From: a virus
Direction: 5' to 3' (one strand)
Length of the DNA stretch: 35,117 nt
Virus record (IMG/VR): IMGVR_UViG_3300046616_000069
Location: 1 to 35,117 of that record
How positions within the stretch are numbered: the stretch's first letter is position 1; every line of letters begins with the position of its first letter. Below, piece by piece: positions 1-35,117 of the stretch. Under the pieces are notes generated by a model. That model did no database searches. It was not told the DNA's origin and worked only from the letters and a program-made list of their open reading frames with translations. The position numbers and the translations under genes are program-made.

Positions 1-1355
1 CGCCCGCCTTCCTCGTGAGGTTTCCCATCGGGTGTCGCGAGGTGGCTGACGAAGTGGATGATGCAGCCCAGCTCGTTTGCGAGGCCGGCCATCTCCTTCA
101 TGATCAGGCCCAGCTCTTCGGCGTCTTCACCGAGGGCCGTCAGGTGGTCGAGGTAGATCAGCTTGATGCCGAGGCTCACCACCATGTAGCGGATGTGCCC
201 CTTGACCAGCTCCCAATCGGTCTGCCCGAAGTTGTCGTAGAAGAAGACCTTCCCGTCCAACTCCTGGGCTGCCCGCGTCAGCTCGTCCGGTGTCCAGCCC
301 CCATCGGGAACGTGGAACATCCTGCCAGCGATCTTGCCGGCCACGCGCTTGGCGGTCTCGACGGGCTTCTGTTCGAGGAAGATTGCCCCGACCGTCTGCT
401 TCAGCTCGACCACGTCAAACGCGATCTGCTGCATCAGGAAGTCCGTCTTGCCGATGCCGGTGCCTGCGCCGAAGCCATAGACCTCGCCGTCGCGCCGACC
501 GTATGTGTGCTTGGTCAACTCCTCGAAGCACCAGGGCAACCCGAAGGTGACGGGCTTGAGCAGCTCGCTCATGATGTCTGACACTCCGACGAGACCGTCA
601 GGGCGGTAGACCTTGGCACCCCAGATGGCGTCGATGGTCTCCTTGATGCGGCCCGCCATGAGCATCTCGTTGGCGTCCTTGAGGGGCAGCGAGGCGATCT
701 TCAGCTTGCCCGGTGTGAACGGGATCAGCTTGCATTCGTCGACTGCCTTCTGGCCGGGATCGTCACCGTCGAACATGAGGACGATCTCCTCGAACTGCTC
801 CAGCCATTGGAGGTTCTTGCGGAGAGCCTTGGCCGCGCCGTCGCAACCGTTGGGGATCGAGACGACAGGCCACTTGTGACCCTGCATCTGGCTGAGCGAG
901 ATCGCGTCCAGCTCGCCTTCGACGATGACGACACGCTTGCCGCCGTCCCGCCACAGCCACTGGCCGTAGAGGCACATATCGTCCTTGTGGCCCTTGGACC
1001 TGAAGTCCTTGCCGGCGAACCTGATCTTCTGCCAGACCAGTTGCTGCGCGCTGTTTCGGTAGTTGAACAAGCGGACGGGATCACCATTCAGGGTCGAACG
1101 GGTGAAGCCCCACTTCTGCGCGCTTTCGAGATTGATGCCTCGGCTTGCCCAATCTGCGGGCTCCCCGAGAGGAACGAAGTCGTTTGTCCGTGGCTCTGCA
1201 GCCTCGGTCTGGTCTGTCAAATTGCTGTCTCCGGGTTCGTGGTGACGGCAGCCAAAGCAGTAGGCGTGGCCGTCCGTGTACCGGGCGAGATTGTCGCGGG
1301 AACCGCACTTTGGGCACGGCTCCTTGCGCAGAAACTCACTGTCGGTTTCGTGCAT
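1..1355 (-). CDS. Primase-helicase, T7 gp4-like (3' end cut by window edge)
   Basis: Bifunctional replication protein: makes RNA primers and unwinds DNA at the phage replication fork. Translating from the ATG at 1355 gives, in order, an N-terminal zinc-binding primase domain with paired cysteines (CPKCGS near residue 14 and CFGC near residue 32), a TOPRIM core (VEGELDA around 895-915, then MFDGDDPGQKA around 745-775), and a RecA-type helicase domain with Walker A GAGTGIGKT around residues 296-304. Near the window edge the conserved IIHFVSHL and HEEGG segments appear, matching T7 gp4 close to its C-terminal part. About 451 residues are visible; T7 gp4 has 566, so roughly 100 are missing. The frame was checked between the start codon and the Walker A region. 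It starts one base pair inside the preceding 47-residue gene's stop region (TGAATG). Confidence is high for identity; the start is supported by AAGG four bases upstream. Confidence 0.95.
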   Translation of the reverse strand, partial: MHETDSEFLRKEPCPKCGSRDNLARYTDGHAYCFGCRHHEPGDSNLTDQTEAAEPRTNDFVPLGEPADWASRGINLESAQKWGFTRSTLNGDPVRLFNYRNSAQQLVWQKIRFAGKDFRSKGHKDDMCLYGQWLWRDGGKRVVIVEGELDAISLSQMQGHKWPVVSIPNGCDGAAKALRKNLQWLEQFEEIVLMFDGDDPGQKAVDECKLIPFTPGKLKIASLPLKDANEMLMAGRIKETIDAIWGAKVYRPDGLVGVSDIMSELLKPVTFGLPWCFEELTKHTYGRRDGEVYGFGAGTGIGKTDFLMQQIAFDVVELKQTVGAIFLEQKPVETAKRVAGKIAGRMFHVPDGGWTPDELTRAAQELDGKVFFYDNFGQTDWELVKGHIRYMVVSLGIKLIYLDHLTALGEDAEELGLIMKEMAGLANELGCIIHFVSHLATPDGKPHEEGG

Positions 1356-1499
1356 TCATCCTTGCGGTGGGTTGTTCTGGAACTGTTGGAGTTGGGAGGT
1401 GAGACGGATGTATGCGGCCCGCTCTTGAGGGCTCATCCGTTCCCACCGTTCGAGGAAGGCGCGGGTTGCCTCCTGCCGGTAGGTCTCGACGTCGGTCAT
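1356..1499 (-). CDS. Small hypothetical protein (47 aa)
   Basis: A short soluble, charged, Gln/Asn-rich protein (begins MTDVETYRQEATRAF, ends QNNPPQG). It is not recognised. Its ATG overlaps the stop of the membrane protein upstream (ATGA) and its own TGA abuts the primase-helicase ATG, so it sits in a translationally coupled chain. The amino acid composition and perfect fit between neighbours support coding; function is unknown. Confidence 0.6.
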   Translation of the reverse strand: MTDVETYRQEATRAFLERWERMSPQERAAYIRLTSQLQQFQNNPPQG

Positions 1500-1645
1500 T
1501 CGGTTGCCATACCTACGGCGGCACCGACGAGCGTGATCCCGACGACGAATGCCGCGAGGCCGCTGTAGTTGCCTAGAGCGACGAAGGCGACGATGGCTAA
1601 GATCAGCGCCCAGGTTCCGATGATGCCCCTGAGGATCGCCTTCAT
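1496..1645 (-). CDS. Small membrane protein (49 aa)
   Basis: Begins MKAILRGIIGTWALI and is almost entirely hydrophobic, with two likely membrane segments (about residues 6-24 and 28-46) separated by a short GNYSG turn. Start ATG overlaps the stop of the 166-aa gene upstream (ATGA) and its stop overlaps the next start. T7 has its lysozyme gene (3.5) in this interval; no lysozyme is present here. A role in lysis, such as a holin-like protein, is possible but only a guess from its size and hydrophobicity. Confidence 0.6.
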   Translation of the reverse strand: MKAILRGIIGTWALILAIVAFVALGNYSGLAAFVVGITLVGAAVGMATE

Positions 1646-2142
1646 CGGCGGCTCAACGGGTAGAGCTTGGCGAACTCTTGCCGAAGCTTCGGGATCAGCG
1701 TTCGGGTGATGTGTTCCTCGAACTGCCGGCAGACCATCTCGAAGAGGTGAGGATGATCCTGCTGGTTGATCAGGTCGCCGTCCCTCATGACGTACCGACA
1801 CTTGAACGTATCTGGACGCCATGTGACTTGGTACGTCTGCGTCATCTCATAGGGAGAGCGTTCGGCAGCGCTTTCGAAGGTGCCATGGCTGACCGGCCAT
1901 GCGACCCGGCTGTAGAACTCCTTCTCCATGCCATCCATGTGCTTGCCCATCGCCTCACAGCGGAGGTGATAGTCGTGGATGGTCCGCATCAGGTCGGTGA
2001 TCCGGGCCTCGTAGACCCGAGACATCGCGTAGACCTCAGCCTGGGTCTTGCGCGGGAGGTACTTGTCGATCAGATCGGTGACCGACGGATAGGGAGTTGA
2101 ACGAGCCTCGCGGCCCGTCCAACCCTTGCTATCGTGTTCCAA
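1642..2142 (-). CDS. Hypothetical protein (166 aa)
   Basis: Not recognised. A soluble, charged protein rich in Arg, Glu, His and Met, predicted mostly helical in the first 90 residues (IDKYLPRKTQAEVYAM, then RITDLMRTIHDYHLRC) with a more mixed C-terminal half. It lies between endonuclease I/coiled-coil gene and the primase-helicase, in the DNA-metabolism block, where T7 has its amidase gene; it shows none of the zinc-ligand motifs of that amidase. It is likely expressed with replication genes. Confidence 0.7.
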   Translation of the reverse strand: MEHDSKGWTGREARSTPYPSVTDLIDKYLPRKTQAEVYAMSRVYEARITDLMRTIHDYHLRCEAMGKHMDGMEKEFYSRVAWPVSHGTFESAAERSPYEMTQTYQVTWRPDTFKCRYVMRDGDLINQQDHPHLFEMVCRQFEEHITRTLIPKLRQEFAKLYPLSRR

Positions 2143-2379
2143 TCAGGCGACCAGCTTGCGGATGCGCTTGGCGATCTTGTCGGCGTCGGCGGCAGCTTCC
2201 TTCGCGGCAACCTGGGCGGCGACCTTCACGGCGATCTGGGCGTCGAGCAGCTCGGCCTTGACGTTGTGATGGGCGACCACGTTCTCCAGCTCAGCGATGG
2301 CCTTGTTGAAGCCGGCGACGGCCTTGGCGGTCGAGGGAGTGCGCTTGATGAAGTTGATGACGGTGGAGAGGATGCTCAT
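2143..2379 (-). CDS. Hypothetical helical protein (78 aa)
   Basis: Begins MSILSTVINFIKRTPSTAK and continues as a strongly helical, Ala/Lys/Val-rich segment (AAQVAAKEAAADADKIAK) that could form a coiled coil, ending in a basic RIRKLVA. The ATG at 2379 is chosen because it has AAAGG six to ten bases upstream and overlaps the end of the endonuclease I gene by four bases; the reading frame extends further upstream but overlaps that gene. Function is not recognised. Confidence 0.7.
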   Translation of the reverse strand: MSILSTVINFIKRTPSTAKAVAGFNKAIAELENVVAHHNVKAELLDAQIAVKVAAQVAAKEAAADADKIAKRIRKLVA

Positions 2380-2861
2380 TTCTTGACCTTTGATTGAGAG
2401 TTGAGGATTGCGTTCAGTGCCTCCACGCGACCGGAAGTCGGTGGCTCGTCGATCCATGCTTGGGGGATTGACTTGTCCGCGTAGAGGAAGCCTTGGGTTT
2501 CGCACCACATGGCGTAGGTGGTCTGGGACTGCTTGGAGATGCGGGTGCCTGAGCGGCTGAAGACGAACCGGATGTCGAGGTTCGGGTTCTGCTCTTTGAT
2601 CAGCCGGTGCTTCTGACGATCCGCCGTAACGAACTGCCCCTTGGTCTCCACGATGATGCCGTTGCCGAGCAGGCGGAAGTCCGGTGTGTACTTCGCCAGT
2701 CGGGCAGGAACCTCGTAGGTGATCTTGAAGCTCTCGTAGGTGTAGGGGACGGACGCTAGGTCCAATTCCCCTGCCACCTTATCTTCGAGCCCCGAGCGGA
2801 ACCCCTTGGCGACAGCGATCTGCCGCGTCGAGGTCCGCTTAGGGAACGTGCGTCGTGCCAA
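2376..2861 (-). CDS. Endonuclease I / Holliday junction resolvase (T7 gp3-like)
   Basis: Structure-specific nuclease that resolves four-way and branched DNA in replicating phage concatemers and helps degrade host DNA. The 161-residue product is close to T7 endonuclease I (149). The PD-(D/E)xK active site is visible: Glu26 in SGLED, Asp61 in TPDF, and Glu72-x-Lys74 in IVETKG, in the same order and spacing as T7 Glu20, Asp55, Glu65 and Lys67. A basic N-terminus precedes it. It lies three bases downstream of the SSB gene and upstream of the primase-helicase, the same gene order as T7 (2.5, 3, 4). Identification is confident. Confidence 0.93.
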   Translation of the reverse strand: MARRTFPKRTSTRQIAVAKGFRSGLEDKVAGELDLASVPYTYESFKITYEVPARLAKYTPDFRLLGNGIIVETKGQFVTADRQKHRLIKEQNPNLDIRFVFSRSGTRISKQSQTTYAMWCETQGFLYADKSIPQAWIDEPPTSGRVEALNAILNSQSKVKK

Positions 2862-2864
2862 GGC

Positions 2865-3647
2865 TTAGAAGTCTTCTTCGCCTGCAGACTTGCCGCCTTC
2901 GGTCGAGCCGGCGTCGGACTTGTCCTGGCCTTCCTCTTCCTCAGCGAACTCACTCGGGTCGTAGCCGTAGCCTTCCTCTTCACCGAAGCCGTGGCTGTCA
3001 GCGGAGCGGGAGCCGTTCGAGACCAGCTCGATGACCTGGACGCCATTCAACTGCAGCTTGAGGCCAGCGAGGCCCGAGCCGGGGATGAAGTAGCCGATGT
3101 TGCCATCCTTGTCGGTGCCGACCGAGAACGAAATCTTGCCCTCAGAACCACCCCAGATGTTGGGGAGCTTGCCGACCATCTTCTTGCCGCGAGCGTCGTA
3201 GATGTCAGGCGACGATGCCCACTTCTTGCCTTCGCGCGGACCCTTCTTGAACGTGCCCGAGGCCTTCTTGGTGAACTTGAGGCAGACCTCGCCGGTCTCT
3301 TCCTCGGTGTCCTTGTCGTAGAGGGTCTCGAACAGCGAGTTCATGACCGGGCCGGTGACGCCCTTCTTCTCGAACTCCTTACGGGTCTTGACGGACAGCT
3401 CAGCGAACGCCTTCTCGGCATTGCGGCGGGCTTCCTCGTAGAGATCGTTGAGGGTGACGCCATCCTTGTTCTTACGGGAGGCGAACTCTTCCAGCGCGGC
3501 CAGGGACATCTTGCCCTTGACGCTGTATTCGCCATCCGGCTTCGGGAAGTCCTTGTTGCCGTAGTCGGGCTCGGTCACCTTCGGGTAAACGAAGACGACG
3601 CGGGGAGTGGTGAAAGAGGGAGCGGATTTCTTCTTGTCAGATGCCAT
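2865..3647 (-). CDS. Single-stranded DNA-binding protein (T7 gp2.5-like)
   Basis: Coats single-stranded DNA at the replication fork and contacts the polymerase and helicase. 260 residues against 232 for T7 gp2.5. The N-terminal OB-fold part begins MASDKKKSAPSFTT and runs through PRVVFVYPKVTEPDYG; the C-terminus is a long acidic tail (EEEEGQDKSD and so on) ending in EEDF, the aromatic-terminated acidic tail that T7 gp2.5 uses for protein contacts. A TTG two codons upstream is an alternative start; ATG at 3647 is preferred because it follows a purine-rich GAGA. A phage-type promoter motif lies about 10-30 bases upstream, so this gene likely heads the replication operon. Confidence 0.9.
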   Translation of the reverse strand: MASDKKKSAPSFTTPRVVFVYPKVTEPDYGNKDFPKPDGEYSVKGKMSLAALEEFASRKNKDGVTLNDLYEEARRNAEKAFAELSVKTRKEFEKKGVTGPVMNSLFETLYDKDTEEETGEVCLKFTKKASGTFKKGPREGKKWASSPDIYDARGKKMVGKLPNIWGGSEGKISFSVGTDKDGNIGYFIPGSGLAGLKLQLNGVQVIELVSNGSRSADSHGFGEEEGYGYDPSEFAEEEEGQDKSDAGSTEGGKSAGEEDF

Positions 3648-3656
3648 GTGCAATTA

Positions 3657-3678
3657 TCTCGTGAGTGGAGGGGTTTAA
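3657..3678 (-). promoter_or_regulatory. Candidate phage RNA polymerase promoter upstream of SSB
   Basis: Minus strand reads TAAACCCCTCCACTCACGAG. It shares AACCCCTCCACTC with the motifs at 8381-8400 and 13635-13653 and aligns with the T7 promoter around CACT. It sits just upstream of the SSB start. Inferred from recurrence and position. Confidence 0.6.
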
Positions 3679-3800
3679 GCGGAGTAGTGGCGTTCGAGTG
3701 CTTCAACGTCGAAGCCCTGGTCGGTCAGCTTGATGTAGAGATCGACCGGCAGCGGCTGACCGCGCTTCCAGAGGAGTTTGGCGAGGGTCAGGTGGTTCAC
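3675..3800 (-). CDS. Small hypothetical protein (41 aa, GTG start)
   Basis: Reads (M)NHLTLAKLLWKRGQPLP and ends EALERHYSA. It starts with GTG overlapping the stop of the preceding gene (GTGA), consistent with translational coupling. Not recognised. The end is only a few bases from the promoter motif of the SSB gene. A longer frame exists upstream but it is a shadow of the preceding gene. Confidence 0.5.
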   Translation of the reverse strand: MNHLTLAKLLWKRGQPLPVDLYIKLTDQGFDVEALERHYSA

Positions 3801-4165
3801 GCGGCGACCTCGTGCTTCAGGACCAGCTCGACAGCCTCGGGGAACTTGTCGATGATCTTCTCGACCGTGGCGTTGATGCCGAGGCCGAAGCGGACGTACT
3901 GGGTCAGCACGTCGTGGATGTCGGACATGTTGACCGTGACCGAGCGGACCTGACCGAACGGGGCTGACTTGCCCTTGCCCTTGGCCTTGGCCTTGGCCTT
4001 GGTGACCAGCTCGAAGCGGCTGTTGTAGAAGCAGCCGGGGACACCCTCGACAGCCGTGTAGGAGGGGCCGCAAGACTTGACCACGTATTCAGCGCCCAGC
4101 GTCAACTTGCTGCGGTTCTGAGCGCGGATGCACCTGACGGTATCGCCTGCCTTGAAGTTGCTCAT
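3797..4165 (-). CDS. Hypothetical protein with Lys/Ala repeat linker (122 aa)
   Basis: Two parts joined by a low-complexity linker. Residues 1-55 (FKAGDTVRCIRAQNRSKL, then YVVKSCGPSY and CFYNSRFELV) look like a small SH3-like beta barrel. The linker is KAKAKAKGKGK, encoded by tandem six-base units at about 3970-4005. The remainder (about residues 70-122) is helical, DIHDVLTQYVRFGLG. The arrangement suggests a nucleic-acid- or protein-binding module tethered to a helical domain, but the function is not known. Its start overlaps the upstream stop by four bases. Confidence 0.7.
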   Translation of the reverse strand: MSNFKAGDTVRCIRAQNRSKLTLGAEYVVKSCGPSYTAVEGVPGCFYNSRFELVTKAKAKAKGKGKSAPFGQVRSVTVNMSDIHDVLTQYVRFGLGINATVEKIIDKFPEAVELVLKHEVAA

Positions 4166-4428
4166 TTCAGTTCGCCTTTCATGTATGCGTCGATGCCACG
4201 GAACTCGGCGCGCTTGCCGTCGTCCCCGTTGATCAGGTTCTTGGTGACCGTGAAGGCTTCCTGAGCAGGAATGCCGAGGTGGTCTGCGAGGGTGAGGAAG
4301 ACTGTGGCTGCGCCCATGATCTGTATCTCGGGGCGGAAGTCCTGCAGTCGGTCGAGGACGGTCATGGCTGCCATAGCGACGTCACGAGGGGTCGCCGTGT
4401 TCAGCACGTCACGGTTAAGCTTGGGCAT
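4162..4428 (-). CDS. Hypothetical helical protein (88 aa)
   Basis: Begins MPKLNRDVLNTATPRDV, predicted all-helical (AMAAMTVLDRLQDF, FLTLADHLGIPAQEAF), ending DAYMKGELK. Not recognised. A good ribosome-binding site (GGAAAGG) precedes ATG 4428, and the gene overlaps the end of the 30-residue membrane protein by 14 bases. Confidence 0.7.
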   Translation of the reverse strand: MPKLNRDVLNTATPRDVAMAAMTVLDRLQDFRPEIQIMGAATVFLTLADHLGIPAQEAFTVTKNLINGDDGKRAEFRGIDAYMKGELK

Positions 4429-4507
4429 CGGGGCCTTTCCAGTTTGCGTAGATGAAGAGGAGGATCATTGAGATCGCGAGGATCGAGGTGGCTGCCTCAA
4501 TGCTCAT
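4415..4507 (-). CDS. Tiny membrane protein (30 aa)
   Basis: MSIEAATSILAISMILLFIY followed by ANWKGPDAQA: one membrane-spanning helix with a short soluble C-terminus. The ATG overlaps the stop of another tiny membrane protein upstream (ATGA). The two form a coupled pair. Role unknown; below usual gene-calling size, so real translation is plausible rather than shown. Confidence 0.5.
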   Translation of the reverse strand: MSIEAATSILAISMILLFIYANWKGPDAQA

Positions 4508-4611
4508 GAGAAGAACCACCAGATCGCGGTGATGACGCCTGCGTCGATGGCCAGGAGGTTGACCAGCAGGGCAATGATCAGGGCGACAGCGAAGTCGTGA
4601 CCTTTGCTCAT
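4504..4611 (-). CDS. Tiny membrane protein (35 aa)
   Basis: MSKGHDFAVALIIALLVNLL then AIDAGVITAIWWFFS: nearly all hydrophobic, one or two membrane helices. Its ATG overlaps the stop of the 114-aa gene (ATGA) and its stop overlaps the next ATG. The arrangement supports coding. Function unknown. Confidence 0.5.
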   Translation of the reverse strand: MSKGHDFAVALIIALLVNLLAIDAGVITAIWWFFS

Positions 4612-4952
4612 GCGAGGGCCTCGCGGATGTGATCCTTGATGCGGCCCTCTTCACCCCAGGAACCCTTGAGGCGGCGCAGGATGGCTTCGCGGGTGACCGC
4701 TTCGGGCTCCCACTGGTCTTCCAGGCCGTAGCAGGAGCAGTGGCTCCCATGGACCTCGAACAGGTGACCGTTCTTCTGGAACAGCACGTAGGCCGATCCG
4801 CTGTAGTCCTCGTAGGTGTAGGAGGCGACCAGCACCTCAACGCCCTCAAGGGCAGCATCGTCGATCTGGAAGTCAGCCTTCAGGCCGGTGAGACCGGAGC
4901 CCTTGTAGTTGCCACCACCTTCGGACCAATCGTGGAGGAACAAAGCCGTCAA
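4608..4952 (-). CDS. Hypothetical protein with conserved His/Cys motif (114 aa, TTG start)
   Basis: The product contains a segment reading AYVLFQKNGHLFEVHGSHCS followed by CYGLEDQWEPE. Similar 'EVHGSHCSC-GLE-QWEPE' segments occur in small uncharacterised proteins of many bacteria and phages, as I recall the family. The HxxHCxC cluster could bind metal. The best start is TTG at 4952, overlapping the upstream stop (TTGA); no ATG is available before the conserved part. It probably depends on translational coupling. Function unknown. Confidence 0.7.
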   Translation of the reverse strand: MTALFLHDWSEGGGNYKGSGLTGLKADFQIDDAALEGVEVLVASYTYEDYSGSAYVLFQKNGHLFEVHGSHCSCYGLEDQWEPEAVTREAILRRLKGSWGEEGRIKDHIREALA

Positions 4953-5152
4953 GCAGCAGCCCTCCGGTTGCGGAAGGTGGCCTTGCGCTGTTCCTTCTTG
5001 CCGAAGTAGCCGTTGCCCTTTAGGCCCTCGATCAGGCTCTTGCGAACCTCGTATCGATCCGTCTTCGAGGCGGCAGCAAGGTCGATGTTGACGTTGCCCA
5101 CGGTGATGTCCTGATGGGCAGCACCCATGCGGATCGTGATGTTCTGCTTCAT
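4949..5152 (-). CDS. Small hypothetical protein (67 aa)
   Basis: MKQNITIRMGAAHQD, a beta-rich first half, followed by a basic helical half (VRKSLIEGLKGNGYF, KKEQRKATFRNRRAAA) suggesting nucleic-acid contact. Not recognised. ATG 5152 has a good GAAGGA ribosome-binding site eight bases upstream. It is the first gene downstream of the candidate phage promoter at 5178-5200. Confidence 0.65.
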   Translation of the reverse strand: MKQNITIRMGAAHQDITVGNVNIDLAAASKTDRYEVRKSLIEGLKGNGYFGKKEQRKATFRNRRAAA

Positions 5153-5177
5153 GTGAAATCCTTCGATGAATGTTTCG

Positions 5178-5200
5178 TAGGGCTAGTGGGTGGGTTATGG
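5178..5200 (-). promoter_or_regulatory. Candidate phage RNA polymerase promoter after RNAP gene
   Basis: Minus strand CCATAACCCACCCACTAGCC. The same 18 bases recur at 16411-16428. It stands between the RNAP gene and the 67-aa gene, like the middle-gene promoters that follow gene 1 in T7. Inferred. Confidence 0.55.
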
Positions 5201-5202
5201 AT

Positions 5203-5229
5203 GCACTCGGGCAATCTTCCCGCAAGTGC
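5203..5229 (-). promoter_or_regulatory. Imperfect palindrome downstream of RNAP (hairpin or promoter pair)
   Basis: Arms GCACTTGCGGG and CCCGAGTGC are separated by AAGATTG (minus strand). It has no T tract, so it is a poor terminator. The arm reading TTGCACTTGCGGGA resembles the CACT-NNN-GGGA core of T7-type promoters. A related 27-bp element is at 14461-14487. Confidence 0.4.
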
Positions 5230-5235
5230 AATGAT

Positions 5236-7752
5236 CTAGGCGAAGAAGAAGTCTGATTGCAGGACCAGAGAGAGGTCCAGGTCTCCTTTCGATGGAAGTT
5301 GCTCGAACTCCTCTGCCATGAGGAGAGCGGATGATTGTTGGATAAGCTCGTCGCGGAGCTTGGTGAGTGGGTCTGTCCTGTACATCTCGACGAACACCTT
5401 GCGGAGGGTCGAGGCGAGCAGGGTCGTGTTGCAGGCGTGGGTGCCATAGCTGTCGTGGATCATAGCGAAGTCGGTGAGACCCCGGTCGGACAGTTCAGCT
5501 ACAGTGAGGGTCATGGCCGATGCGTCCATGGAGTGGACATTGTTTGGGCTGATAGACGTCGCCTGCTTCGAGACGTCGAGCTGGTCGGTGTCCTCGTAAG
5601 CCCTCAGCCTCACCAGCTTGCCGGCGATCTTAGTGTCGATCCTCCGGGGCTTCATGTCGACGTAGCCTTGATAGGCCACGAAACCAGATGGCGTCGTCCA
5701 GTGCATGGGAAGGTTCTCCTTCGCCATCATCCTGGCCGTCTTTTGAAGCCACCCCATAGCCTCCCTTGCGGCGATGACCACGTCCCCGATGCTGTCCCAG
5801 ATGATGCTGGAGAGGAACCCGATGGCCTTCTTCAGCTCGTCACCCAGGTTGTGGACGTAGCCGCCCGCAATCTTAGCCTTCACCGCCTCGTCGACATACT
5901 TCAGGCACGACCGTGGCGTCCCACCGTAGGGCAGCACCATGACCGGGCGCTTGGTGATCTTGCGGTCGATCCCCATGGTGAGCCATTCGTGAGCCCACCG
6001 TCCCCTTTCTGCAATCGTCCCTTCAGTGGAGACAATTTGACGCAGTTGTTCCATCACACGGTCAGCGACCACCTGATAGATGTCCTGCGGCTTGGCTGCA
6101 GGGATCAGGTTCACCGCCCGCCCGCCGACACTGTCGAGGAGCATGGCCGAGAAGTGCTGCAGCCCGTTGCAGGAGCCGTCGAGGGCGATGGGAAGGTGCG
6201 AGATGAAGTCAGCGCCGTAGCCCCCGTCGACCCAGTCCCGGTACTCGAAGCAGAACGCGAGGAAGCACCAGGGCTTGTCAGCCTCGGTCCACCAGAGATT
6301 GCCAATAGGGTCGCTGGCGCAGCGGATGATCTGTCGCCAGTTATCCTCGACCCATTTGACGCGCTCGTCGAACGACACCTTGTCGACGCCGAACGTGTTC
6401 GCACCGTGGATCATAAGCCAGCGCGCACCGTCCACCCCAATAGGCTTCCCCTCAGCGAACCGAAGCAGGGCCTTCACCGGGTCACTGCCCTGCGGGTGCA
6501 GGACCAGCGGCACCGGATAGGCGCGGCCACGGAAGTCGAGGTTGTGCGGGAAGTAGATCGCCTTCTCGTCACGGAACCGCTCAGCGAGCCCCAGCATGGT
6601 CTCCTGATGGAGCCGATCCTGACGGAGCTGAAGGTTGAGCGAGTAGACGTCTCGGGCTGCCCACTTCCACTCTTGGAACTGCTTCTGCATGGCCGGCGAG
6701 AGGGTCTTGAGGTCGACACCTTCAGGGACACCCTCAGGGCGGGCCGGCTTGGGGCTGTCACCGGGCACGAGGCCGGCGATGCCTTCCTTCGACTTGGCCA
6801 GCGCCTTCATGACGTCGAGGACCGGCTGATTGATCTGCCAAGGTGTTCTCTGGATGGCGTTGAGGCCCTTCAGAAGGACGGCCTTATGTTGTGCCTCAGC
6901 CAGCTTCCGCTTGAGTAGCTCGAACTGCTTCTTGTTGGCCCTACGAACCAGCGGCAGGGGCCTGTCGAGGTCTGTGTAGTAGCCGCCACCCGAGAGCCCA
7001 ATCCAGTCCTTTGGCGGGATCAGCATCGGAAGGAAGTCGGGGAACAGGTACTCGCCCCCACGGATGGACTGGTCGATCCACGCCTCGGCGCGCTCGGTCA
7101 GGTGGACGAGGTACTGGTCCTTTGGGGCGTTCTTGTCACCACCCTCGAAGGCCTGCCGGATCATGGTCAGGCCGGTGTTCTCTCCGAACAGCTCGACCAA
7201 CCGGATGCCGAGGTGGATCATGTCGGTGCGGCTCCAGCGGTCCCACGGGATGCCGCATTTGCCCATGGCATAGGTGAGGACCACAGCCTTGTGCTGCTCT
7301 GTCGCACCGTCGTCGGACAGCTTGCGAAGCTCGTAGTCGAACTTGTCCTTGTCCTGCTTGCGGAACTCGGTGAAGCGGGCCTCCAGCTCGACCGCACGGG
7401 CAACCGCCACGGCCAGCGTCATAAGGACCGGAGCGCGTGGCTTCATCATGCGCCCGAGGATGGCCCTGCAGGCGAGATAGGAAACCACGTCGTGATCCAT
7501 ATCCTTGATCAGCTTGGCGGCTGTGGCGCGGGGCCTTGCACGACCCGAGTAGGCTTCCTCAACGAACTTGGTAATCCCCGCCGAGACGGGACCGACCACG
7601 CTTTCGAGGATCGAGCGCCCCGTATCAGTCTCATAGCCGCGCTCCTTGTCAACGTTCTTGCGGACCCGAGAGAGATAGCGATCTCGCCCGAGGCCCGACA
7701 TTTCGATCTCCAGCTCGATCTGGCGCTGGATGAGGTGGTCGTGATGGGTCAT
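5236..7752 (-). CDS. Single-subunit DNA-directed RNA polymerase (T7 gp1-like)
   Basis: Transcribes the phage middle and late genes from phage-specific promoters. 838 residues against 883 in T7. Diagnostic segments: DxxGR-type DFRGRAYP at residues 406-413; motif A with catalytic Asp525 in LDGSCNGLQH; motif B Lys601-Arg602 to Tyr609-Gly610 in KRPVMVLPYGG; motif C with His766-Asp767 in MIHDSYGTH; and a C-terminal foot ending SDFFFA, like FAFA in T7. The N-terminus LIQRQIELEIEM fits the family, which supports ATG 7752 (GGAGA nine bases upstream, overlapping ATGA within the previous frame). The previous reading frame continues 104 bases into this gene. Early transcription by host polymerase should make this enzyme first. 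Confidence 0.98.
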   Translation of the reverse strand: MTHHDHLIQRQIELEIEMSGLGRDRYLSRVRKNVDKERGYETDTGRSILESVVGPVSAGITKFVEEAYSGRARPRATAAKLIKDMDHDVVSYLACRAILGRMMKPRAPVLMTLAVAVARAVELEARFTEFRKQDKDKFDYELRKLSDDGATEQHKAVVLTYAMGKCGIPWDRWSRTDMIHLGIRLVELFGENTGLTMIRQAFEGGDKNAPKDQYLVHLTERAEAWIDQSIRGGEYLFPDFLPMLIPPKDWIGLSGGGYYTDLDRPLPLVRRANKKQFELLKRKLAEAQHKAVLLKGLNAIQRTPWQINQPVLDVMKALAKSKEGIAGLVPGDSPKPARPEGVPEGVDLKTLSPAMQKQFQEWKWAARDVYSLNLQLRQDRLHQETMLGLAERFRDEKAIYFPHNLDFRGRAYPVPLVLHPQGSDPVKALLRFAEGKPIGVDGARWLMIHGANTFGVDKVSFDERVKWVEDNWRQIIRCASDPIGNLWWTEADKPWCFLAFCFEYRDWVDGGYGADFISHLPIALDGSCNGLQHFSAMLLDSVGGRAVNLIPAAKPQDIYQVVADRVMEQLRQIVSTEGTIAERGRWAHEWLTMGIDRKITKRPVMVLPYGGTPRSCLKYVDEAVKAKIAGGYVHNLGDELKKAIGFLSSIIWDSIGDVVIAAREAMGWLQKTARMMAKENLPMHWTTPSGFVAYQGYVDMKPRRIDTKIAGKLVRLRAYEDTDQLDVSKQATSISPNNVHSMDASAMTLTVAELSDRGLTDFAMIHDSYGTHACNTTLLASTLRKVFVEMYRTDPLTKLRDELIQQSSALLMAEEFEQLPSKGDLDLSLVLQSDFFFA

Positions 7753-8029
7753 TCGTTCTCCGGTCTTCGTAATGTCGTTTCATCAGGGCCTGCCGGTACT
7801 GCCACCGGATTGCGTTGAGGTCGTCGCTGACCCACCAGACCCAGCGGTCGATGGACCAAACCTTGATCAAGACGGTCCTGAGTTGGGACCAGCCTGTCCA
7901 GTCGATGACAACGCCGATCTCGATCCGCAGGCCCCAAGGGCCAGCATCGGGTATCTCCTTGCGGCAGACCTCGGTGACCCACTTGACCATCTCATTGCGC
8001 CGCGCCTCGTGTTCCTCTTCACGGGTCAT
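7649..8029 (-). CDS. Hypothetical protein overlapping the RNAP start (126 aa)
   Basis: Residues 1-93 look like a real protein, MTREEEHEARRNEMVKW then TEVCRKEIPDAGPWG and a Trp-rich stretch (WSIDRWVWWVSDDL) and a helix ending MKRHYEDRRTND. The last 33 residues, Pro/Arg-rich, fall inside the RNA polymerase gene in another frame. A sequencing or real frameshift near 7750 would make the protein end earlier, or the long overlap is genuine. Start ATG 8029 overlaps the upstream stop (TGATG). Function unknown. Confidence 0.6.
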   Translation of the reverse strand: MTREEEHEARRNEMVKWVTEVCRKEIPDAGPWGLRIEIGVVIDWTGWSQLRTVLIKVWSIDRWVWWVSDDLNAIRWQYRQALMKRHYEDRRTNDPSRPPHPAPDRAGDRNVGPRARSLSLSGPQER

Positions 8030-8319
8030 CAGCGAGCCCCTGCCAGCGCTTCAGAGACGCGACCGGGGTTCACCTGAAAGGCCTTGGCGATCTCCGTCTG
8101 GGCGAGGTGTGGGGCAGCCTGGGCGAACTTCCTGATGCGTTCGGCCAGCTCTTTGGTCATCGGGGCCGACACGCGACGAGCCACCCTCTTGGGCGACCGA
8201 CGTGTCAGGTAATCTTCGACGATACTCCTGATGGTCGATGCTGTGGTGGGCAGGCCGTAGCCGTCCAGATCGTCAGCCAGAACCAGCAGTTCCTGTCGGG
8301 CTTCGGGGATGTTGCTCAT
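8029..8319 (-). CDS. Small helix-turn-helix protein (96 aa)
   Basis: The C-terminal third, AQTEIAKAFQVNPGRVSEAL, is a recognisable helix-turn-helix: TEIAKAF, turn, NPGRVSEAL. The preceding region is basic (TRRSPKRVARRVSAP). This suggests DNA binding, perhaps a regulator of the early-to-middle switch or of the attP region next to it. Start ATG 8319 has GGAG about 11 bases upstream; the longer frame upstream overlaps noncoding DNA. It lies first downstream of a candidate phage promoter and upstream of RNAP. It could be a phage repressor-like factor, but nothing shows this. Confidence 0.65.
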   Translation of the reverse strand: MSNIPEARQELLVLADDLDGYGLPTTASTIRSIVEDYLTRRSPKRVARRVSAPMTKELAERIRKFAQAAPHLAQTEIAKAFQVNPGRVSEALAGAR

Positions 8320-8335
8320 GAACGTTTGTTCTCCT

Positions 8336-8375
8336 TTTCCCACTGAAATCCCCACAACGGTGGGTTTCCCACACA
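8336..8375. repeat. TTTCCCAC motifs, left side of attP
   Basis: TTTCCCAC at 8336-8343, CCCCACA at about 8350-8357 and TTTCCCACACA at 8365-8375 (plus strand). The motif recurs in inverted form at 8557-8574 and 8599-8613 on the other side of the tRNA-like core. The arrangement suits integrase arm-type or regulator sites. Inferred only. Confidence 0.4.
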
Positions 8376-8380
8376 ATCCG

Positions 8381-8400
8381 TTGCGCGAGTGGAGGGGTTG
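8381..8400 (-). promoter_or_regulatory. Candidate phage promoter upstream of HTH gene and RNAP
   Basis: Minus strand CAACCCCTCCACTCGCGCAA, identical over AACCCCTCCACTC to the motifs at 3657-3678 and 13635-13653. It precedes the HTH gene and could make RNAP expression self-amplifying. Inferred. Confidence 0.55.
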
Positions 8401-8413
8401 ATTTTGAAATGCG

Positions 8414-8434
8414 AAACCCCGGCGTTTACCGGGG
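8414..8434 (-). terminator. Weak terminator-like hairpin after integrase/attP
   Basis: Perfect CCCCGG-TAAACG-CCGGGG hairpin, followed on the minus strand by TTTCGCATTT. It separates the integrase operon from the promoter at 8381-8400. The T tract is short, so termination may be partial. Confidence 0.4.
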
Positions 8435-8469
8435 ATTTGCAAGGCTTTGAGGGGTTAGTTGCGAGGGTG

Positions 8470-8526
8470 CAAGGGAATTTGAGTGGTTTTTAAGTCCCTT
8501 GTGTCTGCCATTTCCACCACGTCCGC
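8470..8526 (-). other. Putative attP core: 5' half of tRNA-Leu(UAA)
   Basis: From 8526 downwards the minus strand reads as the first 38-39 positions of a tRNA-Leu: acceptor strand GCGGACG, D arm GTGGAAATGGCAGAC, then AGGGA and the anticodon loop CTTAAAA (anticodon UAA). The match stops exactly at the loop: the opposite anticodon-stem strand, T arm, and CCA end are absent, so this is not a tRNA gene. It lies 97 bases downstream of the integrase stop, in the same orientation. CAAGGGA (8495-8501, minus) is repeated inverted at 8470-8476, 18 bases away. Integration into a host tRNA-Leu gene is inferred. Confidence 0.65.
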
Positions 8527-8556
8527 TGGGCTTTCGCCTCCCACATGGGGGAGAAA

Positions 8557-8613
8557 TGTGGGAGATTTCCCACACATTCCCCACGCGGTTCGTCGGTGTC
8601 CCACATGGTGGGA
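8557..8613. repeat. Inverted TGTGGGA motifs, right side of attP
   Basis: TGTGGGA-GATT-TCCCACA (8557-8574) and TCCCAC-ATG-GTGGGA (8599-8613) are perfect inverted repeats; CTCCCACATGGGGGAG nearby is a looser one. Placed between integrase and the tRNA-like core, they could bind integrase or a regulator. Confidence 0.45.
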
Positions 8614-8623
8614 GGGCCGTCAA

Positions 8624-9658
8624 TCAGCTCACGATCCGAAGGTTCGGACCAGCGCCACCTTCGAGGACAGCGAGGTTGTCCATGAGGTGCTTCGGCGCGA
8701 GGTGAGCGTAGCCCAGCGTGGTCTGGTAGGAGTTGTGCCCCATCCATTCCTTGACGCGCAGGAGGTCGACGCCGCGCTGCACTTGCCATGACGCACAGGT
8801 GTGCCGACAGGTGTAGACCACGGTGTCGCTGAGCTGCGGGAGGTGGCCACGGACGTTGCGCCACAGCTCGATCATCTGCCACTCGGTGATGTCGGTCCAT
8901 GGTCCCTCGTGGTTGCCCTTGAGAGCCTTCTGGCGAGCGACAGCTTCGAGCGCCCGAGTGGTCAGCGGGATCGTCCTGGCCTTGCCCGTCTTGGTGAGCT
9001 GAAGCTCCCCGAAGGTGACCGTGCGGTCGCGAAACTGAGACCAGCGCGACGAGGTGCCTTCCGAGTACGGGCGAGCGCCGGTGTCGATCAGGAAGATGAA
9101 CAGGTCCCGCTCGGACAGCCTGCCCCACAGCGTGAGGGTCTGGATCACAAGCGCGACCTCCTCCTCGGTGAAGTAGCGGAGCCGGCTTGGACCCTTCTCC
9201 TGATACTTCAGCTCTGGCCGCGCGACGCGGGCGAACTTGATCAGGACCGAGATCGACGACAGGTAGCGATTGATCGTCGAGCCGGTGACCTTGCGGTCGT
9301 TCTTGAGGTGGCGCACGAACTCGTGGATTTTGTCCTCGTGCAGGGCTGCCTTGGCCGGCGTCTTGGCACCGACCCACTCGACGAACTTCTCGGCATTGAG
9401 GACGGCCCGCGTCGAGCCGCGCTGGTATGCCCAACGCTTCTCCTTCGCGGCGCGCAGGGCGTTGCCGATGGAGCCTGCATCTGCCCCACCGATCTGTTGC
9501 TCAGGCGCATCAGGCAGGGGCTTACCCAGCTTGAGCGCCGTGCGTGTCTCCAGCTCCCACTTGACAGCCAGATCGTGCGTCTCGAACTGCTTGCGATAGC
9601 GCTCGCCCTTGACGACGAACTCTGCCTGATAGCCACTTCCGCGCGGACTGACTGCCAT
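8624..9658 (-). CDS. int: Tyrosine-family site-specific integrase
   Basis: Catalyses integration and, with helpers, excision of the phage. 344 residues: an N-terminal arm-binding part, a SAM-like core-binding domain (about 58-150), and a catalytic domain (about 160-330). Active-site residues: Arg196 (DTGARPYSE), Lys223 (LTKTGKAR), Arg285 (YTCRHT), His308 (MGH), and nucleophile Tyr317 (LGYAHL). The first His of the usual HxxR box is Tyr282 here. Start ATG 9658 is chosen because GGGGAG is eight bases upstream; the frame continues upstream into the MarR-like gene, four bases away. It is likely co-transcribed with that regulator, and the attP-like segment directly follows. Confidence 0.95.
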   Translation of the reverse strand: MAVSPRGSGYQAEFVVKGERYRKQFETHDLAVKWELETRTALKLGKPLPDAPEQQIGGADAGSIGNALRAAKEKRWAYQRGSTRAVLNAEKFVEWVGAKTPAKAALHEDKIHEFVRHLKNDRKVTGSTINRYLSSISVLIKFARVARPELKYQEKGPSRLRYFTEEEVALVIQTLTLWGRLSERDLFIFLIDTGARPYSEGTSSRWSQFRDRTVTFGELQLTKTGKARTIPLTTRALEAVARQKALKGNHEGPWTDITEWQMIELWRNVRGHLPQLSDTVVYTCRHTCASWQVQRGVDLLRVKEWMGHNSYQTTLGYAHLAPKHLMDNLAVLEGGAGPNLRIVS

Positions 9659-9662
9659 GTGA

Positions 9663-10019
9663 TTAGCTCCCCAGAATGTTGATGAGGGTGTTGAAGACCT
9701 TGGTGCCCTTCGGTGTCGGTCTGACACGCTTGATGCGGCGATCCATGGCGTCCTCAAAGGTGGTGATGAGGTCGTGCCCAGGCTGCCCCTTGCGGTGCGT
9801 CTTGGACAGGGCCGATACGTTCCGGCTGATTGACGACGAGCTGAGGCCGGTTGCCTGCTCCAGCTCCCGCATGGTCAGCTCGGGCTTCCCCATGACGTGG
9901 AGGAAGATGGCGATCTGTTGGATTTGCATTTCAGCGTCGAGCTTGCCGAACTCCTCAATGAAGGAGAGCAGTCGCCGCGCTGTCTTGTTCTCGGTCTGAC
10001 GACCGGCAAAGGTGTTCAT
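9663..10019 (-). CDS. MarR-like winged-helix regulator
   Basis: 118 residues. Helices at about 12-50, then a winged helix: LTMRELEQATGLSSSSISRN (recognition helix SSSSISRNVSAL) and a wing leading to RIKRVRPTPKGTKVF, the typical MarR ending 'DxRxKxxxLTxxG'. It should bind DNA as a dimer. It is directly upstream of the integrase in one operon with GAGGGA before ATG 10019, and has a sigma70-like promoter (10052-10080). A likely role is control of integrase or lysogeny, inferred from position only. Confidence 0.8.
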   Translation of the reverse strand: MNTFAGRQTENKTARRLLSFIEEFGKLDAEMQIQQIAIFLHVMGKPELTMRELEQATGLSSSSISRNVSALSKTHRKGQPGHDLITTFEDAMDRRIKRVRPTPKGTKVFNTLINILGS

Positions 10020-10051
10020 GGTAAGTCCCTCACATGGTGTTTACGTGGTGG

Positions 10052-10080
10052 GTAATACTCCTGAGCCGCACCCTTTGCAA
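10052..10080 (-). promoter_or_regulatory. Sigma70-like promoter for regulator-integrase operon
   Basis: Minus strand TTGCAA, 17-base spacer, TATTAC, each 4/6 to consensus. It lies about 35 bases before ATG 10019. A host-recognised promoter is expected because a lysogen would lack phage polymerase activity. Confidence 0.5.
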
Positions 10081-10113
10081 GAAGGGGACGATTACGTTCC
10101 CGCAATCATCCCC
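10077..10113 (-). terminator. Hairpin after the 120-aa gene, terminator or operator
   Basis: Ten-base stem GGGGATGATT / AATCGTCCCC (one G-T wobble) with loop GCGGGAACGT, followed on the minus strand by TTCTTGC. It is 35 bases past the 120-aa gene and overlaps the -35 of the next promoter, so it may insulate the operon. Confidence 0.4.
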
Positions 10114-10148
10114 CTCATGGTCCCTATCTGCCCCTCGCAGTCGCCTCG

Positions 10149-10511
10149 TTAGCCGAGACGTTCCCGCAGCAGTTCAATTGGGTATGCATTGACCATCTCG
10201 ATGCCAATCTCCTTCAAAGGAGCGGGTGCTTCGACCGAGATGATTTGAATGTCGCGGCGGCTCGCCTGATGCTTGAGCCAGAAGCCGTCGCGTTGGGTGT
10301 CAGCAATCGGATCGCCCATCAAGTCAAGGGCTTCCGGGTTAGTGTTGGCAAAATAGCTCAGCACTGTGTCGTAGCCTTTCGGCACGTCAGGGCTTGAGTA
10401 GGGGTTGCTGGGCACAGCCGCGCCGACCCCCAACGCGGACCCCCCAGCACTCTCAAGTGCGTCTGCAATACGTTTCAGTTGGACGAGAATAGCCTCGAAC
10501 TGCTGCATCAT
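10149..10511 (-). CDS. Hypothetical protein (120 aa)
   Basis: MMQQFEAILVQLKRIADALE forms a probable coiled coil, followed by a Gly/Ser/Pro-rich linker and a mixed C-terminal domain (GYDTVLSYFANTNPEALDL to IGIEMVNAYPIELLRERLG). Not recognised. It lies between the two winged-helix regulators, so a role in the lysogeny module is possible. Start ATG 10511 follows AGGGAA; a second ATG is the next codon. Confidence 0.65.
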   Translation of the reverse strand: MMQQFEAILVQLKRIADALESAGGSALGVGAAVPSNPYSSPDVPKGYDTVLSYFANTNPEALDLMGDPIADTQRDGFWLKHQASRRDIQIISVEAPAPLKEIGIEMVNAYPIELLRERLG

Positions 10512-10587
10512 GATAAGTTATTCCCTGAGTTGGCCTTAATCCCGTCTGTGGGACGGCTCTGGCGTCGATTTATTCAATGTTCTTGGT

Positions 10588-10980
10588 TTAGTCTATGGTC
10601 TTTGTGTCCAATTTGGACAGGTTGCGGGCAGCCTCCATGACAACCCTATTTACCAAGCGATAGAACGGTGCCGTTTCCTTGATATCGGCTCTGCCGTCGA
10701 GGGTGACGATGGTGCGCCGACCCCCTCTTTGAATGGTGACCCTCTTGTTCTCTTCGAGCAGCCTCAGGTGCCGCAGGACGGTTGTCCTTGGCAGGCTCGT
10801 TGCGCCGGCCAGCGACGTGATGTCCATCGGCCTGTCCGAGTAGTGCCCGAGGCGCACCGCCATAAGCACGACGCTGACCTCCGGGTCGTCTCCTAGTTTC
10901 GTTAGCGCCTCCTGAATGGCGAGCATCATCTCGATCAGGATGCAACGTTTGGCTTTCTCCTTAGGCGTGTTGTTGGGCAT
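10588..10980 (-). CDS. Winged-helix transcriptional regulator (130 aa)
   Basis: Helical dimerisation-type N-terminus (KCILIEMMLAIQEAL), then a winged helix at about 50-95: MDITSLAGATSLPRTTVLRH (recognition helix PRTTVLRHLRLLEE) and wing RVTIQRGGRRTIVTL, followed by a helical tail. This is a MarR/IclR-like DNA-binding fold. ATG 10980 is chosen over upstream starts because GGGAGG lies six bases before it, and because the palindrome 10999-11020 overlaps the promoter just upstream. A plausible lysogeny repressor or autoregulated switch, not shown. Confidence 0.8.
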   Translation of the reverse strand: MPNNTPKEKAKRCILIEMMLAIQEALTKLGDDPEVSVVLMAVRLGHYSDRPMDITSLAGATSLPRTTVLRHLRLLEENKRVTIQRGGRRTIVTLDGRADIKETAPFYRLVNRVVMEAARNLSKLDTKTID

Positions 10981-10998
10981 GATTATCCTCCCGAGGCC

Positions 10999-11028
10999 CA
11001 TGTTAGGATCAACTAACATGAGCCTCAA
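10999..11028 (-). promoter_or_regulatory. Sigma70-like promoter with palindromic operator
   Basis: Perfect inverted repeat CATGTTAG-GATCAA-CTAACATG at 10999-11020. On the minus strand TTGAGG (11028-11023), 17-base spacer and TAACAT (11005-11000) make a sigma70-like promoter, so the palindrome covers the spacer and the -10. The leader before the GGGAGG site is very short. Confidence 0.55.
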
Positions 11029-11038
11029 TTGGTTGCTC

Positions 11039-11488
11039 TTACGCTGCGTGAAGGTGATACCGGGCGTACTTCTGGCCGGTCGGGTCGACCTTCAGCTCGG
11101 TGACGATCTTGTGGCCGAGGTTCTTCAGGTCAAGGATACGGCGCGGCAGCGAACGGCACCGCAGCACACCCTGGGCTTCGAGACAGGTGACAGCACCCTT
11201 GCGGCGCATGAGGTCGAGGACGGCCTTGGACATGGGCGCGGTGGGCTCTTTTGCCTGCTCGGCAGCGATGAAGTCGGAAGCGAAGTAGCCGCCGTTGGAC
11301 TGGTGGTGGTCAGCGCTATTGTCCCACACGATGTCGACGAACGAGCTGCCCCATGGGCTCTCGAAGTGGCCACGCGGGCCGACCGTGGCCTTTGCGCCTT
11401 CCTTGGCGTCGAACCGATGCCCCGGCGCGGTGGCGGGCTTGAAGGTGAGCTTCTGGCCGACTGCGAACTTGGTGGTGGTCTTGATCAT
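11039..11488 (-). CDS. DNA-binding protein with SH3-like N-terminus and C-terminal HTH (149 aa)
   Basis: Residues 1-65 (FAVGQKLTFKPATAPGH, ATVGPRGHF, SSFVDIVWDNS) look like a small beta domain. Residues 85-148, AVLDLMRRKGAVTCLEAQGV then SLPRRILDLKNLGHKIVTEL and QKYARYHL, match a small phage helix-turn-helix family with the 'ITPLEA..R..DLR.GH.I.TE..YARY' pattern. ATG 11488 has CCGGAGA upstream. It has its own sigma70-like promoter (11515-11543) so could be an early gene, read by host polymerase. Specific role unknown. Confidence 0.75.
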   Translation of the reverse strand: MIKTTTKFAVGQKLTFKPATAPGHRFDAKEGAKATVGPRGHFESPWGSSFVDIVWDNSADHHQSNGGYFASDFIAAEQAKEPTAPMSKAVLDLMRRKGAVTCLEAQGVLRCRSLPRRILDLKNLGHKIVTELKVDPTGQKYARYHLHAA

Positions 11489-11514
11489 GTTGTCTCCGGT
11501 TGATTTGTGGAACG

Positions 11515-11543
11515 TTTATAGAACATCAGCCGATAGGTTTCAA
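11515..11543 (-). promoter_or_regulatory. Strong sigma70-like promoter
   Basis: Minus strand TTGAAA, spacer of exactly 17 bases, TATAAA: 5/6 and 5/6 to consensus. It lies about 27 bases before the start of the HTH gene at 11488, and is AT-rich against GC-rich surroundings. Confidence 0.7.
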
Positions 11544-11572
11544 TTCCTAATCGTACTGATCGGACGAATGTG

Positions 11573-11587
11573 CGTACATTTTGTACG
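11573..11587. promoter_or_regulatory. Palindrome upstream of the 11488 promoter
   Basis: CGTACA-TTT-TGTACG, perfect six-base arms, about 30 bases upstream of the -35 box. It sits at the end of the tiny gene at 11589. A regulator-binding site is possible. Confidence 0.35.
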
Positions 11588-11588
11588 G

Positions 11589-11684
11589 CTAGGCGGTTTC
11601 GGCCTTGACCAGCCACCAAGCCGTGAACATGCAGATGAAGAACCAGCCGGCGACGACCAGTTGGATGAACTCCCCGAGGCTCAT
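11589..11684 (-). CDS. Tiny membrane protein (31 aa)
   Basis: MSLGEFIQLVVAGWFFICMF then TAWWLVKAETA: a single membrane helix rich in Trp and Phe. Its ATG overlaps the stop of the upstream 92-aa gene (ATGA). Not recognised. Confidence 0.5.
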   Translation of the reverse strand: MSLGEFIQLVVAGWFFICMFTAWWLVKAETA

Positions 11685-11959
11685 GCGGGCACCCCGACGA
11701 GCTGCTCGATGGTGTATTGCTTGGGGCTGCCGTAGCTCCACGGGTCGCGGCCATAGCCGCCGAGGTAGTTGACGTTCGGGGTGCAGATCGTGACCTCGAC
11801 CGAGATGGCCTTGGAGCGGACGAAGGGTGTCGCCCGATGGAGCGCCTTGTGGGCAGCGTCGAGTGACCCGTAGGCGTCGAAGGCAGGGTCCATGAGACCG
11901 CCCGAGGATCGCAGGGTGCCAGCGGCGTTGTGATACCAGATCAGTGCCTTACACTTCAT
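11681..11959 (-). CDS. Hypothetical protein (92 aa)
   Basis: MKCKALIWYHNAAGTLRSSG then AAHKALHRATPFVRSKAI and a tail YGSPKQYTIEQLVGVPA. A small mixed alpha/beta protein, not recognised. Start ATG 11959 follows GGAGG and overlaps the upstream stop (ATGA). Part of the early hypothetical block. Confidence 0.65.
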   Translation of the reverse strand: MKCKALIWYHNAAGTLRSSGGLMDPAFDAYGSLDAAHKALHRATPFVRSKAISVEVTICTPNVNYLGGYGRDPWSYGSPKQYTIEQLVGVPA

Positions 11960-12174
11960 GCGTCCACCCTCCAGGCATCGATCCTGATGGCCTTGGTGTT
12001 GACCTCGACAGGGTTGCGCCAGCCGGCGATGAAGCCCGCGACCGTCTTGCAGGCCTTCTTGGTGGTGTGAAAGCCAAGCACGTTCTTGGTGCCGTCGTCG
12101 AAGCGCTCCCCGAGGAGCCACTTCTCGCCCTTGGTGGTGGGCGGGTCGATCTTCTGGACAAGGTAGGTGGTCAT
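11956..12174 (-). CDS. Hypothetical protein (72 aa)
   Basis: MTTYLVQKIDPPTTKGEKWL then GFHTTKKACKTVAGFIAGWR. A small basic mixed alpha/beta protein, ending IRIDAWRVDA. It overlaps both neighbours at ATGA. Not recognised. Confidence 0.65.
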   Translation of the reverse strand: MTTYLVQKIDPPTTKGEKWLLGERFDDGTKNVLGFHTTKKACKTVAGFIAGWRNPVEVNTKAIRIDAWRVDA

Positions 12175-12317
12175 CCGAGGTGCCTCAGGATCAGGGTTGC
12201 GAGGATGGCGAAGGACGCGGCGTAGAGGCCGGCGACAATCACGGTGTCAGGCCAGCGGCGGCGCGGGATGAAGTCCCGGCCAACCGAGGGTGCGAAGTAG
12301 GTGGGGCGGCTCATCAT
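12171..12317 (-). CDS. Small membrane protein (48 aa)
   Basis: MMSRPTYFAPSVGRDFIPRR gives a basic N-terminus (RRRW) followed by a hydrophobic helix TVIVAGLYAASFAILATLIL and HLG. It is a positive-inside type II-like membrane protein. Both ends overlap neighbours at ATGA. Function unknown. Confidence 0.5.
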   Translation of the reverse strand: MMSRPTYFAPSVGRDFIPRRRWPDTVIVAGLYAASFAILATLILRHLG

Positions 12318-12676
12318 GCCGGCACCCGTTCAGGATCGAGCTGGCGGGCGATGTCCTTGGCGTCGGCGCTGGCAATGCCACGGCCCGACCAGTCGACGCG
12401 GGCGACAAAGGCGGGGATGAACTCCCAATCGTAGGGGATCAGGTCCAGCTCTTCGAGCCGGTCGCAGCCGATGATGTCGTAGACCTCACAGGCGATAGGT
12501 CCGAGCCGGATGGCCTCGTGGCGCATCGAGACGGTGCCGTAGTCGTGCCACATCTTCCGCATGGCAACCTTCCACGGGCGCTCGTTCTCGGCAGGGCCTT
12601 TGCGCTCCCGCTCGTCCAGCATCTCTTCCCAGATGCAGAGCGCGGCTTCCATGTGCAGGGCGGTGTAGGTGGTCAT
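12314..12676 (-). CDS. Hypothetical protein (120 aa)
   Basis: Helical, acidic and rich in Glu and Arg: MEAALCIWEEMLDERERKGP, WKVAMRKMWHDYGTVSM, AIRLGPIACEVYDIIG, then IPYDWEFIPAFVARVDW. Not recognised. Its stop overlaps the start of the small membrane protein, and its ATG overlaps the upstream stop. Confidence 0.65.
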   Translation of the reverse strand: MTTYTALHMEAALCIWEEMLDERERKGPAENERPWKVAMRKMWHDYGTVSMRHEAIRLGPIACEVYDIIGCDRLEELDLIPYDWEFIPAFVARVDWSGRGIASADAKDIARQLDPERVPA

Positions 12677-12915
12677 TTCGATGCCTCATCGTTCAGGGAC
12701 CGCACAGCCGCATCAATGTCGGCCTGCTGGTCAGTTGTGGTGATGATTTTGAGTTCCTTGGCCTTCCAGCCCTTGTCGCGGTACTCGTCGCGCTCGGCCT
12801 TAACGGTTTCCAAGTCGTAGTCCCCGAAGGCGATGCCCCAAGGGTTGTCCGCTATGTGGTCGCCCTCATGGGCAACGAGCGTGTAATAGGGGCGCGGCTG
12901 TTTGGTGCGGCTCAT
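12673..12915 (-). CDS. Hypothetical protein (80 aa)
   Basis: Reads MSRTKQPRPYYTLVAHEGDH, IAFGDYDLETVKAERDEY and ends RSLNDEASK: a small mixed alpha/beta protein. ATG 12915 overlaps the stop of the 33-aa membrane protein (ATGA). Not recognised. Confidence 0.6.
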   Translation of the reverse strand: MSRTKQPRPYYTLVAHEGDHIADNPWGIAFGDYDLETVKAERDEYRDKGWKAKELKIITTTDQQADIDAAVRSLNDEASK

Positions 12916-13013
12916 TTCGGTGCCTTTGCGGTGCGAATGGCGAAGATGGCGCAGCCGGTGATCAGCCCGCACCACAGGAGGGTTGCCCAGATGGTTTCGA
13001 CTTCAGGCGGCAT
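12912..13013 (-). CDS. Tiny membrane protein (33 aa)
   Basis: MPPEVETIWATLLWCGLITG followed by CAIFAIRTAKAPK: one membrane helix with a basic C-terminus. GAGGA precedes ATG 13013. It is nine bases downstream of the kinase-like gene. Confidence 0.5.
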   Translation of the reverse strand: MPPEVETIWATLLWCGLITGCAIFAIRTAKAPK

Positions 13014-13022
13014 GGTGGTTCC

Positions 13023-13565
13023 TCAGTTTGCCCATGGGTCAGTCAGGACGGTTTCGCCCGTCGAAGGCCTGACCATGTAGTTGTTCTGGTGACAGTCGCG
13101 CATGAGCGGAACACCCATCTCGCCGAGGCGGTCTTGGATGCGCTCGTTGCGCCGTTGGAAGGCCCGCATTGATGGCGACAGGCCGGCGCGGTTGTTCCAG
13201 TCGCGGTAATCCTTCAGGCCCTCGGAGTGATAGCGGGCCTGATCGAGGTGGATAAGCGGCTCCATCTCGGCATAGAAGTAGCCGTCATAGACCTCGACCG
13301 CGTACACCTTGGGAGCGTGTGGCGAGCGCGTCTTGACGTTGGCCTTCACGTAGTTAAGCCAGCCGTCGCGCTGCTCACCGCCCCACATGAAGCTGCCGAT
13401 CTTAAGGACCGTGTCGGGGCAGTCAGGGTGCCGATACACCGCGCCGTAAGCGCCGTTGCCGAGCCTGATCCAGCCGGAAGCCTCAAGCCGCTCTCTGGCC
13501 GCGTAATAGTCGGCCTTGTTCTCGGGGTGAGCGGTGCCCTTATGCGAAACAAAAGTGGTGGACAT
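13023..13565 (-). CDS. Small protein-kinase-like protein (T7 gp0.7-like position)
   Basis: 180 residues with remnants of a protein-kinase fold: glycine loop LGNGAYGAVYRH (35-46), a possible ATP-anchoring Lys55 in TVLKI, a catalytic-loop-like MRDCHQNNYM with Asp157 and Asn161 or Asn162, and a DFG-like TDPWA with Asp176 almost at the C-terminus. The chain is short for a full kinase, so the C-lobe is minimal or absent. T7 gene 0.7 encodes an early Ser/Thr kinase that shuts off host transcription; this gene is in a comparable early place. AAGGAGA is seven bases before the ATG. Enzyme activity is inferred. Confidence 0.7.
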   Translation of the reverse strand: MSTTFVSHKGTAHPENKADYYAARERLEASGWIRLGNGAYGAVYRHPDCPDTVLKIGSFMWGGEQRDGWLNYVKANVKTRSPHAPKVYAVEVYDGYFYAEMEPLIHLDQARYHSEGLKDYRDWNNRAGLSPSMRAFQRRNERIQDRLGEMGVPLMRDCHQNNYMVRPSTGETVLTDPWAN

Positions 13566-13634
13566 GGTGATCTCCTTGCCCGAGCGACACCGGCCAGCGC
13601 TGGAGGACGCCGACCGATGCGCTCAGGGAACCTT

Positions 13635-13653
13635 TGCGTGAGTGGAGGGGTTA
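13635..13653 (-). promoter_or_regulatory. Candidate phage promoter upstream of kinase-like gene
   Basis: Minus strand TAACCCCTCCACTCACGCA. The TAA is also the stop codon of the upstream GP88-like gene. Shares AACCCCTCCACTC with the motifs at 3657-3678 and 8381-8400. Inferred. Confidence 0.55.
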
Positions 13654-14421
13654 GCCGATGACGAAGCCCGAAGTGTCCTTCTTGGCCGGTCCCTTGGCGT
13701 AGAGCCCGACGATGACACCCATCGGGTCAGAGAAGCGCATGTCGGTTTCGTCGCCGTCGATCACGTCGCGGCCCATGAAGGACATTGACGGGTTGGCGAC
13801 CTTGTCATCGCGCAGCGCCTTGCTGCGGTAGACCACGGCGATGTTGATCCCGGTCTTGGCGGCAGTGTCGAGAACCGCCTCGGCATAGAACGGGCTGGCC
13901 GCGCTATAGGACAGGGTCAGGCTGTAATTGGCCGGCAGCGCCCGATAGGCCCGCTTGTAAATCTTGGTGTAGTCGTAGAACCGCACCTCAGGGAAAGCCT
14001 CGAAGATGGACCCGAAGCGCTCGCCGTCGCGGTAGCAGGGATGCGCCACCTCCCATTGAATGTCGCTTGTGCCATTGAGGCGCACGGCAGCCTTGACACC
14101 CTTGCGCTCGCAGTAGCGAACGAAGGCGGCAACGTCCTTGACCAAGTCGGCCATGAACACGGCGCGGTCCCTGAAATAGCGTTGGGTCTTGGCTATGCGC
14201 GCCTCGACAATGGAAGAGAACATGCCGGCGCGGCCAGCCTTGGACAGGCAGCCCATCTCGCACCCTGCAGTGATCGCCATAGGGCAGACGTTGCCGAGCA
14301 GCGATTGAGCAGCCGGCGCGAGATACATGATCGCGGTTTCATATTCGCCCATCTTGTCGCCTTTGATGGTCTTGGCGTTGCCGCCGCTGCGAATGGTCTT
14401 GGACTTGAAGAGCTTAGCCAT
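13651..14421 (-). CDS. GP88-family protein (256 aa)
   Basis: Resembles the 'gene product 88' phage family, as I recall it, throughout: NAKTIKGDKMGEYETAIMYL at the N-terminus, cysteine-rich NVCPMAITAGCEMGCLSKAG, RYFRDRAVFMADLV, VRLNGTSDIQWE, RFYDYTKIYKR and DMRFSDPMGVIVGL near the end. Three to four cysteines suggest a metal site; the biochemical role of the family is unknown. It is an early gene, starting after GTGAGG, about 55 bases downstream of the palindromic promoter-like element at 14456-14496. Identification is fairly confident, function not. Confidence 0.75.
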   Translation of the reverse strand: MAKLFKSKTIRSGGNAKTIKGDKMGEYETAIMYLAPAAQSLLGNVCPMAITAGCEMGCLSKAGRAGMFSSIVEARIAKTQRYFRDRAVFMADLVKDVAAFVRYCERKGVKAAVRLNGTSDIQWEVAHPCYRDGERFGSIFEAFPEVRFYDYTKIYKRAYRALPANYSLTLSYSAASPFYAEAVLDTAAKTGINIAVVYRSKALRDDKVANPSMSFMGRDVIDGDETDMRFSDPMGVIVGLYAKGPAKKDTSGFVIG

Positions 14422-14455
14422 GTGAGAACCTCACGTTGTGGTTGATTTGTGCATA

Positions 14456-14496
14456 CCTCTACACTCACGAGACAATCCCGCGAGTGCAGTGGAATG
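14456..14496. promoter_or_regulatory. Promoter-like palindrome, two facing motif copies
   Basis: Plus strand 14456-14477 reads ACCTCTACACTCACGAGACA and matches the SSB promoter motif (ACCCCTCCACTCACGAGATA) at 17 of 20 bases, but points right. The facing minus-strand arm reads CCACTGCACTCGCGGGATTG. The two arms form a 12-base stem with loop TTG. The minus copy leads into the GP88-like gene. A hairpin or convergent promoter pair is inferred. Confidence 0.4.
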
Positions 14497-14503
14497 GACA
14501 AAG

Positions 14504-15061
14504 CTATGGCATGATGACGGGCAGCCGATCCGCCGCCCAGCCGACCTTGATTTCGTCGACTGTGAAGCGATCCGACGCGGCGGCAAGCAGATAGGTATAC
14601 CAGCCGCGCCACTTCGCGCCGTGGGGCTCATAGTTGGACAGTGTCGCCTTGCCGCCGAGCTTGTGCGCCCATTGGTCAGCCCAATGCGCCACCTCATGGG
14701 CAATGATTGTGTCCGTCCAGCCGAACCGGGCGAAATAGACGCCAGCGGAGCAACCGTCACAGATCGATCGATCTTCCTTGGTCATAGCGACCTTGAAGGA
14801 AGCCCGAACCGCCTCTTGCGTGACCATGTCGTAATCAGCAATCACGCCGGTTGCGACCATGTGGCGAATGGCAATCTTTGCGCAGAGCCTAGCGAACCCT
14901 TTGGCCGCTTGCCTGTCAGCGAACCGACCGGCCTTAGGATGAAGATGCTTGCTTTCCGAGTTGTAGCACCGCTGGCGGTTGCTATCTCGCACTGTCCACT
15001 TGATCGATGCATTGCGCACCGCCCCGTGGCGATCTTTCCAGAATGATGAATGGATGGTCAT
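14504..15061 (-). CDS. SprT-like zinc metallopeptidase (early protein)
   Basis: 185 residues. The signature HEVAH (residues 122-126, IIAHEVAHWADQW) is the zinc-binding HExxH helix, and His147 in EPHGAKW is a good third ligand, as in SprT-like proteases where a downstream 'HGxxW/F' follows. The N-terminal half is basic and carries several cysteines and histidines. It is the first confidently called gene of the early cluster, with AAAGGGG nine bases upstream of ATG 15061, so it is likely among the first products made after DNA entry. It may cut a host protein; target unknown. Confidence 0.75.
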   Translation of the reverse strand: MTIHSSFWKDRHGAVRNASIKWTVRDSNRQRCYNSESKHLHPKAGRFADRQAAKGFARLCAKIAIRHMVATGVIADYDMVTQEAVRASFKVAMTKEDRSICDGCSAGVYFARFGWTDTIIAHEVAHWADQWAHKLGGKATLSNYEPHGAKWRGWYTYLLAAASDRFTVDEIKVGWAADRLPVIMP

Positions 15062-15361
15062 TTTGAGCCCCTTTCAAGACATGCCAGAAGGCCGTGCAGC
15101 TCGCGAACTCGCGGTTGTCCGACACTCTGGAATGCCTTGGCGGCACCGTTTGGCACCGCTCAGGCAGAATGTAGGGAAGCTTTCGCTTGCCTCTTTGGCA
15201 CCGTCTTAAGGCTTAGGTCAGGGCACCGCAGACTGTCACTTGCCCGTGTCATTTCCGGTTGCCGCCAAGGCTGCCCGTATGTTGACCGATAGGGTTCGAT
15301 CTAGTCCCGCTTGATCCTTTCCCGTTGCCGCAACTTTCGCGCCAGTGGATAGGTAGAAACG

Positions 15362-15382
15362 GTATTCAGTGGCTAGGGCGGC
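15362..15382 (-). promoter_or_regulatory. Weak candidate phage promoter in early leader
   Basis: Minus strand GCCCTAGCCACTGAATACCG, sharing CCCTAGCCACT with the motif upstream of terminase (18219-18240). It lacks the AACCC part. Low confidence. Confidence 0.3.
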
Positions 15383-15603
15383 TTTTGCCCGTGTTTGCGC
15401 CTGTCAAAGAACAGAGAGCCGATGGTCTGGCAGTCTTTAGAATGAGGCCCCTTGGTGCCCCGAAACTCGTACCGATGAAGCTGGTCTAGTGGAACCCGAG
15501 AACCTCGCCGCCCCGAACCGCTTCGTTCGATGAATGGAAGATAGACCCAAGCGGGATCATTGCGCAAGTGCCTTGGATTAAAAAAACGACAGATAGGGCT
15601 CAT
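15373..15603 (-). CDS. Possible small basic early protein (76 aa)
   Basis: Reads MSPICRFFNPRHLRNDPAWV, then YLPFIERSGSGRRGSRVPL and ends FFDRRKHGQKPP. Rich in Arg, His and Lys. AGG lies eight bases before the ATG. It falls in the repeat-rich leader and lacks recognised homology, so it may be a chance reading frame; an early small inhibitor gene is equally possible. Confidence 0.35.
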   Translation of the reverse strand: MSPICRFFNPRHLRNDPAWVYLPFIERSGSGRRGSRVPLDQLHRYEFRGTKGPHSKDCQTIGSLFFDRRKHGQKPP

Positions 15604-15704
15604 TTTGTGCCTAACCCTATGAAATCATTGAGAAAGAAAGTTTGAAGAAATCCCCGCGGTGCCTATTGGTGCGCCCTAGTGCAACCATTTCAAGCCCCAT
15701 TGGT

Positions 15705-16010
15705 GCGCCTCATGGTGCCTATGCGGTGCCTGGGTCATATCGTGCCATTGGTGCGCCTCATGGTGACCCTAGCGCGCGCCTCATGGTGAACCGTGCGGGA
15801 TATCGCCGGGTCATTTTGTGACAGATTGGCAAAACCACCGATTGGCAGACAAGGGAATAAACATTCCAGCCTTGGAACGCCCATTCCATGCGCCTCATGG
15901 TGCGCCTCATGGTGCGCCCTATGGTGCCCGATTGGTGCGCCTCATGGTGCCTAAGGGTTCTGTGATCCCTTGCAGTGCCTTGGAACGTAAGGCCTTGCGC
16001 CTCATGTGTG
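15705..16010. repeat. Array of GCGCCTCATGGTG repeats
   Basis: The 13-base unit, often preceded by TTG or TG, occurs near 15705, 15753, 15776, 15890, 15902, 15937 and, with changes, 15914 and 15997. At 15890-15926 the copies are tandem with a 12-base period. It is too irregular and short for CRISPR. It lies at the genome end. Confidence 0.75.
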
Positions 16011-16195
16011 GGGAAATGTGTGGGAGAACGTGCGATCACGCGCGACTAAGACCACGCGCATCACACCCGGGCGGGCGCGGATTAATGACTGGCCGAAGGC
16101 ACCCCCACGGGGGGTCGGCGCGCGTGCCTGTTATCCGATCACCCGTAAGGAAATTTGCTCCAAATATTCCGACCCCCCTCAGGTTCACCCCAGGT

Positions 16196-16445
16196 ACACC
16201 CTAAGGCAGTCCGATGGGTTCCCCTGAAGGGAGGTGGTCTAGGTGTCTCCTGACTACCCTGATCCCCCTAAGGCACCCCTCGGCTGCACCACAGGGAGAA
16301 CTGCTGGGGCTGCTGAGGGATGCTCTCAGGTGTCACCTTAAGGGTCTACCTAAGGGATCACATCAGGTGTCACCTTAAGGGTAACCCTAAGGGGGAACCA
16401 TCGGGGTAGTGCTAGTGGGTGGGTTATGGGAATGGGAGCCTTAAG
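16196..16445. repeat. CCTTAAGG / CCCTAAGG repeat cluster near terminase end
   Basis: CCTAAGG- and CCTTAAGG-type words occur at about 16199, 16264, 16336, 16349, 16373, 16384 and 16438. Two copies of a 20-base direct repeat, TCAGGTGTCACCTTAAGGGT, lie at 16326-16345 and 16363-16382 (37-base period). T7 carries short CCTAAAG-type repeats beside its terminal repeat. Confidence 0.7.
16407..16428 (-). promoter_or_regulatory. Candidate phage promoter after terminase
   Basis: Minus strand CATAACCCACCCACTAGCAC, the same 18 bases as at 5182-5199. It would transcribe the terminal region and early genes, or prime replication or packaging, as some end-located T7 promoters do. Inferred. Confidence 0.5.
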
Positions 16446-16451
16446 GGGGAC

Positions 16452-18164
16452 CTAGAGGGCGAACCGAGGGGGCGACCGTAGGGAGCCACCGAGGGCCGTC
16501 TCCATGAACTTAGCCAGTTCGGCGTCGAGCAGCTCCTGCTTCCTCACCTCCACAGCCACGGTCGTGTTCCTGGCCATCCATTCCAGCCAGTAGGCGACAC
16601 AGCCGGCAACAGCATCGAGCCTGTCGTCATGAGCCAGGGCTCCCCGGTTCTTGGTGATCCGGGTCATCTGGTAGAACAGGCGGTACTTGTTGACCTCGTC
16701 GGTGGGCAGGGCAGCGGTGCTGTCGTAGTCCCACTCGATGACCTTGGGATCGACCACCAGTCTGTGCTGGTTCATGATCGGCTCAAGGGTGTCGATGATG
16801 CGGGCTTCCTTCTGGGCCTTCGACCACTCGGCGTCCTCGATCAAGACCGGGTAGCGGAGCTGGGCTCTGGCACGGAGGAGCTGGGCGAACATGCCGTCGC
16901 CGTAGTTGGGCTCGACCTTGATGACGTTGACGCCCTGTTCCTTGGCGCAGTCGAGGATTTGATCCAGAACCTTGTCATCGTAGCCGTGGCCTCGGGCACC
17001 ACCGACAGCGGTCAGATATAGGATGCCGTTGAGCATCTTGACCACAGCCCAGGCTGTCTCGTCCTTGCCGCGACCCGAGGGATCGACGAACATGGCCGTG
17101 CCGTCGTAGTCGACGAAGTCCTTGTCGGTGAAGATCGGACGGTGCAGCCGGTCGCCGGGAAGGCCAACCATGGGCAGCTTCTCGATCACCTGTTCGGGAC
17201 CGGAGCCCCACACGACCTCTCTCGGGGCCTTGCGAGGGTTCAACCCCATGATGATCAGATCGGACAGCTTCAGGGGGAACCTGTCTTCGTCCGAGAGGCT
17301 GGTGTCGAGGTAGAACTGGAGGGCGAAGCCTGAGCGCCCGTAGGACATCTCACGCTCGGTCAGGTCGATCTCTGTGAACCGCTGAGGGTCCGTCGTGCCA
17401 CCCACGAGGTCAGGCGTCTGATCCAGCAGATGGGCGATCATTGGGGCCAGCTTGGAGCCGTACTTGGCGCGGCGTTCCTCGTCGGGATAGCGAGCCGGCC
17501 AGATGCGGCAGACGTAGCCACGGTCAGGCAGGAGGTTGTAGATCGACTGCTCGGTCTGCGGGGTGCCGAGGTAGATGATGCGACCACCCGGCGACAGCAC
17601 GGCGTCGAACTCCTTGATCTGTTCGGAGAGCTTCTCGCGCTTGAGGTGGGTGTCTGAATTGTTCGGGACTTCGATGTCGTCAGCGATGATCACGTCGGCG
17701 CGGGAGCCGGCGATCTGCGAGGTGATGCCCAGGGACTTCACAGACGGGCTGTGGGACGCACGGGCGGGGCCGACGTCAAAGGCTACCTTGGACTGGCGCT
17801 GGTCTGCTGTGGGCCTCAGGTGGGCCAGCAATTCCATCTCAAAGATGAGGCGCATGGTGAAGGTCGAGAAGTCGTCCGAGCGCTGCTTGGAGGCCGAGAT
17901 GACGAGGACCTTGGTCTGCGGATTGCAGTAGAGAAGCCAGCACACGAAGGCCGAGGTGACCCAGGATTTGCCGACGCCACGGAAGGCTTCGATGATGAGG
18001 CGCTTCGGGCCATGCTGCAGGAAGGAGGCGATGTCGTACTGGACCTTCGTGGGGTCCGGTAGGGCGAGGTGTTTCCAGACCACGTACAGGAAATTGCGGA
18101 AGTCGCGGAGAGGGTCTGACTGCGACGACAACGAGGTCGAGGCAGATAGCGTCTGCTTGGTCAT
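16452..18164 (-). CDS. Terminase large subunit (T7 gp19-like)
   Basis: ATP-driven DNA packaging motor and end-cutting nuclease. 570 residues against 586 in T7 gp19. ATPase: Walker A FRGVGKS (61-67, with Lys66), Walker B VIIADD (158-163). Nuclease: Asp361 in MFVDPSGRGKD with Asp368, and AHDDRLDAV (Asp513, Asp514, Asp517). RBS AAAGGA precedes ATG 18164. A candidate phage promoter sits about 55 bases upstream, inside a long inverted repeat, so it may have its own transcript. It is the last late gene; the repeat-rich terminal region follows directly. Confidence 0.97.
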   Translation of the reverse strand: MTKQTLSASTSLSSQSDPLRDFRNFLYVVWKHLALPDPTKVQYDIASFLQHGPKRLIIEAFRGVGKSWVTSAFVCWLLYCNPQTKVLVISASKQRSDDFSTFTMRLIFEMELLAHLRPTADQRQSKVAFDVGPARASHSPSVKSLGITSQIAGSRADVIIADDIEVPNNSDTHLKREKLSEQIKEFDAVLSPGGRIIYLGTPQTEQSIYNLLPDRGYVCRIWPARYPDEERRAKYGSKLAPMIAHLLDQTPDLVGGTTDPQRFTEIDLTEREMSYGRSGFALQFYLDTSLSDEDRFPLKLSDLIIMGLNPRKAPREVVWGSGPEQVIEKLPMVGLPGDRLHRPIFTDKDFVDYDGTAMFVDPSGRGKDETAWAVVKMLNGILYLTAVGGARGHGYDDKVLDQILDCAKEQGVNVIKVEPNYGDGMFAQLLRARAQLRYPVLIEDAEWSKAQKEARIIDTLEPIMNQHRLVVDPKVIEWDYDSTAALPTDEVNKYRLFYQMTRITKNRGALAHDDRLDAVAGCVAYWLEWMARNTTVAVEVRKQELLDAELAKFMETALGGSLRSPPRFAL

Positions 18165-18197
18165 TTAATCCTTTGGAATGGGGGCACAGGAGACCGC

Positions 18198-18254
18198 CAG
18201 CGCGCGCCACGAGCTTGGGGCATGAGTGGCTAGGGTTTGACCTAACGCGCGCTG
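18198..18254 (-). promoter_or_regulatory. Inverted repeat enclosing a candidate promoter upstream of terminase
   Basis: CAGCGCGCG (18198-18206) and CGCGCGCTG (18246-18254) form perfect nine-base arms with a 39-base spacer. Inside, minus strand 18240-18219 reads TCAAACCCTAGCCACTCATG, a phage promoter candidate. It lies between the SGNH gene and terminase. Confidence 0.45.
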
Positions 18255-18275
18255 ACGGGCTTCCCTGTGGGTGCC

Positions 18276-20726
18276 TTAGATGATCTTGAACGAGGTGATC
18301 AGGCGACGGCTGAGGGTCGTCGGGATGTTGTAGGTTCCCGCCGATACCGCAACGCGCTGCTTGGAGCCGTCGTCGAACGTGAAGACACCATCGGTGCTGG
18401 ACGCCGGGATCGTGAGGCTGATCGCGTCAGCCGCAGAGGATGCCGCCGCTGTGGTGAGCGGGAATGGCGTATTGATCGCAGCGGTAGCCGAGCCGGTGCC
18501 GACGATGCTGACGCCACAGTGGACCACGTCGAACGTGAGCGAGGACTGGCCTGCCACGTTGGTGAGCTGGAACACCATGCTGGAGTTGCCGGCGAGGATA
18601 TTCGGCACGTCGATCACGTCCCAGCCACCCGTGAAGGTGTGCAGGAAGGACGTGTTCGGGGTCGAGGCCTGACCGGGCGTGTAGGACAACGTGACCTGTT
18701 GCCCAGCGGTGCCCTTCACGATGGCCTTAGCGGACCTGTAGTTGGCCGATCCGGTGACCGTGCGGCGGGCGTAGCCAGCAGCCGTCGACATGACGATGCG
18801 GCTGGACACGATGGTGCCCTCGGGGCCTACAGCGCCGCCACCTGGGGTGCAGACCGCAGCCGAGTAGACCCAGTTGCCTGCATTGTCTGGCAGCGTCGGG
18901 AAGAGCTTGTAGTCGACGATGGGCTCGACCACGAGACCCAGGGAGCCGCGCTTCGGCGTGTTGGCCGGGTAGAGCGTGGTCATCCGGTAACCGTAGCCTG
19001 CGGTTGCGCGAACGGTCGTCAGAGTGGCCGTGGAGCTTCCGTCAGTCGTACCGCTGGTCTTGTGGGTGTCAGCGATGAAGTCATACTCGGACTTCCAAGC
19101 CGGGTTCGGTACGTTGACCGAGGGGGACAGGGAGGTTGCCGAGCGACCCTTGGCCATGTTCGCCGCGCCCACAGTCCACCAGAGCGTGGAGCCGCCATCT
19201 GCCGCGACCTGGGTGTACGACAGGTTGCCGCTTGAGTAGGTCGAGGAGACGAAGACGCCGTCGCGATAGAGGTTGTACTGGAACGACTGCGACGAGGTGT
19301 TGGTGCTGGTGAGGCCCGACCAAGTGCCGGGGTTGACGGTAAGCACGTTGCCAACGCCTGGGGTGCCCGAGACGGACGGCAGGACGCTGTTCACCGGGAG
19401 CGTGGTCTGACCCCATGTGATGTGCGGATCGGTCATCGGACCCATGTAGACGCGATGCACCTTGGTCTGGTACGCGGCGCGGCCACGGTCGATGGTGAGG
19501 ATGATCTTCGGGACGGTCGCGGTGGCCCTGCTTTGGATCGGCGGGGCGGCAGCCTTGACCTTGCCGGTGGTGACCGAGGCCAGATCACCAAACAGGGTGC
19601 GGACGGAGGTCACCGGGTTGTCGGGATTGACGACGCCGTTGATGATCTCAAGCTGAGGGTTGCGGCTACCCGCGCCAACCTCGAACTCCATCCATGGCTT
19701 GTACCATTGGCTGGCCGTAGGGGTGACCGAGGGGAGCGAGATGGTCAGCACGTCAGAGCCGGTGCCCGAGCCAGGGACGATGTCCATGACCAGCGACTGC
19801 CCACCCGTGTCAGGGTTGGCGACCAGCGAGAACGCTACGGTCGACGTCGGGGTGGCCGAGAGGGCTGCGGTCCAGCCGGTCGGAAGGTTGCCGCTGATGC
19901 CGGTGCCAGACGCCGCCACGGTGCCGGGGAGAGACCCGGAGGTGATGATGTTGCCGGTGGCCCAGAAGTTGTCGACCAGCCAGGACGAGTTCTTGGTGTT
20001 GTCCATGACTGCCTCAATAGCCGCGAGCATGGCAGTGCCAGCCGTGTAGCCGCCGAGTGCGGATGGGTGCAGATCGTCAGCGTTCAACATCCCGGTCTTC
20101 GGGGTGCCGTCAGCGTTGGTCACCGCGTCGAAGATGTTGACGTAGTGGCACCACGTCGGGTTCGCGTCACAGAACGCCTTCAGGAGCGCGTTGTAGGCTC
20201 GCTGATCGGACGGCGTAGAGCCAACGCTCTGGGTCGGACCCTTCGGCCAGATCGAGCGGATGAAGACGTGCTTCACGCCAGCGTTGTGAGCCGTCGTCGC
20301 CATGCCGGTGTAGGCTGCGGCTGTTGCTGCCACGGTGCCGCTGCCGACGTTGTCGTTGGTCCCGCCCGCGATGATGAGCGCGTCAGGCATGAGGCCGATA
20401 GCGTCAGGCAAGCGGAGCCCGATACCCGTCAGGGTCTGGCCAGCAATGCCCATGTCACCACCGAACCAGCCGGGGTTAGTGGCGCTGTCGGAGCCCCAGA
20501 TGTCGATGTTGAAGTTGCCCTTGAGGGAGGCTGCCGTCTCTAGCTCGCCAGCGTTGCTGAAGCTGAGCAGAGAGGTCGAGAGAGCCGCGCCGTACTGCGT
20601 AATGCTGTCCCCGAGCTGGGCGATGCGAGAGGCATAGGTGAGCAGCGTGGGAGAACTTATTGCTGTGGCCCCCGACAGGACGTCCCGAAGGACGCCCCGC
20701 AGGACCGAGCGGGTGACAGTTGCCAT
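18276..20726 (-). CDS. SGNH/GDSL-hydrolase spike-like protein (816 aa)
   Basis: Likely a virion esterase or deacetylase that trims a cell-surface polymer during adsorption. N-terminal short anchor MATVTRSVLRGVLRDVLSG, then SGNH blocks: GDSIT (39-43, nucleophile Ser41), GGTND (121-125), and DDLHPS with Asp217 and His220. The catalytic domain ends near residue 245; the rest is beta-rich and includes an Ig-like segment (GTPGVGNVLTVNPGTWSG, then YNLYRDGVFVSS). It overlaps the upstream stop (TAATG) and ends just before terminase, an unusual place for a spike, between the terminase subunits. An alternative is a depolymerase-like tail fibre. Confidence 0.8.
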   Translation of the reverse strand: MATVTRSVLRGVLRDVLSGATAISSPTLLTYASRIAQLGDSITQYGAALSTSLLSFSNAGELETAASLKGNFNIDIWGSDSATNPGWFGGDMGIAGQTLTGIGLRLPDAIGLMPDALIIAGGTNDNVGSGTVAATAAAYTGMATTAHNAGVKHVFIRSIWPKGPTQSVGSTPSDQRAYNALLKAFCDANPTWCHYVNIFDAVTNADGTPKTGMLNADDLHPSALGGYTAGTAMLAAIEAVMDNTKNSSWLVDNFWATGNIITSGSLPGTVAASGTGISGNLPTGWTAALSATPTSTVAFSLVANPDTGGQSLVMDIVPGSGTGSDVLTISLPSVTPTASQWYKPWMEFEVGAGSRNPQLEIINGVVNPDNPVTSVRTLFGDLASVTTGKVKAAAPPIQSRATATVPKIILTIDRGRAAYQTKVHRVYMGPMTDPHITWGQTTLPVNSVLPSVSGTPGVGNVLTVNPGTWSGLTSTNTSSQSFQYNLYRDGVFVSSTYSSGNLSYTQVAADGGSTLWWTVGAANMAKGRSATSLSPSVNVPNPAWKSEYDFIADTHKTSGTTDGSSTATLTTVRATAGYGYRMTTLYPANTPKRGSLGLVVEPIVDYKLFPTLPDNAGNWVYSAAVCTPGGGAVGPEGTIVSSRIVMSTAAGYARRTVTGSANYRSAKAIVKGTAGQQVTLSYTPGQASTPNTSFLHTFTGGWDVIDVPNILAGNSSMVFQLTNVAGQSSLTFDVVHCGVSIVGTGSATAAINTPFPLTTAAASSAADAISLTIPASSTDGVFTFDDGSKQRVAVSAGTYNIPTTLSRRLITSFKII

Positions 20727-20986
20727 TAGTCGAAGAGGTCGACGACAGCCGTGCCAGAGGTGAAGCCACCGGTCTTCACGCCGATGCGGAAGTACCAAGC
20801 GGAGCCGGCGTCACCAGTCTTCTCGACCGGGGCCGTGAAGGTCTCGACGTCGAGCCAGGTAACCTGATCCTTGGAGCGCTGGAGGACCACGGTGGCGACG
20901 AACGTGCCGCTGACCGTGATGTCGAACTTGTTGGCTGCCTGGATGAGGATCGGCGTGGTGAAGGTGTTCTGAGCGGTGATGTTCAC
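20726..20986 (-). CDS. Small beta-rich protein (86 aa)
   Basis: MNITAQNTFTTPILIQAANK, TVSGTFVATVVLQRSKDQ, DVETFTAPVEKTGDAGSA, ending TAVVDLFD: a compact beta-sandwich-like domain. It is similar in character to small phage spike or decoration domains. The stop overlaps the SGNH protein start (TAATG), and its ATG overlaps the terminase small subunit's stop, so the two products may assemble or be coupled. Function is inferred. Confidence 0.7.
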   Translation of the reverse strand: MNITAQNTFTTPILIQAANKFDITVSGTFVATVVLQRSKDQVTWLDVETFTAPVEKTGDAGSAWYFRIGVKTGGFTSGTAVVDLFD

Positions 20987-21252
20987 TGGTTGTACCGTTC
21001 TTGATGTTCGGAGCCGTCAAACGGCAGATTGGCGACGATGTCGTTGACCACCGGGTTGGTGCCCGGGGCGACCGTCGTGCCGGTGTGCTTGAGGAAGTTC
21101 AGGATGACGTTCAGGGACGCCGCGTCGGGCGTGATCTGGACAGCCTCGCCGGTCTCCTTGTCGACGACCGTGCGGCCATCGGTGAGGATCGTCTTGAGCT
21201 GCGTTGCGAAGGTGTCGAAGAGGTCTTCGAGACCCGACTTGTTGGTCTTCAC
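20983..21252 (-). CDS. Terminase small subunit (T7 gp18-like)
   Basis: 89 residues, the same length as T7 gp18, and helical: LEDLFDTFATQLKTILTDGR, SLNVILNFLKHTGTT. Recognises DNA ends for packaging with the large subunit. It lies immediately after the holin, as in T7, but the large subunit is 2.8 kb downstream because the beta-rich and SGNH genes are inserted between. Confidence rests on size, position and composition. Confidence 0.75.
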   Translation of the reverse strand: MKTNKSGLEDLFDTFATQLKTILTDGRTVVDKETGEAVQITPDAASLNVILNFLKHTGTTVAPGTNPVVNDIVANLPFDGSEHQERYNQ

Positions 21253-21425
21253 TTGGTGTCCTTTCGGAGCAATTCGCGGGCCTTGGAAGCGATCTGGACG
21301 ATGAGCCAGATGGTGCCGAGGATGGGTGCGATGAGAGCTGCGCCGTCAGACGCCACATGGAGCCAGGGGAGCCAAACGGGGCTCGCGACTGCGGAGACGG
21401 CGACCGCAGCGGTAGTGGTGTCCAC
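21249..21425 (-). CDS. Holin (T7 gp17.5-like, class II type)
   Basis: Begins (GTG start) MDTTTAAVAVSAVASPVWLP, followed by hydrophobic AALIAPILGTIWLIVQIA and a basic tail SKARELLRKDTK. The hydrophobic helix with a charged C-terminus is typical of small phage holins that open the inner membrane. GTG 21425 is chosen for AGGA nine bases upstream; ATG 21473, 16 codons upstream, has no ribosome-binding site and overlaps the previous gene. Its position after the fibre and before the small terminase matches T7. No partner endolysin or spanin is seen beside it. Confidence 0.7.
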   Translation of the reverse strand: MDTTTAAVAVSAVASPVWLPWLHVASDGAALIAPILGTIWLIVQIASKARELLRKDTK

Positions 21426-21454
21426 GTTGGATGGTCCTGCGATTAGAGAGAGGA

Positions 21455-21862
21455 TCACAGCGCAGCCGCCCATGCCCAAAGGCTGTCGGTCTGCTCTGCG
21501 GTGATGGAGAAGAGGGCACCGAGGCCGTCGACAAGCGGATGGGATCGCTTGAAGTAAGTTGCGTATTTCCACTCGACCATTCCAGCCGGGTCATTGACCA
21601 GCTTGATGTCGACGTCTGCTTCGTGAATGCCGAGGGACAGCAGGGCGAGCCTGAGCTGCCTCGGGGTAATCTGCGGCAACGCCTCACGAAGCTCTTCTAC
21701 GGTCGGCCCAGCGGGTGCCGTGAAGATGCCTTCGGAGTACGTGAAGCCGACTTGTGCGTTTGCCGTGGCCGGCACCAGAGAGCGGCCCGGGAGAGTGAAC
21801 CCCGGGACCGCTTCAATGATGTTCTCGACCACGCTGCCAGCGAGGACAGCGTAACGTGCCAT
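21455..21862 (-). CDS. Fibre-associated/tail assembly-like protein (135 aa)
   Basis: MARYAVLAGSVVENIIEAVP and TYSEGIFTAPAGPTVEELRE, then RLALLSLGIHEADVDI and a C-terminal QTDSLWAWAAAL. The N-terminus resembles small phage proteins next to tail fibre genes, some of which act as assembly chaperones. It starts 13 bases after the fibre gene. Role inferred from position and resemblance only. Confidence 0.6.
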   Translation of the reverse strand: MARYAVLAGSVVENIIEAVPGFTLPGRSLVPATANAQVGFTYSEGIFTAPAGPTVEELREALPQITPRQLRLALLSLGIHEADVDIKLVNDPAGMVEWKYATYFKRSHPLVDGLGALFSITAEQTDSLWAWAAAL

Positions 21863-21875
21863 GTTGTGTGTTTCC

Positions 21876-23876
21876 TTATACGATCCAGACGCGGACTTCG
21901 CCGCGCGCGCCAACGTTATTACCGCCGCCGCCGCCACCTGGGGCCGAGCCGGCAGTGCCGCCAACGGCAGCAACGGAACCTGTTCCACCAGCGCCGCCGT
22001 AGATGCTCGTGCCACCAGCACCTGAAGAAGTGCCAGAGCCGCCACCACCGCCACCGCCGTAGACGCTGTCGCCGCCAGCACCACCAGCGTTGGAGTTGCC
22101 CCCACCGCCGCCGCCACCGCCGCCTTCAATGCCATCACCGCCGAGGTTGCCAGGGGCCTGAGAGAGTGCGCCGCCGTTGCCCCCGAAAGGACCACCAGAG
22201 CCGCCCCCACGTCCACCAACGGAGCCAAGAGCCGCACCGCCGCCACCACCAGTAGGGCCAACAGAGCCAGTGCCTGTACCGGAGCCACCGTTACCCCCGA
22301 CACTGTTCCAGCTACCGCCGCCGCCACCAGCGAAGCCTGCAGAACCTGAGCCAGCGGCCCCAGTGCCACCGCCGAAGACGGAGACGCCGTTGAAGCTCGA
22401 CGAGCCTCCAGCAGCATCGACAGCGCCACCGGCACCAACGATCACAGCTACGGTCGCGCCGAGCTGGCTGGCACGGAAGGTCAGACGCCTATAGCCGCCG
22501 CCACCGCCGCCGCCGCCGCGCGTGTTAGAGCCGCCGCCAGCGCCACCACCCCACTCATCAACGATGACGAGTGCGTTGGGGTCTATGCCAGCCGGCTTGG
22601 TCCACGTACCAGAGGCCGTGAAGATGGTGATCGAGGGAGCCTGACCAGGACCCTGAGGGCCAGTCGCACCCTGAGGGCCGGTGGCGCCAGCAGCACCCTG
22701 GGGGCCTACCGGACCAACTGGACCTTGGATGCCCTGAACGCCTGTGTCGCCCTTGACGGCGAATGGCGACCAGTAGCTTGTGTTCGTCGGGAGCTGACCC
22801 GAGATGGCTACGATGTTCTGGTAGGAGCCGCCAGCATAGCTGACGACGTCGCGGGGAACGTATGCCGTCGCCGCCGAGTATGCGCCCTTCCATGCGAAGC
22901 CGGGGCCAGTCGCGCCTTGCGGACCAGCGGGGCCGATAGCACCGTCTGCACCCACTGGACCCTGAAGTCCGGTAGGGCCGGCGTTGCCTTGGGGACCTAC
23001 GCTACCGGCTGGTCCTTGGATGCCCTGCGGGCCTTGAATGCCCTGCAGACCTTGGATGCCCTGAGGACCCTGGCCGAAGCTCACGCTGCCCGTCCAGTCG
23101 CCCGAGGTGGCCGAAGCCTTCCACGAGATTTGACCGAGCTGGGTGTCGAGGTAGGCGAAGCCTGTGGAGCGAGTGTCGTAGGTTGCGCGACCGGCAGTGT
23201 TGCCGATGGCGTCGGGAATGAAGGCCTGTCCGGTGACGCCCTGAGGACCCTGAGGACCCTGATTGCCGACCGGGCCTTGGAGACCCTGAGGACCCTGAGG
23301 GCCGATGAGACCCTGAGGTCCAGCGATGCCTTGGGAACCCTGAACGCCTACCGGGCCTTGCGGGCCGGCGTCACCCTGAGGACCCTTGTCGCCGGTCTCG
23401 CCCTTGGGCATGTCGGCGGACGTGAAGGGGCGGAACTGGCCGAACTCATCAAAGCCCAGAACGTTGTTCTTGCGGGCCTCAATCGAGGGGAATTGGAGGT
23501 CGACCCGGCCTGCGTCAGTGTCAGGCGAGAGCAGCGTACCGGACTTCATCAGAACCGCGATGTCGGCGCTTTCCTGGCTGACGTAGATCGCCTGCAGGGC
23601 TTGCCTGTTGAGGTCTTCAGCGCGCAGCGAGGAGCCGTTGGCGATGGTCACCAGCGGAGGCTTGGGGGTTTCCCGAGCGATCTTGATCTTGGAGGCTACA
23701 GCCGGCGCTGCGTCGAAGCGGAGCTGGAACGGACCGGCCCATGCGAAGGAGCCCACGGCGACGTCATCGACGTAGACCTTGACGTGGTTGCGGTCGAGGT
23801 AACCGAAGTCGAACGTGAAGTCGCGGTTCGACCCGTCGCCGTCATAAACGACGTACGAGAGAATTGGTGAGGTCAT
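21876..23876 (-). CDS. Tail fibre: T7 gp17 N-terminus, collagen-like shaft, glycine-rich tip
   Basis: Host-binding fibre, 666 residues. Residues 1 to about 155, [20 protein letters not shown] through [20 protein letters not shown], match the T7 tail-fibre attachment domain. A long GxQ/GxP collagen-like shaft follows, interrupted by a short domain with [15 protein letters not shown], and then a glycine-rich C-terminus ([29 protein letters not shown] and so on). ATG 23876 is chosen for AAGGAAA just upstream; an upstream ATG would overlap the terminator hairpin. Glycine-rich tips are used by some phage adhesins to contact receptors, so this end is the likely receptor-binding site. Confidence 0.88.
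21890..22560 (-). repeat. Glycine-rich coding region of the fibre
   Basis: Repeated GGC/GGT-rich codons produce poly-glycine tracts broken by short motifs. Replication slippage or recombination could vary receptor contacts; not shown. Confidence 0.7.
22640..23405 (-). repeat. Collagen-like repeat coding region of the fibre
   Basis: In-frame nine-base units reading Gly-x-Gln/Pro, for example [18 protein letters not shown], occur in two blocks. The DNA shows many near-identical CCCTGAGGACCCTG (plus strand) words. Confidence 0.8.
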
Positions 23877-23898
23877 TGGTTTCCTTGAGTGGAAATGC

Positions 23899-23929
23899 AA
23901 AAGGCCCCCAGGTGTGATCCTGAGGGCCT
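23899..23929 (-). terminator. Terminator-like hairpin between gp16-like and fibre genes
   Basis: Stem AGGCCCTCAGG / CCTGGGGGCCT with one G-T wobble on the minus strand, followed by TTTTGCATTT. The wobble pair shows it folds as minus-strand RNA. A similar hairpin follows the gp15-like gene. Confidence 0.6.
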
Positions 23930-23950
23930 CGTTGAGGGGTGCGTTGGGTG

Positions 23951-26900
23951 CTAGTTGCGGGGCGGATGCTTGGGCAGATCAGAGATCGCCGCGTTGAGCC
24001 CCATGGTGATCGGCAGAGCGTTGCCGAAGGGGAGGATGCGGGTCAGTGACCGTGCCTCGTCCTGCGACCACTGCCCGTCACGGAACAGCCCAGCGACACC
24101 ACGAGTTGCCTGCGTGAGGTCGTCGATGCCACCCATCGTCGGGTTGCCGAATAGCATATTGCTCGCCTGACCCGTGGTGCGGGTGTAGGAGAACAGCGCG
24201 TCGTTGCCCGAGGCGTAGAGCCCGGTGTCGACGAGCATGGGGATGATCGAGGACATGCCTGCACGGGCGAAGCCGGCAGCAGCGAGGTTCGTAGGGTTGA
24301 GCCGTTCTTCGAGGAACTTGTCCTTGTCCGCGCGACCCATAGCCTGGAGCTTCATCTGGGCGATGTAGGAGGCCGTAGCCAATCCCGAGGTCAGCATGAG
24401 CTGGTGGAGCGCCATAGGGTCACGCATGTTGAGCGCCTTCAGGGTCTGCTTGGCGTATGCCCCAACCATGAACGTGCGGAACTGCATGAATATCTTGGCG
24501 AGCGGACTGGACATCCACATAGCCATGTTCCCGATGTCGTTCTTCTGGATGATCTGCCGGCTGAACCTGTGAGCTGCCCGAATGAAGGCCTCGCGGGCCG
24601 GCTTATCGGACCACTTGTCGAAGTGAGCGCGCATGACTTTGCGACCAGTGATGAAGCCGGTCTCATGCTCGAAATTGCCCTCTTCCTTGAACATCTTCAT
24701 GACGCGGTCGGTCATGTCCTTGTCCATGCCCAGGTCAGCCAGCCGCTTGGCCGAGAAAGCCTTGCCGCCGTGCGCCATGTCGGAGAACCTTTGGATGATC
24801 GCCGCAGCGGTCCAGCGTTCCAGCATGACGTTGGCCTGGGTGAGGCCCGAGATTTCCGAGGTAGCCTTGTTGGCCTTGTTCAGGCCCCTCTCGACCACAT
24901 CCTTCCACGTCGAGGTGGGCTCTTCGTAGAGGTGCGTGATGTCTTCGAGGTTGTAGTTGGAGCTGTGCGTGAGGCGGTCTGCACCCACACCCAGGATGGC
25001 CTCCAGATCGTCCGCTAGGCCGGACTTCAGGATCGACGCTCCGTCCCCATTCACGACGCGGCGTAGGGCCGGCGCTTGGGACAGGGCAGCCTTCCACCCG
25101 AGGGACGCGATGGGCATCCCGATCTCGGAGAGCTGGGCGAAGCCGACTTGGTTCATGATGCGCGCGAAGTTGAACTTGCGGAGCATCCTGAGGGTCCAGC
25201 CGGCGTTGGTGGCGTCGAGGGTGTTGGTGGGGCGACCAAGGATCGTGGCGTAGGCGAACTCCATGCGCTTGATGCCGGTGTCTGCCTGAGCCTTGGTGAT
25301 CTTGCCTGCGGAGATAAGCTCGGCGTTCCGCTGCTTGGTCAACTGGATGTATTTGTTCCAGTCGGCGTCGGACGTGAAGCCGTTGATCACAAGGTTGCCA
25401 GCGCCGTCACTCCAGCGGTAGCGAGCCAGAGCCACGCGGCCCATGGTGCTGCGCATGTAGCGGGTGAAGTTGGCCTTGGCGTCCGTCGAGAATAGGTCGG
25501 AGAGCTTCAGCTCCTCCGTGGTGCCTGTGAGGTTGTTCCTCATCATGACCCCCGGCATACTCTCGTCGAGCAGCAGGCGGGACTTCATGTGGCCATCAGC
25601 GCCCTTGTCGGTGCCTTTCTTGCCGGCCCCCGAGAGCGACCACTTCAGGGCGTCCACGTCTTCCTTGATCAGCCCGTAGTTCTTCTCCAGCATCTCCAGC
25701 AGGCCGTCGAGGTTGGCTTGGGAGAGGTTGAAGTTGGTCACGTCATCGAGCCCGTGAGCGCGATCCATGATGGCCCTTGTGAAGGCCTTTGAGGTACGCT
25801 CGATCACGTCGTCATTGAGTGCCGTGTTGGCGGACTTCATGGCTCGACCAATGAGGTTCGAGACCGCGTCCTCACCGAACATCCGCCGTGCTTCCATCAG
25901 CTTGGGAGCTTCCCAGAAGCGCGGGGCGAAGTGAGGGTCAGCCTTGACGGCGTCAGCGTTCAGAACCGGGCGAGCGCCGGGGATGTCCTCGCGCAGGAAG
26001 GGGTTCTGCATCATCTTGAGCGCGTCTGAGTAGAGCGAGACTTGCTTGTCGCCAGCCTTGCGCACCGCAGCGTCGTAGCGGTCTTCCCGGCCCGCTGCCC
26101 GGTCGCGGATGTAGGCGTCGACCTCGTCGTTGAACTTGCGCTCGATCTGGATGCCTTTCAGGCTCTTGTCCTGGCGCGTAGCGTAGTCCTTGACCTGGGT
26201 CTTGTAGACTTGTTCGTGGTAGATGACCTTCTCCTCGAAGAGGCGGGTCATGTCCTCGGAAGCCGAGATGTTGTTGACTGCGCCACCCTTCTTGCCGACG
26301 CCATCCTGCACGAGGCCGGCAGCAGCGTTGATCAGGTGGTTGTCGTCTTCCATCATGCGGGCTGCGAGGTCGACGCGGAAGCGACCACCGAAGGTCTCCG
26401 CGAAGTCACGGTCGTCGACCTGAGCGATGAGCTTGTCCTCGTCGAGGAACGGCTTGGCAGGGGTAGCCTTGGCGGCACCCACGGAACCCGACATGGCGAG
26501 ACCCTCATGGGCATCCACGGCGTTGGCCGCAGCGCGCCTCAGGCCCTCAGCCTCAAAGGCAGTCGAGGGGTGAGCGAAGAGGTGACCAGCAATGCCACCC
26601 ACGCCTGCACCGAGAATGGTCCCCGCGAGGAGGTCCATCTGGCTGTTGTTGGGGTTGGCCATCGTGGCGGCAGTGCCACCGAAGCCGGCAGCAGCACCCA
26701 CAGCAGCCCCACGGACGGCGTTGGAGAGCCGACCAGCCTTCATGCCGAACACTAGGGCGTGACCGAATACGCCGCCCATAGCGTCACCCGCGAGGGCAAC
26801 CGGGTCGAGGATTGAGTTGGCGATGTCGAGGACCGTGCCGGTGAAGCCAGCGTTAGCCAGCCGGGTGCGCTGATCGAAGTCGTGCTTGATGCGCCCGAGA

Positions 26901-27634
26901 TTGTCCTGATAGTCGGCCTCAGAGACCGAAGTCAGGCCCACCGCGCCGCGTCCTTCAGAGTAGGTCTTGATCTCGCTCTCGGGGATGTTACGGGCGGCAA
27001 AATCCGCGGTGATGCGCTTCGGGTCGAGGGACCAGTTGGGGTCGGCCTGGGGCTTGTCGTAGGAGCCGCGAGCCCACATATCCGTTACCCATGGGAGCGT
27101 CTGGCTCTGCGCTGCGCTGTCTTGGATGGTCTGCCACAGGCTTGGATCGGCCGCCGTGTTAGGCTGGGCTGCCGGCTGGGCGGTGAACCACTGGTGGACG
27201 TCGCCGTTGCCCATGGAAATGTCCGAGGAGCCACCACGATACTTGGCCTGCCGTTGGGCGAGGTAGTCAGCCCGTGGGCGTTCCCAATGCTGGACGAATT
27301 GGGCAGCGGCCTCGTTGGACGTCTGGGCACCAAGGACCTTCTGCCATGCACTCTTCTCCGAGGTGGCGTTCTCGTCCATGAAGAAGTCGAGCTGGGTGTC
27401 GAGGTCACTGGTGGCAGTGCCACGATGAGAGGCGAAGTTCTCCAGCGCGACACGGCGATCACCTGTCCACTGGGCGAGGCCGAAGCCTCCGCGACCAGAC
27501 GAGGGGTTCTGCTCGTTGATGTCGGTGTTGAAGTTGCTCTCATCCGAGAAGTTCATCGCAACGCCCTGGGCGACGTGCAATGGCACACCGCGCCTCTGGA
27601 GGCCGGCGATGACTTGATCTGCTGTAACCTTCAT
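23951..27634 (-). CDS. Internal virion protein with lysozyme domain (T7 gp16-like)
   Basis: Ejected core protein that helps DNA cross the envelope. 1227 residues against 1318 in T7 gp16. The N-terminal domain is lysozyme-like: catalytic-type Glu32 in DESNFN and [12 protein letters not shown] near residues 49-60, as in phage tail lysozymes that locally open peptidoglycan. The rest is very long and mostly helical, with glycine/alanine-rich membrane-like segments ([34 protein letters not shown]). No other lysozyme gene is seen in the window. RBS AAGGAG precedes ATG 27634; terminator-like hairpins lie on both sides. Confidence 0.9.
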
Positions 27635-27657
27635 GAGGCTCCTTGATGATGAATTGG

Positions 27658-27685
27658 AAAGGCCCCCGGAGGTGATCCGAGGGCC
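27658..27685 (-). terminator. Terminator-like hairpin between gp15-like and gp16-like genes
   Basis: Stem GGCCCTCGGA / TCCGGGGGCC on the minus strand with TCACC loop and TTTCC after it. It is much like the hairpin before the fibre gene. The T tract is short, so it may attenuate rather than stop transcription. Confidence 0.55.
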
Positions 27686-27691
27686 TGAGGG

Positions 27692-30007
27692 TTAGTTGCT
27701 GGCGCGAGGGCTCAGCGGTGGCATGATGCCGTTGTCGTCGTAGAGTGGCTTGATCGAGGGAGTTCGTCTCGGCTTGGGAGCCTTAGGCTTGTCCTTCGGA
27801 GGCCGCACTAGGTCACCAACGCTGATGCCTGCAGCCTTTGCCTTGTCGTCGAACACCGCTGCCTTGGCGCGCTGACCGGACTTCTTGACCACCGGAGCGC
27901 CACCGGCCTCTGGGATCGTGATGTCGTAGTACTCGCGGGTCTTGGGATCGACGTATCGACCGTCAGACGCGGAGACCAGACCACGGGCGCGGGCGGCACC
28001 CTGAAGGGTCACGCTATTGGTGGCCTTTGCAGTGGCATCGGCGTCCGCGATCTTGGCAACTTCCCTGACGCGGGTGAGGGTGACGAAGTGGGGTTGACCG
28101 CTGTCATCCATGATCGGGATGATCTTGCCGTCTTCCTTGCTGACCAGCATGAACCGCCCGTTGGAACGGTTGATGTCCCCGATGGGGATGATCGAGATGT
28201 CGCCGGCTGAGATGTCGTGGGTCGGCAGAACCCTGGGGTTCTCCTTCACGAAGTCCGAGATGATGGTGTCCATGGCCGGCTTGAAGTTGTCGGGCAGGAC
28301 CATCGAACCAGTCTCCAGCAGGACGCCGTTGTAGGTCGTCGAGGTGCGCTTGACGTAGTCCTTGGCAGCCTCAATAGCCTTGTCGGCATTCCATCCACCA
28401 CGCACGAAGCGCTTGGCCATGGAGGCGACACGCTGCTGGGCTGCGGCGGAATTGACAGGCTCAGCGTCATTCTCACCCCACAACCAGCCAGGGGATCGGC
28501 CCAGGGTCTTGGTCGCGGCGTCAATGGCGTCGTTCTGAGCCTTGGTGAAGTTCAGGCCGTCGACCTGTACCGGCTGGGAAGTCCTGATGGCGAACTCCAG
28601 GGCAGCCTGATCGGACATCTGGCGTCCATCCTTACCGGGCATATCGTTCTTGGCTTGGATGAAGCTCTCCATGAAGTCCCGGTCTTCCTCCTTGGTGTAG
28701 GCCATGTAGGTGTTCTTGGAGTTGTTGTAGAGCCACTGCGCGGTCTTGATCTTCTGCATGACCCGATCCATCCCCTGAGGGTCCTGCGTCATGTCCACCG
28801 AAGCGGCCTGGAAGATGCCACCAACCTCAGCCTTGAGGCCTGGATGTTCGACGCCTGAAGAGTTGGCGACCCTCAGCTCCCTAGCCAGGGTCTGCTCGCC
28901 AGTCTCCTTGTCCTTTGCAGCGGTGTCGCGGGACTTGATCAGGAAGCGCTGGTAGGCCTCCTTCTTGATCGTCTCGCCGCTCTCGTTGTGCTGATCGCCT
29001 TTGTAGTCGAACCACGGGGTGTCGGTGATCTGGTCACCCTTTCCCTCTGCAACGAGCTGATCAGCGGATGCGGCCATGGAGGCCTTCTGATCGTTGTCGC
29101 TACGAATGCCGATCGCCTTGGCAGCCTCGGCCTTGATCTGAAGGACGCGGTCGCGGTAGCCCCGCTGAGCCGACAACGACGTCTTTCCAGCGCGTCCATC
29201 ATACTCGGCATCGAGCATAGCCACTGCGTACTCAGGGTTCGTCTGAGCCATCCTTGCGGCGGCGTTGAGGTATTCCTGATCAAGCGTCTCTTCGTTGGCC
29301 CCGAGGGAACCCTTGATGCCCAATTCCTTGCGCATCTGGTTGAGGTTCGCGGCGAACTTGGCCGGCTCCATACCAGCCTTGATCCACTCGTTGGACTTGT
29401 CGCTGATGACGCCGAAGGCCGTATCGACGGTCGACTGGACCTGTCTCTTGTTTCGGTAGTCCTGCTGCTTGGTGAGGACCGAGTTCTTGTAGCTGTCCCA
29501 GGCGCGGCCAGCAGCGGCCACAGCGTTGGGGTCAGTGAGGTTGCCCTCTGCCTGGATGCTCTCTTGGAACTTCTTGGCGAGGAACTCTTCCGGGTTCCCC
29601 TTGTCCCAATCGAAGGTCGTCTCCAGCTCGGTGTCAGTGTCGGCTGCAAGCGCCTGCGCCCACTTCGTCCCGTAGTAGGACTGGTTGGAGGCGTTCTGTA
29701 TCTTGTCAGCCGAGACCATCATGCGGCCCGCTTGGATTTCCTTACGGGTGTCCCCGAGGGTCTGGCCGGCGACGTGCATCTGGAACGCCGCTTCTTCGCG
29801 CTGGCGCTCCTCCTTGGACTTCTGCCCGACCACACCGACGAGGTTCCCTACAGAGCCCGAGAAGGAGCTGAGGGCGTCAGCCAGACGGAACAGGTTCTCG
29901 TTCTTGGCCGGCTGTGGCGGTGGGGCGTATGTGTCGGACTGCATCGGTGCCGGCGTGAGCCTGACGTTCGACTGCAAGTCCGGTGCTTGAACTCTTCCTT
30001 GTGCCAT
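27692..30007 (-). CDS. Internal virion protein (T7 gp15-like)
   Basis: 771 residues against 747 in T7 gp15. Very hydrophilic and helical, starting MAQGRVQAPDLQSNVRLTPA with a Pro-rich leader, then ENLFRLADALSSFSGSVGNL, and ending in a basic, Lys/Pro-rich tail (VRPPKDKPKAPKPRRTPS). It would form part of the inner core and be ejected during infection. Its ATG overlaps the gp14-like stop (one base), consistent with coupled translation. Confidence 0.8.
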   Translation of the reverse strand: MAQGRVQAPDLQSNVRLTPAPMQSDTYAPPPQPAKNENLFRLADALSSFSGSVGNLVGVVGQKSKEERQREEAAFQMHVAGQTLGDTRKEIQAGRMMVSADKIQNASNQSYYGTKWAQALAADTDTELETTFDWDKGNPEEFLAKKFQESIQAEGNLTDPNAVAAAGRAWDSYKNSVLTKQQDYRNKRQVQSTVDTAFGVISDKSNEWIKAGMEPAKFAANLNQMRKELGIKGSLGANEETLDQEYLNAAARMAQTNPEYAVAMLDAEYDGRAGKTSLSAQRGYRDRVLQIKAEAAKAIGIRSDNDQKASMAASADQLVAEGKGDQITDTPWFDYKGDQHNESGETIKKEAYQRFLIKSRDTAAKDKETGEQTLARELRVANSSGVEHPGLKAEVGGIFQAASVDMTQDPQGMDRVMQKIKTAQWLYNNSKNTYMAYTKEEDRDFMESFIQAKNDMPGKDGRQMSDQAALEFAIRTSQPVQVDGLNFTKAQNDAIDAATKTLGRSPGWLWGENDAEPVNSAAAQQRVASMAKRFVRGGWNADKAIEAAKDYVKRTSTTYNGVLLETGSMVLPDNFKPAMDTIISDFVKENPRVLPTHDISAGDISIIPIGDINRSNGRFMLVSKEDGKIIPIMDDSGQPHFVTLTRVREVAKIADADATAKATNSVTLQGAARARGLVSASDGRYVDPKTREYYDITIPEAGGAPVVKKSGQRAKAAVFDDKAKAAGISVGDLVRPPKDKPKAPKPRRTPSIKPLYDDNGIMPPLSPRASN

Positions 30008-30552
30008 TATGCTACCCCTGCTGCTTTGGCGCGCTGATACCCGCCGTAAGCGTCGAGGCCTCCACCCAGGATACGGATGGCTGCGTCAGCGAACGAGGGC
30101 TTCTGGCCCTGCTGTACCGAGTTAATGCGACCCTCGGCCTGAGCCCGGGTGGCGTCCATCTCCCCACGGAGGTAGTCGGCCTGCATCTGATAGTTGTTGT
30201 CGAGGGTCCGCTCGTAGCGCCCCTGCTGGCCGTAGTAGTCGGCAATCAGGCTGTCTACAGACAGACCAGTCACGCCAGCCTCGCCGGCAGCCACTTCTGC
30301 GGTGCCCCTCGCGCGCATAGCGTCGGTCTGCAACTGCTGGGTCTCTTGCGAGGCAGCCTTGCGTTCCTGTAGGGCGCGGTTCTGGTTGGCAGCGTAGGTG
30401 TTGACGGCAGCCTTGTTCGCGGCGTCACGGTTGTTCTTGTAGTATTGCTGCTGTGCCTCAGCCTGCTGCGACTGGCCGACGAAGCCGGCGACGGTGCTGG
30501 CAGCGGACAGGGCAAACTGAGCAACAGCCATTCCGACTGCTCCAATGCACAT
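30007..30552 (-). CDS. Internal virion protein (T7 gp14-like)
   Basis: 181 residues against 196 in T7 gp14. Starts MCIGAVGMAVAQFALSAAST, with a hydrophobic N-terminus, then a long Gln/Ala/Arg-rich helical region (QSQQAEAQQQYYKNNRDAAN). Like T7 gp14 it begins with Met-Cys and is followed by gp15- and gp16-like genes. It would insert into the outer membrane as the first ejected protein. Identity is by order, size and N-terminus. Confidence 0.8.
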   Translation of the reverse strand: MCIGAVGMAVAQFALSAASTVAGFVGQSQQAEAQQQYYKNNRDAANKAAVNTYAANQNRALQERKAASQETQQLQTDAMRARGTAEVAAGEAGVTGLSVDSLIADYYGQQGRYERTLDNNYQMQADYLRGEMDATRAQAEGRINSVQQGQKPSFADAAIRILGGGLDAYGGYQRAKAAGVA

Positions 30553-30554
30553 CG

Positions 30555-31016
30555 TTATGACCTCAATCTTGCAAATTCGTGGAAGGGACGCTTCTCGACG
30601 CCGAACTCAGGGTGGGTCCTCAGGAACGAGAAACCCATGCGCTTGAGCCAGCGGATGTGCGTGGTGTTGCGGGCGTCGATGTGGTTGCCAATCAGGGGCC
30701 TGACCCGGTGCAGCCTTTTGAGCCACTTCGGGGCGAGCCTGATCAGCTCTCGACGGTATTTCATGATGGCCGGGGAAGAGACCATCCAGACAATCCCGAG
30801 GTGGGGACTGTTGTGGACTGGGTCGATCCCGAAGAGCCCGAAGACTTCTCCCGACGGCTCGACGCCGGCCCACACGTAGTTCCCCTGAATGAACAGAGGC
30901 AGGGCAGCCTCAGGCGTCATGCCCAAGGCTGCTCTAATTTCGTCCTTGTCTGCTGACCTCAATCGCGGGGCCAGGGAGATAGCGTCGGCCACCTTGGCCC
31001 TGCGAATTGTGATCAT
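30555..31016 (-). CDS. GNAT-like protein, T7 gp13-like position
   Basis: 153 residues. MITIRRAKVADAISLAPRLR, YVWAGVEPSGEVFGLFGIDP, HIDARNTTHIRWLKRMGFSF: the pattern 'A-x-A..L...D..E', then 'N..-A-hW...GF' fits the GNAT acetyltransferase fold, although no clear acetyl-CoA motif can be seen. T7-like phages often have such a gene here, between tail tubular protein B and gp14. Enzymatic role unknown. ATG 31016 overlaps the TTPB stop (TGATG). Confidence 0.65.
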   Translation of the reverse strand: MITIRRAKVADAISLAPRLRSADKDEIRAALGMTPEAALPLFIQGNYVWAGVEPSGEVFGLFGIDPVHNSPHLGIVWMVSSPAIMKYRRELIRLAPKWLKRLHRVRPLIGNHIDARNTTHIRWLKRMGFSFLRTHPEFGVEKRPFHEFARLRS

Positions 31017-33490
31017 CAAATCCTTGTTGATTTCTGGACGTAGTTGCCGATCCACTCTGCGGAGAGCAGGCAGGCCGGGAGGTAGCTGTCGTTCACGATC
31101 TCGATGGCGATCCGGTCGTTCTTCGACAACAGCGGAACCCTGAAGGCTCCGTCGCTGAGATTGACCACGTCGACCATGTTGTTCGGATCACCCATGAGGC
31201 GACCCATCGAGAAGTAGGCTCTGGTCTCCCGCGCCATCGGCGTGACCTCGACCCGGAAGTAGGCCGTCTTGGAGAACTGGAGCAGGAGCTGCAGAAGCTG
31301 CAGACGCCCCTCGGTGACAACCGACACACCACCCGCACGGCTCTCTTGCCGGATGAAGATGGTGGAGAGCTTGTAGCGCATCTCGTAGTTCGTCCCGAAG
31401 TAGAGCGAGACGCCCCTGAGGTCGCCCTGGAGGACCACCAGCGTGGGGGTGCTGGACACGATCTTGATCTCCAGACCCGGCTCCATGACCTTCACGGCAT
31501 CGCCGGCAGTCACACAGACGTAATCAGCCGCCGTGATGTCTTCCGTCATCGGGATGATCGTCAGGTCGCTGTAGGGGTCGTAGGAGCGTCCCATGGAGGC
31601 GTCGATCTTGAAGCGCCGGTCGAGGTTGACCACGAAGCGCATGTGAGCGTCGACACCACCGGGCTGGATTTCCATGACCTCAATGTGTGCCGTAGCGCCA
31701 CGATTGACGATCATGATGAGCTGGCTGTCGATGAAGGCGATGTCGAGGATTGCCGTCACGCCGGGGAACGTCCACCGGGACCAGCTCGCCTGGAGCTGCT
31801 GATCGTTCGACCAGTAGTACTTGTAGACGTAGAGCGCGGCGGGGTCGCCATCAGCCTGCACCACGAGGATGTCCTCATGGGTCGATCCTGCGATCTTAAG
31901 GGCCGTGCCGGGGATGTACTGAGGGACGTGCCCTGTCGTATCCGCAGCGTCCGCTATGCCACTGTTCACGTCGATCCTGTAGTCGCGGATCATGGTGAAC
32001 TGGCCACGGTCGACCGGGAAGAAGATCGAGTTGCCGGCGCGCACGGGGCGAGCCACACGGGACGCCTGGAAGGACGTCGAGGGACGGATCGAGGCTGTCT
32101 TCGGGGTCAGCAGTTCGTTGCCCATAAGGGTGAACTGCGTCTGGTCTGCGAACAGCACCAGCCTGTCAGACGATGCCACCGCGCTGCGAAGCACAGAGAC
32201 GCCGTTGTCGGTCGCCGCCACGTCGATGGGATCATCGTCGAGGAGCGCCGTCGCGGTCGAGCGCCAGTAGTCGTAGAAGCTGCCCGCTCGGGACAGGATC
32301 ACGTTCTCGTCGGACAGGAAGCCGAGGCGGTTCTTGAAGAACAGCAGCTCGTTGATCGAGTTGCCCACGAACGAGGGGCCGGGAGCGATCTTGTCGTCGC
32401 CTGCCTTGCGCTGGTCCCAATCGGCAGCCCTGAAGGTGAAAGAGCCGTCTGCCTCGCGAACGAGGACATGGGGCATCGTGGAACCCTTGAGCGCCTTGGT
32501 GATCCCAGGCTTGGGGATTTCCCGCCAGACGCCGATGGAGGAGTTGGCGTCCTGCCGGTCGAACCGAACGTAGTAGTTGTCGAACTCGGTGCCGACAGAG
32601 CCGGTCACCTCAATGGCGACATCGTCCTCGCAGTAGGCCGGGAGGTCCGCGAAGTCCTGCACGGTCTTGCGGAGCGCCTTCATGGCGTTGCCGTTGTAGC
32701 CGTCGTCGCAGGAGATGCTGAAGTCTGTGCCGTCGTCCTTCTTGATGTAGATCGTGGACTTGAAGACCTTGACCGTCCAGCCGTTGCCGGCAGTGATGCC
32801 GTTGGCCGAGAGAGCGGTGTCGGTGACCTTCCATGTCCAGTTGCCGTTGGCCTGCCCATTGACCGTCGTTTCCATCGCTACGGTCTCACCAGTGGCGAGC
32901 CTGCGGGCAATGAATGAAACGTCCACAGCAGGGCTCTGCGCCGCGCTCTGGCCATCCGGGGTGCGATACTGAGCGACCTCGACGTTGTTGATCTTGATCG
33001 AGTAGGTCTTGCCGTAGTTGCCGGCCAGCACGTTGATGATGGCCTCGCTCGGGGACACCTGTTCGATCACCGAAGGGTCCAGCTCAGTCTTGACCGTCTG
33101 GTTCGTGACGAAGGTGTAGTCGCCAACCGTCAGGGCTCGATACGGGGGACGCTTGTAGGCCACGCTGTCGTAGGCCAGATAGCCGAGGCCAGCCGGCGCG
33201 TTGACGTACCGCTCCTCACCGCCGAGGGTGAAGACGCGGATCGAGGCCGGGGTGAGGATCACCTCATAGCGCTCAAAGGCGTCACGGTTGATTGTGTGGG
33301 TGAAGACGTCGCCTGAAATGGCAGCCCCGAGGTTCGCCCTGAGCTGTGTCGGAGGGCGCTTCTTGAGGCCGTCCACGATGGTGGAGTAGGCGTTCGTCTG
33401 GAGTTCGCCTTGGGTAGCCAGACGCAAGGCCATGGCCTGCTGACTGACACCGTTGGCAAAATTGGCAATCGAGCCAGAGACCTTGGCCAC
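31016..33490 (-). CDS. Tail tubular protein B (T7 gp12-like)
   Basis: 824 residues against 794 in T7 gp12: nozzle protein of the short tail. Begins MAKVSGSIANFANGVSQQAM, includes QASRVARPVRAGNSIFFPVD, and ends NYVQKSTRI. T7 gp12 also starts with a short hydrophobic segment and has large beta domains. It directly follows TTPA, end-to-end. Confidence 0.9.
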   Translation of the reverse strand: MAKVSGSIANFANGVSQQAMALRLATQGELQTNAYSTIVDGLKKRPPTQLRANLGAAISGDVFTHTINRDAFERYEVILTPASIRVFTLGGEERYVNAPAGLGYLAYDSVAYKRPPYRALTVGDYTFVTNQTVKTELDPSVIEQVSPSEAIINVLAGNYGKTYSIKINNVEVAQYRTPDGQSAAQSPAVDVSFIARRLATGETVAMETTVNGQANGNWTWKVTDTALSANGITAGNGWTVKVFKSTIYIKKDDGTDFSISCDDGYNGNAMKALRKTVQDFADLPAYCEDDVAIEVTGSVGTEFDNYYVRFDRQDANSSIGVWREIPKPGITKALKGSTMPHVLVREADGSFTFRAADWDQRKAGDDKIAPGPSFVGNSINELLFFKNRLGFLSDENVILSRAGSFYDYWRSTATALLDDDPIDVAATDNGVSVLRSAVASSDRLVLFADQTQFTLMGNELLTPKTASIRPSTSFQASRVARPVRAGNSIFFPVDRGQFTMIRDYRIDVNSGIADAADTTGHVPQYIPGTALKIAGSTHEDILVVQADGDPAALYVYKYYWSNDQQLQASWSRWTFPGVTAILDIAFIDSQLIMIVNRGATAHIEVMEIQPGGVDAHMRFVVNLDRRFKIDASMGRSYDPYSDLTIIPMTEDITAADYVCVTAGDAVKVMEPGLEIKIVSSTPTLVVLQGDLRGVSLYFGTNYEMRYKLSTIFIRQESRAGGVSVVTEGRLQLLQLLLQFSKTAYFRVEVTPMARETRAYFSMGRLMGDPNNMVDVVNLSDGAFRVPLLSKNDRIAIEIVNDSYLPACLLSAEWIGNYVQKSTRI

Positions 33491-34078
33491 TTAGCTGCGG
33501 CCCCTGAGCTTGATCATGAACTGGCTGTCGCTCAGCATGTTGGCGTCGTTGCTGTCCATCTCCTCGTCGATCATCGCGGCGCGAGCGAGCTGCTCGTCCT
33601 GTGCCGAATAGGAGTGCGTGGACTGGTCACCGAAGTAGCGGTCCTGGTATTTGCGAGCGGCGCGGATCGTGATGTAGAGGCGAGCCGTGGACGGGAGTTC
33701 CTCGAAGGCGAGCCCGAGGACCCAATCGACCGTCACGTTGCCGGTGAATTGGTAGGTGCGGTTGCCCTTGTCATAGAGACGGGAGCCGCGCTGCACAGCG
33801 TTGGTGGCTGCGCTTTCGCCTGAGGTATCGACCCTCAAGACGTTCGGGGGAAGGATGACCTCTCCGTTCTGGTCGGGGGTCAGCGGAACGCCTTCTTCCC
33901 GGTTGTAATTCCAGCCAACGGTTTGGACCTCGACCGAGGTAGCCCGAAGGGTATTCATGGCGAGCGAGGCGTCGATCACTTGGTTCTCCTCAAGGGTCGA
34001 CACAGGGCTTTCGGCGCTGGTCGCGAGGATTTCGTTGATCGCCTCAAGCTCTGTCAGTGGGGTCAGGCCGTTGGCCAT
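33491..34078 (-). CDS. Tail tubular protein A (T7 gp11-like)
   Basis: 195 residues, T7 gp11 has 196: adaptor between portal and nozzle. It contains LTELEAINEILATSAESPVS, then DASLAMNTLRATSVEVQTVG and WNYNREEGVPL, which are typical of this family. RBS CTGGAGGAC before ATG 34078. It is followed directly by TTPB. Confidence 0.92.
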   Translation of the reverse strand: MANGLTPLTELEAINEILATSAESPVSTLEENQVIDASLAMNTLRATSVEVQTVGWNYNREEGVPLTPDQNGEVILPPNVLRVDTSGESAATNAVQRGSRLYDKGNRTYQFTGNVTVDWVLGLAFEELPSTARLYITIRAARKYQDRYFGDQSTHSYSAQDEQLARAAMIDEEMDSNDANMLSDSQFMIKLRGRS

Positions 34079-34082
34079 TTGT

Positions 34083-34102
34083 CCTCCAGTGGAGAGTTGA
34101 AC
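34083..34102 (-). promoter_or_regulatory. Weak candidate phage promoter before TTPA
   Basis: Minus strand TCAACTCTCCACTGGAGGAC shares the TCCACT core with the other motifs, directly after the capsid terminator. The CTCCA-CTGGAG palindrome includes the ribosome-binding site, so it may be accidental. Confidence 0.3.
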
Positions 34103-34103
34103 G

Positions 34104-34136
34104 AAAAAAACCGAGGCCCCCTAAGGAGCCCCGGTT
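34104..34136 (-). terminator. Rho-independent terminator after the capsid gene
   Basis: Minus strand AACCGGGGCTCC-TTAG-GGGGGCCTCGGTT, followed by seven Ts. It lies 20 bases past the capsid stop, at the place of the T-phi terminator after gene 10 in T7. Mismatch is a G-T wobble on the minus strand. Confidence 0.85.
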
Positions 34137-34155
34137 CTGTTGTGGTGGGTGTGGA

Positions 34156-35088
34156 TTAGGCCGTAGCCAGCTCCAGACCGCATTCCGGACGGAGACCGCC
34201 GTGACCGACAGCGTACTTGGCGACGATCAGGGTGCCCTGACGCGAGACCATGTATTCGCTCTCGATAGCGACATCGAGCAGCTTCACAGTGCCAGCGAGG
34301 CCCTTGTTGAAGATGATGCCGGCAGTTGCCGTGAAGTCGCCCTGGTACTTGGTCGGGCCGGTTGCAACGGTCGTGCCGTTCGGGAGGTTCAGCGACTTGA
34401 AGACCGGGATGTCCGCGATCTTGAAGACCTTACCGTCCGAATAGGAACCCTTGCCGTCCCAGTCCTTGTTGATGACCTTGGTGTTCTGGGCCAGGGCGTA
34501 GTACTGCACCGGCTTCAGAGCAGCCTGACGCTCAGCCGGGATGTACTTGGCATCCAGAGCAGCAGCCGCGTCGAAGAAGGCCGCAGCCATCTTGTCGCTG
34601 TCCGTGAGCAGAGCCGCGTTGACGATCTTGCCGCCACCGGGGAGGTTGTCCACGACGTTCGACATACGGGTCGTCAGGATCATGGTGCGAGCCACGTTCC
34701 GGTCGTATGCCTGGGCCAGCTCTTCACCGAGCTGCTTGGTCATCTCCGAGCGGGTCTCGAAGTGGTTCATCGCCTCGTAGATGTTGGCGGTGAAGTAGTC
34801 GGTCAGCAGGAGGTCGTCGATGGTGATGACGCGCTCGTTGAACTTGGTGACCGTACCGAGGACCTGATCGCCCGGGGTGTGGTAGCGGGCACCCGAGGTG
34901 CGGCCCGTTACGGGGAAGGAAGCGGACTTGCCTTCCGAAATGTTGCGGACCATGTGCTTGTCCGCGAACTCGACAGTGCGAGTGAATGCAGTCAGGATTT
35001 CGCCGGTTGCGACCTTGACGAAGTTCGCCTGAACGTCGCCAGCGCCGTTGGCCTGACCGAGATTGGATACGATGCCAGGATTGGCCAT
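34156..35088 (-). CDS. Major capsid protein (T7 gp10A-like)
   Basis: 310 residues against 345 in T7 gp10A. Recognisable segments: VKVATGEILTAFTRTVEFAD, HMVRNISEGKSASFPVTGRT, DDLLLTDYFTANIYEAMNHF, AQAYDRNVARTMIL and the late KLLDVAIESEYMVSRQGTLI. It forms the icosahedral shell. ATG 35088 follows GGGAAT. The terminator after it is expected to make its transcript abundant. Scaffold and portal should lie upstream beyond the window edge. Confidence 0.95.
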   Translation of the reverse strand: MANPGIVSNLGQANGAGDVQANFVKVATGEILTAFTRTVEFADKHMVRNISEGKSASFPVTGRTSGARYHTPGDQVLGTVTKFNERVITIDDLLLTDYFTANIYEAMNHFETRSEMTKQLGEELAQAYDRNVARTMILTTRMSNVVDNLPGGGKIVNAALLTDSDKMAAAFFDAAAALDAKYIPAERQAALKPVQYYALAQNTKVINKDWDGKGSYSDGKVFKIADIPVFKSLNLPNGTTVATGPTKYQGDFTATAGIIFNKGLAGTVKLLDVAIESEYMVSRQGTLIVAKYAVGHGGLRPECGLELATA

Positions 35089-35117
35089 GTTGTTATTCCC
35101 GTGTTTGTTCTGAGGTT

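Follow-up and report, generated by a model that had tools for sequence, protein, structure and literature searches.

We examined a window that comprises a whole virus record of 35,117 bases. All of its family-assigned genes lie on the minus strand, tail and internal virion protein genes included, and a non-coding gap separates the terminase gene from the early region. The following genes were assigned by family matches:

34156-35088, minus strand: capsid
16452-18164, minus strand: terminase large subunit (TerL, T7 gp19 type), 570 aa (PHROG 38, E 6.5e-113; Pfam Terminase-T7_RNaseH-like)
9663-10019, minus strand: MarR-type regulator, early region
8624-9757, minus strand: tyrosine integrase, early region
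5236-7752, minus strand: single-subunit RNA polymerase, early region
2865-3653, minus strand: ssDNA-binding protein, early region
2376-2861, minus strand: endonuclease I, early region

The single-subunit RNA polymerase, the T7-type terminase and the capsid together identify an autographivirus. The nearest sequenced phage is Mesorhizobium phage vB_MloP_Lo5R7ANS (Pairvirus), with a terminase 81.3% identical. No exact end repeat of 15-399 bases was found in the window, and its two ends match Lo5R7ANS positions 18319 and 27927. The window therefore lacks ~9.6 kb present on the Lo5R7ANS map, with the genes for DNA polymerase, exonuclease, portal and scaffold, and is a fragment running across the joined ends of the genome. 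Upstream of the terminase gene, an 840-aa ORF (18276-20798, minus strand) has a GDSL-like lipase domain near its N-terminus, and minus-strand segments 13651-14421 and 13023-13565 of the early region hold a GP88-family member and a sequence that weakly matches the kinase family of the T7 gp0.7 type.

Because TerL occupies 16452-18164 on the minus strand, the repeat region singled out in the initial annotation (16196-16445) sits immediately past the terminase stop codon. Along the minus strand the order is terminase, promoter copy, array, end box, predicted ~300-bp terminal repeat and second array. The features are:

16406-16428, minus strand: predicted phage RNA polymerase promoter in the phiOR position, with a 22-mer twin at 5177-5198
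5177-5199, minus strand: second copy of the promoter, directly following the RNA polymerase gene (sequence match)
16363-16382, plus strand: 20-base direct repeat, copy 2, exact, TCAGGTGTCACCTTAAGGGT
16326-16345, plus strand: 20-base direct repeat, copy 1, exact, TCAGGTGTCACCTTAAGGGT
16176-16404, minus strand: right-hand array of 12-13-base units (CCTTAAGG, CCTTAGG and CACCTGA types), T7 SRR counterpart (from shuffles, alignment and period)
16140-16174, minus strand: end box ahead of the terminal repeat, degenerate, with TTA where relatives have GAG
15839-16139, minus strand: predicted direct terminal repeat, a single copy in the joined contig; its left end is at 16139 or 16146, and the right one was placed by Lo5R7ANS homology
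15662-15949, minus strand: second array, of CACCATGAGGCG units, T7 SRL counterpart; part inside the predicted terminal repeat, part beyond
15580-15598, minus strand: CCCTATCTGTCGTTTTTTT, putatively class II terminator-like from its sequence, also in several aligned relatives

SRR and SRL denote the right and left short-repeat arrays of T7.

The initial annotation had pointed to palindromic CCTTAAGG-type words and to a 20-base direct repeat with a 37-base period beside the terminase gene. Both are present beyond the level of 1000 shuffles, and the start-to-start distance of the two repeat copies is exactly 37. CCTTAAGG occurs three times in the entire window, each time at this locus (16336-16343, 16373-16380 and 16439-16446); the third copy extends one base beyond the end of the annotated region and lies between the terminase stop and the promoter. 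CCTAAGG is found at 16200, 16267, 16349 and 16386, and elsewhere in the window at 15950 and 34120. None of 1000 dinucleotide-preserving shuffles of 16196-16445 reached two CCTTAAGG, four CCTAAGG or a 20-base exact repeat (the longest exact repeat in the shuffles was 14), and the 15 occurrences of the looser CC-N3-4-GG were equalled once. These words recur within an array whose units are 12-13 bases long, and in the alignment the 37-base repeat period corresponds to three units. The lag-12 z was 5.8 for 16196-16445 and 6.0 for 16173-16400, figures to be read beside the 5.9 of the terminase gene, which served as a control and whose value falls within a codon pattern (lags 6, 9, 15 and 21 also raised); this codon-type pattern is absent from the array.

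We tested for array words in the first 250 nt past the terminase gene of the window and of 79 of 80 terminase-relative loci (L065 was too short), using 200 shuffles and p < 0.05. The words were over-represented in 20 of the 80 sequences, including all 16 that were aligned, against ~4 expected by chance; no excess was found at L020-L025 and L029 (74-76% terminase identity) or at most of the more distant loci. In the 150 nt ahead of the end box, 6 of 50 sequences had an excess. The order of promoter then array is kept in the 16 aligned relatives. Slippage could generate simple repeats of this kind, which would be tolerated without function in a non-coding gap. Such an origin would fit the wide variation of array sequence among clades, the autographiviruses in which an array is undetectable (phiKMV, P-SSP7) and the lack of excess at L020-L025 and L029. 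However, GTGACACCTGA units are kept in register across 15 aligned sequences, an 18-mer of the repeat occurs in only four viral contigs, all of terminase-bearing relatives, and junctions of distant phages again show a ~12-base period, built from different sequences. We therefore consider functionless slippage products unlikely.

Comparison of the region against its own record gave a 24-base match at 5177-5200 (96%). The 22-mer, with up to 3 mismatches allowed, is found only at 16406-16427 and 5177-5198, both on the minus strand, where 0 sites are expected. The two copies follow the terminase and the RNA polymerase gene, the places of phiOR and phi1.1 on the T7 map, and probably act as promoters for the phage RNA polymerase. 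Lo5R7ANS has its own promoter pair, past the terminase and before the head genes, whose upstream half differs from that of the window (7-8 mismatches in 23); promoter sequence thus shifts among relatives while the place, and the array behind it, stay. In the LUZ100 record a mapped phage promoter, phi8 (36750-36799), lies behind the terminase gene; the LUZ100 promoters were mapped by ONT-cappable-seq (PMC10134795). Two promoter types, AATAACCCACCCACTAG and AATAGGGCCTCTACTAG-like, precede a similar array in the window (16406-16428) and at L008, L010, L014 and L018, which suggests, as far as sequence can tell, that RNA polymerase specificity may have switched among close relatives.

The array begins within ~20 nt of the promoter core and could act as RNA, either as a structured 5' leader of the phiOR transcript or as a terminator, with its palindromes pairing in the transcript. 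Its strand folds better than all 200 shuffles (z -3.5 as RNA, -3.7 as DNA), but palindromic repeats fold well anyway, a similar period is present on both flanks of the terminal repeat, and the single Rfam match in 15500-16500 is far below the cut-off. ARAGORN found no tRNA. Among the 6 pairs in the consensus fold of 15 aligned relatives there is no pair-keeping two-sided change, and since no compensatory change was seen the case for a structured RNA is weakened; we rejected it as improbable, its strong fold z-scores being unaccompanied by covariation.

The deposited end repeat of Lo5R7ANS is 246 bp long (1-246 = 45473-45718, identical apart from a single N). In the alignment its start corresponds to window position 16146, or to 16139 when the leading seven bases are discounted, and its end to 15839. 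Each of these positions falls in a block conserved among 12 aligned sequences. The initial annotation had named genome ends far from the repeats as the finding that would speak against a packaging site. The homologue of the deposited end of this nearest relative instead lies ~60 nt past the array and the annotated region. Short-repeat arrays flank the predicted terminal repeat on both sides in the window, and the right-hand array and the 15662-15949 array are its two top ~12-base-period regions. The predicted right end reads CAATCG/GTG, and the ATCTGTT pause site is absent there; other phages have an ATCTGTT-like sequence at the right end of the terminal repeat. Class II sites, with the core ATCTGTT, are known from the T7/T3-type concatemer junction (PMC11617373). 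ATCTGTC occurs only at 15826-15820 and 15594-15588, so the terminal repeat could be longer than predicted.

In Lo5R7ANS a DUF982 ORF lies on the opposite strand (45175-45426) between the array and the terminal repeat, and in relatives the end box lies at anything from ~260 to ~2400 nt past the terminase gene. On these two grounds the gap between terminase and terminal repeat looks like a place where cargo genes enter.

The integrase and MarR-type regulator genes of the window raise the alternative that the repeats serve the integrase as arm sites or belong to the phage attachment site. The integrase gene is ~6.4 kb away, however, a similar array is present in T7 and SP6, neither of which has an annotated integrase, and the locus is internal to the contig, not terminal, in relatives such as L009. 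We set this alternative aside on position and regard it as very improbable.

The deposited terminal repeat starts exactly 6 nt past a AAAAATCTGAG-type box in T7, T3, gh-1, HTVC019P and Pasto. In P-SSP7, Syn5 and K1F a looser box, identified by eye, ends 6 nt before the repeat, which brings the exact offset to eight autographiviruses in all, on the basis of their deposited repeats. The rule was formed partly from T7, T3, HTVC019P and Pasto, and the pattern used in the comparison had been loosened after earlier inspection of ends; of the two records fetched afterwards, gh-1 obeys the offset and phiKMV does not. The T3 repeat start agrees with ends mapped by sequencing (PMC3896407), and that of Pasto is a PhageTerm prediction. 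As deposited, LUZ100 (18 nt) and Lo5R7ANS (-1 nt) are exceptions. No T7-type end box precedes the deposited terminal repeat of SP6 or phiKMV. Just ahead of the right terminal repeat, at comparable places, both phages carry AATTTTGATAT, which may represent a second end-box class; the corresponding pattern was found in none of 81 sequences (the window and 80 loci).

Fixed end-box patterns missed P-SSP7, Syn5 and K1F (3/3) and miss the aligned box of the window. A 28-nt profile was trained on T7, T3, gh-1, HTVC019P and Pasto and run on both strands of eight other end-repeat records. P-SSP7 and Syn5 gave rank 1 at the exact start and K1F hit the exact start but at rank 24, all three ends having been inspected before the profile was built, though they were absent from its training. 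LUZ100 gave rank 1 at -12 and Lo5R7ANS rank 1 at +7. The deposited starts of SP6, phiKMV and the non-autographivirus LUZ24 ranked 1415, 75 and 3172. With one record left out at a time (T7, gh-1, Pasto and HTVC019P, but not T3, whose close relative T7 remained in the training set), T7, gh-1 and Pasto ranked 1 and HTVC019P 3. The best site in the window on either strand is 16139, with a score of 11.1 against 10.9 for the next site. P22 (16.1) and lambda (14.7), which have no such site, score higher by chance, and the best site of HTVC011P (15.6) lies away from its junction; the support from the window match is agreement of place, not score. In Roseobacter phage CRP-125 the profile scores 27.4 at 37452, inside the deposited record and ~1.5 kb from its end, and for that reason the record appears not to start at a physical end.

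Of the same 81 sequences, 41 had TTTGG.{2,4}AAA[AT][AT]T..GA in sense and 0 in antisense, and 40 and 4 had the simpler AAA[AT][AT]T..GAG; among sequences with at least 1500 nt downstream, the combined form was present in 52/71 in sense and 4/71 in antisense. Since the patterns were drawn from related sequences, these counts describe the box and do not test it independently. The exact 19-base box pattern was found in 15 stretches of viral contigs, 10 of them on contigs of the terminase-relative set and 2 more beside a terminase relative; the remaining three (L118, L121, L130), with no terminase in the stretch examined, are probably chance matches. Three of 15 terminase relatives from bacterial assemblies (L098, L101, L102) carry the patterned box within the stretch examined.

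We scanned whole records in 250-base windows for ~12-base self-similarity relative to other lags, with junction intervals (2-7% of each record) set by hand from gene maps, some of them inspected beforehand. Of 14 autographiviruses, 8 have the junction at rank 1 (the window, Lo5R7ANS, LUZ100, Pasto, T7, SP6, gh-1 and K1F), and it takes rank 2 in HTVC019P and rank 8 in Syn5. The junction is far from the top in phiKMV (170), P-SSP7 (297, or 141 when the full record is scanned), HTVC011P (67) and CRP-125 (84). An exact end repeat is lacking from the HTVC011P and CRP-125 records, whose ends may therefore not be physical. Among the controls, P22 ranks 773, lambda 174 and LUZ24 3. Lags 10-13 are all raised, which makes the period about 11-13 and not exactly 12. 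The period is thus neither universal nor exclusive for autographivirus junctions. LUZ24, which is outside the Autographiviridae and has direct terminal repeats, shows ~12-base periodicity at its ends (76-325 and 45376-45625).

We conclude that the array is the counterpart of the T7 right-hand short repeats. With good probability, the locus makes up the right-hand half of a concatemer junction of the T7 type, in an autographivirus that carries an integrase; its function is deduced from sequence. Its anatomy recurs in relatives and coincides with the deposited end of Lo5R7ANS. The packaging or concatemer-processing role proposed in the initial annotation gains support from that end, from the profile site at 16139 and from the promoter position, and is probably correct. 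The phage RNA polymerase would start at the phiOR-type promoter past the terminase gene and proceed on the minus strand across the 12-13-base array and on through end box and terminal repeat, and the terminase complex would be loaded at the transcribed junction. In vivo packaging of T3/T7 needs transcription by the phage RNA polymerase (PMC1828717), and PMC3276506 describes pausing of the polymerase-lysozyme complex at the concatemer junction and its encounter with gp18 and gp19; a similar pausing step may take place here. The array would provide a repeated DNA contact for the terminase complex, presumably for small-terminase subunits at about one per unit; one contact per unit would explain why spacing is conserved as sequence changes. 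Terminase would then cut 6 nt past the end box, which would generate the left genome end of the window phage.

A broader proposal is tentative, and we give it somewhat less than an even chance: that autographiviruses share a two-part packaging signal, made up of an end box of the TTTTGG-N3-AAAAATCTGAG type and flanking arrays selected for a spacing of ~12 bases. The deeply conserved end box would fix the terminase cut exactly 6 nt downstream. In the arrays spacing and not sequence would be selected, as expected from the idea of a terminase ring, if the ring of subunits makes one DNA contact in each unit. T7-like phages known as metagenomic contigs or prophages often come without their physical ends. 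If the two-part signal is real, the end box alone would predict where genomes physically end in contigs and prophages; should the box and the spacing rule both be valid, genome ends and terminal repeats become predictable from sequence and the role of the T7 short-repeat arrays becomes testable. Two features extend beyond the known T7-type site: an end box at a 6-nt offset, and arrays that keep a period without a sequence. The open-access literature searched yielded no description of either. Among the matches listed for AAAAATCTGAG there was no phage paper by title, and among those for CCTAAAG no T7 paper by title.

The integrase-bearing lineage of the window probably retains a T7-type packaging junction. 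Pseudomonas phage LUZ100 and Rhizobium phage Pasto, also integrase-bearing and T7-like, have terminases 59% and 54% identical to that of the window. Both have an end box near the repeat start and a junction that is the top ~12-base-period region, but their array words differ from CCTTAAGG, the deposited LUZ100 repeat lies 18 nt and not 6 past its box, and the right-side segment of Pasto alone shows no period. In Lo5R7ANS the promoter, array, end box and terminal-repeat blocks align with those of the window; the divergent promoter half, the opposite-strand DUF982 ORF and an intact end box set it apart. Relative to T7 and T3, the window bears an integrase, its units are of the CCTTAAGG and CACCTGA types and not CCTAAAG, its array follows directly behind the promoter and not behind the small gene 19.5, its end box is degenerate, and ATCTGTT is absent at the predicted right end. 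The T7-like placement claimed in the initial annotation holds, both in the order of elements and in the phiOR-position promoter. Its statement that the sequence differs holds only in part: the T7 right-hand array contains CCTAAGG, a word also present in the window array, twice, and the window is thus nearer to T7 in sequence than had been supposed. The window shares with T7 and T3 the 11-13-base period and the order of terminase, promoter, array, end box, predicted terminal repeat and second array; its end box, in degenerate form, would correspond to the AAAAATCTGAG/A box.
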